Of a DNA stretch of 38,895 nt, positions 1-38,895 are shown piece by piece; position 1 is the stretch's first letter; each line of letters starts with the position of its first letter. The notes beneath the pieces are model-generated. The model made no database searches and was not told the origin of the DNA. It was given only the letters and a program-made list of their open reading frames with translations. This DNA comes from a virus. The DNA is taken from IMG/VR virus record IMGVR_UViG_3300020205_003958, positions 1 to 38,895 of that record; one strand, written 5' to 3'. Position numbers and translations under genes: made by a program.

Positions 1-994
1 TTATTCCTTGCTCACGTTTCCACAAGGTCTCAATTTGTGCAGCATCTGCAGCATTCTCAGGACGATCAAAATATTCTCTTAATTTCTCTGCTTCTTGATC
101 TTTTTGTGATGTGCTAGCTACGGGTGGAGGAGGAGCAGCAGGTGTTGCAGCAGGTGCGGGAGGAGGAGTTTCTTGAGGTTGTGGGTTAGCAGCAGCATGT
201 GCCTGTGTAGCAGCCATAAAGCCACCAATACCACCAGACATACCACCTTCAAATATACCTTTCATTGCAGCTGCATCTGATGCGCCACGTTCTCCACCAT
301 GTTTTTCAATCATTCCTGTAAAGGACGACATCATCGAGCTTGGAGAATCGACTTTAGGAGGAGGTATTTGTTCAGCGGGTGGTGCAGCTGATTCAGCGGT
401 GGCTGCTGGTGGTGCTTCGCTAGAAGGAGGAGAGGATGTATCATCCCCTTCTTTCATCAATTCAGCAGCAATACCAAGTGTTGCTGTCAAACCAATAGCG
501 AGAATACCAAATTTCTTGAGAAACCCCTTGAACATTGACTTTGTACCTTTCACGGCACCAAGAATGTTACCTATTATCCCACCTTTTTCTTTTTTATCAT
601 TACCTTCTGTAGCAGAAGGGGCAGGGGCACTTACCTTTATAGCTTCAGATGCAGCCTCTTCACCAGAGGCTGCATCTTTGAATGCTTTTTCTTTTTGGAG
701 ACGTTGTGCTTCTTTCATTGAAGTCACATGAGCATTCATTACTGCTGCTAAGTTATAAACATTATCAGCAATGTTCATTACAACAGACTCAATACGTGCA
801 AGCACAGCACTATTATCCGATTGAAGAGCACCTTGTTCTTTCAACGCATCGGCTACTTGAGTGTCCTCTTCTTCTGCTCCAAACTTTTTTGCAAACGTTT
901 TACCAATCGCAGCCCCTAGGATACCTGTTTTTGATAAACTAGATCCAAAGTTCTTTGCTGCTTGTTTTTTAACGTCTGTGAGAAAGCCTGCCAT
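1..994 (-). CDS. Ala/Pro-rich virion protein, cut by left edge
   Basis: This leftward reading frame starts at an ATG at 994-992 that overlaps the preceding stop (TAATG). It stays open for 331 codons to the window edge, so its C-terminus is missing. Visible parts are an N-terminal helical, Ala/Lys/Glu-rich region (residues about 1-120), a hydrophobic segment at about 162-180 (GILAIGLTATLGIAAELM) that could be one membrane-type helix, two Pro/Ala-rich linkers (about 187-220 and 270-293), and the start of another domain. It lies directly downstream of the gp26 chaperone pair, where many tailed phages carry the tape measure gene, and it could also carry the tail lysozyme missing from gp5. Neither role is shown by the visible part. 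I do not recognise the family. That it is a virion or tail-assembly protein is inferred from its neighbours. Confidence 0.6.
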   Translation of the reverse strand, partial: MAGFLTDVKKQAAKNFGSSLSKTGILGAAIGKTFAKKFGAEEEDTQVADALKEQGALQSDNSAVLARIESVVMNIADNVYNLAAVMNAHVTSMKEAQRLQKEKAFKDAASGEEAASEAIKVSAPAPSATEGNDKKEKGGIIGNILGAVKGTKSMFKGFLKKFGILAIGLTATLGIAAELMKEGDDTSSPPSSEAPPAATAESAAPPAEQIPPPKVDSPSSMMSSFTGMIEKHGGERGASDAAAMKGIFEGGMSGGIGGFMAATQAHAAANPQPQETPPPAPAATPAAPPPPVASTSQKDQEAEKLREYFDRPENAADAAQIETLWKREQGI

Positions 995-1176
995 TATTGT
1001 CTATTCTGAAGCCTTTGTTGCTCTTCTTTTAAGTATTCTTTGAGCATATCAACATAAAGGTCTCTTTCGAATGGATAGAGATTTTCAAGCTCGGTTAGTG
1101 AGTATTTATGGTGCTGAACCATACTAAACAATAGCGTGTAGTAGTTCGCTATAGAATTGTGGATCAGCCCAATGTA
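994..1176 (-). CDS. -1 frame extension of gp26 (gp51 position)
   Basis: This frame is open from the slippery T-run at the end of gp26 to a TAA at 996-994, 60 residues, in the -1 frame relative to gp26. Read by frameshift from gp26 it would give a fusion of about 293 residues. Read independently, the first ATG is at 1122-1120 and gives 42 residues (MVQHHKYSLTELENLYPFER and onward), but there is no Shine-Dalgarno-like sequence before that ATG. The peptide is acidic, helical and aromatic, like the short frameshifted extension of phage tail assembly chaperones (lambda G/GT type). In T4 gene 51, a baseplate hub assembly factor, acts with gene 26, but T4 gp51 is much longer, so equating the two is only positional. 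The stop overlaps the next start as TAATG. Confidence 0.65.
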   Translation of the reverse strand, partial: YIGLIHNSIANYYTLLFSMVQHHKYSLTELENLYPFERDLYVDMLKEYLKEEQQRLQNRQ

Positions 1177-1874
1177 AAAAAATCTGTTAGTGTCTTAAGT
1201 GTAATCTTAACTTCCTTACCATTAGAATTAGTGTAACCTATTACGTGTTCAACACGCGGCATTGCTTCCACATATTCCTGAATACTTTGATATGTTTTCA
1301 CATCAAGCGATTCAAGGAATTGTCTAACTTCTTCAGAAGAAAAATCTGAGGTGTTATGAGTAATTCCATTATCCGTTACCGATTCAATACACGCTTGCAT
1401 AATAGCAAAGTTAAAATCAACAGCATCATTAATTTTTTCAACCTCACTCATTATACTTAATTGAGGATATTTTAGTTTAATTGATGATGTAGGGGATACC
1501 TCAACAATGTTGCTTACTTGCTTGGGATATTTTACCTCAATGTCATCCAGATTTACTTCGATATCGTATACCTTTGAATCTTCGTTATCACGGTATGAAA
1601 GTGTAATTATATTTTGTACCGATCTTGCACGAAGCTTAATAAAAAAGTATTCGAGATCAAACGTAGTGAATGTATCAACGTTTACATTCTCCTCTGTTAT
1701 ACAATTGGCAATCACTTGTTTCAATGCTCTGACAATCTCACCTGGCTCTTCGCTTGATTGCGCAATAAGAAGAATCTTCTCCTCTTTAACCAGGAACGGT
1801 CGGAAGGCTATTTTTTGTTGTGTTGAGGGAAGAACCAACGAAAATGTTGGATGCGTCAAGACTGGAAGTCCCAT
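1164..1874 (-). CDS. 26: gp26-like baseplate hub / tail chaperone protein
   Basis: This is the T4 gp26 family (T4_baseplate). The N-terminus is typical: PVLTHPTFSLVLPST, then FRPFLVKEEKILLIA at about residues 25-39. In T4 gp26 is needed for hub assembly of the baseplate. In the wider family the protein behaves like a tail assembly chaperone with a frameshifted longer form. At 236 residues it is slightly longer than T4 gp26 (about 208). The start has a good ribosome site (AGGAG) six bases upstream of the ATG. It sits downstream of the gp54-like gene in a leftward operon, and its last codons contain a T7 slippery run. Family assignment is confident; the chaperone role is inferred from family knowledge. 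Confidence 0.88.
   Translation of the reverse strand: MGLPVLTHPTFSLVLPSTQQKIAFRPFLVKEEKILLIAQSSEEPGEIVRALKQVIANCITEENVNVDTFTTFDLEYFFIKLRARSVQNIITLSYRDNEDSKVYDIEVNLDDIEVKYPKQVSNIVEVSPTSSIKLKYPQLSIMSEVEKINDAVDFNFAIMQACIESVTDNGITHNTSDFSSEEVRQFLESLDVKTYQSIQEYVEAMPRVEHVIGYTNSNGKEVKITLKTLTDFFTLG
1176..1182 (-). promoter_or_regulatory. Candidate -1 ribosomal frameshift site
   Basis: The minus strand reads GAT TTT TTT ACA in the gp26 frame, a run of seven T, so T TTT TTT fits the X XXY YYZ slippery pattern. It spans codons 232-233 of gp26, three codons before the gp26 TGA. After a -1 slip the next codon is TAC and the frame stays open for 60 residues. I did not identify a downstream pseudoknot. Confidence 0.6.
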
Positions 1875-1899
1875 AATATACTCCTAATTGTTATATCGC

Positions 1900-2709
1900 T
1901 TAAAATAAATTACGTATGCTTGTAGATGCAGCGAGAGCGCCTTGCACGCGTCTTGTTCCTTGTAATCCTTGAAGAACCTGTACAGCTGTCCCTACTTTTA
2001 CTAGTTTTTGTAGTGGGGACAATTCCATCATACCGCCTCTTCCCAGCGCCATAGGAGTACCTGCATTTTCCAAAATATTTTGAAGGTACGCAAATGTTAC
2101 AGAGAATTGCATTAGTGATGAGTCACTCCAATTCAAATTAACATCAGGGACACTGATCGGAAAAGCATCTGTTAGCCGTGTAGCAAAGATAGTCTCACCC
2201 TGTTCATTATATTGTCTAACAACAATATCAACAGCATAGTTTTCTTTAAACTCTACTTCATATGCCTTTTTACCACCACCATCAGTTTTGTCACGCAAAA
2301 CATCGGAGTCGCCTCTTACAATACCTTGCATCCAGTTGTAAAAGAACTTATACATCTCGCCCTGTCCATCACCAATCACTTGTAGGGTGAAGTCGTTGTA
2401 TTGCATTGAATATGGAATCTTTTCATGCGGTCCATATCCGTAACGATTGACATCCACAGTATTGATTGTACGACCAGGTAAGGCTGCACCTTCAGCATAC
2501 AGAGATATTTTTGATGCTGCTTTACTTCCAACAACAATTTTGGGAGGTGTTATTTCAACATCAAATAGGTTTGTACGCGCAACCCCGGTTGCACGAATCT
2601 CAGACATAAAATTGCCGATCTTGCCACCAGATCCGCCTGACTTACCACCAAAAAGTGATTTGAGAGCTGCTACCGTTCCGATAGCATTCATCGCTGTGTT
2701 TAAGCTCAT
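1900..2709 (-). CDS. 54: gp54-like baseplate tail-tube initiator
   Basis: This 269-residue protein has the features of the T4 gp19/gp54/gp48 tail-tube fold. They include TNLFDVEITPP near residue 48, LPGRTINTVDVNRYGYG in the first half, NDFTLQVIGDGQGEMYKFFY, and DAFPISVPDVNLNWSDSSLM followed by FSVTFAYLQ late in the protein. The Gly/Ser-rich N-terminus (residues about 18-30) and the closeness of gp48 and gp26 favour gp54, which starts tail-tube polymerisation on the hub, over the major tube protein gp19. The ATG abuts the TAA of the previous gene, so translational coupling is likely. The main alternative is another tube-fold paralogue; a structural match would settle it. Confidence 0.68.
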   Translation of the reverse strand: MSLNTAMNAIGTVAALKSLFGGKSGGSGGKIGNFMSEIRATGVARTNLFDVEITPPKIVVGSKAASKISLYAEGAALPGRTINTVDVNRYGYGPHEKIPYSMQYNDFTLQVIGDGQGEMYKFFYNWMQGIVRGDSDVLRDKTDGGGKKAYEVEFKENYAVDIVVRQYNEQGETIFATRLTDAFPISVPDVNLNWSDSSLMQFSVTFAYLQNILENAGTPMALGRGGMMELSPLQKLVKVGTAVQVLQGLQGTRRVQGALAASTSIRNLF

Positions 2710-3300
2710 TTATGTTTGTACCATTCTGCGGCTGTCACGCCATACTTGTTGTTTTGTTGCTCCCACGAATCTTTCCAATGGCAGGAATAGAGCTGTTTCC
2801 CATTGGTCGGCAGGCACCCAAAGAAAACGTGTTCTTACGTGACTATTTAGATAGTGTTTTACACATGGTTTAAAATAACGAAATCTGACAGCTTTGTTTA
2901 AAAGCGCGTATGACAACCTCAACTTTGTTGAGTCATCATTGTTAGTATTATTGGCTAATGTATACAGGTTATCCATTAGTCTTGCTCTAAGCACGTGCGG
3001 TAGATAGTGGAGGTTTATACCGTAAAATCCACCTTTAACCCTCTTGAACGGGAATATGAGGGGGAACCGATCGTAGTACGGCAATTCATCTTTCATTTTA
3101 GGATCGTACATAAACAAATACATACGACCAACGGTCAGAGAGGTTACAAGTCGATCTGATTGTTTTGTTACCAATTGTTTTGGATTCTGAACGACACGAA
3201 CACTCTTTGCTTGCTCTCTAAGCCACATATTAGCCGCTAGAGTTCGGTTGGACGGATCCGTTGCAGTCTCTAATAAGTTTGTAAAAAGCTCTGTTGCCAT
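2710..3300 (-). CDS. T4-family protein resembling gp2 DNA end protector
   Basis: This is a soluble basic protein of 196 residues. Residues 58-105 (VGRMYLFMYDPKMKDELPYY, then RFPLIFPF and GFYGINLHYLP) match from memory a family found in many T4-like marine phages and often annotated as gp2, the DNA end protector. T4 gp2 (about 274 residues) binds the packaged DNA terminus and shields it from RecBCD. In T4 gene 2 also lies next to gene 4, as here. The start overlaps the gp4 stop (TAATG) and AGGA lies just upstream. The family name is a recollection rather than a proof, so a neutral label of conserved virion/neck protein is the fallback. Confidence 0.5.
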   Translation of the reverse strand: MATELFTNLLETATDPSNRTLAANMWLREQAKSVRVVQNPKQLVTKQSDRLVTSLTVGRMYLFMYDPKMKDELPYYDRFPLIFPFKRVKGGFYGINLHYLPHVLRARLMDNLYTLANNTNNDDSTKLRLSYALLNKAVRFRYFKPCVKHYLNSHVRTRFLWVPADQWETALFLPLERFVGATKQQVWRDSRRMVQT

Positions 3301-3737
3301 TATTTGATTCCTAGTTCATGTTCTGTCATTATAGTAAATTTCCAGTTGCGGTCTCTACAGAATTCTCTCGCTGCTTGCCATTTAGCGTTGTTGATGCCCC
3401 ATGTATAAACTTCGCGTAGGTATTGTTTTGTTTGTTTTTTCTGCACGATCGGCGGTTTTGTTTCTCTAGCTGGTTTAATTTCTACAATTACTGTCTCAAC
3501 AACACCGTCACGATTACGTTTTTTTATTTGAAAATCCGGAAAGTACCTGTGTATCCTATTATCTATTGGGGAGCGATACGGGATGATTAACTCCTCACTG
3601 GACCACTGCTGAACGTCTTGGTGAGCATCTAAATACCCCATAAACTTTAATTCCCAGCTACTTCTGTAAACAATATTGGTCGGATCCCCTTTGTACTTTT
3701 GGGGATTGCGTGGTTTGAAGTAGCCTCTATAACTCAT
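3300..3737 (-). CDS. 4: gp4 head completion protein, nuclease-like fold
   Basis: This is T4 gp4 (gp50/65) family: 145 residues against 150 in T4, with the family's YRGDP-type N-terminus (here YKGDPTNIVYRSSWE). It carries the elements of a PD-(D/E)xK nuclease fold: E29 in SSWE, P67-D68-F69 and E86-I87-K88, followed by RETKPP. In T4 gp4 acts at the end of packaging to complete the head before tail joining. It is the first gene of the leftward operon. Its ATG is only 13 bases from the start of gp48 on the other strand and has no visible Shine-Dalgarno sequence. A TATAAATA motif on the minus strand ends six bases before the ATG. Confidence 0.9.
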   Translation of the reverse strand: MSYRGYFKPRNPQKYKGDPTNIVYRSSWELKFMGYLDAHQDVQQWSSEELIIPYRSPIDNRIHRYFPDFQIKKRNRDGVVETVIVEIKPARETKPPIVQKKQTKQYLREVYTWGINNAKWQAAREFCRDRNWKFTIMTEHELGIK

Positions 3738-3743
3738 AGGAAA

Positions 3744-3751
3744 TATTTATA
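3744..3751 (-). promoter_or_regulatory. Late-promoter-like TATAAATA upstream of gp4
   Basis: The minus strand reads TATAAATA followed by six bases and the gp4 ATG. This is the exact T4 late promoter core (gp55 sigma-type element). The predicted transcript would begin almost at the start codon. Such octamers occur by chance in AT-rich DNA, but this one sits in the 13-base spacer between divergent genes. Confidence 0.45.
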
Positions 3752-4752
3752 TGCCTGATGTTAATAGTGCGTACAGTCAAAATCTGTCTATCGCACAAAA
3801 AGCTCGGATAGACACTGCACTAGGAAATATTAATTCCGGTATCGATAACTTTTCCACTGCTGTCTCGGAAGGGTTTAAATCTGCATCTTTAAAAATTACA
3901 AGTTTGTTTGAAAACAAAGATTTTAAAAAGACAGGCGGGGCAACCCAATCAAAAAGCCCTGAAGAAGCAAAAGCTAACAAATCAGCATTTGCCGGAGCTC
4001 TTACTTTTCCTGCTGACTTACAGTATTACACGATGTTTTCTTTTAAAGAATATAAAAAGAAAGATGTAACGGCTGTTGCAAAGGATAGTTCCAGCGTCGT
4101 GATCGTGCTTCCATTGCCTGCTAATCTTTCTGAATCCTTTGCTGTTGAATATGCTACACCTGCTCTTGGTCCTGTTGTAGGAGCAGCTGCAGAAGGTATC
4201 ATAGCAGGTGCACGTAATGCTGGAGCAGCTGGTGTAGCTCAGTCTGTAATGAAGGGTGTTACCAACATACCAGCTGCTGCTGAGGCCGGTGCGCTCGGCG
4301 CGTTAAAGAAAATGGGTGGCGCCGGTGAGACAGCAGCAAACATAGGAAGTATGGCTCTTGGTGTTGCACCTAATCCACATCTAGCTGTGTTGTTTACAAA
4401 TATTGGTCTGCGTAGTCACAAGTTTAGTTACAAATTTGCGCCGAGAAGTGCTGCAGAGTTGGCTCGCTTGAAATCAATTATCTTTAACCTGAAGCAAAAG
4501 ATGCTTCCTGGTTTAGACAAAAGTGGTGGTATGCTGTTTTCGTTTCCTGATGTTGTAGATATTAAGTTTGTAACCGGTAAAGCAAAAGCGCCTTATATTA
4601 TTAAGAGATGTGTAATGGAGTCGTTGGATGTAAACTATTCTCCGGGTGGGTCGCCAGCATTTTTTAAAACCGGTGATCCTGTAATGGTTGAGATTTCTAT
4701 GTCATTCAAAGAAATGTCGCCATTTACAAGAGATGATATACCAGCGGTGTAA
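3751..4752 (+). CDS. 48: gp48-like tail-tube cap / baseplate-tube junction
   Basis: T4 gp48 forms the ring between the baseplate hub and gp54/tail tube. This 333-residue protein (T4: about 364) has the family hallmarks: FPADLQYYTMFSFKEY near residue 90, NPHLAVLFTNIGLRSHKFSY near 207, KFAPRSAAELARLKSIIFNL, and a C-terminal MLFSFPDVVDIKF plus MVEISMSFKEMSP. Between them is an Ala/Gly-rich stretch (about 140-200), probably flexible or helical. The start has AGGA about 9 bases upstream, in the spacer shared with gp4 on the other strand. It opens the rightward baseplate cluster. The family call is firm; the exact boundary of the Ala/Gly insertion is an estimate. Confidence 0.87.
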   Translation: MPDVNSAYSQNLSIAQKARIDTALGNINSGIDNFSTAVSEGFKSASLKITSLFENKDFKKTGGATQSKSPEEAKANKSAFAGALTFPADLQYYTMFSFKEYKKKDVTAVAKDSSSVVIVLPLPANLSESFAVEYATPALGPVVGAAAEGIIAGARNAGAAGVAQSVMKGVTNIPAAAEAGALGALKKMGGAGETAANIGSMALGVAPNPHLAVLFTNIGLRSHKFSYKFAPRSAAELARLKSIIFNLKQKMLPGLDKSGGMLFSFPDVVDIKFVTGKAKAPYIIKRCVMESLDVNYSPGGSPAFFKTGDPVMVEISMSFKEMSPFTRDDIPAV

Positions 4753-4763
4753 AAGGAACAATC

Positions 4764-5609
4764 ATGTCATCATATTTCAGTTATTTTCCTTCATTAATGT
4801 ATGCAAATACAGCTGCAGTTAATATTATTGCTAAGGTAAAGTTTGAAGAAACGGTTGCAAAGCGTCTTGCAAATTTTTACCCGTATACTCTCCAAGAAGG
4901 TGAGCGTGCTGATCAGGTTGCTGAAACGTACTATGAAGACTCATCGCTTGATTGGATCGTGTACTTAAGCAACGGTATAATTGATCCGTACCATCAGTGG
5001 CCCAAATCAAGCGGAGAACTTGATTCTTACGTTATTTTGAAACACGGCTCCATTGCTAATGCTCAATTGCAAACAGCATACTATAGAACCGATTATAATT
5101 TTGACGATAGAGTGATATCACCAGCAGTATATAATGGGTTATCAGCTAATTTAAAACAATTTTGGGATCCTATTGTAGGTTACAATGATGTTATCATTAA
5201 CTATCAACGAAGACAAAACGATATTGTTGTAGACACGAATAAAGTAGTTCAGTTGCAGGGCACCTTTGCTGTTTTTGAGGAAAGTACAATAATCAAGCAA
5301 TCAAATACCGTGATGGGTACTGTGGCATTTTCCAATTCTTCGCATGTTGTAATAAAACACGTATCCGGTACTTGGTCCACATCTACACAAGTACGCTACG
5401 CCCTTACCAATACTCTTGCAAACGCTAGTATAACAACAGTAACAACTATAAATCAACCAATCGCAAATAATGAAGTACCGTATTGGTCAGCTGTGTCACA
5501 ATATGATATGGAGCAAGAAAACAACGAAGCAGCAAAAAATATTCGTTTGTTGAATTCTGCATATGTTGAAGTTATTGAACGAGATATGAGAGATTTACTT
5601 GCTGTATGA
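4764..5609 (+). CDS. 53: gp53 baseplate wedge subunit
   Basis: This is T4 gp53 family, a wedge component that locks the wedges to the hub. The N-terminal half shows the family's LysM-like segment: YPYTLQEGERADQVAETYY at about residues 39-57, then DSSLDWIVYLSNGIIDPYHQ (about 59-78). The protein is 281 residues against 196 in T4. The extra part (about 145-235) is a Val/Thr-rich beta-type region that T4 lacks. The ATG follows AAGGA with good spacing. The stop overlaps the next start (ATGA), suggesting coupled translation with the hub gene. Confidence 0.85.
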   Translation: MSSYFSYFPSLMYANTAAVNIIAKVKFEETVAKRLANFYPYTLQEGERADQVAETYYEDSSLDWIVYLSNGIIDPYHQWPKSSGELDSYVILKHGSIANAQLQTAYYRTDYNFDDRVISPAVYNGLSANLKQFWDPIVGYNDVIINYQRRQNDIVVDTNKVVQLQGTFAVFEESTIIKQSNTVMGTVAFSNSSHVVIKHVSGTWSTSTQVRYALTNTLANASITTVTTINQPIANNEVPYWSAVSQYDMEQENNEAAKNIRLLNSAYVEVIERDMRDLLAV

Positions 5610-6847
5610 GTAAAATTTACGAACCAGGCGACGTCAAGATTTTGAGATTTGAGCTCTTTAATAGGAGTCTTAATGCGTCGGTTAATCCTCTTGATCAACT
5701 TGTTGGGTGTGATATTTTTGAGGATATGGCAAAGCCTACAATGTATGCTACATTCACATTGAACGATAATTTAGGGTTGATTTCAAAGTTTCCAATCATT
5801 GGTGAGGAAGAAATTCATTTTGAGTTTCAATCTCCTGGCATGGCTAAACCAACACTTTATAAATTTAGAAGTTTTGCTATTTCTAATATTCAAAAAGATG
5901 CAAACGGTAAAGGTAGTACATATACTATTAGGTGTGTAAGTGAAGAACACTTGTATGCAGGATCCTCTTTGGTAAAAGAATCGTTCAGTGATACTATTAG
6001 CAACATCATTCCTATTATTCTCTCAAAAAACCTGCAAACAAAAAAGGCTCTGAGTGTAGATCCGACGAAGGGGATCACTACTATACCTATTCCCAAACTC
6101 CATCCTCTCAAAGCTATTGATATGCTTCGTCAACGAGCAGTTAGTACGGAATATGCTTCATCAGCATATGTCTTTTTTGAAAATCAAGCAGGTTTCAATT
6201 TTAAGACTATTGAAGGGTTGATAAAGGGAAACCGTGATAATATTGGATCGCGTGAATTCAATGCACAGCAAAACACAATGGGTTCAAAGGAGTCAATGGC
6301 TGCAGCTTTCAGAACAATTATTAAATACGAAGCACTAGCAAAAAGCGATTCAAACAAAAAAGCAGCTGAAGGCGTGTTCACTGCTGTTACAAAAACATTT
6401 GACCTAAATGCAAAGACATTTGAATCAAAAGATTTTAAATTAAAAGACGTGTTTGACAAAATTCAAACTCCGGACAAATCAGCTCAAATACCAAGTAGTG
6501 ATAACTTTATAAATCAATTTGCTTCCGGTGTCCCTAAGCAATTTTTTACACTCAAGGATACATCTCGTCCTGATAATTTTATTGATATGGCAATGGCGAC
6601 ACGCAACTCATTTGTCGTCTTACTCAATTCAGATGTAACCCGAGTGTTAGTACATGGCGATACAGGATTAAAAGTAGGGGATATGATTAAAATGAGTCTA
6701 CCCGATGCGTCTGGTACAACAGATAGAAAAAAACCAGACAAAATGACGTCGGGTAATTATTTGGTCGTTAGATTGCGTCACATGGTAACAGCAAGTACAA
6801 AAACAAAACATGAAATAGTGTTTGATTGTGTGAGGATGGGGATTTAA
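5606..6847 (+). CDS. gp27/gpD-like baseplate hub protein
   Basis: At 413 residues it is close to T4 gp27 (391), whose trimer forms the central hub that holds the gp5 spike and fits the tail tube. The order gp53, this gene, then gp5 fits that role. Sequence features are an N-terminal beta-rich region (CDIFEDMAKPTMYATFTLND, residues about 34-54), GEEEIHFEFQSPG, and a late hub-type strand pattern (TRVLVHGDTGLKVGDMIKMS, then YLVVRLRHMVT near the C-terminus) as in gp27/gpD hubs with a second tube-like domain. Similarity is at the level of pattern and context. Translation is coupled to gp53 by ATGA, and its TAA directly abuts the gp5 ATG. Confidence 0.66.
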   Translation: MSKIYEPGDVKILRFELFNRSLNASVNPLDQLVGCDIFEDMAKPTMYATFTLNDNLGLISKFPIIGEEEIHFEFQSPGMAKPTLYKFRSFAISNIQKDANGKGSTYTIRCVSEEHLYAGSSLVKESFSDTISNIIPIILSKNLQTKKALSVDPTKGITTIPIPKLHPLKAIDMLRQRAVSTEYASSAYVFFENQAGFNFKTIEGLIKGNRDNIGSREFNAQQNTMGSKESMAAAFRTIIKYEALAKSDSNKKAAEGVFTAVTKTFDLNAKTFESKDFKLKDVFDKIQTPDKSAQIPSSDNFINQFASGVPKQFFTLKDTSRPDNFIDMAMATRNSFVVLLNSDVTRVLVHGDTGLKVGDMIKMSLPDASGTTDRKKPDKMTSGNYLVVRLRHMVTASTKTKHEIVFDCVRMGI

Positions 6848-7597
6848 ATGGCTACACAGAGCGTTGGCGAAGAGGGATTTAGATGGTTTATTGGTGTCGT
6901 GGAAGACCGCAACGATCCTGATAAGCAGGGTAGGGTTCGAGTTCGAGCTTATAATACACATGGTGATAAAGTTGAGGTTCCGACAAATACACTGCCTTGG
7001 GCAACGGTACTGATGCCTGGCTACAGCTCCAGTGCTAATCAAGTTGGTGTTTCTTCAACAGGTCTTCAATTAGGTTCAACTGTTGTTGGTTTCTTTATTG
7101 ATGGTAATGATACTCTAATGCCTGTTGTATTCGGTGTAATGCCTGGAAAAGGTGATATTCCAAAACTGGCAATTGGTCAAAACACTATAAATAAACAAAC
7201 ATTGGGACCGGAACCCGCATCAGCTTATAACACAAAGTATCCTTTCAACAAAGTTTATCAATCTGAATCAGGTCACGTGATAGAGATTGACGATACACCC
7301 AATTTTGAAAGACTGCACACGTACCACAGAACAGGAACGTACACGGAGATTAATGAAGACGGAAGAAGAGTGAACAAAATTGTGGGTGATGATTTTGAAA
7401 TAGTGCAGAAAGATAAAAATTTGTATATTCAAGGTGCATTTACAATTACCGCCAAAGGCAATATAACAATTAATGGCGACATAAAGGTGAATGGTTCTAT
7501 AACAGCGACTGGCGATGTAATTGGTGGTGGTATAAGTTTAGATAATCATACGCATAAAGAAAACGATTCTTTAAGTCAAACAAATAAGCCAAGCTAA
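6848..7597 (+). CDS. 5: gp5-like hub spike (OB fold + beta-helix, no lysozyme)
   Basis: This corresponds to T4 gp5 stripped of its lysozyme domain. Residues 1-100 form the OB-fold part (RWFIGVVEDRNDPDKQGRVR, TLPWATVLMPG, GSTVVGFFIDG, PVVFGVMPG). A linker and a YQSESGHVIEIDDTP element typical of Gp5/VgrG follow. Residues about 185-228 are short repeating strands (ITAKGNITINGDIKVNGSIT) expected of the triple-stranded beta-helix needle. The C-terminus has DNHTHKEN with H234 and H236, matching the HxH tip motif that binds iron in P2 gpV-type spikes. T4 gp5 is 575 residues because of its lysozyme; here 249. It makes the membrane-piercing tip. A peptidoglycan hydrolase must lie elsewhere or be absent. 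Confidence 0.88.
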   Translation: MATQSVGEEGFRWFIGVVEDRNDPDKQGRVRVRAYNTHGDKVEVPTNTLPWATVLMPGYSSSANQVGVSSTGLQLGSTVVGFFIDGNDTLMPVVFGVMPGKGDIPKLAIGQNTINKQTLGPEPASAYNTKYPFNKVYQSESGHVIEIDDTPNFERLHTYHRTGTYTEINEDGRRVNKIVGDDFEIVQKDKNLYIQGAFTITAKGNITINGDIKVNGSITATGDVIGGGISLDNHTHKENDSLSQTNKPS

Positions 7598-7607
7598 GAA
7601 AGTTTAT

Positions 7608-8036
7608 ATGGCACTCGTACAAAGAAAAGACAGATTCACATCTTTAAAACAAACACCTGAATACTTCTCCGACTTTCTGATGGATTTCAACGTCGAAAGA
7701 GTTGGTAAAGATCTTGTCAGAAACACAAACGAAGAAGCTATAAAGTCATCTATTTTTAATTTGCTAATGACAAATAGGGGTGACCGCTTATTTGATTCAA
7801 CTATTGGAAGTGATATTAGATCACTGTTATTTGAGAACTTCAGCTCTTCAACAGAAGAGGTTCTCATTGATTTAATTAAAACTACAATTTCTAATTACGA
7901 ACCAAGAGCTAAAGTTGACGAGGTGTATGTGACGAGTCAGGACGAAAACAACTCTCTTACTGCGACTATAGTTTTTCACATAATAAATAAACAAGAACCT
8001 ATAACTTTAGAAATTGTACTCAACAGGATCCGCTAA
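7608..8036 (+). CDS. 25: gp25 baseplate wedge subunit
   Basis: This is GPW/gp25 family, 142 residues (T4: 132). Family signatures are visible: SSIFNLLMTNRGDRLFDSTI at about 47-66, and the strongly conserved N-Y-E-P-R at 96-100, followed by VDEVYV. gp25 seeds sheath polymerisation and joins gp6/gp7/gp53 in the wedge core. The ribosome site is weak (AAGAAAG before the ATG). Its stop abuts the start of gp6 (TAA ATG), as in many contractile systems where gp25 and gp6 are neighbours. Confidence 0.93.
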   Translation: MALVQRKDRFTSLKQTPEYFSDFLMDFNVERVGKDLVRNTNEEAIKSSIFNLLMTNRGDRLFDSTIGSDIRSLLFENFSSSTEEVLIDLIKTTISNYEPRAKVDEVYVTSQDENNSLTATIVFHIINKQEPITLEIVLNRIR

Positions 8037-9824
8037 ATGGCCAACACGAATTTTAACCTAGTTGGTTTAGATTTTAACTCTCTCAAAGATAATCTAAAAT
8101 CATTCTTAAAGAACAACACGCAGTTCAAAGATTTGGACTACGAGGGTTCAAACATTAATATATTGCTTGATGTCCTTGCGTATAACACATATCTCAATGG
8201 CTTTTACACAAACATGGTTGCTAGTGAGATGTTTTTGGATTCCGCGCAATTGCGTGATAGTGTCATTTCACATGCTAAAGAGTTGAATTACATTCCACGA
8301 TCATTTACATCTTCAAAAGCAACAATAACTGTTGACATAACACCGACATCTACTGTAACGTCTGTATTGATCCCCAAATATACTTCTTTCACTTCTAGAT
8401 CCGGATCAAACACATATACGTTTGCAACGTCCGATGCTGTTGTTCTTAACACTTCGAATGGCGGAGTGTTTTCTGCTACGCTTGATGTGTATGAAGGAGT
8501 TATTGCATCAGAGACGTTTGTTGTTAACTTATCCAACACGTCACAGAGATACGTGTTATCAAATCCAACAATTGATACTTCATCGTTGAACGTAACATTG
8601 TATGAGGATAATGGAGCGACAATTTTACCTTATACAAGAGCTGATCAGTTACTTGGCGTAAATGATACATCAAAAGCATTCTTCCTACAAGGTGCAGAGA
8701 ATCAACAATACGAAATTGTATTTGGAGACAATGTTTTTGGTAGAAAACCAAAAGACGGATCTTCTGTTGTTGTAAAGTATAGAGTGTCGTCAGGTGAGTT
8801 ATCGAACGGGTGTTACGAGTTTGCATCAGATGGATCAATAGACGGTCATCCAAATGTTCAAATAACAACAATCACATCTTCTCAAGGTGGTAGCGTTGCT
8901 GAGTCAATACAAGATATCAAATTTAATGCGCCTCGTCTTTTCCAAGCTCAGAACAGAGCAGTAACGGAATCAGACTATGAAGTGCTGCTGTTGAATCAAT
9001 TTGCTGATATTCAAGCAATAAGTGCATATGGTGGTGAAACAATATCCCCACCTCAATTCGGTAAAGTTTTCATTTCCGCCGACGTAGCAAACGCTGACGG
9101 GGCACCAGAATCTCGCAAAAAAGCATACTACGATTACATTATTCAAAAGACGCCAGCAACAATTGCTGTTGAATTTGTTGACCCTCAATTTCTTTATACA
9201 AAAGTTAACACAACAGTTTACTACGATGTCAATAATACGGTTAAATCAACTGCAGATATAGAAACAAGCACTAAGGCTGCAATTAGCCAATACAATAACG
9301 ATAGCCTTGGTAATTTTAAAAAGACATTGTATTTCAGTAAACTTGTCGAAATGATTGATGCAAGTGATAGTAGTATACTCAGCAACGATACATCTTTAAG
9401 TTTAGTATACAGACTATATCCTCAGACAAATACAGATATTAGTTATAGATTACAAGTAAACAATGAACTTCAAACAGAGACTGGTTTACGTCTTTCTGCT
9501 GATGAAAAACATTATGGTCACACGCTTACAAGCAGTGTGTTCACATACTTGGGATCTAGATGTGTATTAGTTGATGATACGCAAGGTATAGTTTATATTG
9601 CTGCAAAGCAGAGCGATAGAATTGAAGTCATTAAACCTATTGGTACGCTCAGCTACGTCGACGGAACCTTAATATTAGTCAACTTCAATGTATCTTCCTA
9701 TGAAGGAAATTATATTGAGTTAATATACAAAACAAAAACTAAAAATATTCTTGGATCAAAGAATGTTATACTTGCAATAGATCCTGTTGATGTTGAGGTA
9801 GTGGTTCAGGGTGTTAAGCAATGA
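8037..9824 (+). CDS. 6: gp6 baseplate wedge subunit (baseplate J-like)
   Basis: At 595 residues (T4 gp6: 660) it carries the gp6 N-terminus (FKDLDYEGSNINILLDVLAY, then NTYLNGFYTNMVASEMFLDS, about 30-70) and HAKELNYIPRS. The J-like core has IVFGDNVFGRKP near 228-240 and FQAQNRAVTESDYEVLL near 301-317, the family's most typical segment. gp6 dimers form the ring that fastens wedges together and changes shape when the tail contracts. Its last bases overlap the next start (GCAATGAAG), so translation is probably coupled to the gp7-like gene. The family call is firm. Confidence 0.93.
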   Translation: MANTNFNLVGLDFNSLKDNLKSFLKNNTQFKDLDYEGSNINILLDVLAYNTYLNGFYTNMVASEMFLDSAQLRDSVISHAKELNYIPRSFTSSKATITVDITPTSTVTSVLIPKYTSFTSRSGSNTYTFATSDAVVLNTSNGGVFSATLDVYEGVIASETFVVNLSNTSQRYVLSNPTIDTSSLNVTLYEDNGATILPYTRADQLLGVNDTSKAFFLQGAENQQYEIVFGDNVFGRKPKDGSSVVVKYRVSSGELSNGCYEFASDGSIDGHPNVQITTITSSQGGSVAESIQDIKFNAPRLFQAQNRAVTESDYEVLLLNQFADIQAISAYGGETISPPQFGKVFISADVANADGAPESRKKAYYDYIIQKTPATIAVEFVDPQFLYTKVNTTVYYDVNNTVKSTADIETSTKAAISQYNNDSLGNFKKTLYFSKLVEMIDASDSSILSNDTSLSLVYRLYPQTNTDISYRLQVNNELQTETGLRLSADEKHYGHTLTSSVFTYLGSRCVLVDDTQGIVYIAAKQSDRIEVIKPIGTLSYVDGTLILVNFNVSSYEGNYIELIYKTKTKNILGSKNVILAIDPVDVEVVVQGVKQ

Positions 9825-12800
9825 AGAATATTGAGAAGTTAATATCTCCATTAGTTCAGTCCCACTTTCCTGAATTCTACAAGGATGAGGGTCCACGTTT
9901 TGTAGATTTTGTTACGCAGTATTATAAGTGGATGGAGAGTAGTGATCAAGCAATATCGTGGTCACGCAATTTGTTTGATACAAGAGATATTGATAGGACA
10001 GCGCCGGAGTTTATTCAGTTTTATAAACAAAAATATCTAGGTGGAATACCTCTTGATACTGTGGCCAACACTCAAATGTTGGTAAAGCATTCGCATGATT
10101 TCTACAAATCCAAGGGTACCAATGAAAATATTGAGTTGGTTATTCAGGGTCTTTTTGATGAACAAGCATCTGTTTACCTACCAGGTACCGATATACTAAG
10201 AACCTCAGATGGCACTTGGGTGCGGCCAGTATACCTTGAATTATCCGTATCCGAACGTACAAAAACGTTTGTCGGTAAAGAGATTATAGGATCAAACAGT
10301 GGTGCCAAAGCTTTCTTGGAAAGTTTAGTTAGAAGAAGAATTGGAACAAAATTTATTGAAGTAGGTTACTTAAGTAACGTGCGTGGTGATTTTATAACAG
10401 GAGAACAAATAACAACTGTTGGTAACCAAATACTCGATGCAGCACCATCTGTAATTGGATCTATGACATCTTTGACTGTTGTAGAGGGAGGAGCCAATTT
10501 TAGTGTTGGTGATACTTTCAATGTTCAATCGGAAAACGGTAAACAGGGTGTTGCTCGTGTATCAGCAATTTCAAATGAAACAGGTAAAGTAAATTTTATT
10601 TTTATCGATGCTTTGAATAGTGGTGGATGGGGATATAGCACTGCACATGCCAATGTAATTATATCATCAAAAGTACTAACGCTGACTAATATTGGAAATG
10701 CAAACGGAAGTATTTCTGATTATCAACGTTTTGAGAGAGTGACACAGCAACTAGCAAATGTAAGTTATAATACAGCTCGAGGTAACAACGCTAACTTCAA
10801 TGTTGGTAATATTGTAGAGAATTTTAATCCTGATGGTACAGTCAATGCTAACGGTATTATTGTAGCTACATCAAAAACAACAGCTAATACAGGATATTTT
10901 ATAATTGCACCACAAACAGGTACGTTGAATGCAATCGATCTGACTTTCTCTGTTCGTGCCAATAATGCAGATACATCATACTTCAATGCTTCGCTAGTTG
11001 GTGATGTTATCCACAGCTTTACACGCAGTTTTTCTGGTGTATACACCGGGCTATATGCAGGATATTACACAGGACTTTTCACTGGAGCATATCTAGGAGC
11101 CTTTACTGGCGTGTATGCAAATAGCTACAGTCGTGAATGGACTGGTCAATACGCCCTGAATACGGCTCGCTCCTTTACAGGATATTATTCACAAGAATAT
11201 AGTGGTTTATTTACAGGAGTTTATACGGGTGAATACACGCGCGAGTTTTCTGGCATTTACTCAATTGGTTACAATTCACCTACTGGGTTATCTTTTTCTC
11301 GTGCCTATGCAACAAGAACTATTCCTAATCCATATGTAGGTACAGTTTATACCGGTCCAAGTTACTCTCAAGCCTACTCTCAGATAGGATTTACTGGCTC
11401 ATATGGTACAGCTTCTTTCACTGGTACTCCATTTCCATGGGGCAGTACTTCGTATGTTGGTGCATGGACGGGTAATTGGACAAAAACGTGGTCATCGGAA
11501 TACACAGGACAATTTACACATCAATACACTCGTACATCTGTAGGATCTTATACTGGGTATTTTAGTAGGGAATATTCGGGGTTGTGGACAGGAAGTTATA
11601 CGGCCATGTTCACCGGTGGCTACAACAATACATACACTGCAGAGTACACGGGTATATGGTCAGGTCTTATTTATAAATCTTATTCACAATCCTTCACTGG
11701 TGAATACTCTGGTCAGTGGACAGGATCCTATGTTGGTTACTTTACTAGTTACTTTACAGGCTCAACTTTAATTAATACCACAACACCGCATAATTTTAGC
11801 AACGGTAATCTTGTTCGTTATCATGTTAATCCTGGTAATACTCAAATTAGTCAATTAGTTGTTGGATCAGCATATTATGTTGTTAATGCAGTACCTGGTA
11901 CGACCACTCTTCAGTTGACAGATACGTTAAATGGACTACCAATTATTTTAACAAAAGGAAGTAATGAAACAGGTCATGTGTTGATTGAAACATTGGGAAC
12001 AGGTGTTATGATAACGTACAATGATCGTACAGCATCTGGTAATGTTGTGGGATCGAACACTTCAGCAGGCAACACTGGTTATCTTGGTGTCGCTGATTTA
12101 AATTCTAATGGATTTATTTCCACACCATATGCCAACATTGTTGGTTATCTTTCTAATACAACCGCTATTGTTGCAAACGTAAGTACGGGTACGGGAGCAG
12201 GATTTCAAATCAGCTTATTAACCGACACAGAAAATGTCTTTCTAACACCAGACTTTCTAAGTAGTAACAACACAGGAAACGTTGTATTCCACACTGTTCT
12301 CTTAAATGGCTTTAACGCCAATACCAATGCCAGTGGGTATGGAACAGATGATACTTTCAATGCTTCGACTAATGTGACTAGTGGTACAAGTGGTGACGGG
12401 GTTAAACTTCCTACATCTGTTGGATTCAACGCAAACTCAGGTGTTGCTAATACGACAGATATTATAACAACATCGACAGCTCACGTCTTTGGCAACAATG
12501 AGCAGGTAATTTATACCACACATCCATCAAATACTGTTATCAACGGATTGGCTAACAACACAACCTATTATGTAGTGAATGCCATTGCAGGTGGTACTGC
12601 TCTGCAACTTTCCATATCATCTGGTGGATCTCCAATTAATATAACAGCTAATTCTTCATCGGATGTTGCTGTGGGACACTTCCTTGCTCGTACGGGTACA
12701 ACTGGATCAAATAACACAATTGCATTTAGCAATGCCATTAGCTATGCTCCGAACACCGCTATTCGATATTATATCGATACTGGTAACACCGTCGTATCAG

Positions 12801-14089
12801 GATTAACAACAAACACGGTGTATTATGTTGATCAATCAAATGCTACTCACGTTGCTTTGAAAGCAACACCTTCTGGTTCACGAATTGCTCTAACTGCTGG
12901 CTTAGATCAGACAGGACACCATCTTGTTGGTCCATTGAGAATACTGTCAACAGGTGACATACAACACAAGGGTCTTGGTTTTGTTAAGTTTCCTGGTACA
13001 AACATGGATACAATTCTTCTCGATGCCTTACGTTTTGACGCAACAGTAATAGGATCAATTGCAGCTATTTCTGGTCTGAATCCTGGTGTCGATTACAACA
13101 TTGATCCTTTTGTCGTTGTCCATGACACATACGTTGCTGGTTATGATAAGCATGATTACCTGATGCAAATTAGCAATCCTTCTGGTGTGTTCTTAGAAGC
13201 TGAGCAAATACAACAGACGTATAGTTCTCCTGCCACACAGCTAACAGTTAATACTTTTTCTGGTACATATGCCAACGGAGTGTCAGCAACCACATTTGTA
13301 CAGGGTGAATTTGTTTATCAATCAAACTCGACAGCAAATGTTGGGGCATCAGGTTTTGTTCTCGAAGCGGGTATCTCTTTGGGATCAGGTACATTGAAAT
13401 TACGTGATGTTACAGGAGTCTTTGTTCCGACAATATCTACTACAACTTTAATAAAAGGATTGTCATCCGGTTCAACATCAAATGCGCAAGCTGTTGCTCT
13501 GACGACATTTGCTACTACGGCGCGTGCTCTTGTAAAGCCAGGATCTAATAACAGCGTGCTAAAGTTGAAGAGAATAAATTTAGAAAATACCTTTATACCG
13601 GGCTCGACAATAATTGGTCGTTCATCTGGTGTTACGGCAACGGTATCAACCATTGATCAAGATCTTACTACTATTCCTGTTGGTTTGAATGCAAATATTG
13701 TTGCAAATGTTCAGACAGCTAATAATGTCGTTACAAGACTAAATGTGTATGATTCTGGTTTCGGTTATGTCAATCGTGAAACAGTGACATTAACAAGAGA
13801 AGATTCGGATTACTCTGTAACAGCTATTGTTGAATTAGGTAAGCAAGGTGTAGGAGCAGGCTTTTTCTCATCCACACGTGGCTTCTTAGATTCGGATAAA
13901 AAACTGCAAGATAATGATTACTATCAAAATTATAGTTACGAGGTTCAAACCAAGATACCTTTTGATAAGTACTTTGAAGTTTTAAAGAAAGTCAGTCACG
14001 TTGCTGGTACAAAAGCTTTTGGCAAAGTTACATCTCTTTCATCAGTAAACATGCAAATGACCATCATAAATAGTATCGATCTTTCCTAA
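9821..14089 (+). CDS. gp7-like giant baseplate protein with YTG repeats
   Basis: Its place between gp6 and gp8 is that of T4 gp7 (1032 residues), and the N-terminus (FPEFYKDEGPRFVDFVTQYY and onward) matches the large structural protein at this site in marine T4-like phages. At 1422 residues it is much longer. Residues about 400-646 are an unusual aromatic array of [Y/F/W]-T/S-G steps every 4-8 residues (VYTGLYAGYYTGLFTGAY). Three beta modules of about 75 residues follow (near 650-725, 885-955, 965-1040), each with a YYV core, an NT-[IV] element upstream and a TGH-type end. The C-terminus (from about 1260) returns to baseplate-like sequence. It overlaps gp6 by four bases. The gp7 name is mainly positional; that it is a virion structural protein is very likely. 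Confidence 0.75.
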   Translation: MKNIEKLISPLVQSHFPEFYKDEGPRFVDFVTQYYKWMESSDQAISWSRNLFDTRDIDRTAPEFIQFYKQKYLGGIPLDTVANTQMLVKHSHDFYKSKGTNENIELVIQGLFDEQASVYLPGTDILRTSDGTWVRPVYLELSVSERTKTFVGKEIIGSNSGAKAFLESLVRRRIGTKFIEVGYLSNVRGDFITGEQITTVGNQILDAAPSVIGSMTSLTVVEGGANFSVGDTFNVQSENGKQGVARVSAISNETGKVNFIFIDALNSGGWGYSTAHANVIISSKVLTLTNIGNANGSISDYQRFERVTQQLANVSYNTARGNNANFNVGNIVENFNPDGTVNANGIIVATSKTTANTGYFIIAPQTGTLNAIDLTFSVRANNADTSYFNASLVGDVIHSFTRSFSGVYTGLYAGYYTGLFTGAYLGAFTGVYANSYSREWTGQYALNTARSFTGYYSQEYSGLFTGVYTGEYTREFSGIYSIGYNSPTGLSFSRAYATRTIPNPYVGTVYTGPSYSQAYSQIGFTGSYGTASFTGTPFPWGSTSYVGAWTGNWTKTWSSEYTGQFTHQYTRTSVGSYTGYFSREYSGLWTGSYTAMFTGGYNNTYTAEYTGIWSGLIYKSYSQSFTGEYSGQWTGSYVGYFTSYFTGSTLINTTTPHNFSNGNLVRYHVNPGNTQISQLVVGSAYYVVNAVPGTTTLQLTDTLNGLPIILTKGSNETGHVLIETLGTGVMITYNDRTASGNVVGSNTSAGNTGYLGVADLNSNGFISTPYANIVGYLSNTTAIVANVSTGTGAGFQISLLTDTENVFLTPDFLSSNNTGNVVFHTVLLNGFNANTNASGYGTDDTFNASTNVTSGTSGDGVKLPTSVGFNANSGVANTTDIITTSTAHVFGNNEQVIYTTHPSNTVINGLANNTTYYVVNAIAGGTALQLSISSGGSPINITANSSSDVAVGHFLARTGTTGSNNTIAFSNAISYAPNTAIRYYIDTGNTVVSGLTTNTVYYVDQSNATHVALKATPSGSRIALTAGLDQTGHHLVGPLRILSTGDIQHKGLGFVKFPGTNMDTILLDALRFDATVIGSIAAISGLNPGVDYNIDPFVVVHDTYVAGYDKHDYLMQISNPSGVFLEAEQIQQTYSSPATQLTVNTFSGTYANGVSATTFVQGEFVYQSNSTANVGASGFVLEAGISLGSGTLKLRDVTGVFVPTISTTTLIKGLSSGSTSNAQAVALTTFATTARALVKPGSNNSVLKLKRINLENTFIPGSTIIGRSSGVTATVSTIDQDLTTIPVGLNANIVANVQTANNVVTRLNVYDSGFGYVNRETVTLTREDSDYSVTAIVELGKQGVGAGFFSSTRGFLDSDKKLQDNDYYQNYSYEVQTKIPFDKYFEVLKKVSHVAGTKAFGKVTSLSSVNMQMTIINSIDLS
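11018..11760 (+). repeat. Aromatic YTG repeat array inside the gp7-like gene
   Basis: About 245 codons encode a degenerate array whose unit is [FYW]-[TS]-G-x-[YFW], with variants such as YSREWTGQY, YTREFSGIY and YTGYFSREYSG. The DNA copies have diverged, so the array is maintained at protein level. The same composition recurs in the protein at 25673-27484. Confidence 0.85.
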
Positions 14090-14097
14090 GAATAACC

Positions 14098-15873
14098 ATG
14101 TCGACACAACTAATAACAAACTATTTTAAATTACATAATGTAAACCAATTTAGAGAGTCTATAAGCGAGACTGCTAATAGTGTCTATTATGTATTTGCTG
14201 CAAAGCATACAGCATATCCAGGGGGAGATGGTTCAATTCCCTCGCTTACAAATAGTGTAGAAGATACTCTTATAAACCCATATAATGAAATGATTTTTGG
14301 TAAGAGAGTAACACCTACTGATGTAGTATCAATGGTACCTCGTTATAACTGGACTGCTAATACAAAATATGATGCGTACCGAAGCAATCAAGATCTTTCA
14401 TCGAAGATGTTCTATGTTGCTGTTAATAGTGGCGCTGCATATCATGTCTTTAAATGTTTAGACAATGCAGGAAATGTAGCCTCCGTTAATGCTCCGGACA
14501 TAACACAGACAACAGCCAATGATTCATATTACGCTACTGCTGATGGATATCAGTGGAAGTATATGTACTCCGTCACATCTTCGGTGTTTAATAAGTTTGC
14601 TACAAATGATTACATGCCTGTTGTAGCTAATAACCTGGTTGTGGCAAATGCTGTAGCTGGTGCCATTGACGTTATTGCTGTTAGTTACGGGGGTTCAAGT
14701 TATAATACCTTCCTCAGTAATACCTTTATTTCTACTGATCTCCGTGTCGGTGGAAATACTTCCGCATATTATATTGCTAACAATGCTGTAGCCTCCAATC
14801 AATTTTATCAAGGCAGTTTTATATACTTGACAAATGGTACTGGTGCTGGTCAGGGTCGTCGTATTGTTGAGTACATTGTATCGGGTGGTTCCAAATTAAT
14901 TGGGCTTGAGTCTCCTTTCAACACAGCGCCCGACGCAACAACGTCCTATGAAATAGGACCAGGTGTATATGTTGAAGGGGATGGGGACGGTGCAGCTGCT
15001 CGAGCAATTGTAGATACATCCCAAGCAAACTCAATATCTCGTATTGAAATTATAGATAGAGGTTATAACTATACATGGGTGAAAGCAACTGTGACGGGTA
15101 ATACCTCCGGTGCTTCCAATCTTGCAATTGTGGAAGCTGTACTAGGTCCAAAGGGCGGCCATGGATCTAATCCAGAGTATGAACTAGGAGCTTCAACGTT
15201 GTGTATAAGCGTATCGTTTGCCGGTACAGAGGTAGGCACAATACCAGTTCAAAATGATTACAGAGCAATAGGTGTTATCAAAGATCCGTTATATGCTAAT
15301 GTGGTGATAACAGTTGGATCAGCTTCTGGTCCTTTTGCTACCAATGAGATAGTGGTGCAAGCAAACACGGGTGCGCAAGGCGTTGTTACCGAATGGGATA
15401 CAATCAATACTCTTACACTAACAAATGTTAGTGGTATATTTTTAACAGGTAATACGTCTGTTAATTATTTAACAGGTCAAACATCTGGAACAACATCAAG
15501 TGTAGTGTCATACCAAATTAATGGTCAAGCAAAAAACTTTAATACGTTTGATCAACGTACAAGATTCTCGTTCCTACCTTTGGTTGGCACATTTACGCCA
15601 GATGAGGCTGTTTATCAAACTGATGTTCAACTTGCAAACGCTGTCTTTCATAGTAATACCTCTTCCAATTTATATGTAACACATATCAAAGGTGTGCTAA
15701 ATACAGGTAATACGTTAATCGGTCAGTCATCGGGAGCATCAGCTAATTTGTTGTTTGCATATCCTCCCGATCTTGTAAATAATTCAGGTGAGGTTATATA
15801 CATGGAAAATGAAAGTCCAATAACCCGATCTACTTCCCAATCTGAAACAATAAAAATTATATTGCAGTTTTAA
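14098..15873 (+). CDS. 8: gp8 baseplate wedge subunit, enlarged
   Basis: The two ends match T4 gp8. The N-terminal part has SVYYVFAAKHTAYPGGDGS near 28-46, a DVVSMVPRYNWTANTKYDAY segment and DGYQWKYMYSV near 149-159. The C-terminus reads GEVIYMENESPITRS, then QSETIKIIL, as in T4's YMENRPPI ending. T4 gp8 is 334 residues; here 591. The extra sequence lies mostly between about residues 185 and 545 and is Asn/Thr/Gly-rich beta-type sequence. gp8 dimers sit on the outer wedge and contact gp7 and gp10. Adjacent genes support this. The ribosome site is weak (AAGAATAACC ATG). Confidence 0.88.
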   Translation: MSTQLITNYFKLHNVNQFRESISETANSVYYVFAAKHTAYPGGDGSIPSLTNSVEDTLINPYNEMIFGKRVTPTDVVSMVPRYNWTANTKYDAYRSNQDLSSKMFYVAVNSGAAYHVFKCLDNAGNVASVNAPDITQTTANDSYYATADGYQWKYMYSVTSSVFNKFATNDYMPVVANNLVVANAVAGAIDVIAVSYGGSSYNTFLSNTFISTDLRVGGNTSAYYIANNAVASNQFYQGSFIYLTNGTGAGQGRRIVEYIVSGGSKLIGLESPFNTAPDATTSYEIGPGVYVEGDGDGAAARAIVDTSQANSISRIEIIDRGYNYTWVKATVTGNTSGASNLAIVEAVLGPKGGHGSNPEYELGASTLCISVSFAGTEVGTIPVQNDYRAIGVIKDPLYANVVITVGSASGPFATNEIVVQANTGAQGVVTEWDTINTLTLTNVSGIFLTGNTSVNYLTGQTSGTTSSVVSYQINGQAKNFNTFDQRTRFSFLPLVGTFTPDEAVYQTDVQLANAVFHSNTSSNLYVTHIKGVLNTGNTLIGQSSGASANLLFAYPPDLVNNSGEVIYMENESPITRSTSQSETIKIILQF

Positions 15874-15882
15874 GAGACTCAT

Positions 15883-18800
15883 ATGCCATTAGAAAATTCA
15901 CTTAGCGCGAATCCCTATTTCGACGATTTTAATACCGACAAAGAGTTCTATCGAATTCTTTTTAAACCAGGTGTTGCGGTACAGACGCGCGAGCTTAATC
16001 AGCTACAAAGTATTCTCCAAGACCAGGTAGAAAAGTTTGGTAACCATATATTCAAATCAGGTACCATCCTAAGTGGTGTCAATTTTAACTACTTACCAGC
16101 CTACTCGTTTGCTAAAATTACAGACGTTCAAAGTGATGGTCAGCCATCCTTGCCAGCTAGTTATGTGAATTATTTTGTTAAAAGTGATTTAAACTTGACA
16201 GCACGTGTTGTTAATTATCAAGATGGTCTTCAATCAGCGGCCCCAAATCTTAAAACAATATATCTTCAATACAATAACAGCTCCGATCCTGATCCTTCTA
16301 ATCAGGCCGTTTACACCTCATTCAGCGCGGATCAAGAGCTTACTGTTTTTGATCAAAGTTATCCGTTATTCAAAGTTATCGTTAACAACGGTGGTTTGGG
16401 TTTTGCTAACGGTGACACCGTTGTAATTACAAGCGCTATTGCATTATCTGGTGTTTCGGGTGCGTTTACAAATAACGAAGTTATTACACAATCTACAACA
16501 GGAGCAAAAGCTGTTATTCGCGCTATTAATACCACAGCAGTAGCTAATACAACAATTTTACAAATTGCTCCGCGTAACGTAGATTTAACAAACACTGCCG
16601 TTGACTCAACATCTTGGACAATGTCAACAGCTTATAGTATTGTTGGTGATGGTGGGGCTACAGCAAATATTCAAACTATTATCGGATCTGGTGCTACAGC
16701 TCTTTTAACAACGGATACACAGGGTATTGTACAATCCGTTACTATTGGTAATGATGGATCTGATTATACATTCCTACCAAAAGTCACAATTAAAACATCT
16801 AATACAACAGCGACTGTACAGTATCTAGATTTGCTGCCTCAAAATTATAAGACAAAAGTAGTTGTTGCGAATGCAGCGTCCACACCAATTGGTACCGGTT
16901 ATGCTTTTGGTGTCTCTGAAGGTACCATCTATCAAAAGGGATTCTTCCTTAAGGTTGATCCACAGGTAATCATTGTTGACAAGTACTCATCTTCGCCAAA
17001 TGATGTGGCTGTGGGATTCTCAACAGTAGAGACTTATGTTGACAGTAACGCCGACGAAAGTTTGTTTGACAATGCATCAAACACTACCAACTTTTCAGCA
17101 CCTGGCGCCGATCGTTTGCAGCTTACACCAGTATTGACTGCACTAACATCATCTGCCGCGGCTGCTAATATTGATTTCTTTGCTCTTGCAGAGTGGAAGG
17201 CGGGATTTCCTTTTAAAGAAAATAGAGTAACAGTATACTCTAATATTGGTGATGAACTTGCAAGACGTACAAGGGAAGCACAGGGTAACTTTGTTGTTGA
17301 TCCGTTTGATGTTTCAACCAAAGAGAAATCAACAGCTAGTGTGACTCATGTTAGTGCTGTTGTTGATCCTGGTCTTGCTTATATTAATGGATATAGAGTA
17401 GCAACAACTTATAACAATTATCTTGATCTTGCTAGATCAAGCACAACAACAACTATTACTTCACAGAGCATTACAGCTGGCTATGGTAACTATGTGTTAG
17501 TAAAAGAACTTGCTGGCTTATTTGATTTTAAAACAGGCACTACTGTTAGTTTGTATGACACAGCAAAAACTTATGTAACGAGTAGGGTTATTCCAGCAAC
17601 AGGGGGTGCTATTACTCCTGCTGGTAACTCTATTGGTACTGCTCGTATAAGATCACTTGTTCTTGATTCGGGTGTTCCGGGCACAGCATCGTGTACATAT
17701 CGAATGTATTTGTTTGATATTGTTATGTCAGCTGGACGTGCTTTCCGTGAAGTACGAAGTGTTTTCTATGACGGTCCTGTTCAAGATGGTATAGCTGATA
17801 TTAGTTTGATATATGATGCAACAACCTCATCGAGTGTTGCCAAAGTTATTGATACATCAAAAGATCAATTGATTTTTCCAGTTGGTAGAGGTGGTGTCAA
17901 GTCGCTGACAAACATAACTTATACCTACCGTACGGTCTCTGATGCTACGTTGCAGCTAGCAGCAGGGGGTACATTAGCAATTGGTCCTTTAGGCAGCGGT
18001 CTCACATTCCCTTATAGTGACGGTGTATTAACATCACCACAAGAAGGTGAATTTATTGTATTTCCTATTGCAAATACACAAGCAACATCAAATGGAGCAG
18101 GTACTTTTACAGCAACAAATGCTGTTACTGCGATCATAGGTACAAGCACATCTTTTAATACTGACTATCAACCGGGTGATTGGATTAAGATAGCAAATAC
18201 TTCGGGTTCCAATACAGTCTGTCAAATTGCTGCAATATCTAACTCTACACATATGGTGTTGACGGGTGCTATTTCTACTACTGTTACAGCAGCGAACGGA
18301 GTATTGTTTTTCCCAGCACTATATCCAATTAATATTAATAATAGAAGTGATCGGACAATTACCATATCCGGTACAAGTAAAACTGCAACTATTAATATTG
18401 CTAATAATATTACAGGTGCAAACGTGGTCGCAGTTTACAACGTTAAGTCAACAGGTGCTTCACCAGTAACAAAGACAGTTAATAGAGATGTTTATGTTAA
18501 GATACAGACAAATACTAATGTTGGAAGTAATACAGGACCATGGTCCTTAGGAATTCCAGGACCTATTCGTTTGAAAAAAGTTTTTCTAGGCAACACAACA
18601 AACGTTGGTGTCACAGCAAACTCAACTGTATCTGATGTAACAAAGTATTTTTTTATTGATGGAGGAGATGACGAAAATGTATATCGTCTTTCCAACCTAG
18701 TATTAAAAAGTGGCTCTGGTCTAGCAGTTAATACAAATCAATATATCCTAGCTCAATTTGATGTGTTTACTACAGGTGGTGCAGCAGGTTTTTTCACTAT

Positions 18801-19953
18801 TGGCTCATATAATATAAACGATACTGCTAGTCTAGCTAGTTCAACGACTACAATCAATACGTTGGAGCTTCCTGAAGCAACTACAACAAAAGGTGTCTAT
18901 TACGATTCGCAAAGCGTATTTGATTTCCGTCCTTATGGATCAAACACAGCTGTACTATCAACGACGGTGGGCAGTGCTAGTATAAACCCATCTAGTGCTC
19001 TTACCTTGAGTGCAACCGATAAACTATTTCCAGCACCCGACTCAACTATTACTTTTGACGCAGAATACTATAATGCCAGAACAGATCGTATTATAGTTCG
19101 AAAAGATGGATCGTTTGCTGTACTTCAGGGCACACCAGCATTGTCCAATGCTACGCCTCCTCCTGAACCAAGTGAAGCTGTAACGTTATCAATAATTTCC
19201 GTACCTCCATATCCTTCGTTGCCAGCAGCATACAATGACCAATCATCATTGTTTGCTTCAAAACAAGTAGGATCATCAAGTGGTCCTATCAATGGACGTC
19301 TTTCTTCTTATAAAATACAAACAAGAAATACAATCGGAGATAGAAAGCAACAACCAAAACGTTATACGATGGCTGATATTGGAAAATTAGATCAGCGTAT
19401 ATCTGATATAGAATATCAAGTTACATTATCTGGGTTAGAGTCTTCAGTAAAAGATCTCTCAATTCCAAGTAGTGTGACTCCATCAACAAATAGATTTAAA
19501 AATGGTTTCTTTATAGAACCCTTCAATGATTATACAAAAGCTGGAGTATCAAATCGAGAATTTGCTGCGACAATTGATCAATCGGAAAGTTTATTGAAGC
19601 CTCCTGTTAAGCAAGTTAATTTTGAATCTGAATTTGATCGTACTGATACAACCACCAATTCCTCAATTGTCAATGGAAAAATACTAATGCTTCCTTTCAC
19701 AGAGGAAACGTTAATTGATCAAAGTATAAAAAGTGCATTGATAGGATCGGATGGTCATTCTATTTCTTTTGTGGGTGAAGGTACAGTAACGCCAGCATCC
19801 TTCTCTATTCAAACACGAGGCGAGGTTACGGTAACGCAGGAAATTCCACAACCTCAGTATGGTGTTGGTAGTCCCACTCCTATTGCTGCACCTGCTGCAC
19901 CCGCTGTAAGCTATGATTATGGTAACAGCGGTTGGAGTGGCGGTATATTTTAA
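15883..19953 (+). CDS. DUF4815-type large structural protein
   Basis: The first about 60 residues (NPYFDDFNTDKEFYRILFKP, then GVAVQTRELNQLQSILQDQV) are the signature of the DUF4815 virion protein family in T4-like marine phages. Late in the protein are two further family landmarks: YTMADIGKLDQRISDIEYQV near 1160-1180, a short coiled coil, and a FKNGFFIEPFNDY segment plus LMLPFTEETLIDQS. The rest (1356 residues in all) is beta-rich Thr/Asn/Gly sequence. The C-terminus ends in a Pro/Ala run and YGNSGWSGGIF. It probably forms part of the outer baseplate, in place of T4 gp10-gp12 type parts (inference). The two genes after it look like the downstream sections of the same family. Confidence 0.8.
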   Translation: MPLENSLSANPYFDDFNTDKEFYRILFKPGVAVQTRELNQLQSILQDQVEKFGNHIFKSGTILSGVNFNYLPAYSFAKITDVQSDGQPSLPASYVNYFVKSDLNLTARVVNYQDGLQSAAPNLKTIYLQYNNSSDPDPSNQAVYTSFSADQELTVFDQSYPLFKVIVNNGGLGFANGDTVVITSAIALSGVSGAFTNNEVITQSTTGAKAVIRAINTTAVANTTILQIAPRNVDLTNTAVDSTSWTMSTAYSIVGDGGATANIQTIIGSGATALLTTDTQGIVQSVTIGNDGSDYTFLPKVTIKTSNTTATVQYLDLLPQNYKTKVVVANAASTPIGTGYAFGVSEGTIYQKGFFLKVDPQVIIVDKYSSSPNDVAVGFSTVETYVDSNADESLFDNASNTTNFSAPGADRLQLTPVLTALTSSAAAANIDFFALAEWKAGFPFKENRVTVYSNIGDELARRTREAQGNFVVDPFDVSTKEKSTASVTHVSAVVDPGLAYINGYRVATTYNNYLDLARSSTTTTITSQSITAGYGNYVLVKELAGLFDFKTGTTVSLYDTAKTYVTSRVIPATGGAITPAGNSIGTARIRSLVLDSGVPGTASCTYRMYLFDIVMSAGRAFREVRSVFYDGPVQDGIADISLIYDATTSSSVAKVIDTSKDQLIFPVGRGGVKSLTNITYTYRTVSDATLQLAAGGTLAIGPLGSGLTFPYSDGVLTSPQEGEFIVFPIANTQATSNGAGTFTATNAVTAIIGTSTSFNTDYQPGDWIKIANTSGSNTVCQIAAISNSTHMVLTGAISTTVTAANGVLFFPALYPININNRSDRTITISGTSKTATINIANNITGANVVAVYNVKSTGASPVTKTVNRDVYVKIQTNTNVGSNTGPWSLGIPGPIRLKKVFLGNTTNVGVTANSTVSDVTKYFFIDGGDDENVYRLSNLVLKSGSGLAVNTNQYILAQFDVFTTGGAAGFFTIGSYNINDTASLASSTTTINTLELPEATTTKGVYYDSQSVFDFRPYGSNTAVLSTTVGSASINPSSALTLSATDKLFPAPDSTITFDAEYYNARTDRIIVRKDGSFAVLQGTPALSNATPPPEPSEAVTLSIISVPPYPSLPAAYNDQSSLFASKQVGSSSGPINGRLSSYKIQTRNTIGDRKQQPKRYTMADIGKLDQRISDIEYQVTLSGLESSVKDLSIPSSVTPSTNRFKNGFFIEPFNDYTKAGVSNREFAATIDQSESLLKPPVKQVNFESEFDRTDTTTNSSIVNGKILMLPFTEETLIDQSIKSALIGSDGHSISFVGEGTVTPASFSIQTRGEVTVTQEIPQPQYGVGSPTPIAAPAAPAVSYDYGNSGWSGGIF

Positions 19954-19974
19954 AAAATAGTACGGAAATAATAT

Positions 19975-20496
19975 ATGTCATCACAAGCACCGCAAATCTT
20001 TTTTACCGTAAGAGATCAGGTTTTCAGAATTAATGTATCCTCTCTTAAACCATCTACTACACATAGTTTTTATTTTGAAAGAGTAAAAGTTTCAGCGTCA
20101 AAAATTAAGCCTGTTGGAGGATCTTTAGGAGATCCCATCACTACTGATTTTGACGGTAAAGCTAGTTTTGATTATTTTTATGATTCAGGTATTGCAACAA
20201 ATGCAACGGAAGTTGATCAAGCTCAAAAAATTGCTAATACAATTGCAGGGCGTAAAGAAATTATTGTTGCTGATACAAGTTCATTGACATTGGAAGATGG
20301 ATTTGAAAAGTCATCACAATCATATTTTAAAACAGCAATTACTGTTTCTGTATACTTAATACCAGAAAATCAATATGTAAAAAACATTATCCAAGTACCA
20401 GCTGCTGTAAAAATTACCCCACAACCAGTTGTTGCAGCTGTTGCTGATTACGGTTATGGTTGGGATAGTGGTGGCACTAATAACGGTTATTTCTAA
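19975..20496 (+). CDS. Virion protein, middle section of DUF4815-type protein
   Basis: This is a 173-residue beta-type protein. VFRINVSSLKPSTTHSFYFE near residue 17-36 followed by TDFDGKASFDYFY resembles, from memory, the 'LKPNT...FFDGVDV...D..G...G.F' section that follows DUF4815 in single-chain relatives. The C-terminus (YGYGWDSGGTNNGYF) is Gly/aromatic and ends in Phe, like the preceding protein. It has GGAA before the ATG and sits 21 bases after that gene. Virion structural role is inferred; no enzyme motif is seen. Confidence 0.6.
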   Translation: MSSQAPQIFFTVRDQVFRINVSSLKPSTTHSFYFERVKVSASKIKPVGGSLGDPITTDFDGKASFDYFYDSGIATNATEVDQAQKIANTIAGRKEIIVADTSSLTLEDGFEKSSQSYFKTAITVSVYLIPENQYVKNIIQVPAAVKITPQPVVAAVADYGYGWDSGGTNNGYF

Positions 20497-20530
20497 TGCG
20501 GTATTTTAGTAAAGAATTAAAGGATCTTTA

Positions 20531-22567
20531 ATGTTAAATTTTGATTTAGGTCAAACGTTTTTTGTTGACAAACAATCGGTTGAAGGCTCCGATGTAGCTT
20601 TTATTACATCTATTGATTTGTATTTCTACAGCAAACCAACGCAAAACCAAACAGTTACTGGAATTCGTAATCCTGGTGCTTCAGTTTATTTGTGTGGAAC
20701 AAAAACGGATGGCTCACCTGATCTCAGTTCAATAAATCAAGTTTATGGCGCAAGAGTTGAGTATAGTAATATAAGTGTTAGTACAACAGGTGCAACGTCA
20801 ACAAAATTTACATTTAGACAACCCGTTCGTATACCGACGGACAAATCTGTTGCTTTTCTTGTGAAGTTTGATGGTGGTGATAAGAATTTTAAACTTTGGG
20901 CAAATAAGGCAGGTCAGTTAGGTATAAATTCATCCTCTGTAACACAAGTTTCTTCCGGAAGTGTTGATGGGTATTTGTATAAACTAACAAATGGTTCTTC
21001 TTTAACACCTCAGACAGATACAGATCTAACTTTTAAAGTAAATGTTGCTAAATTTAGCGGAACATCAAGCGCGTTTGTAATTCGCAATAGACCCTACGAA
21101 ACTCTTAAACTTGTAAATCAAAATGGTGCGTTTAAGGGAGGAGAGTATGTGTACCAGCAGCGCTCTTATTTGACAGGTACAGTTAATTGTGTTGCAACAT
21201 CAACTACTATTCAGGGAATTGGTACCGCTTTCAATTCAACACTTGTTGTAGGAGATCAACTTATTTTGACAGATACGACAACGGGAAACACGAACGTTCG
21301 TGTTGTTGGATCTATTGTTAACTCAACTTCTGTAGTTCTAACCGAAGAGCCAACTTTTACTAATACAGCCGCGCGATACTATAAAACAGTAATAGGTAAA
21401 GCTTTCACATACGATAGTCTATCTGATTATCTTATTATGCAGGATTCGAATGCAAATAGTTCGCTCTATCTTCAAGCGGGCAATACAGTTATTGGAGTTG
21501 ATTCTCAAGCAACAGGAAACATTTCCTCGATTGTTAATTATGCTGTTAACAGCGTTATTCCTAATTTTAATATTAAGACCCCAGTAGGAACGTCAGCAAA
21601 CATCACATTGAATTTTGCTAATTCTTCGGGATCAGTAGCGCCCGCTGCAGTGATACCTGGTACTTTGGGAATCCGTAATTCTCTTAACCGCTACCCTGCT
21701 ATTATGGCATCAAGGACTAATGAAGTGACAGCAGGTGTTCCGTATAGATCGTTTGCTGGCACGCTCACTTTTTCAACAACAAATCCATACGTATCTCCTT
21801 ACGTCAGTGAAGAAGATCTAGATTTGTTCGCTGAGCGCTATGAAATTAATAATACAGCAACTAATGAATATAAAGGACAAGGTTCTGCCTCTGCTCGCTA
21901 TGTCTCCAAAGCTGTGACATTAGCAAATAACCAACAAGCAGAAGATTTAAAAGTATACCTGACAGCATACCGACCTTCAAATACCAATATCCTCGTATAT
22001 GCTAAGTTTTTGAATACAGATGATATCGAGACATTTGATATAAAAGATTGGACGCAGCTAACTTTAAATCAATCAAATACCGTTGTAACCAACCCAACTA
22101 ACTTGAATGACCGAGTGGAGTATTCATTCAGCGTACCAGCATACAATAGCGGTGTACGAGCAACAGGTGTGTTTGAAACATCGTTCAGTAGTGCAACAAT
22201 AAACGGAACGTCTGGTATTGTCAATTCAGAAATTGTACCAGGAGCAGTTGTTCGGGTATATTCCCCAACCCTTCCAAGCACATATTTTACAGACACTGTT
22301 ATATCCTCAACCTCAAGTGCAATGGTACTGAGTCGTACAGTTTCCAATACAAGTTTGGTTGGGACAGGTTTTCTTGTTGACGTTATATCGACGAAGAACA
22401 GTGCATTTATTGACAACCAAAATCAAAATGTTTTATCGTATTACAACAAATCACTATCAAAGTTTCAAACATATAATTCATTTGCACTTAAAATTGTATT
22501 GCTGTCAGATGATGGTGTAAGTATACCTTTTGTCGACGATGTTAGAGCAATTGCTGTATCCGCATGA
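20531..22567 (+). CDS. Virion protein, C-terminal section of DUF4815-type protein
   Basis: The 678-residue protein opens with LGQTFFVDKQSVEGSDVAFI, then TSIDLYFYSK, which corresponds to the 'AQTF.V...G.FLT.IDLYF..K' section of single-chain DUF4815 relatives. A domain with IPTDKSVAFLVKF near 116-128 follows, typical of that section. Later parts (about 215-290 and 550-640) are Thr/Ser/Val-rich modules. The start has AGGATC before the ATG. Its stop overlaps the next start (GCATGATT). Likely an outer baseplate or fibre-attachment component (inference). Confidence 0.65.
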   Translation: MLNFDLGQTFFVDKQSVEGSDVAFITSIDLYFYSKPTQNQTVTGIRNPGASVYLCGTKTDGSPDLSSINQVYGARVEYSNISVSTTGATSTKFTFRQPVRIPTDKSVAFLVKFDGGDKNFKLWANKAGQLGINSSSVTQVSSGSVDGYLYKLTNGSSLTPQTDTDLTFKVNVAKFSGTSSAFVIRNRPYETLKLVNQNGAFKGGEYVYQQRSYLTGTVNCVATSTTIQGIGTAFNSTLVVGDQLILTDTTTGNTNVRVVGSIVNSTSVVLTEEPTFTNTAARYYKTVIGKAFTYDSLSDYLIMQDSNANSSLYLQAGNTVIGVDSQATGNISSIVNYAVNSVIPNFNIKTPVGTSANITLNFANSSGSVAPAAVIPGTLGIRNSLNRYPAIMASRTNEVTAGVPYRSFAGTLTFSTTNPYVSPYVSEEDLDLFAERYEINNTATNEYKGQGSASARYVSKAVTLANNQQAEDLKVYLTAYRPSNTNILVYAKFLNTDDIETFDIKDWTQLTLNQSNTVVTNPTNLNDRVEYSFSVPAYNSGVRATGVFETSFSSATINGTSGIVNSEIVPGAVVRVYSPTLPSTYFTDTVISSTSSAMVLSRTVSNTSLVGTGFLVDVISTKNSAFIDNQNQNVLSYYNKSLSKFQTYNSFALKIVLLSDDGVSIPFVDDVRAIAVSA

Positions 22568-22791
22568 TTACTCCTACTGACGATAAAAGATATGTGAAGG
22601 ATTGGGTCAGTACCGCTATCCTAAATATAGATGATGAGGGATATAGATCCTTTAAAATTGAACGTGACCGCCTTTTACAGCAAGCAAAAACACAAAATGA
22701 AGTTGTAGAAATTAGGCGAGAGCTTGATGATATTAAACAACTACTAAAACAACTAATTAACGGAAATACAAATGGCGAGAGCAATATCTAA
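22564..22791 (+). CDS. Small coiled-coil protein
   Basis: This 75-residue gene is translationally coupled at both ends. Its ATG overlaps the upstream TGA (ATGA), and its last 20 bases overlap the next gene in another frame. Residues about 30-66 form a charged helix (IERDRLLQQAKTQNEVVEIR, RELDDIKQLLKQLI) with heptad-like hydrophobic spacing, so a coiled coil is likely. The N-terminus includes YVKDWVSTAILNIDDEGY. I do not recognise a family. A similarly sized coiled-coil protein occurs at 32887-33114, also directly before fibre-type genes, so both may be adaptors or assembly factors (inference). Confidence 0.7.
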   Translation: MITPTDDKRYVKDWVSTAILNIDDEGYRSFKIERDRLLQQAKTQNEVVEIRRELDDIKQLLKQLINGNTNGESNI

Positions 22792-24673
22792 TGTTGTCAT
22801 AGCAACTGATTCTTTTGCAACGTGGGTTGGTGTCACTAATATAATGGCTGACACCTTTACCAACTTTGCATTAACAGCTAACAGTTCCCCATATGGTGCC
22901 AATGTCTCTGGTAATTCACAGTTGATTGGTATTTTCAATGCCAATACAGTTGCAGCAGGAACCGAGCTGCGTGGTGGAACAATTAATGCTTCTGCTAATC
23001 TTGTAATAACATCTAATGCTATATTTTCAGGACCAACTATAAATGCAACAAGCAACGTGGTGGTTATATCTTCGTTTGCATATTTGAATACAGCAGCATT
23101 TTACGTAGTCGGTGGTGTTGCTAATGTTACATCGAATGTAAGGATTACAGCAGCGGCAGTTCTAATCAATACATACTCTACTACCCTTAATGGTATTCAA
23201 GTTGATCTAGGATCCAATGTCTCTATTATTAATAGTAATACACAGGTAAACAGTGCAATTGTTCGAATCACTGGTGGGCTGGCAAATGTTACATCAAACG
23301 TCTCTATTACTAATGCAAACGTCAATATCAATGCAACTGCTTTTGGTTTGCAGAGTGTCTCTACTGTTACAGGTAACACGACATTAAAAGCAAATAGCTC
23401 ACTAACAAGCGTCCAGTTGTTAGGTGACGCTACAACAAGTAATTTAACGATATCTGTAAACACAGCAACTGTTACTGGTAACGTTGCAATGTCAAACACA
23501 TTAACTGTTACGGGTTTAACGACACTTAACGGTAACGTTGTTGGTCCTACAGCTAACCTTTCCACTGCTGTTAACGTTGGCGCAAACGTCAACATCAACA
23601 CGACCGCATATGCTGTTGGTAATGCATCTGGTAATGTAACAATAAATCAAAGTGGTATTGTTGTAGGTAATACAACAGTTGGTACGGTCAATGCGTTTGC
23701 GTTTAATATTGGTGCCAATGTGAATGTAAGTACAACGCAGCTTAATGTTGGTAACGATACAGTCAATGCTGTATTAACTCAGACATCACTCGTTGTTGGT
23801 AACAGCACAGTCAACACTTCTATAACACCAACAGCAATAACAACGACAGCGACCGTTGCGACAGGCAACACGACTATTACTGGTTTTGTAAATTCTTCAT
23901 CGTACGGAACATTTAACGGTACGGTTAATGCAACAGCTATTAACGTTGGTGCTAATGTTAATTTGACTACAACATCGTATGCTGTTGGTAATGCATCTGG
24001 TAATGTAACGATAAATCAGAGTGGTATTGTTGTCGGTAATACGACAGTCGGAACCGTTAACACATTTGCTTTGAATGTTGGCGCCAATGTAAATGTTACG
24101 ACATCACAGCTAAAAGTCGGTAACAATACAGTTAATGCAGTACATACACAAACATCGTTTATTGTTGGCAACACGACTGTCAATGCTTCAATTAATTCGA
24201 CAGCGTTAACGGTTGGAAATTCAACAGTCAATACATCAATTACATCCAGCACTATAAGTATTGGTTCAGGTGGCACGCTTACTGTAACAGGTAATACGAC
24301 TTATGGAGCAAGTGGAGACTTTGTCCAAGCTGTTGTTGTAAATACAAATATTGGTGTTGCAAACACGTTAGTTGGTGATCCAGCAGCATTCACGGTTGTT
24401 AATTTGTTCAGTTTTCCTATTGGAACATATAAGGGAGCGAAGATAACAGCAAAGATAACAGATGCAGCAGCATCAAACAATCAAGTTCAAGAACTGATTC
24501 TTGCACAGAATGGAACAGATGTTGTCATGACCGTATACGGTACAGTATCATCTCCAGCTACAGCAAACTTGGGAGTGTTTTCTGGCTTAATAAATACGAC
24601 ACACGTTGCTGTTGGTTTCCAGCAAACCAAAGCAAGTTCGAACGTTAAAGTGTTCGCATTGTTAATAAAGTAA
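22772..24673 (+). CDS. Fibre-like beta-repeat protein
   Basis: This 633-residue protein is made mostly of short beta repeats rich in Asn, Thr, Val and Gly. Frequent units are VGNSTVNTSI, GANVN-[IV] and TVTGN. Residues about 270-330 are repeated near 393-453 (offset 123 residues, 369 bp). Residues about 510-633 form a different, non-repetitive C-terminal domain (FVQAVVVNTNIGVANTLVGD start; PIGTYKGAKITAKITDAAAS; ending VFALLIK), probably a globular head or tip. The N-terminus (residues 1-60) is non-repetitive and could attach to the baseplate. Start: ACGGAAATACAA before ATG, overlapping the preceding gene. A tail fibre or spike is the best reading; no enzyme motif is visible. Confidence 0.7.
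   Translation: MARAISNVVIATDSFATWVGVTNIMADTFTNFALTANSSPYGANVSGNSQLIGIFNANTVAAGTELRGGTINASANLVITSNAIFSGPTINATSNVVVISSFAYLNTAAFYVVGGVANVTSNVRITAAAVLINTYSTTLNGIQVDLGSNVSIINSNTQVNSAIVRITGGLANVTSNVSITNANVNINATAFGLQSVSTVTGNTTLKANSSLTSVQLLGDATTSNLTISVNTATVTGNVAMSNTLTVTGLTTLNGNVVGPTANLSTAVNVGANVNINTTAYAVGNASGNVTINQSGIVVGNTTVGTVNAFAFNIGANVNVSTTQLNVGNDTVNAVLTQTSLVVGNSTVNTSITPTAITTTATVATGNTTITGFVNSSSYGTFNGTVNATAINVGANVNLTTTSYAVGNASGNVTINQSGIVVGNTTVGTVNTFALNVGANVNVTTSQLKVGNNTVNAVHTQTSFIVGNTTVNASINSTALTVGNSTVNTSITSSTISIGSGGTLTVTGNTTYGASGDFVQAVVVNTNIGVANTLVGDPAAFTVVNLFSFPIGTYKGAKITAKITDAAASNNQVQELILAQNGTDVVMTVYGTVSSPATANLGVFSGLINTTHVAVGFQQTKASSNVKVFALLIK
23578..24134 (+). repeat. Direct repeat, two copies 369 bp apart
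   Basis: Bases about 23578-23765 and 23947-24134 encode nearly the same 62-residue stretch (SGNVTINQSGIVVGNTTVGT in both). The DNA differs mainly at third positions, so it is an older in-frame duplication inside the fibre-like gene. Confidence 0.75.
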
Positions 24674-24681
24674 GGTAGAAT

Positions 24682-25671
24682 ATGGCTGCTAGTAACACAC
24701 AATTTAAAGTTGAAAATGGACTATATGTTCAAGGAACAGCCAACGTCTCTGGCACGTTACGTGTTGAAGGGGACCTTTCCGTTGGTGGTAATTTAGCAGT
24801 TGCTCTTAACGTTACCGGTGATATAAAACCAACAGCAAATAACACCTACAACCTCGGCTCTGATGGACTCAGATGGAGTCTTTTTGCAAATACGGGTAGC
24901 TTCTCTGCCAACGTAACAACACCTACTCTAACAGTTACTACTGGTGCACAGGTTGCAAACCTAATACCATCACAAAATAATGATCCGTTAGGAACAATTA
25001 ATCGTCGCTGGACTGTAACAGCTAACGATGTCATCAATATAACAACAAACACAAGTGCAAACTCAGCACTTGCAAACGTCACTGTTAGCAATACATTTAC
25101 AATTGGCGCCAACGTTATGTGGGCCAATCAGTCAGCTGTTATTCATGTATCAAATATATTCTCTGTAAATACAGGATCTAAGTTAGCAATCTACTCACAG
25201 GGTAATACGACATATAGCAATCTTGCTCTTACTAACGATGTAACTACTATTGCGGGTAACGTTGTTTTTGATACAGATACTTTTACTATTGATGCAGCAA
25301 ACAATAGAATAGGGTTCAAAACGGGTATTACTTCGCTATCTACATCAGCGTTTGCAACAATTACTGGTAATATTGAATTTGCTACATCGAACACTGGTTC
25401 GCGTTTTTACAATTCAGTAGCTACTAATATCTTTGCGTCTGTTCAAATGGTTGCCAATCCTGCAACGAGTAATAGTAGATTAACATTTGCTACGTATGAT
25501 ACATTAACAGCTACTATCCTGGGTGGGTATCAATTTTTAGGAATAAACTCAACAGCTACTCAAACTTTACTTGAATTGAATAGTGTGCAGCTTCAATACA
25601 AATCAGGAAACGTAGCACACAAAGATAACTTTGGAATTTATAATGTTGGTGGAACGCGAGTAGGTCCGTGA
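24682..25671 (+). CDS. Fibre-like virion protein with layered beta motifs
   Basis: This is 329 residues. The N-terminus has the stacked strand pattern of phage fibres (GTANVSGTLRVEGDLSVGGN) followed by ADNTYNLGSxxxRW-type elements: NTYNLGSDGLRWSLFAN near 53-69 and DPLGTINRRWTVTANDV near 100-116, both common in tail fibre shafts. The C-terminus (NFGIYNVGGTRVGP) ends compactly. Start: AGGT before the ATG, eight bases after the previous stop. It is one base away from the next gene (TGAAATG). Likely part of the fibre apparatus; its exact partner is unknown. Confidence 0.68.
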   Translation: MAASNTQFKVENGLYVQGTANVSGTLRVEGDLSVGGNLAVALNVTGDIKPTANNTYNLGSDGLRWSLFANTGSFSANVTTPTLTVTTGAQVANLIPSQNNDPLGTINRRWTVTANDVINITTNTSANSALANVTVSNTFTIGANVMWANQSAVIHVSNIFSVNTGSKLAIYSQGNTTYSNLALTNDVTTIAGNVVFDTDTFTIDAANNRIGFKTGITSLSTSAFATITGNIEFATSNTGSRFYNSVATNIFASVQMVANPATSNSRLTFATYDTLTATILGGYQFLGINSTATQTLLELNSVQLQYKSGNVAHKDNFGIYNVGGTRVGP

Positions 25672-25672
25672 A

Positions 25673-27484
25673 ATGGGAAGACCGCTTAAGATAAAATATT
25701 CAGGAGCGACGGCGATAGGTGTACAGGAGATGTCAGATGCAGACATCTCCGATTTAATATTGCCTCTCGTTGTTGCAAACTGGTCAGGCCTGTTAGAAGC
25801 ATCTGGTCCAAGTGGTAGCGTTGTTAGGTCATATGGTACAACTCCTCCTAGCTATAACTTCATCAGTCGTGGCGTTGGTTACAATACAGAAACAGACTCA
25901 ATAGGAACGCATCCTCGAACAACGTCTACCACAACGACGTACACTGTTGTTCAAAACGAATTCGATCCTGGTTTATCAGCAACAGCTGGTGTTCGTCCGA
26001 TTCAGCAATCGTTGGTGGGTAGTGAAGTAAAGATATCATCAATGTCCAATCAGGACATAATTAATGATGTAATGCCTGTTATTGTAAACAGTATTTCAAC
26101 AGGTGGTCAAGGCGCTTACTATCTTGGATTGACATCTGCTGGTGCACCGGCAACAGGCACATGGGTTGCGGTATCCAATCTAATAGATAACTATTATAAT
26201 TCAAGTAACGTATATCAAAGTATACAGTATACTCTTTGGTTGCGTACAAGTGGAGGATCGGTCGGTACAATTCGTCCATTGACAATAACAAATACCGGTG
26301 GTGGTGAGACACGTCTTACCGAAATGACAAATAGTGAAATTGAACAGCTAGCATCATTTGTTGGTGAGTATATTCGTACAACAGGATTAGGCAAATATCA
26401 GTTTGCTACTTCTGCTCCTGGTTACGGTACGTGGGTTAGTAGAGGTTCATTTACAGATACAGTAAATAATCTTGCAAATGTACCATACACTGGTTATTAC
26501 ACTGGGCAGTTTACAGGTACGTTTACAGGAAACTGGACAAGTACTTATAATGGTTATTACACAGGAAACTGGACAGGAGTTTACACTGGTTCTTACACTG
26601 GTGTGTGGAGCAAAGAATATACTGGTTATTATCAGAGAACATGGACAGGGTATTATCAGAGAACATGGACAGGGTATTATCAAAGAACATGGGCAGGGTA
26701 CTATCAAAGACAGTGGACAGGCGTGTGGGGTGGTAATGTCGGAAAATCGTATACAGGTAACTGGGCTGCTGGTCCAGTACGGTTCGAGTATTACACAGGA
26801 TCATATGTAACCACCAGAAGCACGGTATATACTCCAAACTACCAAAGAGATAGAGTTACTTTTTTTGGTCCGCAAAGTTACCATCTTCAACTTTATTACT
26901 CTGGTTATCTTGCTGATGGTAATTATACTGGTTACTATCAAAGACAAAGCAACCCATCTGCTGGTGTTTATTATGTTTCTTCTTGGTCAAGAACTTCGAC
27001 AATCCCAGTGTGGTTTACATCAATTGGAACTGTTACCTACACAGGTTACTACGGTGGTACGGGTGGTGCCGGAACAAACTGGACAAGATTGTACACAGGC
27101 GCAATAAACAAAAGCCGTTCAGCAAGTTTTACTTCTAACATAGCAACAGCGTACACAGGTCTTTATACTCGTAATTATACTAGAGACCGTTTTGTTAACT
27201 ATACAAGAGACAACTATCAAAATTATACAAGAGACAACTATCAAAATTATACAAGAGATAACTATCAAAATTATACAGGTGTTTATACTGGAAACTTCAC
27301 AGGTGTGTGGAACAGACAATGGACGGGTTACTATCCAAGAGAATATACCGGTTACTATAACAGAGAATATGTAGGATACTATAATAACTCGTTTTCTCGC
27401 GAATTCTCTGGAGTGTATAATGGAATGACAGTTCAGGCATCAACAACGACTACTACATACTATTTGTGGGTAAGGACAGCTTAA
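25673..27484 (+). CDS. Virion protein with triplicated head and YTG repeat tail
   Basis: This is 603 residues. The first part contains three related units beginning near residues 20, 124 and 218 (EMSDADISDLILPLV, SMSNQDIINDVMPVIV, EMTNSEIEQLASFVGEY), each followed by a beta segment. Residues about 272-362 and 408-577 are aromatic YTG repeats (YTGYYTGQFTGTFTGNWT; YYQRTWTG repeated four times; NYTRDNYQ repeated three times). The composition is extremely rich in Tyr, Trp, Thr, Gly and Asn with few Lys. The C-terminus leaves the repeat (TTTTYYLWVRTA). Its ATG follows the previous stop by one base. Similar arrays occur in the gp7-like protein here, so both are probably on the virion. I know of no assigned function. 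Confidence 0.75.
   Translation: MGRPLKIKYSGATAIGVQEMSDADISDLILPLVVANWSGLLEASGPSGSVVRSYGTTPPSYNFISRGVGYNTETDSIGTHPRTTSTTTTYTVVQNEFDPGLSATAGVRPIQQSLVGSEVKISSMSNQDIINDVMPVIVNSISTGGQGAYYLGLTSAGAPATGTWVAVSNLIDNYYNSSNVYQSIQYTLWLRTSGGSVGTIRPLTITNTGGGETRLTEMTNSEIEQLASFVGEYIRTTGLGKYQFATSAPGYGTWVSRGSFTDTVNNLANVPYTGYYTGQFTGTFTGNWTSTYNGYYTGNWTGVYTGSYTGVWSKEYTGYYQRTWTGYYQRTWTGYYQRTWAGYYQRQWTGVWGGNVGKSYTGNWAAGPVRFEYYTGSYVTTRSTVYTPNYQRDRVTFFGPQSYHLQLYYSGYLADGNYTGYYQRQSNPSAGVYYVSSWSRTSTIPVWFTSIGTVTYTGYYGGTGGAGTNWTRLYTGAINKSRSASFTSNIATAYTGLYTRNYTRDRFVNYTRDNYQNYTRDNYQNYTRDNYQNYTGVYTGNFTGVWNRQWTGYYPREYTGYYNREYVGYYNNSFSREFSGVYNGMTVQASTTTTTYYLWVRTA
26627..26722 (+). repeat. Tandem 24-bp repeat, four copies
   Basis: Four 24-bp units encode YYQRTWTG with small changes in the last two copies (YYQRTWAG, YYQRQWTG). 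The first two copies are identical in DNA, which points to recent slippage or unequal recombination. Confidence 0.9.
27201..27272 (+). repeat. Tandem 24-bp repeat, three copies
   Basis: Three 24-bp units encode the NYTRDNYQ pattern; copies one and two are identical and the third differs by one base (gagac to gagat). It is a second, independent expansion in the same gene. Confidence 0.9.
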
Positions 27485-27509
27485 TTAACATTAAAACAAT
27501 CGAGGTATC

Positions 27510-27968
27510 ATGAAAAGAACTATTGTAAATCCACATTGGATTAATAACGCACGAACAATACTTACTGCAGATTTTCAGTATGAGGATGGAAGAGTCCTTA
27601 CCGCAACTATTTCAGAAACAGAGACCACTAATCCAGATTTGATTGAAATTAGACAAAAATTTACTGATGAACAACTTGAGCAAAACACTCTAAGGAAGAT
27701 TAAAAGTCTAGCAGATCAAAGAGCAAAAGAAAATGATATGAAGGAAGCTCAAGCTCTCCGTAAGACTCAAGAAGAGCTGTTTGCTGCTAAATTAAAAATA
27801 TTTGAGGTTGATGCAATAAAAACTTCAACAAACAGACCGTTGAAATCAAAAATTCGCAAATCTAAAAGTGATATAGAGGCCATGGCGTGGGCTGTTGCTT
27901 TAATGCTAGAAGAATTTAAAAACGAAACTGTTGATCTCCCACAATCGGATACAACCGAAGGGGAATAG
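27510..27968 (+). CDS. Small helical protein of unknown function
   Basis: A 152-residue protein with a strong ribosome site (GAGGT, six bases before the ATG). Residues 1-45 look like a small beta domain (NPHWINNARTILTADFQYED, then GRVLTATISE). Residues about 55-110 are a charged helix (FTDEQLEQNTLRKIKSLADQ and RAKENDMKEAQALRKTQEEL), likely coiled coil. The C-terminus is acidic and Thr-rich (QSDTTEGE). I do not recognise the family. It lies at the boundary between fibre genes and the enzyme island and could be a chaperone or adaptor for the preceding protein (inference only). Confidence 0.65.
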   Translation: MKRTIVNPHWINNARTILTADFQYEDGRVLTATISETETTNPDLIEIRQKFTDEQLEQNTLRKIKSLADQRAKENDMKEAQALRKTQEELFAAKLKIFEVDAIKTSTNRPLKSKIRKSKSDIEAMAWAVALMLEEFKNETVDLPQSDTTEGE

Positions 27969-27970
27969 AA

Positions 27971-28702
27971 TTGACACTTGATAATGGTTTTTTGATTGTA
28001 GCTTCAATAACAAAAGAATATGTCCTCACAGCAAATTTCTGTGCTAATAGCATAAAAGATAACTATCCTGATGCTCACATAACACTGTACACGACAAAGG
28101 ATCTTTTATCTTATGTTGATAGCAGTGCGTTTGATCTTGTTATAAGTGATGATGTTCCCAGCCACGTGAGAACAAAATTATACGCTCTAAGCAAGACACC
28201 ATACACCAATCTTACTGCGTATATCGACGCTGATATGGAGTGTATGCATACAGATGTATCCACAATATGGGAGCAAATATCCGAAGATGTGGATATATTA
28301 ATTACGAGGATTCGGCCTTACAACGGCAAACTTTCAAAATGGAAAAATGGTGAGCTTATACATCATTGTGGTTTTTTTATATACAGAAACAACCCCCATA
28401 CCATTGCATTTATGGAAAAGTGGTGGAACGACTACCAGTTACAAAGAAGTGAAAAGTGGCCCTATCAAGAAGAGGAATATCCTCAAGGGCTACAACAATG
28501 GGATCAATTTACTTTTTGGAAATTGTTGAACCTTGATAAGATGGAAGTTAACGTCAAATTCATGAATGACGATGCTAGATGGAATTTTGTAAATGGGTAT
28601 AAGCCTAGTGAGACAAACAGTCCAATAATTTTCTGGCACCATACTGTACCATCAAAACATACAAATATAGGCTTAGGAAAAGACGACAATGCTAGAAATT
28701 AA
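27971..28702 (+). CDS. Glycosyltransferase, GT-A fold with DxD
   Basis: This is a 243-residue enzyme with the layout of nucleotide-sugar transferases: FLIVASITKEYVLTANFCAN at the N-terminus, then an acceptor-side strand, and the metal-binding D86-A87-D88 in AYIDADMECMHTDVS. A HHCGFFIYRNN segment follows near 130-140, and a late FWHHTVPSKHTN segment could hold a catalytic or phosphate-binding His. A GT8-like or related capsular-type family fits. The start is taken as TTG at 27971, with GGGGAATAG upstream; no ATG lies close to it. It overlaps the next gene by 14 bases. Which sugar and acceptor are used cannot be read. A fibre or virion glycan is possible. Confidence 0.75.
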   Translation: MTLDNGFLIVASITKEYVLTANFCANSIKDNYPDAHITLYTTKDLLSYVDSSAFDLVISDDVPSHVRTKLYALSKTPYTNLTAYIDADMECMHTDVSTIWEQISEDVDILITRIRPYNGKLSKWKNGELIHHCGFFIYRNNPHTIAFMEKWWNDYQLQRSEKWPYQEEEYPQGLQQWDQFTFWKLLNLDKMEVNVKFMNDDARWNFVNGYKPSETNSPIIFWHHTVPSKHTNIGLGKDDNARN

Positions 28703-29321
28703 AATACAAAATAAAGAACTGAAAGAAATCTTAGATAATTTTCTTGTTGTTTTATTGAACGCTGACAGATCAAATTATCCATATGATGGAAGTTTAGGTA
28801 AGGGTGGTACTGTTGAACCAGAGTATGCGTGTGGTGAAGAATATTTATCACTGCAACAAAGTAAAAAAGTAGATGGTTTTCCGGAAAAGACACACGGTAT
28901 AGATTTAATGAGATTTGTTCCACCACAAATGTCGCTACGAGAAGCTCTCTTAGTTTTAGATCAACGTCTTTTGACTTGGTCTGGATCAAGAAATAATGCT
29001 GTCAAAATGTTATATCCAAAAGGCGGCTACATGGGCTGGCATCACAATGCAAATGCATCAGGATACAACATTCTTCTTTCCTGGTCGCAAGAAGGTAAAG
29101 GCTTTTTCAGATACCAGGATCCAATCACGAAAGAAATCGTTACAATGCATGATTCGCCTGGGTGGACGTGTAAGGTTGGATATTACGGTGCATGGCATGA
29201 GTCATCAAAAATATACTGGCACTGTGCAAGCGCTGAACATGAAGAACGTTTCACATTGGGATACATCATTCCACATGAAGGGATGTGGCGCGATATGTGT
29301 GAGGATATTCAATCGCCATAA
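28689..29321 (+). CDS. 2OG/Fe(II) oxygenase-like protein
   Basis: This 210-residue protein belongs, by pattern, to a phage family related to prolyl-hydroxylase type 2-oxoglutarate oxygenases. Key segments are YPKGGYMGWHHNANASGYN (about 109-127), GKGFFRYQDP, DSPGWTCKVGYYGAWH and HCASAEHEERFTLGYI. H178 and R187 fit the distal iron ligand and the 2OG-binding Arg. The proximal HxD motif is replaced by H118-H-N120, so the acidic ligand is missing and activity is uncertain. It overlaps the preceding glycosyltransferase by 14 bases and converges with the next gene, overlapping its 3' end by 13 bases. Hydroxylation or another modification of a fibre or host molecule is a guess. Confidence 0.66.
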   Translation: MLEIKIQNKELKEILDNFLVVLLNADRSNYPYDGSLGKGGTVEPEYACGEEYLSLQQSKKVDGFPEKTHGIDLMRFVPPQMSLREALLVLDQRLLTWSGSRNNAVKMLYPKGGYMGWHHNANASGYNILLSWSQEGKGFFRYQDPITKEIVTMHDSPGWTCKVGYYGAWHESSKIYWHCASAEHEERFTLGYIIPHEGMWRDMCEDIQSP

Positions 29322-30049
29322 TATTGTCTATAGGAATTATAATCTTTTTCTGTAGTGGGACCATTGAGCAGTGCTACAGGAATTTTTTTAATAATATCGA
29401 CAAACTTACTAGGTCTGTAACCCTGATGTACAGGATCATGGATTTTATTTTCATTATAGTCTACACCAAATTTATGAGAATAAAACTTTCGTGGTGGAAA
29501 GTATTGTATATCAATCCCTATTGACTCCTTTTCATAGAAAAGAAAAGAATCCATACCCCAATGATATCTGCTCATGAACATTTCAGAATCTTTGGAGATA
29601 TGATCCCATATAGCTGTTGTCTTTGGCGAGGTCTCCCATATCATACAGCTACTATTGAAGGGGTGATGCCAAACAGGGAATCCAGGAGGATGCCTCTTCC
29701 TCCACACAGCATCTATAAGTGTCAGATCTCCTTTTGCTGAATCAATAATATCATCGATATTAAATTTGATAATTAAATCCACATCAAAGTACAACCGCCT
29801 GCCTGGTAAAAGTTGTTGATCAAAAAGCGGACTAAACATCACTAACTTGTTGTAGTAGACAACGTCAAAATTGTAATTGATAAATTTAATAGCGGTAACT
29901 TCGGGTCTTAATCCGACTGGATCATCTGTGTAACAAAAGAATTTAAAAGGTGTTGTTATATTTCTACAACACATGATATATAAGTTATTGACCATCTCGC
30001 TACTATACTTGGGGCCAATTTTGACGGATAAAATACTTAAAGGCTGCAT
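29309..30049 (-). CDS. Glycosyltransferase-like protein with DVD motif
   Basis: Minus-strand gene of 246 residues from the ATG at 30049. A longer frame to a TTG at 30142 exists, but the preceding 31 residues are not typical of the family. Features are LSILSVKIGPKYSSEMVNNL at the N-terminus, FKFFCYTDDPVGL (about 36-47), and LYFDVDLIIKFNIDDI with D89-V90-D91 as the metal-binding DxD. A DSFLFYEKE segment and GYRP lie later. It resembles GT-A type transferases seen in marine phages, which often lie near fibre genes. It is the only minus-strand gene in this part of the window and is divergent from the methyltransferase-like gene, with start codons one base apart. Confidence 0.7.
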   Translation of the reverse strand: MQPLSILSVKIGPKYSSEMVNNLYIMCCRNITTPFKFFCYTDDPVGLRPEVTAIKFINYNFDVVYYNKLVMFSPLFDQQLLPGRRLYFDVDLIIKFNIDDIIDSAKGDLTLIDAVWRKRHPPGFPVWHHPFNSSCMIWETSPKTTAIWDHISKDSEMFMSRYHWGMDSFLFYEKESIGIDIQYFPPRKFYSHKFGVDYNENKIHDPVHQGYRPSKFVDIIKKIPVALLNGPTTEKDYNSYRQYYGD

Positions 30050-30050
30050 A

Positions 30051-30626
30051 ATGTATGAATACCTGACTTTCTTATCTGCTGTTCTCCGTTCAGGAGTCAA
30101 TGTTGGTGATATAGCTGATTCGATCAGCAAGACACAATACAATTCAAAAAAATGGTTGATGGAAATTCTAGCAAAGCAAGATTTTCCTTCAAATCCAACA
30201 ATACTTATATTGGGTGGGTGGTATGGTAGCTACCTAATTCCGTTCCTCCAAGAATCTTTTGTACCAAATCACATTTATCACAATGACAAAAATCCTTCCG
30301 TTATTCAAACAGCAGAAATACTACACCGACGAAATAACATATCCTTTCATAGTTTTGATGCAACGCAGCATGTGGAAAAATTTCAGGTGGATATTTTAAT
30401 AAACACTTCATGTGAGCATATGGTTTGTATAGGAGACCATCTTGTAGATAACCCCAATTGTTTGTATGTGTTACAAAGCTGTGATAACGAAAACGACCCA
30501 GGTCATATCAATACCTCTAAAGATACAAATGAGTTTGTTGAAAAAACAGGCCTAACATCAATTGCTTTTCGAGGTCGCCTATCACTTGGGCATAAGAACC
30601 GGTTTATGGTAATTGGTCGTAAGTGA
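30051..30626 (+). CDS. SAM-dependent methyltransferase-like protein
   Basis: This is 191 residues from the ATG at 30051, chosen over an upstream in-frame ATG at 29973 because it has AAAGG about 7 bases before it and the longer form would run over the start of the opposite gene. Class I methyltransferase features are I-L-I-L-G-G-W-Y-G-S at 51-60 (motif I), IYHNDKNP with D79 at the end of strand 2, FHSFDATQ with D103, and VDILINTSCEHM near 113-124 (motif IV position). The substrate is unknown. It closes the enzyme island. Weak similarity means a Rossmann protein of other function remains possible. Confidence 0.68.
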   Translation: MYEYLTFLSAVLRSGVNVGDIADSISKTQYNSKKWLMEILAKQDFPSNPTILILGGWYGSYLIPFLQESFVPNHIYHNDKNPSVIQTAEILHRRNNISFHSFDATQHVEKFQVDILINTSCEHMVCIGDHLVDNPNCLYVLQSCDNENDPGHINTSKDTNEFVEKTGLTSIAFRGRLSLGHKNRFMVIGRK

Positions 30627-30650
30627 CAAAAACAACAGGGTTTCAAGTAA

Positions 30651-30658
30651 TATAAATA
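30651..30658 (+). promoter_or_regulatory. T4-type late promoter TATAAATA
   Basis: An exact T4 late promoter core lies in the 61-base gap between the methyltransferase-like gene and the next virion gene. It is 29 bases before the ATG at 30688, correct placing for a short leader. It would give a separate late transcript for the fibre genes. Confidence 0.72.
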
Positions 30659-30687
30659 CGACATAAAAACAATAATTCTTTATCACC

Positions 30688-31017
30688 ATGGCGATCAAAG
30701 CAAATCTTATTATCGATCAAGGAACCGATTATTCAACATCTATCAACTTAACGGATGATGATGGGAACGTAATCAACCTTTCCAATTACACGGCAAATGG
30801 CCAAATTAGAAAGACCTATAGCTCGTCGAATGCTGTAACTTTTGGTATTACGCTAGAATCCGGAACCGGGGTGGTTCTGCTAGCTTTAACAGATACGCAG
30901 ACAGCAAATATGGTAGCAGGTCGTTACGTGTATGACGTGGTATTGACAGATAATGCAAATGTTACATCAAGAATTGTTGAGGGTATTGTTACTGTAACAC
31001 CAAGAGTAACGAGATGA
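30688..31017 (+). CDS. Small Ig-like virion protein
   Basis: A 109-residue beta-sandwich type protein: IIDQGTDYSTSINLTDDDGN at the N-terminus, YTANGQIRKTYSSSNAV, then LESGTGVVLLALTDTQTANM and GRYVYDVVLTDN, ending in GIVTVTPRVTR. This is the layout of small phage proteins (BppU-like N-terminal or Ig-like) that lie just before receptor-binding genes. It is the first gene after the late promoter. Its stop overlaps the next start (ATGA). Its role as an adaptor between baseplate and fibre is inferred. Confidence 0.7.
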   Translation: MAIKANLIIDQGTDYSTSINLTDDDGNVINLSNYTANGQIRKTYSSSNAVTFGITLESGTGVVLLALTDTQTANMVAGRYVYDVVLTDNANVTSRIVEGIVTVTPRVTR

Positions 31018-31277
31018 GTATTTCTGCTAGGTTAGTTCAATCGGGGGCATCGATAAGCGTGAAAACGGCGCCAGGTGGCGCATTACAGCAGTCGACGTCT
31101 GCTGTTACCTTGAAAAACACTATCCAAGCAGATTTAGCTGCGACGAAAAGATTAGATACACTGGCTGATGTGGTAGCTGATAATGCCAATACTGTGGCAG
31201 GCAGCACTCTTGTTTATGATCCAAGCACAGACAAATATATTGTAAAATTACTAGATCTAGACGGGGGAACTTTCTAA
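31014..31277 (+). CDS. Small virion protein ending in GGTF
   Basis: This 87-residue protein begins MSISARLVQSGASISVKTAP. Its C-terminal half, LADVVADNANTVAGSTLVYD, then YIVKLLDLDGGTF, matches the end of phage fibre connectors ('VYDPSTDKYIV'). It is coupled to the gene before it by ATGA and its TAA abuts the next ATG. The final GGTF is shared with the next, much larger protein. Function unknown; connector or whisker component is the likely role. Confidence 0.62.
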   Translation: MSISARLVQSGASISVKTAPGGALQQSTSAVTLKNTIQADLAATKRLDTLADVVADNANTVAGSTLVYDPSTDKYIVKLLDLDGGTF

Positions 31278-32873
31278 ATGGCAAACCTAATTCAAATTAA
31301 GAGAAGTACTACTAACACTGCTCCGGCAGCAGGTGGTCTTCGCACAGGTGAGCTGGCGTATTCACTTTTAAATTCATCTAATTCTCTATTCGTTGGTGAC
31401 TCATCAAACAACGCTATTAGAGTTGGTGGTGGCAATTACTTGTGGCTACACCAGTCTAATACAAGTGCTCCTGGTACGCTTACAGCAAATGCTGTTGTAA
31501 TTGTAAATGGAAATAGCTTTGTTAGTAACTGGAAATCAAATGGACTGACTGTTGGTATTGATGGCGAATCGGTAAGTATCGCTAATATATCAACATTTGC
31601 TAACCTTACACATTTGGGTGTAGCAGCAGGTACGACAGGGTCGAACGCAGAACTTGTTACATCATTCGCTATCAAGACGTATGTGGATGCAAGATCGCCA
31701 CTACAAACCAATACATATGTTTCGTTCGGTTCGAACAACTTCTCAAACGGTGGTGTCAACACTTTCACGTTTGATAGTACATCGGTTAAGTTAACACTTG
31801 GTAATACATCTGTTAACACGACAATCAATTCAACATCAATTTCGACAAACACTGGTACATTCACAGGAACTGTCAATACTGGTATCTTAAATGTATCAGG
31901 TGTTACTGCTTCAGGTAATGTAACTGTAACCGGTTTTGCAAATATCAGTAGTAATATTATTGTTGGTGGTACAGCAAACGTTACAGGTCAAACAAACGTA
32001 AGTAACAACCTAGTCGTTGCGGGCACAGCAAACGTTGCTGGTTTGATGACGATCAGCAACAACATAACAGCGACAGGTACAGCAAACGTTGGTGGAAACC
32101 TGAATGTAACAGGTACGACAGCAACAGGCAACACAACGGTTACTGGTTTTGCTAATGTAAGCTCGTATATCAACGTTGTTGGTGCAGCTACAGTTAACGG
32201 TGCATTGACTGTTAATAATACAGCGGCTGTTGGTAACACAACAGTTACGGGTTATGCAAACGTTAGTGGAAACTTGAATGTTTCTGGCGATGCAACTGTC
32301 TCTGGTAATTTAACGGTTAACGGTACTCTAACAACAATCAATACAACGAATTTGAATATTTCAGATCCGTTAATTCGTGTTGCTAATAACAACGATACTT
32401 CTGATCTGGTTGATATCGGTTTGTTCGGTTCGTTTGATGGTGGCGCAGGTACAAAGTATACAGGTCTTTTCCGTGATCAGACAGATGCTGTATATAAGTT
32501 GTTCACTGGTCTAACAGTATTACCAACAACAACTGTCGATACAAGTAGTGGAAGTTTTGTTTATTCAACATTGCAGTCGTACTTAAAGTCTGGTGGTACA
32601 AATGCTACAGGCTTAATTGCTAACTCAACAACAATCGCAATTACAGCAAATAGCACATTAAACGTTGCGTTAGTTGCTAATACGCTGACTCTTTCATCAC
32701 CCCTTGAAGGAACATCAGGTGGTACAGGATGGGCAACAGTAACGGTAGAAGACATTTTAGTTGCAAATGCTACAAATGGATTTAGAAAGTTAAGTGTAGG
32801 ATCAGAAGGAACTGTTTTACAGGTATCGTCTGGAGTTGTTGCATACAACACGCTTGACGGAGGCACATTCTAA
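31278..32873 (+). CDS. Fibre protein with Mtd_N-like head and GLFRD module
   Basis: This is 531 residues. The N-terminus ANLIQIKRSTT, then GGLRTGELAYS and NSLFVGDSSN is the head domain of Mtd_N-type fibre proteins, which attaches them to the tail. Residues about 185-350 are layered repeats (VTGFANVSSNI, GGTANVTGQTNVSNNLVVAG). Residues about 359-434 hold a module (SDPLIRVANNNDTSDLVDIG, then KYTGLFRDQTDAVYKLFTGL) that recurs in the long fibre at 34024. It ends in SGVVAYNTLDGGTF. No receptor-binding lectin domain is visible, so it may be a shaft or connector rather than the tip. Confidence 0.72.
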   Translation: MANLIQIKRSTTNTAPAAGGLRTGELAYSLLNSSNSLFVGDSSNNAIRVGGGNYLWLHQSNTSAPGTLTANAVVIVNGNSFVSNWKSNGLTVGIDGESVSIANISTFANLTHLGVAAGTTGSNAELVTSFAIKTYVDARSPLQTNTYVSFGSNNFSNGGVNTFTFDSTSVKLTLGNTSVNTTINSTSISTNTGTFTGTVNTGILNVSGVTASGNVTVTGFANISSNIIVGGTANVTGQTNVSNNLVVAGTANVAGLMTISNNITATGTANVGGNLNVTGTTATGNTTVTGFANVSSYINVVGAATVNGALTVNNTAAVGNTTVTGYANVSGNLNVSGDATVSGNLTVNGTLTTINTTNLNISDPLIRVANNNDTSDLVDIGLFGSFDGGAGTKYTGLFRDQTDAVYKLFTGLTVLPTTTVDTSSGSFVYSTLQSYLKSGGTNATGLIANSTTIAITANSTLNVALVANTLTLSSPLEGTSGGTGWATVTVEDILVANATNGFRKLSVGSEGTVLQVSSGVVAYNTLDGGTF

Positions 32874-32886
32874 AAGATGAGGTGAT

Positions 32887-33114
32887 ATGGAAACTGAATT
32901 TGTTAATATTTTTATACAAAAACAAAAAGACGCTATAAGTAATCTGATTAGTCAAAATATTATGTTGGAAGCTAGACTGGGATATACAGAAAGCCAACTT
33001 AGTACATTGACTGATCAGCTGAACGTAGCAAATGAGCAGGTTAAAAGTTTAAACGAACAGATAACAAATGCTAAAAGGTTAAATAAACCGAGCGATCAAA
33101 CAAGTAAGCCTTAA
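32887..33114 (+). CDS. Small coiled-coil protein before fibre genes
   Basis: A 75-residue helix-rich protein: IFIQKQKDAISNLISQNIML, then TESQLSTLTDQLNVANEQVK, SLNEQITNAKRLN, with leucine/isoleucine heptads over about residues 8-60. It has a good ribosome site (GAGGTGAT ATG). Size and type parallel the protein at 22564-22791, though the sequences are not clearly related. A trimeric adaptor or fibre assembly factor is possible. I do not recognise a family. Confidence 0.65.
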   Translation: METEFVNIFIQKQKDAISNLISQNIMLEARLGYTESQLSTLTDQLNVANEQVKSLNEQITNAKRLNKPSDQTSKP

Positions 33115-33141
33115 ATAAGGCGAGCTATTCCTAGATAGGAA
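33108..33141 (+). promoter_or_regulatory. Two adjacent 5-bp-stem hairpins over a stop and a ribosome site
   Basis: Two inverted repeats with the same shape lie in the 31-base gap: GCCTT-AAAT-AAGGC (33108-33121, covering the TAA of the preceding gene) and TTCCT-AGAT-AGGAA (33128-33141). The right arm of the second contains the AGGAA that serves as ribosome site for the ATG at 33146, so folding could limit its translation. Confidence 0.5.
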
Positions 33142-33145
33142 AGAC

Positions 33146-33430
33146 ATGGCGAATAAATTTCAAATTAAGCGTACGGCTGTTACGGGACGTACGCCTAATA
33201 CCACTAATATTGCGAACACCGCGTTCCTAGACGCCGGTGAATTGGCTGTTAACCTAACTGACGGTAAATTGTTCTCCTCAAATGGAACTGTATCATTTGA
33301 GGTCGGTGCCAATCTTGTTAATATTTCTGTAACAAGCAACACCAACGTAAACGTATTAAAATTTTCTGATAACACCACGCTCACGACTGCGCCGGGTGAT
33401 CCAATCATATATGCAATTGCTTTAGGATAA
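33146..33430 (+). CDS. Short Mtd_N-like fibre adaptor
   Basis: A 94-residue protein starting ANKFQIKRTAVTGRTPNTTN, then FLDAGELAVNLTDGKLFSSN. This is the same head-domain pattern as the 531-residue protein at 31278 (IQIKR, GELA, LF), so it is a stand-alone head domain or connector. The rest (LKFSDNTTLTTAPGDP) is a short beta segment typical of fibre connectors. AGGAA precedes the ATG by four bases and lies in a small hairpin. It is probably a baseplate-to-fibre adaptor (inference). Confidence 0.68.
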   Translation: MANKFQIKRTAVTGRTPNTTNIANTAFLDAGELAVNLTDGKLFSSNGTVSFEVGANLVNISVTSNTNVNVLKFSDNTTLTTAPGDPIIYAIALG

Positions 33431-33433
33431 CAA

Positions 33434-33763
33434 ATGGCAAGTACCTTTAAAAACTATACAGCTCGGGCAATAGGAACGACTGCCAATAATGTTTACAATC
33501 CATCAACAGCCGGTATTCAATCTACTGTTATTGGGATGACTATTGCTAATATCGTCACAACACCAATCTATGTGAGTGTTATTTTGAATAGTAGTTCGGC
33601 AAATACGTATTTGGTCAAGAACGCTATTGTTCCTGTGGGAGGCGCACTTGTCCCAATTGGTGGTGATCAAAAGCTTGTCTTGGCACAGAACAATTCCATA
33701 TATGTGGTAAGCGATACAGCCTCATCAGTAGATGTTATTCTTTCTGCTTTGGAGATAACATAA
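33434..33763 (+). CDS. Small beta-rich virion protein
   Basis: This is 109 residues: FKNYTARAIGTTANNVYNPS, TVIGMTIANIVTTPIYVSVI, GGALVPIGGDQKLVLAQ and SIYVVSDTASSVDVILSALE. The pattern resembles small beta-sandwich proteins of T4-like phages that bind capsid or tail (a family with 'V..L.LAN......V.V.L' and 'VP.GG.L'). AGGATAA lies before the ATG. Its stop overlaps the next start (TAATG). Exact location on the virion is unknown. Confidence 0.65.
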   Translation: MASTFKNYTARAIGTTANNVYNPSTAGIQSTVIGMTIANIVTTPIYVSVILNSSSANTYLVKNAIVPVGGALVPIGGDQKLVLAQNNSIYVVSDTASSVDVILSALEIT

Positions 33764-34017
33764 TGTCGTATATTGGTTCATCACCATATGCGGTGTACCG
33801 AGCACAACCAACTGTTGTTGGATTCAACGGAGACGGTGGTACTGTTAATTTTACTTTACCATATGCTGTTTCTTATCCGGAACTGCTTGAGATAACAGTT
33901 AACAACGTACAGCAATCTCCATTAGGCAATGTGTACTCCGTCAACACGTTTACTCTAACATTTTCAGAAGCACCAAGCGTTGGTTCTAATAATATCGTCG
34001 TAATTTACAGAACATAA
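33763..34017 (+). CDS. Stand-alone fibre N-terminal domain
   Basis: This 84-residue protein starts MSYIGSSPYAVYRAQPTVVG and contains a beta-sandwich pattern (NFTLPYAVSYPELLEITVNN, NTFTLTFSEAPSVGSNNIVV). The first 85 residues of the long fibre just downstream have the same plan (MSYIGNLPFGK, a PDGGYDVNFVDVFVSG strand, then LLYTPADGDTIDMVAYG), so the two are paralogues. This one is likely an adaptor or a competitor for the same docking site. Coupled by TAATG to the gene before it. Confidence 0.72.
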   Translation: MSYIGSSPYAVYRAQPTVVGFNGDGGTVNFTLPYAVSYPELLEITVNNVQQSPLGNVYSVNTFTLTFSEAPSVGSNNIVVIYRT

Positions 34018-34023
34018 TAACAT

Positions 34024-37000
34024 ATGAGTTACATTGGCAATCTTCCCTTCGGTAAAACATTAAGAACTGTTACATCAGCAACAGCCAATGGATCAGCAAC
34101 CGTATTTTATCCTGATGGTGGATATGACGTCAACTTTGTTGATGTTTTTGTGAGTGGTGCTCGTCTAACAAGTGGACTTGATTATACAGCTTCGGATGGT
34201 ATATCAATTACTTTGCTGTACACACCAGCTGATGGTGATACCATTGATATGGTTGCATATGGTTTACTCGAACTTGTAAGTCCTGTATTTCCTGTATCTG
34301 TTAGCGTTGGATCAAACGTTGTCATTAACACAAGCTCAATATCAGTAGGCAACAGTTCTGTCAATACACAGATTGTTGCTGGTAATGTCACTTTGAATGG
34401 ATCAACCTTAAAAGTTGGTAACAGTTCTGTTAATACGGTGATCACAGGTAACAGTGTCACGATTGGCGGTACACTAACAGTTACAGGTAATGTGGCGCTG
34501 ACAACAAATTCTGTCAATTCGTCAATGTTAACAACGACAGGTGTTATTGCTAATTCATATGGTAACACAACTGCAATTCCTGTTATTACCGTAGATGCTG
34601 CTGGTAGAATAACAAATGCAACAACAAGCTCTGTTTCTGGTGTAACGGGATTATCATTTGCACCTGCCAATTCAACAGTTACAGTATCAACAAGTACAAC
34701 AAACTTTGACGCAGCAATCACATCTGGTAATGATAGTGTTCAGGGTTTATTGAAAGTAATTGATTCCGTATCAAATACTAGTACATTAATTGCTGGTTCT
34801 GCAAATAGTGTAACAACCGCATATTTGTTAGCTGCTAATGCCGTATCCAATGCAACGGCGTATGCGGCAACCGCTTATAGTAACGCTGTCGCTACGGCTG
34901 CGTCAGATGCAACAACTAAGGCTGGAACAGCATATTCAAACGCTGTCGCTATAGCTGCATCAGATGCTACATCGAAGGCTGGTACTGCATATTCTAATGC
35001 TACGGCATATGCAGACACGAAAGCTGGTACTGCGTATAGCAATGCTGTAGCAACTGCCGCATCAGATGCAACAACAAAGGCCGGTACTGCTTACAGTAAT
35101 GCAACGGCATATGCCGATACCAAAGCTGGTACCGCATATTCCAATGCCATATCATATGCAAATACAGCTGCGGGTACTGCATATTCAAACGCAGCTAGTT
35201 ATGCTGATACAAAAGCAGCTGCAGCATATTCAAATGTATTTAATGGTGGCACATTTAGCGGTGCCGTTGTAATGCAAGCCAACTTGACCGCTAACAGCGT
35301 TCGGATGAATGGTGATTTACAAATTGATGGTAATTTGACTGTATTAGGTAACACTGTTTCAATTCATGTTAGTACGTTGAGTGTTGAAGACAACATGATA
35401 TACTTGAATTCTAATAGTACAGTATCCAATCCAGATTTGGGGTTTGCCGGTAATTATAATGACGGAACGTATGCACATGCTGGTTTGTTTAGAGATGCTA
35501 CAGATGGTGTTTGGAAATTCTTTCACGGATATACGCCAGAACCAGATGCATCGGTTTATATTGATACATCCAATGCCAGCTTTACATTTTCTAATTTACA
35601 AATCAATTACGTGATTGGTAATGTAACAGGTAGTGCAAATAGTGCAACTTACCTTGGTGGTAATACTGCTGCAACGCTTCGTTCATACAGCGATACTATG
35701 GCTGGTACAGCTTATTCCAATGCCACAACTTATGCCGCAACAATTGCAGGTACTGCATATAGCAATGCTGTCTCTGTTGCTGCTTCGGATGCAACTACAA
35801 AGGCCGGTACTGCATATTCAAATGCTACAACATATGCCGCAACAATAGCCGGTACAGCATATAGTAATGCAACAGCGTTTGCTGCCAACGCTTCTAATAT
35901 TAGCTCAGGAACTTTATCTGCATCCAGACTTCCTGCAACATATCTAACCGCAGAATCTGATACACTTGCAACAGTAACTGGTCGTGGAAGTACAACAAAT
36001 GGTGCTATTACTATTAGCTCAGGTACTACCGATCAAGGTCTGACAATGACTGTTTCAGACGCTGGTTGGAATTATATTGGGTTCAGTCACGGTGCCACAA
36101 GAAAAGCATATTTTGGTTTAGATGGCTCAGGAAATCCACAGTGGGGATCAGACTCTGGCGCGTTTAGCATTACAGGTAACTATACGACAATTGGTACTTC
36201 AGCAAGATCCCCACTTTTTTATGACTCTGACGACACCACATATTACCTGGACCCAAACTCAACTACTTCAGCAATCTTGGCTGGAAGCATTGGATTGGGT
36301 ACAACATCGCCGGTAAATACCGCATGGGGAACTGCGTCTACTACCAAGCAAATAACAATTTATGGGTCTAACTACGGAGTATTGAATATACGTGGGGACC
36401 TAGCCACCGCCGCGCATTATTCATTGGGTGTTGGCGGCACTCGGTACTACGCCGCCTATGACAATGTTGCCACAGTCCATAGGATGGTTTTCTTTGGGGA
36501 TTACACTGGATTTAATGGAGTAGTTACTCCCAGCTACAACATTCATTTATCTGGTACCGGTTATGCAACAGCAGATTGGCGTGCTCCAATCTTCTATGAT
36601 TCCAATGACACCGCGTATAGTGTTGATCCAGCTACCACATCACGTTTGAAAGAACTAAAAGTGGGTACTGGAACATTTGGGTCAAGTGGAGCTAGTCTGT
36701 ATATTCAAGGAAATTACAACTGGAGATGGATTGCTGGCTTCGCACCTGATTATGGTGTTGGTAATGGCTTTGGATTGTATAGTGACACCCTTGGCGCTTA
36801 TTTAATGTCTGTATCGACTTCAGGTTATTTCTATTTTGGATCTAACGACCATAATTCATCTTACAAACTAAGTGTTGGTGGAACTGGTTACGCTACAAGT
36901 GATTTCCGTTCGCCAATCTTCTATGATTCAAATGATACCGGTTATTATGGAGACTTTGCTGGCGCTTCTGTATTTAATAGTGCTTCTTATGTGGGTAATA

Positions 37001-38058
37001 TAAACTTTGGAACGGCAACAACTCAAGCAGGCCCTTGGACAATTTCTCCCATCGGCTCCGGTGGAGCGACACCCGCAACAAAAGGTACAGGGTATGGTCG
37101 GAATTTAATTGTTAAAGCGGGTAATTCTGATAACGGCGGAGGGCTTGCGGGCGGTGATCTATACCTAAGAGCGGGTGCTCCGGTTGCTCCTGCAACAGTC
37201 TATGGTGTTGTTTATTTAAGTGATGACGGTGGATACACTCAAGCAGGTGGTTCAATGCGGGCTCCACTCTTCTACGACTCAAACAATACTACGTATTACA
37301 CTGACCCAGCCAGCACCTCAAATATGTATAATATAACTGTCCGCGCTGGCAGTGCATACGCAGCCGTTACAGATTTAGGATTTGTATCTCCTATACAAGT
37401 CAGCGAAACAGGAACAGGAACATCCTCAGACCGATATGTTCCGATGATTTCGGGAACATCAACATCTCCTTCTGGTTATAGGCAACATACTGTTTTTGGT
37501 TCTTTAAGAGGTACTGTTTGGGGTTCCGCTTTTATTGCAGTTGGTGGTAACGATTCTTATCCAACTGTAGCATATACCTTTCACTATGATGGATATGGAA
37601 CTGCACCATCTTCTTGGCGCGCACCAATCTTCTATGATTCTAATAATACTAGTTATTATGTAGATGCTAATAGTACTAGTAGAATGGGGACAATTAATGC
37701 TGATGTTTTGTACTCCTATGGCAACGTCACCGCATATTCTGATGAACGGCTAAAGAAGGATTGGGAAACACTACCAACTAACTTTGTTGAAGAACTCGCT
37801 AAAATTAAAAGCGGTACATATACTCGTATTGATTCCGGTGAACGTCAGGTTGGCGTAGGCGCTCAAAGTTTACAAGCTATTCTTAAAGAAGCTGTATCGG
37901 AAAAAGAAGAATACTTAGGCGTTCATTATGGCAATACCGCTATGGTGTCGGCAGTAGAACTCGCTAAAGAAGTTGTAAAACTCAAAGAACTTTTAACTAA
38001 GCAACAAATACAAATTGAAGAACTAAAAAGTTTAGTTAACAAGCTGATTGGATCATAA
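34024..38058 (+). CDS. Long tail fibre with S74 self-processing chaperone
   Basis: This is 1344 residues. Order: attachment domain (1-85) like the preceding small protein; VGNSSVNT beta repeats (about 95-160); a block with ANSYGNTTAIPVITVDAAGR (about 175-280); an Ala-rich array of AGTAYSNA units (about 280-405); a GLFRD module (about 449-529); a second AGTAYSNA set (about 555-620); then five modules each marked by [AS]P[IL]FYDSN[DN]T near residues 729, 854, 962, 1080 and 1200. The C-terminus from S1239 (SDERLKKDWETL, GVGAQSLQAIL, ending in a coiled coil) is the Peptidase_S74 intramolecular chaperone, which trims itself off before the Ser after trimerisation. A host-recognition fibre is the clear role; the receptor is unknown. 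Confidence 0.88.
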   Translation: MSYIGNLPFGKTLRTVTSATANGSATVFYPDGGYDVNFVDVFVSGARLTSGLDYTASDGISITLLYTPADGDTIDMVAYGLLELVSPVFPVSVSVGSNVVINTSSISVGNSSVNTQIVAGNVTLNGSTLKVGNSSVNTVITGNSVTIGGTLTVTGNVALTTNSVNSSMLTTTGVIANSYGNTTAIPVITVDAAGRITNATTSSVSGVTGLSFAPANSTVTVSTSTTNFDAAITSGNDSVQGLLKVIDSVSNTSTLIAGSANSVTTAYLLAANAVSNATAYAATAYSNAVATAASDATTKAGTAYSNAVAIAASDATSKAGTAYSNATAYADTKAGTAYSNAVATAASDATTKAGTAYSNATAYADTKAGTAYSNAISYANTAAGTAYSNAASYADTKAAAAYSNVFNGGTFSGAVVMQANLTANSVRMNGDLQIDGNLTVLGNTVSIHVSTLSVEDNMIYLNSNSTVSNPDLGFAGNYNDGTYAHAGLFRDATDGVWKFFHGYTPEPDASVYIDTSNASFTFSNLQINYVIGNVTGSANSATYLGGNTAATLRSYSDTMAGTAYSNATTYAATIAGTAYSNAVSVAASDATTKAGTAYSNATTYAATIAGTAYSNATAFAANASNISSGTLSASRLPATYLTAESDTLATVTGRGSTTNGAITISSGTTDQGLTMTVSDAGWNYIGFSHGATRKAYFGLDGSGNPQWGSDSGAFSITGNYTTIGTSARSPLFYDSDDTTYYLDPNSTTSAILAGSIGLGTTSPVNTAWGTASTTKQITIYGSNYGVLNIRGDLATAAHYSLGVGGTRYYAAYDNVATVHRMVFFGDYTGFNGVVTPSYNIHLSGTGYATADWRAPIFYDSNDTAYSVDPATTSRLKELKVGTGTFGSSGASLYIQGNYNWRWIAGFAPDYGVGNGFGLYSDTLGAYLMSVSTSGYFYFGSNDHNSSYKLSVGGTGYATSDFRSPIFYDSNDTGYYGDFAGASVFNSASYVGNINFGTATTQAGPWTISPIGSGGATPATKGTGYGRNLIVKAGNSDNGGGLAGGDLYLRAGAPVAPATVYGVVYLSDDGGYTQAGGSMRAPLFYDSNNTTYYTDPASTSNMYNITVRAGSAYAAVTDLGFVSPIQVSETGTGTSSDRYVPMISGTSTSPSGYRQHTVFGSLRGTVWGSAFIAVGGNDSYPTVAYTFHYDGYGTAPSSWRAPIFYDSNNTSYYVDANSTSRMGTINADVLYSYGNVTAYSDERLKKDWETLPTNFVEELAKIKSGTYTRIDSGERQVGVGAQSLQAILKEAVSEKEEYLGVHYGNTAMVSAVELAKEVVKLKELLTKQQIQIEELKSLVNKLIGS

Positions 38059-38534
38059 AGCAAATGACAAAAGCAAGAAACCTATCAAAACTAGCATCGG
38101 TTAATACATCGATAGTTGGTAACACTGTATACATTAGCGGAAACGTTTCACTTGCAAATGCAACATTATCGCTTGGTGCAAACACAATAAATTCAACATC
38201 GCTAACAAGTACAGGTGTTGTTGCTAACTCATATGGTAACACAACAGCAATCCCTGTAATCACTGTTGATGCGGCCGGTAGAATAACAAATGCAACGACA
38301 AGTTCTGTTTCTGGTGTAACCGGTCTATCATTCGCACCTGCTAATTCAACAATCACCGTTTCAACGAGCACGACAAACTTTGATGCTGTTGTTACGTCTG
38401 GTAATAGTACTGTTCAAGGATTGTTAACAGTAATTGACTCAGTATCAAATACGAGTACATTGATTGCTGGTTCTGCTAATAGTGTAACAACGGCATACTT
38501 GTTGGCAGCAAATGCTGTATCCAATGCAACAGCT
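34541..38534 (+). repeat. Direct repeat between tandem fibre genes (3674 bp apart)
   Basis: Bases 34541-34860 and 38215-38534 align without gaps at an offset of 3674 bp and differ mainly at synonymous positions (roughly 85% identical by eye). They encode the same approximately 105-residue block in the two fibres; more diverged AGTAYSNA repeats follow in both. The span given covers both copies and the DNA between them. Confidence 0.8.
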
Positions 38535-38895
38535 GCTTATTCAAACGCTGTATCATATGCAAATACTATTGCCGGTACTGCATATTCTAATGCTGTATCG
38601 TATGCAAATACTATTGCCGGTACTGCATATTCTAATGCAACATCTTATGCTGATACCGTTGCAAGCACTGCTTACTCAAACGCTGTATCAGTTGCCGCAT
38701 CAGATGCAACATCTAAAGCGGGGACAGCGTATAGTAACGCTATTGCTACCGCAGCATCAGATGCAACATCTAAAGCTGGTACTGCATATTCCAATGCAAT
38801 ATCATATGCCAATACAGCTGCTGGTACCGCATATTCAAACGCTATTAGTTATGCCAATACAGTTGCCTACACAGCTGCTGGTACCGCATATTCAA
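38064..38895 (+). CDS. Second tail fibre, paralogue of the preceding one, cut by right edge
   Basis: The frame starts at the ATG at 38064, five bases after the stop of the long fibre, and is open to the window edge (277 codons). Residues about 50-165 (ANSYGNTTAIPVITVDAAGR, SGVTGLSFAPANST, STLIAGSANSVTTAYLLAAN) match the same block in the preceding fibre very closely. Then AGTAYSNA repeats follow. The attachment domain of the first fibre (MSYIG...) is absent; this one starts MTKARNLSKLASVNTSIVGN. A ribosome site is not obvious, so translation may depend on the preceding gene. It is a fibre; whether it also ends in S74 lies outside the window. Confidence 0.8.
   Translation, partial: MTKARNLSKLASVNTSIVGNTVYISGNVSLANATLSLGANTINSTSLTSTGVVANSYGNTTAIPVITVDAAGRITNATTSSVSGVTGLSFAPANSTITVSTSTTNFDAVVTSGNSTVQGLLTVIDSVSNTSTLIAGSANSVTTAYLLAANAVSNATAAYSNAVSYANTIAGTAYSNAVSYANTIAGTAYSNATSYADTVASTAYSNAVSVAASDATSKAGTAYSNAIATAASDATSKAGTAYSNAISYANTAAGTAYSNAISYANTVAYTAAGTAYS

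Follow-up and report, generated by a model that had tools for sequence, protein, structure and literature searches.

The stretch of viral DNA analyzed here (the window) comprises the 38,895 nucleotides of the IMG/VR record IMGVR_UViG_3300020205_003958. At positions 9821..14089, its plus strand carries a gene for a protein of 1422 amino acids that is flanked by gp6-like and gp8-like genes in the order gp25-gp6-gp7-gp8. Both this gene order and the sequence match of the conserved part of the protein (PHROG 17744, E 6e-161; Pfam PF23786, E 1.8e-7) identify it as a gp7-like baseplate wedge protein. An earlier note on this DNA had reported an aromatic repeat domain at positions 11018-11760, and we found this domain in the reading frame 9821..14089 at residues 400-646 (nt 11018-11758). 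It is an array of [Y/F/W]-[T/S]-G-x units with a period of four residues (aa 400-647; window 11018-11761) that is composed of an N-terminal arm of strict period 4 (about aa 400-487; 11018..11281), a central irregular tip (aa 488-544; 11282..11452), and a C-terminal arm of period 4 (about aa 545-647; 11453..11761), all encoded on the plus strand.

Tyr, Phe, and Trp account for 62 of the 247 residues of the array (aa 400-646), and 38 of the 61 gaps from one aromatic residue to the next measure exactly four. The autocorrelation of the aromatic residues peaks at each multiple of four (0.62, 0.53, and 0.55 at lags 4, 8, and 12). The claim that an aromatic residue follows almost every four positions thus holds for both arms, but not for the irregular middle (aa 488-544), which the earlier note does not mention. 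The [Y/F/W]-[T/S]-G steps themselves are real: the motif occurs 25 times in the array, compared to 2.7 +/- 1.6 times (maximum 11) when the same residues were shuffled 10,000 times; the remaining 1175 residues of the protein contain it just once. As had been stated, the domain is nearly devoid of Lys, with two such residues. It possesses six Pro residues, five within aa 488-544 and the sixth at position 487, and a single His among the 191 residues of the arms. Since Tandem Repeats Finder detected no tandem repeat in the DNA of the array, the latter is not a recent simple-repeat expansion, and its pattern is maintained at the protein level. A phmmer search of the array against the PDB gave no match. 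Past the insert, the gp7-like protein contains a 'TTTxHxFxNGNxVxY'-like domain in at least two copies (11770-12000 and 12430-12700), and stretches of its C-terminal type match other loci near the fibre gene (L089, L116, L167, L218). The gp5-like hub protein of the same phage (6848-7597) is just 249 amino acids long and seemingly lacks a lysozyme domain.

The gp7 array is present in the window and in near relatives from IMG/VR (L008, L009, L010, L011, L101). It is cleanly missing, with the flanks aligned, from the gp7 proteins of L013 and L014, whose flanks are 55-63% identical, and from those of phages phiM12 and Cr30. These alignments characterize the array as a clean insertion that is found so far in one gp7 clade only, and they bear out the view that it is not a known gp7 feature. 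Among the carriers, identity over the whole domain is 47-49%, compared to 74-84% in the flanks, and nonsynonymous divergence is about 0.46 in the array versus 0.11-0.19 in the flanks; as synonymous sites are saturated, we claim no selection ratio. The changes are unevenly distributed: in comparison with L008, an aromatic residue stays aromatic at 57 of 62 positions and Gly is kept at 31 of 37, while just 17 of the 76 other non-Ser/Thr residues are retained. The aromatic spacing is hence conserved in relatives and, as judged from these substitutions, appears to be under purifying selection. We had supposed the tip to be more conserved than the arms, but this proved wrong (0.51-0.54 against 0.43-0.51).

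A second array of this type is located in a fibre-like protein of 603 amino acids (25673..27484, plus strand) that belongs to a family with the signature 'PLKI...LQEMTDxEI'. Residues 1-271 (25673..26485) form three tandem related domains; the array spans about aa 272-582 (26486..27418) and is followed by the closing strand of domain 3 (TTTTTYYLWVRTA; 27419..27481). When the array is removed, repeat 3 aligns with repeat 2 (hhalign probability 99.2, E 5.5e-20) down to the last strand, which indicates that the array interrupts domain 3 in its last loop; the gp7 array is likewise a loop-type insert. In the homologue from L178, AF2 models the three-domain region with pLDDT values mostly above 90. 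As the earlier note had suggested, comparable repeats exist in other phage structural proteins, both in the window itself and as a family in IMG/VR, where a scan for four successive array units yielded at least 120 stretches. Among the matches listed, the carriers mostly belong to one family of proteins that range from about 300 to over 3000 residues in length, start with '(M)xxPLKIK...LQEMTDxEI' and end with '...TVSTIKLWLRTA'. A few other proteins bear arrays, e.g., a tail-fibre-type protein in L090, L091, L093, and L103; there, the array is aromatic and Lys-rich, the gene directly precedes that of the array fibre, and the C-terminus of the protein is of the host-specificity type. Another repetitive protein of the window (22772-24673; 633 amino acids) consists of repeated N-T-T-V-N / G-N-T-T-V type motifs and gave no convincing family match.

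Among 50,697 GenBank phage records, the array fibre family was found in C48C1 only, so that the family is common in the uncultured phages of IMG/VR and nearly absent from cultured phage genomes. The annotated baseplate-wedge genes and other tail genes of C48C1 that we checked contain no array; the gp7 insertion is therefore so far peculiar to the clade of the window. No model in Pfam or PHROGs covers the fibre-like array family, the arrays match no characterized repeat family, and a literature search on YTG-type repeats or C48C1 returned nothing relevant. Searching cellular genomes with the DNA pattern, we obtained at least 118 stretches, which are short simple repeats of 12 bases except for L337; in most of the 12-base repeats, the array frame is shorter than a competing reading frame. 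In L337, an array fibre gene sits on a contig that is assigned to a prokaryote genome. Since its neighbours are phage-type genes, this contig probably represents a phage within the genome assembly, and no cellular relatives of the array are found among the matches listed.

Downstream of the fibre gene, the plus strand encodes a small charged protein of 152 amino acids (27510..27968), a probable GT-A glycosyltransferase of 243 amino acids with an invariant D-x-D motif (27971..28702), a conserved protein of 210 amino acids that is tentatively a 2-oxoglutarate/Fe(II) oxygenase (28689..29321), a possible methyltransferase-like protein of 217 amino acids, so named from the appearance of its sequence (29973..30626; no family match), and a homologue of the L-shaped tail fibre assembly protein (30688..31017; PHROG 3304, E 4e-24). 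The last of these marks the tail-fibre module, and the same order is found in phage C48C1. In 139 scanned loci, most of which had been selected for the array, homologues of these genes (30688..31017 aside) are present in 78, 83, 78, and 38 loci, respectively. The methyltransferase-like reading frame overlaps one on the opposite strand (29309-30142, minus); its relatives are methyltransferase-like in many loci and often opposite in orientation to the fibre genes.

The genes at 27971-28702 and 28689-29321 follow the array fibre gene as a conserved pair. Residues D86 and D88 are invariant among 52 members of the first family, whose best Pfam matches are weak but consistent (GT8, E 4e-4; Nucleotid_trans, 6e-4; GT2, 2e-3), as is the best match of a profile search against the PDB (glycogenin-1, E 0.03); these features point to a probable GT-A glycosyltransferase that may be GT8-like. 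In the second family, H118, N120, H178, and R187 are invariant, and this H-x-N...H...R pattern is the basis for the tentative assignment as an oxygenase; the Pfam model 2OG-FeII_Oxy touches only one of 47 members (E 0.058), and neither PHROGs nor the PDB gave a match. Three places in the C48C1 genome (OQ984149) match the oxygenase-like protein and seemingly represent paralogues. Relatives of the glycosyltransferase-like gene number 574 in IMG/VR and one in GenBank phages, the latter again being in C48C1, as for the array family. When loci were selected by this gene alone, an array was located just upstream in all 71 that offered enough sequence (40 of the loci tested are distinct). The glycosyltransferase-like gene is thus strictly linked to the array fibre gene. 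Linkage this strict suggests the array protein as the substrate of the enzyme, although adjacency alone does not prove this, and it makes an array that carries sugar as likely as one that binds sugar.

A spacing of four places the aromatic residue and the Gly of each unit on one face of a beta-strand. How such strands pair can be read from the arrays of the fibre family, in which two extra residues interrupt the period at some points. These breaks lie mirror-symmetrically about the centre of the array, typically within about a residue, and A-K-T stands opposite T-S-A, P opposite T, and S-R-N opposite S-R-N. Of the mirror pairs of phase breaks, 62 of 65 are complementary (K/TS, P/T, R/R) according to classes that were defined after inspection of the data. 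The reverse order of breaks fits in 56 of 58 cases and the same-direction order in 10 of 58, compared to a mean of 29.6 and a maximum of 48 in 20,000 permutations, with the arrays in these tests being partly related by ancestry. Four arrays have break strings other than plain repeats, and these strings reverse-complement each other exactly (KKS/KSS, KKKS/KSSS, PPTTT/PPPTT, RPPTR/RPTTR), and in the array of L357 all 14 breaks are mirror-paired about the centre. A single register is shared by 53 of the 58 mirror pairs; at this register, an aromatic residue stands opposite a Gly 1362 times and opposite another aromatic residue 37 times, and a shift by two residues reverses these counts. In arrays of more than 600 residues, which contain too few breaks to judge, we found no significant mirror pairing. 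A tandem duplication of half an array was considered as the cause of the symmetry and was rejected on account of the poor fit of the same-direction order. The mirror-symmetric, complementary breaks instead indicate that the two halves of the fibre-family array are antiparallel partners in one long beta-hairpin, a conclusion of which we are highly confident. In the AF2 model of the L178 protein (37 sequences), the array is drawn, at low confidence, as two strands that are 53 and 62 residues long (235-287 and 290-351; pLDDT 50-63). The stacked ladder suggested by the earlier note comes close to this picture, in the form of a cross-strand checkerboard of aromatic residues and Gly in the related fibre family.

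The arms of the gp7 array possess no paired phase breaks, so that the case for a hairpin in this protein is made by the symmetry of its central break and by analogy. The sole long break is found 0.48-0.49 of the way along the array in each of the three distinct sequences and separates arms of 23-27 units (400-496/545-645 in the window; 400-500/538-646 in L008/L009). Prolines are nearly all central, with one (residue 621) inside an arm of the L008 protein, and the phases of the arms permit the same aromatic/Gly checkerboard as in the fibre family. By this analogy, the gp7 array probably folds as a hairpin in the manner of the fibre-family array. AF2 modelling of the gp7 region from four sequences gave a mean pLDDT of 30. 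Foldseek searches against the PDB and BFVD gave no match at E <= 0.001, and a search of 997 chains for a D10-type collar returned only T4 gp11 and a baseplate chain of phage KP1 with Z >=2 (weak matches; VIA Z 2.3-2.4 over 43-45 residues).

Taking these data together, we favour, with moderate confidence, a reading in which the gp7 insert is a beta-ribbon arm of the baseplate wedge with a tip, a role in adsorption, and probable glycosylation. The insert would extend from the wedge as a long two-stranded antiparallel ribbon, presumably exposed on the surface, with the small irregular tip at its end. Aromatic residues and glycines would lie on the same side of each strand, every aromatic opposite a glycine of the partner strand, so that one side of the ribbon would present the aromatic/Gly checkerboard and the other Thr/Ser and the variable residue. 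Judged by the residue count, an arm of about 24 tetrapeptide units would be roughly 30 nm long. The fibre-like family would use this module, too, as its arm, inserted there in a domain closed by the short C-terminal strand, and the gp7 arm would be a second, baseplate-borne copy of the device of the fibre. Its most likely role would be adsorption, with the tip, and possibly the ribbon face as well, touching the host surface. The array is probably modified on Thr/Ser or Tyr by the adjacent glycosyltransferase, perhaps together with the oxygenase-like enzyme.

The proposal of the earlier note of a regular beta-solenoid that possibly binds carbohydrate or a surface, read here as a coil with aromatic stacks that would bind carbohydrate on the host, is in keeping with the strict short period and the beta-prone composition, and aromatic ladders are known in sugar-binding proteins. 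A solenoid predicts a superperiod of the length of a coil, however, and the unit-to-unit autocorrelation of the arrays revealed no strong one. Moreover, the mirror-symmetric, reverse-complementary breaks of the fibre family require antiparallel halves and fit one long hairpin rather than a coil; we consequently regard the solenoid as highly improbable. Very improbable, too, is a flexible and largely disordered aromatic 'sticker' that makes multivalent weak contacts in the manner of Tyr/Gly-rich low-complexity domains, even though the Y/G/S/T composition is of low complexity and the pLDDT of both the gp7 region and the fibre array is low. Disordered stickers need neither position-wise conservation nor avoidance of Pro nor an exact register, whereas here aromatic residues and Gly are kept position by position while their neighbours change, Pro is almost missing from the arms, and the register in the related fibre family is exact.

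The chief rival to an arm that serves in adsorption is a docking function, in which the gp7 ribbon would mainly be an assembly element that makes no contact with the host and pairs with the fibre ribbon of the same phage, via edge-to-edge beta augmentation or packing of the aromatic faces, and thereby fastens the fibre to the baseplate or folds it back onto it. It counts against a free-standing arm that a lone ribbon of two strands, 30 nm long and aromatic on one face, would be expected to require a partner, gp7 being a monomer in T4 (PMC3004832); a one-faced ribbon would gain stability from such a partner. Both arrays occur together in the phage of the window and in IMGVR 3300021963_000250 and 3300042334_000799, the two other contigs long enough for both genes, and gp9, the protein to which the long fibres of T4 attach, is seated on a domain of gp7 (PMC3004832). 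Yet the array fibre is present in many phages and the gp7 insert is known from one clade only, so that such fibres do not need the insert, and we consider docking as the main function to be rather unlikely. The adsorption arm is the reading that we retain, with both its role in adsorption and its partner being presumed.

These arrays represent a family that is common in uncultured phages, nearly absent from cultured genomes, and without a database entry. A hairpin whose cross-strand pairs can be followed over tens of rungs would provide a beta-hairpin code readable from sequence, which would serve both structure prediction and protein design. The gp7 insert would show that a needle-type module has moved into a baseplate wedge, and sugar modification of these arrays by the product of a linked gene would make them an uncommon example of virion glycosylation in a bacteriophage. 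Only tentatively do we suggest a new class of appendages, i.e., portable aromatic/glycine beta-ribbons with a reverse-complementary code in their two arms that serve in fibres and, in this phage, in a baseplate wedge protein, and that are glycosylated by a dedicated phage glycosyltransferase accompanied by an oxygenase.

A known relative is a hypothetical protein of 3347 amino acids from C48C1 (OQ984149, Kyanoviridae), which belongs to the same family as the fibre-like protein of the window and shares with it a very long aromatic array of period 4 and the same downstream genes; its array is roughly ten times longer and Arg-rich. The VTG/LTG-type glycine repeats of cyanophage structural proteins (S-RIM2, SWRG_00083) gave a weak tblastn match (E 3e-3) that stems from a shared xTGN tetrapeptide; they are aliphatic, not aromatic, with only five [YFW][TSV]G motifs in 1912 residues. 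In Mimivirus, a hydroxylase and a glycosyltransferase act on viral collagen (PMC9546862, PMC5802723), and the system described here likewise combines a virus-encoded, repetitive, Gly-containing structural polypeptide with a glycosyltransferase and a possible 2-oxoglutarate oxygenase; it has no collagen repeat or sequence relation to that protein, and its modification is only proposed. The layout of the arrays finds a counterpart in the long tail fibre protein gp37 of T4, whose needle domain D11 is inserted in D10; residues 882-931 and 960-1009 form its stem arms, and the tip between them (932-959) is the probable site of receptor binding (PMC6957217). Like the needle of gp37, the arrays combine a pair of equally long stem arms with an irregular tip at the far end; in the fibre family, a small domain likewise takes up a long stretch and is closed by a short C-terminal segment, and in gp7, arms and tip follow from symmetry and the insertion is clean between conserved flanks. 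In contrast to gp37, to which we found no sequence similarity, the core proposed here is an aromatic/Gly checkerboard without His-x-His iron sites along the arrays (no unit position has His among its common residues), and the arms can exceed 150 residues. While gp37 is a trimer, gp7 of T4 is a monomer, present once per wedge at its periphery, that contacts gp10 and binds gp9 (PMC3004832), and the protein from the window resembles it in its conserved ends and in the position of its gene after those for gp25 and gp6 and before that for gp8. It is this combination of a gp37-like layout with a peripheral, monomeric wedge protein that leads us to propose the gp7 insert as a baseplate-borne arm.
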